NCBI RefSeq assembly: GCF_000003605.2
Contig: NW_003140811.1
Coordinates: 267,505-291,608, forward strand
Length of the DNA stretch: 24,104 nucleotides
Direction of reading: 5' to 3'
DNA from: Saccoglossus kowalevskii
Lineage: Eukaryota > Hemichordata > Enteropneusta > Harrimaniidae
Under the pieces are notes generated by a model, which was not told the origin of the DNA, did no database searches, and saw nothing but the letters and a program-made list of their open reading frames with translations. The translations under genes and the position numbers were made by a program. Below are positions 1 through 24,104 of the stretch, piece after piece. Within the stretch, counting starts at the first letter, position 1. The number at the start of each line of letters is the position of its first letter.

Positions 1-897
1 TCGTGAATTACTTGCTCAAAAGGATAATACTAGTACTTAAATATCAACCATCCGCGCATGTTAATTATTCAAATTATGTAATTTACATATTTACAAATTT
101 GTAAATTGTGATCCCTTTTTTCAGTGTTCATTAATCAAATAAATCTAATGAAGGGTGTATCGGCCATCAAATTGTCACTCGCTTAGGCGACCCTTGTTCG
201 GTGGCGGCGTGATTTTAATCACGAAGCGGATGACGCCAAAATGCGGAGACACTCGTATAATATCGTGTGACTTGGCGGGTACTAGCTTACTGTGCATGTC
301 TTTCTGACCATGAAATACTAGGACTTATACGTCTATAGAGAAATATTCTGCCAGTTATTTTTGAGAGAGGCAGTGAGGTGCGCGTCGCTTACGTGACAAC
401 ACCCTCTGCCTTGTCAGTATACATCTCGCTAGTTGCGTGTTTAAAGCGTGGTGGTCGTCGCGCAGCGCGTGTTCGAATTTCATGTAAATAAACAAAATTT
501 TTTACACGCGTTGTATACGTCGCTATGCGTCTCATATCAAACAGGCCGCGACACGACGACTGCCTCCCTTTAAATGTCCGCAGTGTAGTTTATATAGTGT
601 TGCTAGTTTATAGGGATTAGTATAGTCTTCACACTGGAGAGACATGGTTGTCAGCACTGCTTGTGTCGATATAACAAAAAGCCCCATGACAAACAAGAGA
701 AAAAATACTATCAGAAAGAGAATGTTCATAACAACTAAAAAATTGGTGGTCCATAGAAAACCACGTATGACAGAATAGCTGATTTTCCGTTCAACTGCGA
801 GATCTCGCAAGTTGCGTGCAATACGTGTGGCGAACGTCTGTCGCAAAAACCGAACGATTTTGATTTTGAGCTCGAATTTCTTTATTTCGTAGCTCAC
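1..897. other. Unassigned spacer, left edge
   Basis: No gene is supported here. Bases 180-480 look somewhat richer in G+C than the surroundings, and there is a short hairpin at 208-223 (7-bp arms, 2-base loop). A minus-strand open frame at 532-897 contains one strongly hydrophobic stretch that resembles a membrane segment. It has no ATG at its start and lies directly beyond a possible splice donor, so it is more likely intron sequence whose T-rich strand happens to translate into Phe, Leu, Ile and Val. Confidence 0.5.
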
Positions 898-1108
898 ATC
901 GAAAGGCCGATCTTTGGCATGTGAACATTCCGTTTAAATCATCATCAAATTTGTACAGCACAATATTAAGCTTGGAAATATCCCCAAAAAATACTTTCGT
1001 GTTTGTCGAATCCCACGCGATGTTTTTCGCCACTACGACTTTTGTTTGTCCTGTTTTTACGTTCAATTTCACGCATAACGCGGGATCTCGCAGTGAACGG
1101 GAAGTGGT
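898..1108 (-). CDS. Possible internal exon, SMP-30/regucalcin-like beta-propeller
   Basis: Read on the minus strand, this 211-base stretch follows an acceptor-like TTTCCAATAG and ends at a good donor (GTGAGC at 897-892), giving 70 codons plus one base. The translation includes KTGQTKVVV, then NIAWDSTNTKVFFGDI, then VLYKFDDDLNG and CQRSAF. This order recalls one blade of SMP-30/regucalcin proteins, where a TG turn precedes a GLAW..D...FY..D strand and a FDYD..G....R.VF segment. The family comprises calcium-dependent lactonase-like six-bladed propellers. LRP/ROS-type YWTD propellers have a similar pattern and cannot be excluded. No matching neighbouring exon was found on the minus strand, so this may be a lone pseudo-exon or chance. 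Similarity was judged by eye only. Confidence 0.3.
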
Positions 1109-4100
1109 CTATTGGAAACTGTCGATTTATAGTCAGCAAACACGATGTATTACAGTTATATTAGTTCGAAAGCCCCTGTGTAATAATAATTGCAAAAATT
1201 TGAAAACAAATTAACCCAAATGCACGTATGACAATAAGTAATAGCTTTACTAATTGGCATACTCGTCTTGACGTGTCATGGTACGTATCAAACGTCGTTT
1301 TCATGTTCTAATAACTAATTGAAAACCGTGCATTTTAAAACGCATATCATCGTTCCCATGGGGATTATAGTGCCATCGGACATGATATGACAAATCATCG
1401 AGAAGAGAAAGAGAAGAAGAAGAGTATAAGTGCAATTTACGGGCAAACGTGTGTATCCCCCAGTCATACATATTGTAATATGATCGTTAATAATTTGCAT
1501 GATATTCTAAAGAACGTGATGAGCGGTTCGCTGTGTTACAAAATGTTTCATAATTGATTATCACAAATACCATTAGCTGAAAATATGTCATCCTTTTTCT
1601 CCAACAATGCACATAGGTCTATGCGTTAACTTGCGTATGGGCGTATTTTTGCGCTTTCAGATTAATCCTTTCGAACTTGAGCTGTCAGCGGGGTCGATTT
1701 GTCAGACTGCATCGCGATTTGTCTCGCTAAAACCATGTCATTCACATGTTCCCAACGAGAGAGCATTCGGCGTGCCACATTCGAGTTGCCTAGTTATTTG
1801 AAATTGCTTTTCCGAATAGTATAATAACAAGTTCGTTGACGACTCGTATTTTTGTCAAAATACGTAATAAAACATGTCATTTATTTCAGTCTCGTTCAAA
1901 TATCTATCTCTAACTCCACTACAAGGCACATGAATGTTAGATTCGATAAAGAACACGGCAAAATACAGCAACGACTGCAGTCGTTTGGAACAGTTGTGTT
2001 TGTGAATTAGTCATGTGATCGTGCACGTCGTAAAACTAATAAATAAATGATGACGTAGGCGTAGTCGCACAGAGCATCACGCACACCAGAAACCTCATTC
2101 AACGTCCATAATATCAGAAATGAGTGGGGGCATTTTGACACTTGAATTATTCCATGACCTAAATGTGACATATAAATAAGTCAGCCCGGTTGTATAAAGT
2201 ATGAACGTAAATAACAATCTATAGAATAAACGAGTGTAAATTATAATCGTATCTACGTTTCAATCTTACGCTGCCCTCGAAATACAAATGCGAAACGACA
2301 ATATGTAACGTTATAAACTACGGGATGTGTTTAGATAAACACAAGATATGTTTGTTACCTAGAATGTTTTGATAAATCAATAAAATTATCTAATGTTTTT
2401 CTGTGAATTATAAATCACCCCAATACCCATGGAATGACGGAGTCGCGTTATCTAAATCTGGAATGCGTTCAATGATGGCGGCGCCAGACATTCCTTCAGT
2501 TCCCGTGTTCTTCACTTTTATGGCCTTTTAAAGCGGGTGCTTTGTATAATATCTGAGATAATGGTGTACCTTAACAGTCCGGGAAGCATCTCGGCTAAGC
2601 AATTTAATGCTTTTCAATTCATTAGCTGCCATTTTTAAAAACATTAAAGTAGATGTCTACCTGATCTACCTCCATAATTAAACCACAGATTCTCTGTAAA
2701 TACAATTTATCAATTAAGCGATATCTCTTTGCTATGTAATGCAATATAAAAAGATCCTGTCGATATTGTGTCATTAAAACACAAGATTGGGTGTTATGCC
2801 TTTCGCGAAAACAAAGGAGACACTAAACCAATTGATTATAACGAAAATCTCCTCCATGGCGGTTTTAATACTGATGAAGAGAACCCGCAATTCGTGGTGG
2901 TTATGTAATTAGTATATATGCTGAATACGGCAATGCACTATTTTATGTGTACGAATAGTGATGACGATGACGGTAATAAGTGTATTGTAAATTTCATTCA
3001 CTTCAAAGTATAGTCCGAAATACAGTTTCAGCAAACTCCAATTTGATTTATTAGAAGTGAGTCGGGAAATCAAAATCAGAAAAAAAAGTCCTCTATGCAT
3101 AAACATTTAACCCGTGGAGATGCTGCGTCCGTACATATTCTAAAACGCGCTAATATTGACAATATGGTTTGTTTTGTGTGTATCTTGTAGACACAACGAA
3201 TTACTCTATTAACCTAAGATGCCAGAAGCAATTTAAAATTACAAATCTTCTCTCACAATTCCAATTCTTCAAGCGTTTGCCATGGTTACTATTAAAAAAA
3301 AGGTTCATTTACACGCAATCCCGCCATATTTTTGTTGTCGTTTATGATTCTTACAATCGAGCGTTTAATTTCTTAATTAAAAATACTCTATATTAATAGG
3401 GAATATTTACAGTGTTTAATTACGTAAACAACTATTATATGTATGCATTTTGCCAACAATATATGCGTTACAATTTGTCTAATATATACCTGCGCTTTTA
3501 GGCAAAGGTACATTAGATGCATATCTTAGTTTCAGTAGTATTTCAGTAGTCAAATATTTAATGATGAATTACATTGTATATTGTCATTCAATTTAATATG
3601 TGCTACTATAGAATGAACGTATTCGGCGAAATTCAAATAACGCCCAATATAAACTGATACTACATAGGAAGTAATGTTATTATATGTAGTATATGTGTAG
3701 GTAAATTTTATCATATTTTATAATTGTCCTCAAGTTATTTCTTTTGAACTGCGGTAGCTAGTGGCAAGTATAATACAGTGTATTGGCATCAATAAACAGC
3801 ATTATATGTAATGAGGAACGAATAAATAATTTTCCACATTGGCTCATGTAGAATGCATCGCAACATAATGACCATGACGTATTAAGGTTTTGTTTGTTTT
3901 TTATAAAGTTAAAACACAATACTAACTATAGTAAAAATAACAATATTTATTTATAGCCGATAACAAATTCTCGGGATCAACGTAAGTAAAGTCACAGAGA
4001 AAAATAAAGACATATTCATGGAAAGAAACAAATCTGAACATTTAAACAAATACTTTAATAAATGCGATTGATTAAGATTTTGGGTATGCCAAAATCACAG

Positions 4101-4316
4101 TACAATTGACAATAAAACAAATGCGATTAATTTACTGATATTTACTCTATGGAGCAGCCATCTTGAATTCGGCTCGAAACTAAATAAAGAGACAAGTTGG
4201 GAAACCTTTTTTTCAGATCACTACAAATCAAGAAAAAAACATACTTAACTTTTACAACGATCTACTGGGCAACACTAATGCAATCATAACAACAAACGGC
4301 TTAATTCGTCGTTTTG
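1109..4316. other. Unassigned AT-rich spacer
   Basis: No gene is supported. ORFs of 61-75 codons occur on both strands but lack convincing starts, splice contexts or recognisable motifs. A plus-strand open stretch at about 2752-2904 reads like protein (AFRENKGD, then LLHGGFNTDEENPQF) and lies between in-frame stops. Its possible splice sites are weak, so it is not called. A short direct duplication (TTTCAGTAGTA) lies near 3530-3550. Confidence 0.5.
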
Positions 4317-4955
4317 CAGTTTTGGGACCATGTTTCTGCGTATTAAGGAGCTGATTTTCAAATTACTTTTCTCATTTCGGCAAAATATCCAAAAAGATCT
4401 GAGCGGATTTTGCTCAAATACATTTTAGTTTTAAGGCCATGATTATGCATATTAAGTAGATAATTTGCATATTATCTCATTCAGAAACTTAACGGATTTT
4501 GATCAAATTTTGTACATAACCCTGTGTCAATACGCGGATATGAGTTTTGGAGCCATGTTCGTGCATATTTAGTAGCTAATTTGAATATTATTATCATCTC
4601 TTTTCATCACGTGTTATCACAATCTCAAAAACATAGTACATAGTATCCTGGGGCTAATGTGCATAGGTGATTGGTTTTTTTGGGCCTTGTTCGTGCTTAT
4701 TAAGTAGCTAATTTTAATATTAATTATCTTATTTAAGCCTGTTTAATCAAAATCTCAAAAACTTCTGAGCGGATTTTGAATAAATTTAATACAAAGCTGT
4801 GTTAAGGTAATAAACAAACATGATTAGTTTTGAGACCACATTCGTGCATAAGTAGGTGACTTGCATATTATCTCATTCCATTTTGCAAGTCAAATTTAAA
4901 AACTTCAGAACAAATTTTGTTAAAAATTGCTATATATTGGCGCTGAAACAAAACA
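4317..4955 (+). repeat. Degenerate minisatellite, about five units of 110-150 bp
   Basis: Five diverged tandem copies begin near 4317, 4427, 4543, 4671 and 4825. Each starts with a version of AGTTTTGGGACCATGTTCGT, continues with GCATATTAAGTAGCTAATTT and a TATTATCTCATT-like stretch, and several contain CTGAGCGGATTTTG. Unit length drifts from about 110 to 152 bp because of indels, mainly in the middle. The reading frame is not kept between units, so this is non-coding tandem DNA. The outer boundaries are approximate because the last unit fades out. Confidence 0.8.
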
Positions 4956-5069
4956 ACATTGATTGCATATTTCTTATTTACACATTTGCACGGGAGCTTT
5001 GCAGAGTTTAACTTTGATCTATGTATGAGATGAATAATGTAATGTTTTAATTAAACATCAACAGTAGTT

Positions 5070-5430
5070 GCGTTATTGTTGAAGAATGTGGTGATTTAAG
5101 AGATCAAACGCCTTCCGCAAATCAATAAAGACTACACAATTTAATTTCCTCCATCCATTATTGAACGCCAATAATACACAATTTGTAGCAGGCTACTTGG
5201 ACACGAGTGGTCAGCTTTTAACCCTGACTGCGAAGCATAGAGTAATTTATTATTCGATAAAAAAAGTGATAAAATTATTGTGAGTATATCGTTCCAGGAT
5301 TTTCTATAGTAATGGAAATAAACACAGCCTAGGGAAGACAATTAAACAATTTTGAAGGTATCTGAAGCGATTTTCAAAACTTTGGGGATTATTTCATCAT
5401 ACCCAGTGGCTTTTTGCGTTAATACTGAGT
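5070..5430 (-). pseudogene. Reverse-transcriptase fragment of a non-LTR retrotransposon
   Basis: Minus-strand reading gives three RT blocks in the right order but in shifting frames. First comes KKATGYDEIIPKVLKIAS (about 5430-5350), matching the palm entry motif of LINE RTs. Then LLYASQSGLKADHSC with ALLQ-like SLLQIVYYW (within 5341-5141). Last is VVFIDLRKAFDLLNHHILQQ (about 5135-5073), which is motif A with its catalytic Asp at bases 5123-5121. The SQSG...HSC and DLRKAFD..NH patterns are typical of CR1/jockey-like LINEs. Between the first two blocks the usual RPIS.LP segment is mutated, and frameshifts lie near 5340 and 5140. Motif C (YADD) was not found at lower coordinates, so the copy is truncated or too decayed beyond about 5070. 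Weak RT-like residues may extend to about 4990. Confidence 0.88.
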
Positions 5431-6868
5431 AGCGTTTTTACTTTTTTTACTAAACAGTGGAGGAATTGAGAAGTGTAACCCAATTACTTTTGAGCATGCT
5501 GTTTAATTTCATTGAGACAATGCATTGTTTGATTGTCGAACACCTGTTTATAGGAGTTGGATTGTGGATAAAAATGGTTAATCGGAAACTACTCAGTGTG
5601 GAGTTTTGAGTAGTATACATCTCGGACATGAAATAATACTAAAACAGAGTCATGCAAAGATCAAAGCTAACAATTGCAGTCTCATTGTTTTTAAAGCTTC
5701 GTTTTTATCATATAGTCTAGTCATTTTATTCAAAAACAGTGGACAACCCACTGTGGAATAGTGCATAATTTGCATAAACCCACGATGACCAGAATATTAT
5801 GGATTAAACATGTCATACACATGCTTTATTTTCATTTCTGGTATGGTCTAGATAATTTATTTTGTAATTACAGTACGCTAATAAACCTTAAGTTCGTGGA
5901 CAATAATGCCATATACCTTCTTTCGTTGAGTAATGCAAAGCTAATTATTATGCAACAAATGACAAGTTATTAAGAGGACGATCTTAACTGATGGCACTAT
6001 TAGTGTTGCATATTAACATGGTATCCTACTTTTTTAATTTATTTTTTAGTTTAATGGTGCTACGCAGTTATCATGTACAAACCCGTGGCTATTAATGACA
6101 ATTTTTCTTTTCTCCCAATGTATCTTGAACATATGCACAGTTTTGTCATTGGGTGTTCTTCTCTGCATGGGATTAATTATAATAATCCACCTATATAGAC
6201 TGGGTAGGTTATGTATATCAAAAGCATTTAAATCCTTACTTAAAAGTTTGAATGTCTGAATCATTTAATCTATAGAACTGAATTGTGCATGATAGCTACT
6301 TTGTAGATTACAGAGACAATTCTGGATTGAAACATAGTGTAAAGGCTAGGTTTTGTGTTTGTCTTGTAATTCAAACACAACTTAAATGTATCAGTATATA
6401 TAGTGCAGCGATATTGTGCTACTAGGGCACACTTGTTGTCAACGCAGCTGTGAAATTCATCATGGGGTTCAATACTAGCTGGTAATTGTAAAATTACAAG
6501 CTTTTAAAATGCTGTTTATATTGCCGCAAATTGTAGATAAATTGTCTGAAATGACAGAATGTGCCAGTGCGGAGGAGCAAAGCCCAAAAATACGTGGCTT
6601 ATTGTCTTTAATGAGGTGTACTATTAGATGAATAGTTGGCTAGAGGTAAGATTTGTCTGAGCCTAGCTGTATCACACATATTTTAAAGGTGGTAAAGGGG
6701 ATAAACCATTGGCTTGTTGAACAAGATACCTTTGTTTATTTTCACAAGTACACATTTCTAAACTTGTTGGCGAGTATAGATCGACAATATTGAGAGTTGA
6801 TGAAAGCTATTCCATAATTTCTCTGAATTAAAATTGGTTGGCTGATATAAAATAATACTTGATTATTG
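5431..6868. other. Unassigned spacer between RT remnant and pseudogene
   Basis: Part of this stretch may be upstream sequence of the minus-strand retrotransposon at 5070-5430, since it lies on the 5' side of that coding fragment, but I could not recognise endonuclease motifs in any frame. ORFs at 5761-5973 (plus) and 6046-6264 (minus) have no family resemblance and are treated as chance. A small palindrome (CAGTGGACAACCCACTG) lies near 5738-5755. Confidence 0.45.
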
Positions 6869-8814
6869 ATGAACTGCAGTCTGCCTTGTGCCAATGTTAC
6901 CCGGTCAGAAAAGTACTACACTTAGGGTCTGATGGAATCAAGAGAGTGAATGAGGCCAGAGGGATAAACAATCACCACAATGCCTGGGCAACAAGTTTTT
7001 CAGGACTGTCGAGAAATATACTGCGACCAACAGAGTGTATACGCATTTAAGTGTAAGTAAGCTTCTGACTTCTCAGGTCCAATACGATCTGGAGGTGAAA
7101 CTTTTGACTACAGCAATAAAACAGACTTATATGATGGGAAAAAGAATTCCTATAAATTGGTACTAGTCTGAAGTTATGACCTCCAGAAAATATTGTTAAA
7201 TGAATGCACAGAAAGAAATGATGATTGGGGCACACAGAGTAAACCTATTATGGGATTTGTCAATGGCCTTCATGTAGCTGATGCTGTCTAATACCAAGAT
7301 TTCAGTGTCAATTTTCTGATGGAAAATTAAATTCATCAAAAATATATTTCTCATGAAGATACTTCTACAAAGCGTGTTAAACACAGTATTTAGTACAAAC
7401 AGAAGCATTCATGATAGTCATTGAGTATTTAGAAAAAAAGCGTAGTTCTCATCAGTTGGGTAGCAACTCTCACTGTTACACCAGATAACTTATTTACAAT
7501 ATGTGGCAGACAATGTTGACCACAACATCCATACCATATATGGCCACAACACTTTCATGGAATGGGAATTATAGGGTCAATACCACCTGGCACTTCTAGC
7601 AGTAGGATCATTCCACAAGTAAATGTCACAGCAGAAGACTTCGCAGCTGTTGGTCGTGTATATATCAAGCATTTGATAGCCTTGGTCTTATTTGATTTGA
7701 TACAGTCAACGCACTATACGAAATTCGAGAACATGATGTTGAGGATCCCACTGCCTATATGCTTATCTGCTGTGAAGTATCTTATTGTCCCTGCAGTAAC
7801 CTTGACCAGCCTTGGCTGGTATGATGCAGTTAGTTCACAAGGGTGATCATTCAGGAAGCTCCTCTGGCTGATTCTTGCCAATGTTAGATATGAATCCGAG
7901 TGACATGACATATCGGTATTCAAAATGGCGTAACACAAACTCTTACATTTTATCAGCTCCTTACTGGAGTGCAGATATGCAAGCAACACAGTAGGTCATA
8001 TGCTGAGTGTAAAAACAATTTCCAGAGCCATACATAGTATACATGTAGATGGAAGACCTGATTGACACTGGCTAGAATACAAGTGAACTTTCTAATAGAG
8101 TATGTTTTGATGAGGAGTATTAGGACTACAGGTGGATCGACATGAGAACGTGGCATAACACAACACAACAGCTTGTGTGGTTGCTGTCTTCCAATGCCTG
8201 GTCAGAGGTGAACTTCGCCATGCAGGATCTGACGAGTGAACGACTGAGACTTCAATGACAAGACAGAAGGACATGGCAGATTCACAGGAGCACTTTACAT
8301 TCCTAGTCTCAAGAATTCCCTTGCACGAGAATACCCAACTGTGCAGTATTGTGACTGGTGTTATGGCTGCTGCCATTATGAATGTTCAGTGTTACAGAAA
8401 TGATGGAAACAAGATACTGAAAATGATAGTTGCCGGAAAAGTATTGCCCAATATACATTTAACACAAAGAACAAGTAACAGCACTGCAGTGTGAATCAGG
8501 AAAAAGGTGATCCATATAGTATAGATCCTCATCTTCTTTTCAGAGATTATGGGCCCTGGGGATATGCAATGATAAACTCGCAGACGTATTTCAATATGCG
8601 CTCTGCCGTTAATCTCTAGAATTCTTTTAGAATAAGTTTACACCTTCTCTGGAAAAATAAAGCTTCCTTGTTATGCGCCTGTACTGCCTGTAGGAGGGTA
8701 TCCAATAGATTCTTGGTGGTGGCACTCATACACAGAATCCCATGGAAGTATGGCACTACATATAATGAGATATGCTAGCGATACATCAGCTATATGACAT
8801 GTCACTTTGTTTAA

Positions 8815-9100
8815 CCAGTCCTTGTGTTTGATTGATATTTATCAGGGCCCAGCACAAAGAACACAACACTGCAACGGAAAGCAGGGCTGTTGGGCCAACT
8901 ATACACTTCAGGGGACATGGTATTCAATATGATATTTTTCTTTTTATCTCCCTGCTTAGTGATAAACCTGAGCATCATGGTTGTCACACAGAACATACTA
9001 GAGCTGGACCCCTAATTGTACAGATTGCTATTGCTAATGCTCAAAGAACAACAAACACTCTTTTCTTGTTGCAGATGAAACAGAAAACTTAAAAGACTCT
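8815..9100 (+). other. PIN/FEN1-like nuclease-type block inside the pseudogene
   Basis: Within the pseudogene the segment LVFD-YLSGPSTKNTT (TGA at 8833 in place of the expected Gly codon) is followed about 130 bases later by LSDKPEHHGCHTEH and LIVQIAIANAQRT. The stretch ADETEN after 9071 corresponds to the place where relatives carry an Asp-Asp-x-Asp-Leu-Leu motif. An Asp near VFD.Y plus a later DxD is the acidic arrangement of PIN/XPG/FEN1-type metal-dependent nucleases. The nuclease assignment is an inference from motif spacing, not a demonstrated activity. In this copy the acidic residues are partly lost, so no activity is expected. Confidence 0.45.
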
Positions 9101-9664
9101 GCTTCCACTCACACCTCACACTAAATACACTCTTTCGACAAGAACTTTGCAATAGCTGAAAAGGGCACCCAGATGTTGGAATATGCTATGCTGAGATCCA
9201 TAATTGGCCCATGCATGCTATTCTTGGGTGCGACACCACTTTCCACATATATGGACTTGGAAAGGGAGTAGCACTAAAAAACTAAAGCTTTACGCACCAA
9301 TCGGGCATTTCGAACAGACAGAAGTGTTTAGAAATCTACACAGCACAAAATATGATGTGATAGCAGCAAGGGAAGATGTCATAGTTACCTTATACAAAGG
9401 TGAACCAGGTGACAAACCTGATTACTTCAGGCTACAAAGCTTCCATTAGAAGATAGGCAGTAGCACATCATGGGTGAAGCCAGAGGCGCTTTCTTCGACT
9501 TCAGCAGCTGCTGAGTTTCACGGCATCCACGTGCATTTGCAAGTAGAGCAGTGGAATGCACCCTGTGGTCATATGACTGGGGTTGGTACAAAAAAGATGG
9601 GATGTACCTGACAGTACTAACAGACATAGAAGCAGCCCCAAAGGAGCTGCTGGATGCAGTGAGG

Positions 9665-9742
9665 TGTCATTACCATACGGTATGTAGCAGCAGATGGTAT
9701 TCCTGCAGGAAGAATGGTCTAGACTGTTCAACTGGATGTGGA
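9665..9742 (+). other. CXC-like cysteine-rich C-terminal motif of the pseudogene
   Basis: The end of the pseudogene reads C-H-Y-H-T-V-C, then a Cys in YSCRKNGLDC, then STGCG, giving Cys spacings of 5, 6, 5 and 3 residues. This resembles the CXC (tesmin/TSO1-type) zinc-binding repeat, C-x-C...C....C-x-C...G..C...C, with two of the usual Cys replaced here by Tyr (CHY and WYSC). CXC domains bind zinc and often DNA. A short polar tail and TAA follow. The match is by pattern only. Confidence 0.45.
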
Positions 9743-9760
9743 AGACGAACTGACACATAA

Positions 9761-10203
9761 AGAATAAGTCAATAACAACCAACTACAGATTACCATCTTA
9801 TAAAATTAACATATTATTGATAAGAAGACATTGACCTTGACATCCAGGTGTATATGCTTGTTGTGAAATGTGAGAGGCATATACAATTTATATGAATACA
9901 AAATAATGTCAAAATTGGAACAATATTGGACAATATAGTCCGTAATATTGTTTCGTCCATCTTGGATTTTAATAGACTTTTTGTTGTGTTTTTTTTTTCT
10001 GAGATGAGTGTAGATAACAAATTCTGTTTCAATTTGTGTTGAGTCATTTCATACATTTACTAGACTAATATAGAGAGATACACTCTTTAAGTCGCTACGA
10101 TAAGTAACCTCTAGTCGACTTCAGTCGCGGAAAATGAAGATGGAAACCATGCCATGTGGCAGTTCATAAATATGTGGGGGAATGTTCACATTGGCATTAA
10201 ATA
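9761..10203. other. 3' flank of pseudogene and spacer
   Basis: No coding signal. No poly(A) tract or obvious target-site duplication directly follows the pseudogene stop, so a LINE-driven retrocopy is not demonstrated. A hairpin lies at 9917-9954. The last 100 bases would be the promoter or 5' leader of the candidate gene beginning at 10204. CATAAATATG near 10166-10177 could serve as a TATA-like element but is not distinctive in AT-rich DNA. Confidence 0.45.
9917..9954. repeat. Hairpin-forming inverted repeat
   Basis: GGAACAATATTGGAC and GTCCGTAATATTGTTTC are inverted copies (one small bulge) around a 6-base AATATA loop, forming a stem of about 14 pairs. It lies about 160 bases past the stop codon of the preceding pseudogene and could be a structured 3' end of that unit or an unrelated palindrome. 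Confidence 0.6.
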
Positions 10204-10981
10204 ATGGACATGTACAATTTTAATAAACGTTTTCATGGTTTACTCAAACGTAGTGCACAATCTGTGATTAATGATTTCGATGGCCTCAGAATTGAACACA
10301 TCCGTGTAATGCTCAGACCTGGTGAGTCATACTAGCAAAATGAAGTGGTCTGATTCCGTAATACTGTTTTTGAGTGCCTATATTTGTTCAAATTACCATG
10401 GTTTACTGAGTCGATATAACAAAAGCACGCTCACGTGAGCCTTGTCCTTTTCCGTTTTAATTTTACTAGCACAATTTTGCCACTCGGATTTTGAATAATT
10501 TAAACAAATCAATTACTTTTGTTTGTGTAACATAAATAATTGTGAGCTACAATGCGAGTACAGTCTAATATCAGATTTTTTAATGTATGACGTCAGATAG
10601 TTACCGGATGTTCTATATTGTAGGCTCAACGTGCAAACTGACTTACTTTTATATCGTGAGATATATACGAAATAAAAAAAATGTAAGTAGATAAAAACTG
10701 TTGTACAATGATTCATTGCGTCATTTCACAAACAATTGAATAAGAAATAACATACCGACCGAGAGTGGGGATTTAACTAAGAACAACAACACCAACGCAT
10801 GTGCGGGAATTGGGTCCCAGACGACGATAACAACGCATGCGCAGGTGACGACATCCCCGCTTTAAAACATGATATTGATAAGCGGGTTTTGAAACAAGTA
10901 TCCATCACGGAAGATGAAAAACGTTTAATAAATTTAAAAAATTGGCGGCATTTTTATACAATCAGTTTTAGAACGTTTTAA
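10204..10981 (+). CDS. Candidate small two-exon gene, unknown product (84-92 aa)
   Basis: Exon 1 (10204-10321) opens with ATG GAC ATG directly after an in-frame TAA and encodes VINDFDGLRIEHIRVMLRP near its end, finishing at a strong donor, G|GTGAGT (10322). Exon 2 would start at 10821 or 10845; the acceptors are GTCCCAG and ATGCGCAG. Both give the same frame with the leftover base of exon 1. It encodes DDIPALKHDIDKRVLKQ, then TEDEKRLINLKNW, ending at TAA 10979-10981. An AATAAA at 11047 follows 66 bases later. The charged, mixed composition looks protein-like, and strong donor, phase match, stop and poly(A) signal all fit together. Against it, both acceptors lack a good pyrimidine tract, the product is very short and I recognise no family. 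It could be chance or a fragment of a larger gene. Confidence 0.35.
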
Positions 10982-11046
10982 CATTTATTGTCTTGGTAAC
11001 AATATTACGCCATACTACACTCGTCATTTAATTTTCTGTATTGTTT

Positions 11047-11052
11047 AATAAA
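11047..11052 (+). terminator. Poly(A) signal candidate
   Basis: AATAAA, inside a longer A-run, lies 66 bases after the TAA of the candidate gene ending at 10981. The hexamer is common by chance in AT-rich DNA, so its value depends on that gene being real. Confidence 0.3.
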
Positions 11053-12402
11053 AAAAAATGGAACATATGTGATTACGTCGATGTATTCTGATACAAATAT
11101 TACCAATTCATGGAAGTAGTTCGATTTTATTGTCACATATTTGGGTGTATAATCTGACTTTTACAATTATTCCCCGTTGACCTTATATGCAAATTGTCTC
11201 ATTAATATGCAGAAATAGCATTTTAAGACAAATTTCGTTTCCACTGTTGCGGTTTTAACTTGCACATAGGGGAAGATTGATTTTGACGTAACTTATTTTT
11301 GGGTATACAAGTACATATTGGACTTTAATGGCAAACGGCGTAAACAAGGTACTTTACACGCGGTATATACGTTGTACGAAACATAATATTGTGGTGCTTT
11401 CATTGTGTAACACCCAAGAAGTCTTCAGCACGTCGAGTCTCACTGATACAAATCTTTCGGGATTCGAAGCAAATTGCAAGAATGTATTGTCGTTATCCGA
11501 AATGACAATATATTATCTACAGTCTGGGTTTAACGATTGCCGTAATTATGACATAACTGATATTGGAAAATTCAGCATCCGTATCTGATCATGAATGTTT
11601 TGACAGTTATAAGAGAATATGCAGTATTATAATAGATCGTACACAATTATTAATATATCAACGTTCCAACTCAGATGATAATAATCTCCAAACCCGAAGC
11701 TGAAAATAGCCATTCTGTAATGCGGGAAAATATTCCCGTCTCAGGTTATCGCACGCCAAGGCTTATAACGTGCGCGTCGCAAACTTTTTTCGTCAGAATT
11801 GCAGAAAAACAAAAATTTGAAACACAAATGTAGTCTGTGGCAATTATCGAAAAAAAAAACATCGACTTTAGAAAACAAGAGACTGTATTTCTTTATTCTT
11901 GGTTTAAGAAAAACTAGATATAACTTTCATATGATGTTATTATAAATTTACGGTGACCATGACGGGCATCTCTATATATCAGATTGGCCCATCTAAAATA
12001 TATCGTTCTGGCGGAGGAGATTGGAATCGTATTTTGTGAGTGATGTCCATTATTTGACAACCCAGTTACAAGGCTGATATAAGAGTAATAACTCCCATGG
12101 GACTTTCATGTGTAGGAATTAATGTAATTACGTCCATAATGCATATAGCAAATATGCTGAAATACCAATGCAAAACACGCGGTTAGAGTAAAATTAACAT
12201 TATTGATTCACCTCGGATATTAATCTCGACATCTGAATGAGAATGAATAGTAATGTATCTGTCTAATTCCAAACGCTGGTTACTTGACCTATTTAAAACT
12301 AATATATGGAATATATACGCCTAATCACTTAGTTTGGCAATGCCAAAAAATAAAATTCGAGAGCGTCATGCTTTTTTTTATGAGTTAATAAATGTGCGGG
12401 AG

Positions 12403-12465
12403 TGAGTGAATAATGATGGATGAATGAATGAATGTACGTACGTACGTACGAACGAACGAAAGAAT
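12403..12465. repeat. Compound tetranucleotide microsatellite
   Basis: An array changes unit along its length: GAGT-like, then GATGAATGAATGAATG, then GTAC repeats (GTACGTACGTACGTAC), then GAACGAACGAAAG. Each successive unit differs from the previous one by one or two bases, which suggests slippage after point mutations. The GTAC part is self-complementary. Confidence 0.85.
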
Positions 12466-13096
12466 AATGTTTCAGACCGCATCACGAGCATTCGAAAAGC
12501 CTCGCTATTGTGAGTTCTTGTTGCCAATGAATAGACATATGTTTTAAACATATCATCTATATCTAATGGAAAGCTCACACAGGCAAGAATACCCCTGGAG
12601 ATGTATCTTTACAAAGCTAGTCACTATGTACTCAATGCTAAAGCATAATAAAGCGAATACTTCAGTCCATTTCGCATCAACGCAGCATGGTTTGTGCAAA
12701 TGAAACTTGACAAACAGGGTAATAAACGAGGAACAAAGTCGTCGTGTTTATGTTTGTCATATTATCCGGAATACCACGGCACAGCGTAAGGTAACACGTT
12801 TTCTTTTAGAAAAAAACACGTCAACTGTCTGGAAGCCCATTTTCCACTTGATGTTATGCTGGGAATAACTGACGTTTCAAAACATATTAACAATAAAATT
12901 GCGTATACAGTACTGATGTAACTATAACAGAGCAATTGCTTGTTGTCGCGAAAATTGCGTTGTACTAAGCACCGCGTTACTATGGAATATACCGGAACTT
13001 GGCTACACGTTATTTCTATCATTCAGCTTTACTATATGCATTGCAGGCAGTGGCGCCGTATTGGTCAATGCTGATCAATTTGTGTAATTAAAAACG

Positions 13097-13555
13097 ATGG
13101 CTCGTTTTCAGAAAGCTGAACAATTGGACATTAAATATTTGTACTTACCAGAATTATACAATAGCACTAACGTGACTTCAGACTGTTCACCAGTTCGTCC
13201 AGAAAAGTCGATTATATGTCGACATGGTCGGTTCAAACGATTTTTTAATCAACCAAATTAGAAATGTGCAATTTTTCTACGTTCGAACAAAAACCGCCAA
13301 TTCAGCTCGAAGTGGTTAAAATACGCAGCGCATCGAGACGACAGTCACATCGGAGTGCTTGCAGATGACTTGATTTCGTCGTTCTTTTTAGAGAATGATC
13401 GCTTTACAGAAACGCCGCCCAAACTTGTATTCCGGAAAATGTTCAAGAGAGATGTCGTCTGGCTGTGTATGCCTGAGAATTATCGTTTGGTAAGAGCGAC
13501 GCATGCGCATCGTGACAATGCGTTTGTTGATTTGTGCGTTAATCGTGTGCCGTAG
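13097..13555 (+). CDS. Unknown reading frame split by one TAG; possible gene
   Basis: A frame begins at ATG 13097 in good context (ACGATGG), encodes 54 codons (MARFQKAEQLDIKYLY, later FKRFFNQPN), meets a single TAG at 13259-13261 and then stays open for another 98 codons to 13555. The second part includes KWLKYAAHRDDSHIGVLADD and KRDVVWLCMPENYRL. It reaches a strong donor, TTG|GTAAGA, at 13490, making 13262-13489 exactly 76 codons, phase 0 at both ends, preceded by AG. So either exon 2 starts at 13262 and the upstream ATG frame is coincidental, or one coding region has acquired a nonsense codon. The composition looks like a globular protein, but I recognise no family. A 66-base GT-AG intron (13490-13555) is also possible and would end the protein 13 codons later. 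Confidence 0.38.
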
Positions 13556-16500
13556 GTTTCGCGCCAAATTTGGAAAGTTATGCCAGTGGCGTACTAATCA
13601 AAACTACATTCTAAACAATTTGCACAGCAGCATAAAGTACTCTGACTGGGTCAAAATAGCGAAGAATATAAACAGATCACGTTTTCAGGAACGACGGTTA
13701 CATTATAAGCTTAGTGGGCCTAAAATATCCATTCACAGAAATTAACGGTTCGGTTACATTTGGAATATACAAATAAAAAATAATAGAAATATTTTTTTTG
13801 TTCGTGAAATTATATTTTTTCCCTCCAATGTCACGTTTATAGCACGTGATCAGAAACTTATATTTAATCAAATATGCGTATAAGCCATGTATAACTGTTA
13901 CACGTGATCGCTGACACAACCCTCGGTGTATAAAATCAATTTGCATCTATTGCATCCAATGATCGAAACAACAAATCGAATATACATCGTAATTCTCCAA
14001 GTCTGTACTTGCTTAGATTGCTTCTCTTTATAAACTGTAGTAATCGTGTTGGCAGGGGTCGCTGAGTTTCTGAGCAATCTATTATCACTCGCTTGTGTTT
14101 GCGAATTGTGCTACATGTATGATTCGGTTCATCATCGCGCCCATTCCGCCTGATCGGTATCGCTAATCTAATAGCTCTTATTTGACAGGAGAGTATCCAA
14201 TTTTGAAGAAATTAGTTGGCTATTAGTTCAATATCGCGACATTGTTTCGTATAAGCCGATAGTGTTGATTATGAAAAACATGAACTCAAACCAGGCTTTG
14301 ACCTATAAACTCATTCTGAAATCAGAGAGAGAGGGAGTGTAGCGAAACACTGTGAATGCCTTAGATATGTTATTACAGTGTGATATTAATTGTTCAACAC
14401 TATCGTTTTAGTTATCACATACTAATCTACGCACCAGTGTCATTGCCGTACTAACTTAACATCCGTTCTATACACGAACGTGGCGCGGTCTAATTTATAA
14501 AAGGAAGTCTATAATCAAACTGATATCTTTTTTTTTTTTATTAAACTGCGTGTGCGAATTTTCATTATGTTGGACAAAAGATGAGTCGTATACCATCACT
14601 GGTGTCTTATCTCGTATTATTGCCGGGAATAGTGTTGCATTGTCTACTGCAGCTATATACCGGTTTAGTTTGACTAATAGGTACACCGTGTGTTACATCA
14701 GATCGAGGCTGAGATTCAGCGAGTCCTTGGCCTTTCTAACAGGGCCGAGCTAGCCCGCTCGTGAGTGCTACACCCCTAGATCGTTGTAATATGAATACAT
14801 GTTCAGGATTATTTTTTCACAGAAATTTATTCCCAGATTTCTTGTGAATATGCAAAATGTCGATTAAGTTTAGTTTATGCAAACCCAATGAGCTGTATAC
14901 TAAGCCTACCAATCTCACCCTTTGCCGGTATGCGCCCCAAAAGTCTACATACACCCATACACGCACAACCGCGTCACATCATTCATGGCACCCTCAGTTC
15001 CGTTTAAACTTGTTAATGTAATAACATTCAAACGTCATGGGTTGGCAAGTTATATTGAGAATAGGCAAAATTCTCGGATTCGTATTCAACTCGCAAAATG
15101 GATCGCAGATATTCAGTTTGTGTATATGTGCCATGTGAGTATGGGAGCGAATGGACCCTGCAACAAATGAACAAAGATATAAAAGTCATTATTTGTAACG
15201 TGGCTATCTCACATGGTGCACCTTGCTAAAAACGATGAATGTTTTTAATCAGACGTGACCAGTCTTTGTTCCCCAATCTTTTAAATATAAAACATGTACG
15301 AAAACATATATACTTATTGCTGTCGAATACGTCCTACTCTATACGAATAGGTTTAAAGTTTATTATAAATTAAAGAGGTTGCGTTTGCAGGACGCGTTAG
15401 ATGAAAAATCAAAACCACTATTGCACGCATGCGCACTGATAGTTATTGTACGTACCACAACAATCAGTGCACGTGCGTATTCAATAATTTCATTGCTTCG
15501 TCGAACGGATAATCAATCAAATGTATACAGCCAGAAAAGTGTTTTCAGGTCAAGGTAAATCATATCAATACAGTATCTAAACAGAAATATTAAAAAAAAA
15601 CTTGTTCTCATCCATATTGCACCTAAGCATCACCATTCGCTTATCTCATTTCACAATAAGAAGTTATGCATGTAATAGAAAGTGAAATGCATCATGGGAA
15701 TAACACAATGCATGTGGAGATTCCATAAATCAACCATAAATTCATGTATATATTTGTTTTCAAAATATCTTTTGAATAATTATATTTTCAGACTGCAGCT
15801 ATGTGTAGATGTATATTTTCATATCACGTAACTTGATATCAGTCAATCTCTTCAGCGGCTAACAGGCGAGGGACTCACAAGCCGCAGAATTAACCGAAAG
15901 GGAAGATTCTCTAGAAAGCGATGCAGTAAGCCAGTAGATATCATTTTAAAACACAGTAGATTCCTTCCCGACGTAAACGGGCAGCAAAATATTGTGTCAT
16001 TTATTTAACATGTATTATTCGCTGAAATACCATGATGGATGTCATATAGTGATGTTATCATATCACCTAGGTAATCGACGATTGCAAAAGTTCTACTGAT
16101 TAGTGTACAATTGGATACTTGGGCGAGTTAAAACGGCACTCTGGTAACTTCTCACGATGCAGTCTTGCAACCCCGTCTCCATCTAATGTCATTTTTTTTC
16201 TGTGATTTTTCTTGTACACTCATCATTATATTGAAGCAGTACATTCCTAACCGCTGTATTCAGAGTCGTACGAATAAATAAAGCTTCTGGTAAATGCGCT
16301 CCCTTGGTGAGCTCACGTGGCACTCAGTGGCGATTGCCCCTCATACGTCGTCGCCGAGTACTAGTATACAGCATCAAATCAAGAAGCTTGTCAATATTCA
16401 GATAAATTACGTTGTCAGTATGCGGCTAAATTGAGCCGATAATCACAGTGCATTTCCAGTTATATTGCGTAAATTAGATCTCCCGTTATAAAGCACGGCG

Positions 16501-19155
16501 AGTGCCCACTCAGAACAATCATAAAGCGCAGTCACCCTTACACAGATTATGAACTGTGTAGACAGAGCTCTACTTACAGTCAATTTTGTCGAAGCGAACG
16601 ACATAATTCCTATGTTTATCACAGTCCATTCTATCTCGAATTTACGTACATTGGTAAATAAAAACAGCTGGAGTAAAAATACATGAAAGATCTTGTACCG
16701 TAACTGAATGATAATCGATTCGAAACAATATTCCAGTAGCTATTTGATGTTTCTGGACACAATTTCTGGTATATATGTCGTATTGTACCTTAGAAGGCGC
16801 ACTCAATTCACTAAACGGGGTCAGGATCTCGGTCGGATGTGACAGGATCTCGGTTGTATTTCGATCGACTCGACCGGTTGTCTGAATATAGATACGAAGC
16901 CTCTTTCATTGTCTAGACTCAAATGGCTTTACTCTCCATGACAACCGTTAATTAATTCCTCTTCCAGTATTTACCCGCGTGACAAGTGTTTTCTGAAGTA
17001 AGTTTTTTTTTTCGATTCGTGAGAAATAGAGAACGGCTAACCGAGAAAATGTATTTGCACATTAATTCAAAAACCACTGGAAATTAATTAAATTGGGAAA
17101 CCTATATAGATTTGGGACATTCTGTTATCATTATTTGGCATGCGCTCAAGTAGCACTGCGTATGTTTAAGTGGGATTTAATTCCGAAACAGTCAGTGGTA
17201 TACTCATTGACGGAAAAATTATGTCTAGAGTGAAAAAATAATAAAATTTTGACATAACATTTATAAATAATTCTGAATTAATATATAAATAGGTTTTTCT
17301 CGAAGCTTAATTTAGTGTTTCTTGGACATATTTGCAGGAAACGTTCATAAAAGTAATTTCGATTTCACCTCAGGAAAACTCCATACAAGTAGTACGTGTA
17401 TCTAAGACGTGACACACTTTAAGGCCAGTTTTTGACAGTTTCTTGTAATAGCTGCAAAAATATTCATTACTGATCAGTCTCACTTCTGAAAGGACAATTT
17501 GCGATCGAAAATAGGGTAGATCGTAACGAGAGCGAAGCTGTGAAATGTATGCATGCACATATGGGCCGGTGTGGGAGTTGCATTACTTTTCGGGCGTACC
17601 ACTGAGTCAGTAGATGAAATGTCACTAGAAATAGAATCGTGGGTATTAAAGACGGTTCATTTCAGGCGTTCACGCATGCGCGTGATGTCGTTATGAATAC
17701 TAATACATCGCGATTGAAATTATTAGATTTGCGTGAAATGGGGGACTGTGGCAGTTAAATAGCATTCATAGCGTGGTGCTCAGACGTGCAGGTGTGAATT
17801 ATTCGTATTATATTTCTCTTACTTATAACAGTGTTGGGTTATAGGCATAAATGAATATTTCATGAGAAGTGGTATTCGAAAATATGAAGTTATATATTCA
17901 TAATTGTAACGCAATAACAATGGGTGGCATTCGATATTAGCGCGACAACTGAACAAAACTGAAAACTAAAAATTCAATATGCAGTAATTGTGTTAATTGG
18001 TTGATAAATATATTTTGTTTCACTTGAATTCCGACAAAACTCGAAAATAGCAGTTGGACACTGCCATCTGTGTGCAATCTTTTTCTTTCACGAACAGTAT
18101 ATTTATGGTAGTAGATTTTGAGTTTTTCTAGGAAAGAAAAATGTTTGTCTTTCAACAAAATTGTCGAGGGCGCAAACATTTGAACGAGTTTTACAGCCTG
18201 AGTACTCCGCTAAAAGTTTATAGATAATATTTAATGTCTCCCGTCTCATCTTTCTAAAAAATATCCTTTGTAGCTACCGCGCGCCTACATTTAGATGGGA
18301 TAGACGAGTCTGGAGTAAAGGATATTTGGTTTGTTTGTAAACATTACTTTTTCTTTCGAATGCAACTCACAGTAAAACAATTCTTCTGCATAAATACGTA
18401 AACTGAGTAACAAACAAAAAATCGAAAAGTTGTAAACGTAATTTAGTGACGTCCCATATAGGCCCCCGCAATGCATGCATATACGTCTCTGTCTCAGGTC
18501 ACCGGCTCAAAAAACACATTTGAATGTACGGGCATGTGATTGCTCTGTCTTGTATTTCGTAAGACGGGTAACTATGTCATCTGGGTACTTTAACGTCCCA
18601 AAATTGATGCTAGCCAGTGTTACTTGCTAGCCAATTAACTACCGATTAGTGTAGACTGAACAATTTGTACTTATGATAATTTATTGCTTGGTATTCATGA
18701 TAAATATTTAATAGAAAAAATCAGGAATACAAATATTGTGTCGATAGAAACCGATGTCACATGACTTTGCGCGAATATCATTCCATAATCGTGGAGTGAA
18801 AACTATTCATCTCATTGCGATTCATGTTTATGCTGACCTATGACCTATTTCATGTGTATTAAAGGATTATTTGTCAATCGATGATACGAAACAAATTGAT
18901 TGAAACTATCTGCACACTATGATGAAATATTATATAAACAGCAATGAATAATTACTTTAATTGGGATTGGTTTAGGCTAGGATTAAAATGGATTTATCAT
19001 TTCTTCGTGTGTTGTTTTTATTATTATAGGCTTTCGAAATCCAGCCATTTCGAGTATACCCAAGATTGTAGATTTGGCTAAGTCACATGACTGTAGATGT
19101 TATCAAGTCTGCTTCATATCATGATGAGCATCGATTTCTCCGCAATAAAATGAAA
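13556..19155. other. Unassigned AT-rich spacer
   Basis: No gene is supported in about 5.6 kb. ORFs of 61-82 codons on both strands lack recognisable motifs. One stretch at about 14945-15134 ends at a strong donor (CAT|GTGAGT) but has only a weak acceptor. A direct duplication CAGGATCTCGGT occurs twice near 16823-16856. Occasional poly(T) and poly(A) runs are present, for example near 14530 and 15590. Confidence 0.45.
15425..15478. repeat. Imperfect palindrome with CATGCGCA-type ends
   Basis: ACGCATGCGCACTGA at the left pairs with TCAGTGCACGTGCGT at the right (two mismatches in 15), and the inner GTTATTGT partly pairs with ACAACAAT. The whole 54-base unit can form a hairpin. The left arm contains ACGCATGCGCA, close to an NRF-1-type site. 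Confidence 0.6.
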
Positions 19156-19324
19156 CTCTGCGATGAATAACGATCAGATATCGCGTTGTCACCAAATCCT
19201 ACACGGATGCAACTTGCAACTCGATATGTCTAACCCGGGGACAACAGCGTCTCATGATTTCAAGTTGGTTGCATCGTGAGTTAGACATGTCGTGGAAACA
19301 ACGTTGATTGTTCATCGCGGAGAC
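19156..19324. repeat. Inverted-repeat (foldback) segment, about 170 bp
   Basis: The outer arms CTGCGATGAATAACGATC (19159-19176) and GATTGTTCATCGCGGAG (19307-19323) are inverted copies with a few mismatches. CGTTGT..CCA occurs inside both. Further in, GATGCAAC and GATATGTCTAAC on the left recur inverted on the right, but in an order that makes these two inner stems mutually exclusive. The arrangement suggests a decayed MITE or foldback element. No target-site duplication was identified. Confidence 0.55.
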
Positions 19325-19416
19325 GTATCCCTATTTAAACTGATTTCGTAACAAGTAAATTACGGCCTGTGTACGTCTGCTTATTTGAATTCAATCAATA
19401 TAAAGACATATGTCGG

Positions 19417-19770
19417 CTACGATTGCTCCAGGCCATAGTACGTAACAAACCATGTAGGGTACATATAATGGAGACGGCGCTGGTCACCGGCTCTTGTATT
19501 TTTGCAAAGAGGAGAACAAGGAAAATTTAAATTGCCAGTACCTACAAGCTGTCGTGCAGAATAATAACGTGTCGTCTCGTTGTACCTGATAACAGGCGCC
19601 GCGTACATCCTCTGATTGTTCAGCGAGGAAATAATCTTATTGATGACACTCAGATTACCCAACCAGATTAACATAACCCATGGTCCCGGGCCAAGGGTAT
19701 GTGGTATACACGGCAAACAGATGTTACAATATATACTATCACTAGCACGGAAAGATCTGGCCGTCGACAT
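19417..19770 (-). CDS. Unassigned 117-codon ORF
   Basis: This minus-strand frame starts with ATG at 19770, runs 117 codons to TAG and is visibly richer in G+C than most of the window. It encodes CNICLPCIPHTLGPGPW followed by a hydrophobic WVMLIWLGNLSVI stretch, then a polar C-terminal half with several Tyr and Cys. I recognise no family. An overlapping plus-strand frame of 88 codons (19616-19882) shows that long open frames come easily here because of base composition. It could be a real small gene, an exon or chance. Confidence 0.2.
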   Translation of the reverse strand: MSTARSFRASDSIYCNICLPCIPHTLGPGPWVMLIWLGNLSVINKIISSLNNQRMYAAPVIRYNETTRYYSARQLVGTGNLNFPCSPLCKNTRAGDQRRLHYMYPTWFVTYYGLEQS

Positions 19771-21142
19771 ATTCAGATTACAGACACTAAATAGTGCGCC
19801 ACCACCGACAATTTTAAGGCGGCCCTTCGTTTTTTACGACTTCCGTGTATCAGAGGAAACCGAGTGTATCATATGTTGCTGAAGTTCAAGTCCAATTCAT
19901 ATTGTGTATCAATGGGCAAATTACTGAGCATAAGTGCAATGCGTGTTTTATTTTTCAGCCATTTTCAGGAAATACCAAATTTTTCAATGATAATTGGCTC
20001 CCGTCTCTTGAAAATAATTGTCCAGTGTTCATAATCCCAAGCGACCCGAAGAGAAAGAAAATACCTATTTTTAGTATGAAAGAATAACGTAATTTTATCT
20101 AACAACCGACATTATAAAGACAAGTAGTAGCCTGGTAGCAGTCTGTGTCAAGTCGTGCGTAAATGCCAGATGCCCGCCTTTCACATGGATATCGAGGATT
20201 CGACTACTCGGTAATGAAAAACAAGAGCACGGACATTGTATTCAGAATGGTGATAGTGCACCGTCGGTTGTAGCAAAAAAACGCACTCGTTAATTATTAT
20301 GATATTAAAAGTAAACCAGCGGTCCAGTTTTCTTTTTTTGTTACAGTGTGCCGTGTAAATCAACAGTTTCAGTATTCTCTAGGCGTGTCGCAACAAAATG
20401 CGGATTATCTGGAGAGATTCAAATGAGGTCTCGATAGAAAATAAATCTATGCCCTAATTCCTGCCAGTGGGTGAGGTAAATTGGTATTTAGAAATCAGTG
20501 AAAACGGGCTGTTTTTGATTTTGAAGAACTCTCATACGTCCTACCTATACGAGCCAGATGCCCCGATCCCTAACCCGCTTCCTTCAAGTTTGGGAAAAGC
20601 AGCTTTTCAATGTGAAACACAATTCATTATTATTTGTTCGAATGTTCATATCACGACTTCGATATCACTATAGCAACAGCGACCATCTTAACACCGTGAA
20701 GCGCCGTTGACAGAATAAATATAAAACAAGTGAAACGTCTTGCAAGGGTAAATAATTGTAAACTGCGAAACTCGTCATACATTCAAAAGCAGACGTAAAT
20801 CGACGAAAGCAATATGAAATCAGTTAAAATAGGTCTTGTATGATTTTAAATTATCAATTTCTAAACCCGGCGACATATACATTACGCCAATGGAAAGCAT
20901 TATACCGCCACGTCACCAATGAAATACAAAACAACAAAAGATGCTATTACGCACAATGGCATTTATCTCAACTGAATTTCTATGTACATGTGATACTGAA
21001 ATGTGTAATGGACAGATAGAGTATTTTCAGATTGAATAACGCTCACATTAAGGAAAGATATTATTACATTTATAAATAACGAATCTCTTGTCTGTCATCT
21101 CATTCAAAACTTTCATTTACCATATGTTGTTTGTAAACCATA

Positions 21143-21421
21143 TTATCGTGGAACACATTTATCGCTAGTCATTCGTATACATATACGTAACCGTCGCGTG
21201 ACTGTCGGACCTTGTTCAAAAACGACTAAACTCGCGATTTCCAGACAACTCTCCAATATTGGCGGCTGAAATTTACGAGATATACTCAGTGTTACTAAGT
21301 CCATATAAATATGTCCCAACTGTTCCAAGAATCTGTTTTCTAGTTGTTTACTGAGAAGTGTTTTCAGGCAAAGTAAATTAACACATTCGACGAGCCAGTA
21401 TTCCGTGACAAAGCATCGCAT
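21143..21421 (-). CDS. Unassigned 92-codon ORF
   Basis: The frame starts with ATG at 21421. The translation includes LLCLKTLLSKQLENRF, then LEQLGHIYMDLVTLSISRKF, then PPILESCLEIASLVVFEQG, and looks amphipathic-helical. The QLGHIYMDL stretch faintly recalls helical-repeat proteins such as exportins, but the match does not extend and is not relied on. A CAG acceptor-like site at about 21272 (minus) inside the frame means only part of it might be exonic. No supporting neighbours were found. Confidence 0.17.
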   Translation of the reverse strand: MRCFVTEYWLVECVNLLCLKTLLSKQLENRFLEQLGHIYMDLVTLSISRKFQPPILESCLEIASLVVFEQGPTVTRRLRICIRMTSDKCVPR

Positions 21422-22266
21422 TTCAAAACCCAGACATATTCAAATCTCGCATGATTGTATTGTGAATCATCAGTGTACATTTAAAACACGTGCCACTAAC
21501 TAGGAAGCCAATTATTTTGCAGCATGGAGGTAAAAGACAGTCTGTTACCTCCTTGTCTGTAGCTTTCTGCAACGTCTGCAACAACTGCTACTTACTTCTG
21601 CTTCCAAGTATTTAGATAGTTACACTCATGATAACATATTAACCATGCTGTTAAGAGAATAATTGCGTTCCGAAAGAAAAGCGTTGTGCATGTTGACAAT
21701 GATTACAAGTTGCTAACATTCATTGTTATCAAGGGAGAATCCATTGGCATACTGTTCAACAACTGTTTCCAAATGCATCTGATTCAAGTCAGTCGTGTTC
21801 AGGATACACCAAGTACGGGCTAAGATTTAAGCTAATCTCATATGAGGAATACCCAAACTTGTTAAGGTAGAAGACTACTTATAAATTAAAATATCCAGAA
21901 TTTAGTCATTTTGCAATAAAATTTATTCCAAGGCAATATAAGAATATGGATCTAAAAAAAGGTGGGGGTCAACAGCCTTTTTGTTTGAGAAATTGATGGT
22001 TGTGTTTTAGTGGATAGTGGCTATTTTGACACTATTATAACACTTTTACCACAGGTTCCTATGGCAGAGATATTATGCAATTACATCGCTCTGTAACATA
22101 TTTTCTGTAAGTTACAGTTTCCCACAACTCTTTCGTAGTTTGATTCGCCAAACGATTGTTTTAACGTAAACAAAGGCTGCGGAGCTGTAAATATATGCTT
22201 TACCTGGAAACCAGATGAGTTATTGTGCATCAAACACTACGACATGCAAGTTGGCCGTATTTGTCG

Positions 22267-22275
22267 TGCTGTTCA
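22267..22275. repeat. Left 9-bp target-site duplication
   Basis: TGCTGTTCA directly precedes the left terminal inverted repeat and is identical to 22528-22536 directly after the right one. Joining the two flanks across the element gives continuous retrotransposon leader leading to AAGATGG, as expected for an insertion. Confidence 0.85.
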
Positions 22276-22339
22276 GGCTTAGTCTTTTCCACGAAACGAA
22301 ACGAAACGAAACAAAACGAAACCCAAACCCAAATCCAAA

Positions 22340-22351
22340 CCCTAACCCTAA
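22340..22351. repeat. Telomere-like CCCTAA tract (left arm)
   Basis: Two perfect CCCTAA units follow a graded series of CCCAAA, CCAAAT and CCAAAC variants, suggesting the telomeric hexamer arose inside, or was captured by, the element arm. Its inverted counterpart is at 22449-22466. Confidence 0.8.
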
Positions 22352-22448
22352 CTCGCATTTTTTTTTTCATTGGCCCAATAATATCTGAGAAAATTTCACA
22401 CTGTGAAATACGGACGTGACGATGTTTGAGGTCGTTCAAAATCTAAGG

Positions 22449-22466
22449 TTAGGGTTAGGGTTAGGG
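22449..22466. repeat. Telomere-like TTAGGG tract (right arm)
   Basis: Three perfect TTAGGG units run directly into GTTTCGTTTCG pentamers of the right terminal inverted repeat. The tract is internal to a small transposon, not a chromosome end, because retrotransposon sequence continues on both sides. Confidence 0.85.
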
Positions 22467-22527
22467 TTTCGTTTCGTTTCGTTTCGTTTTATTTTGTTTC
22501 ATTTCGTTTCGTGGAAAAGACTAAGCC

Positions 22528-22536
22528 TGCTGTTCA
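22528..22536. repeat. Right 9-bp target-site duplication
   Basis: TGCTGTTCA is identical to 22267-22275. It is followed by AG and then the ORF1 start codon at 22539, so the insertion lies in the immediate leader of that ORF. Confidence 0.85.
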
Positions 22537-22579
22537 AGATGGCCGCTATTCAAAGAGCTCGTGAGAGTGGGTGTGATTT

Positions 22580-22633
22580 TTGGTTCTCTTGTCGTTGATG
22601 CTATCTGGGAATATTGAGGTGAACCCAGAACCA
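22580..22633 (+). other. Degenerate 2A-like translational-recoding motif
   Basis: The reading VLLSLMLSGNIEVNPEP matches the layout of 2A peptides: a hydrophobic Leu-rich lead-in, SG, and then the D-[V/I]-E-x-N-P-G-P core that causes ribosomes to skip a peptide bond before the last Pro. Two core residues differ here, Asn for the first Asp and Glu for Gly, each explained by one G-to-A change. It lies about 15-30 residues from the ORF1 start, where 2A sequences are known in sea urchin STR and some other LINEs, and is followed by AKSKSKKSE. In this copy the motif should be inactive, and it is also separated from its ATG by a frameshift. Confidence 0.75.
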
Positions 22634-22774
22634 GCAAAATCCAAGTCTAAAAAATCTGAAAGGAAAATAACTGATGTAATATCGACACCTGGATTCAGCG
22701 AGGATGAAGGTGTGTCCAGTATTACGCTTGCCGATATCCGGGCATTTTCACCGCCTGGCAACCCGCGGCGGTGA

Positions 22775-23045
22775 AAACAAAGGCCCAAAACTCGCATAAA
22801 ACGGTACTTCGGGATAATTGTTGAGACTCCTCTGAACAGTGCAACATAATTAGCCCTACGTGTGTAACATATATAAATTTGGTTGTTCGGGATTACTTTA
22901 AAGTTGAGTTTGTGTTGTTTCTCGAATTTTTACCGGCTCGACCGGCGTTCCACATCAGCGCGGACAGAGCCCATAGAAATGCATGATACAGTGGTGCACG
23001 TCTTAGCAACGTGGAACGTCTGTGACGTAGGTCCACCCCCGAGGA
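22775..23045. other. Unrecognised 271-bp segment inside LINE ORF1
   Basis: Between the Lys-rich N-terminal part and the coiled coil no frame gives a convincing ORF1 continuation. All frames contain stops, and a minus-strand 61-codon frame is also not recognisable. An 8-bp inverted pair, CGTTCCAC (22946) and GTGGAACG (23011), lies inside, but no flanking duplication was seen. It could be a heavily mutated linker or an inserted sequence. Confidence 0.4.
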
Positions 23046-23687
23046 TTGCATGGATTTAAAACGGAACTGAAAGTACAAATTACAGCACTAGATGATGTGG
23101 TTTGTAAGCTTGCTGAAGAAATGAGAGCCTTGAAATCTGGCGTTGATGACAACCGACAGAAAATAAATGAACTGATTGAGCAAAATAAACAATTGAGTGA
23201 TAAAATTGACACAATGGAAAATGCAGATGATAAAATGAAGGCGCACATGTTACGGAACAATTTAATTTTCCACGGCATTCCACAGAGTGGTTTGGGAACA
23301 GACGGAAGAGTTACTATGTGGATTTATTACTGATAAACTGGATATTGAGGGTTCACAGATAGAATTTCAGATTGTTCACCGTTTAACTTATGCCCGTAGC
23401 CGACCACAACCAATAATAGGCAAGTTTCTTAGGTATAAACAGAGGGATGAAGTTCTACGTGCTGCTGTGAAATTAAAATTAATTCCGTATTCGCGAGGAC
23501 TCCTAAAATCAGAGATCTACGCCGAAAATTAGGTAAATTTGTGGTGGATGCAAGAGCAGAAAGTAAAACAGTTAAAGTTTTATACGATAAAATTAAAATC
23601 GATGACACTGTGTATATTTATGGCGAGGTAATGAAGAACACTAAACCACTGCGTAGCCTGAATTATTCGTCGCCATTGCTACCATAG

Positions 23688-24104
23688 GAAGGAGGTCAAA
23701 GCCCGAGTTTTGACAATGCGTGTGTGCAATTCTTGATTGTAAACTATTTTTTTCTTTGTGCAAAATTCTACATGCATTCACAATAATTGGGGGAGATTTT
23801 AATGGTCGTACGGGTAATAAAAGTGATAGTTTTGATTGTAATGTGAACCACTTACCTATGGGTGATGTGTTTACTACTATTAATGATATTCCACAAAGGG
23901 AATCTATGGATAATGAGTGTAATATATATGGTTATTGGAATTTTGTAAAAGTACCAACTTTAAAATTGTGAATGGAAGACTCTTTAAACAAACAGGGAGT
24001 GGAAATTTTACTTATGTTTCAGGTATAGGCACTAGTGTAGTTGATTATATATTAACAAGCTCAAATAATCTCTCAAATTTTACGGGTTTTTCCATTGGTA
24101 ATAG
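23688..24104 (+). pseudogene. LINE ORF2, APE-type endonuclease remnant (5' half deleted)
   Basis: ORF2 endonuclease nicks target DNA to prime reverse transcription. The frame beginning at about 23720 gives FTIIGGDFNGRTGNKSDSF at 23777. GDFN (23792-23803) holds the Asp and Asn that correspond to the catalytic DxN of APE-family nucleases. SMDNECNIYGYW follows. After a frameshift near 23950 another frame reads FKIVNGRLFKQTGSGNFTYV, then GTSVVDYILTSSNNLSNF and TGFSIGN, up to the window edge. Only about 90 bases separate the ORF1 stop from the FTIIGGDFN block, whereas this family normally has over 100 residues there, including the catalytic Glu, so an internal deletion is inferred. The final SDH motif would lie beyond the window. 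Confidence 0.9.

Follow-up and report, generated by a model that had tools for sequence, protein, structure and literature searches.

What kind of sequence leaves behind a series of short coding blocks that keep a consistent order on one strand and are interrupted by stops and frameshifts? This question is raised by a 24,104-nt stretch of the Saccoglossus kowalevskii genome (C3160:267505-291608 in the 572-Mb assembly), which was analysed at its full length and is referred to here as the window. Three-frame translation of the + strand places the blocks GGETFDY, ADNVDHN, VHKGDH, MNPSDMT, TTGG, GPSTK and CRKNGLDC in this order at 7061-9757. Furthermore, 19 unmodified ORF pieces from other copies in the same genome, used as tblastn queries against the whole window, gave 27 matches at E≤0.05, all of them on the + strand between 7136 and 9742, compared to a mean of 0.58 matches in 60 dinucleotide-preserving shuffles, with a best E value of 5e-12 in the real window versus 2.4e-4 in the shuffled ones. 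This bears out the reading as ordered, frame-broken protein remains given in the initial annotation, including the blocks named there and their order, whereas the fifteen blocks counted there come down to about 11 distinct blocks by our own count of independent family matches, which are essentially collinear with the order of the family. GGETFDY was matched by none of the 19 ORF pieces in tblastn, the first protein match beginning downstream at 7136, and no intact product can be read from the window copy.

Searching the genome at the DNA level with window positions 7000-9800 brought up four places besides the window itself. The better-preserved copy on C4014, close to the contig end, has an uninterrupted ORF of 830 aa, in agreement with the proposal of an intron-free gene. 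Using this ORF as genome query, at least 86 matches were obtained with 54 of 282 candidates scored, and the nuclease region yielded at least 72 (100 of 100 candidates scored); many of the family matches carry stops. Merging places within 8 kb into loci gave 41 loci for the first search and 65 for both together, both lower bounds and counted without the window, C1914 and C4084, which substantiates the multi-copy family suspected from the blocks. The weakest matches of the nuclease-region search have E values of 0.001 to 0.008, and therefore some of them may be false. Four long copies measured about 4.6-6.7 kb, and shorter copies with both ends are present on C4084 (about 2.3 kb) and C3591 (about 1.8 kb).

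Comparing the copies with each other, we observed that similarity between C4014, C1732 and C3021 stops at one common outer boundary, the inverted partner of which lies at the opposite end of the C1732 copy (70% identity over 153 bp). The gene is likewise flanked by terminal inverted repeats (TIRs) in three out of four further loci, namely C2261 (78% over 201 bp), C2345 and C126, and no clear TIRs were seen in the fourth, C2717. With the C4014 TIR as genome query 11 matches were found, including C4084 and C3591 with both ends. Common to the element ends is AGTC, mostly as TAGTCC or TAGTCG, with C4014 (GAGTCC) and one end of C3591 (TTGTCC) deviating. Inspected by eye from the sequence, six of the seven two-ended elements, the window copy included, have equal 3-bp flanks (C1732 TAA, C2261 TTG, C2345 ATA, C4084 TTA, C3591 TCT and the window ATA), the exception being C126 with GTA and TCA. 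Because of the shared outer boundary, the TIRs and the matching 3-bp target-site duplications (TSDs), the family is a DNA transposon. The suspected mobility, for which a comparison of flanks for conserved boundaries and target duplications had been proposed, is thereby confirmed.

In the window, the C4014 TIR aligns to 10066-10022, oriented as a right end would be, with a score reached in none of 2000 mononucleotide shuffles. The motif TAGTC[CTG][AG]G, in which T was allowed because the right end of the window copy had already been seen to read TAGTCT, has a single occurrence on each strand of the window, starting at 5713 and ending at 10067, and these two occurrences bracket the coding remains and are both bordered by ATA. 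When 3,000 bp on the left and 1,500 bp on the right were mononucleotide-shuffled 20,000 times, two motifs forming a pair with equal 3-bp flanks came up in seven cases. The left and right ends align loosely past about 10 nt. The element thus delimited (Table 1) is longer than the initially annotated extent of 6869-9760, which ends short of both termini.

Table 1. Parts of the decayed transposon copy, in window coordinates.
Feature	Position	Strand	Evidence
Whole decayed DNA transposon, 4,355 bp	5713..10067	+	TAGTCTAG...CTAGACTA; motif once per strand, equal 3-bp flanks
Left target-site duplication ATA	5710..5712	+	sequence
Left terminal inverted repeat (TAGTCTAGTCATTTTATTC...), strongly decayed past ~10 nt	5713..5760	+	sequence
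Upstream part	6903..7038	+	DNA 74% identical to decayed copy C1914:52099-52235
N-terminal segment (DWGTQSKPIMGFVNGLHVADAV block)	7136..7381	+	tblastn, L022 ORF, E 5e-8
Transposase-like core, part 1 (ADNVDHN, HGMGII, VHKGDH, MNPSDMT)	7488..8032	+	tblastn, L021/L031/L032/L052/L060 ORFs, E down to 2e-11
Transposase-like core, part 2 (TTGG, QQLVWLLS, ENTQLCSIVTGV)	8071..8485	+	tblastn, L021/L058/L060 ORFs, E down to 7e-11
XPG/FEN1-like nuclease region (IPWKYGTTYNEIC, GPSTK, ILGCDTTFHIYGLGKGVALK)	8722..9279	+	tblastn, L074/L073/L039/L052 ORFs, E 1e-5 to 2e-4
Cys-rich C-terminal tail	9575..9742	+	tblastn, L059 ORF, E 5e-12
Right terminal inverted repeat	10022..10067	-	73% identity over 45 nt to C4014 TIR
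Right target-site duplication ATA	10068..10070	+	sequence

The remainder of the window contains further repeats. Left of the transposon, at 4315-4928, a unit of 33-46 nt is present four to five times at a spacing of 109-151 nt, and 441-568 is a dispersed repeat with 78-85% identity over 81-95 nt to C4014 and C1732, outside the transposon. Positions 21930-22073 are 92% identical over 144 nt to C1732 (L023 6276-6418), about 1 kb outside the family copy there, and are probably an unrelated short repeat. At 22274-22529 an inverted repeat with arms of about 50 nt (GTTTC repeats) surrounds an interstitial telomere-like repeat composed of a TTAGGG-like tract, and by eye ORF pieces at 23031-23971 look like the coiled coil of a LINE/L1-type ORF1 as well as an endonuclease-like motif (IIGGDFNGRTGNKSDSF). 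Next to copies elsewhere, endonuclease-like ORFs were recognised by eye in L058 and L061, and beside the C1914 copy lies a 713-aa open frame (L025 3921-6059) in which, by eye, an internal segment is repeated threefold in tandem and the Cys/His-rich end looks similar to a MYND finger.

In the transposon gene, an N-terminal Cys/His segment is followed by a transposase-like core, then by an XPG/FEN1-like nuclease region, named from its motifs and a weak fold match, and by a Cys-rich tail; both the nuclease-like and the Cys-rich part of the composition noted in the initial annotation are found in this gene. FEN enzymes have a characteristic order of acidic motifs, and the nuclease region of the family shows a like order (hDGG, hFDG, GDADxxI, GEDTDLL, GCDTTSxxxGxGK). 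For the poor-quality model of L074, the first Foldseek match is human GEN1, and among the 50 VIA-align matches shown, XPG/FEN-type nucleases make up 19 and occupy ranks 1, 2, 4-7 and 9, among others; XPG/FEN1 nucleases (GEN1, FEN1, XPG, EXO1, ExoIX, T5 FEN) lead the fold list of this region, a weak match that may point to a related fold. Sequence comparisons gave no significant similarity of the region to XPG/FEN1 nucleases, and hhalign and Smith-Waterman against the E. coli PolA exonuclease and a host XPG exon lent the nuclease assignment no support. Searches of Pfam, NCBIfam and PDB sequences with family pieces returned nothing significant or above cut-off. Among 14 A1 members scanned against Pfam, one pointed to XPG_I_2 (E 0.16) and one to 5_3_exonuc_N (E 0.21), both below cut-off and with unrelated families scoring better; no core piece scanned matched a Pfam transposase and no family piece scanned a Pfam helicase. 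Genome-wide, an XPG_I search listed nine places, all of them more than 8 kb away from any of the 65 family loci, and XPG_I_2 gave no match anywhere, controls included. The description of the family as unnamed holds for Pfam, as none of the scanned pieces reached its cut-off. The core has conserved acidic residues, and its structure model is poor (mean pLDDT 39.3).

As a possible mechanism, the core may act as an RNase-H-like DDE transposase, which would bind the inverted ends, excise the element and reinsert it by cutting the target with a 3-bp stagger. The XPG/FEN1-like part might trim flaps or cut a strand during excision or insertion, and contacts with DNA or with partners could be made by the N-terminal Cys/His segment and by the Cys-rich tail. 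As for the window copy, it was inserted at an ATA site and later decayed through frameshifts, stops and deletions.

Other origins have to be weighed against a transposon. A host gene family, e.g., a defence-related one, that grew by ordinary duplication and left the window copy as a pseudogene would agree with the many copies on many contigs and with the nuclease-like part, and is highly improbable given the common boundary, the inverted ends and the differing 3-bp target duplications within unlike flanks; for the defence-related gene offered in the initial annotation no supporting evidence was obtained. The remains without visible introns would also suit a processed pseudogene, or sequence left by a retroelement or a virus, to which we give equally little credence in view of the TIRs and 3-bp TSDs, and no Pfam reverse transcriptase or integrase match was obtained among the pieces scanned. 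IMG/VR contained no relative when searched with three protein queries (two window pieces and the 830-aa ORF) and two degenerate motifs, and one window piece as query had no match in phages. In tblastn, 17 window pieces found nothing at E≤0.01 in L001-L012, and at E≤1 the window pieces found in L001-L009 the motif itself and scattered short matches, nothing else. A GTDB pattern scan gave a single bacterial match, L010, with no similarity at E≤0.01. The TIR and TSD data speak against a host gene family, a defence gene, a retrocopy and a virus alike, and these readings were set aside.

Closer to the data is a TIR transposon with 3-bp TSDs and a nuclease-like domain that belongs to a superfamily other than Academ, perhaps an unnamed one. 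The TIRs and TSDs are shown, but the likeness to Academ comes from published description and not from sequence homology, and the core pieces scanned had no Pfam transposase match. Nevertheless, we regard such a placement as unlikely. Academ proteins contain an XPG nuclease and Cys-rich fingers, which fit the family. The combination of 3- or 4-bp TSDs with an encoded nuclease is the one published for AcademX in the part of the source considered (PMC10045372). Even less probable is a separate unnamed animal superfamily outside Academ, in which a new transposase type would be fused to an XPG-like nuclease doing part of the strand cutting. We therefore file the element as AcademX-type, because its TIRs, 3-bp TSDs and probable nuclease fit the published AcademX, and with good confidence read 5713-10067 as a defunct cut-and-paste DNA transposon copy whose most likely place is the AcademX lineage within the Academ superfamily, Academ being compared here by its published description.

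The element is ordinary genomic debris and not a new kind of gene. Its novelty is likely small: it is a defunct member of a transposon type that most likely has a name already, with a protein unrecognised by the Pfam copy used. For such a protein family, the identity as a mobile element emerges from the ends and the target duplications. Gene models with these blocks probably represent transposon proteins and should therefore be masked and excluded from host gene counts. The question touched here is the role of a flap-type nuclease in cut-and-paste transposition with a 3-bp stagger, to which the decayed window copy itself adds nothing.

The Academ superfamily and AcademX reportedly go back to Kapitonov & Jurka 2010 and Kojima 2020, the latter being the AcademH paper. 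Among known systems, short TSDs as in our family are shared by Zator (3 bp) and Harbinger/ISL2EU (none to 4 bp), as given in excerpts of PMC10045372, and the family pieces tested had no Pfam transposase match. AcademH belongs to the same superfamily by name, but according to the same excerpts it has TSDs of 9 or 10 bp, compared to 3 or 4 bp in AcademX and 3 bp in our family, and encodes a helicase, whereas the family pieces scanned had no Pfam helicase match; the difference in TSD length within Academ is there apparently tied to the encoded nuclease and helicase (PMC10045372). AcademX is alike in TIRs, 3-bp TSD and probable encoded nuclease, a likeness by description and not a sequence match, and at this level of comparison shows no difference from the family. 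The view that the element had not been described is accordingly probably wrong, its features fitting AcademX as far as it is characterised in these excerpts (PMC10045372). In bivalves, Academ elements have been amplified and the curated ones have a mean length of 5,565 bp in the portion of the source considered (PMC10294476), compared to about 4.6-6.7 kb in our four long copies.
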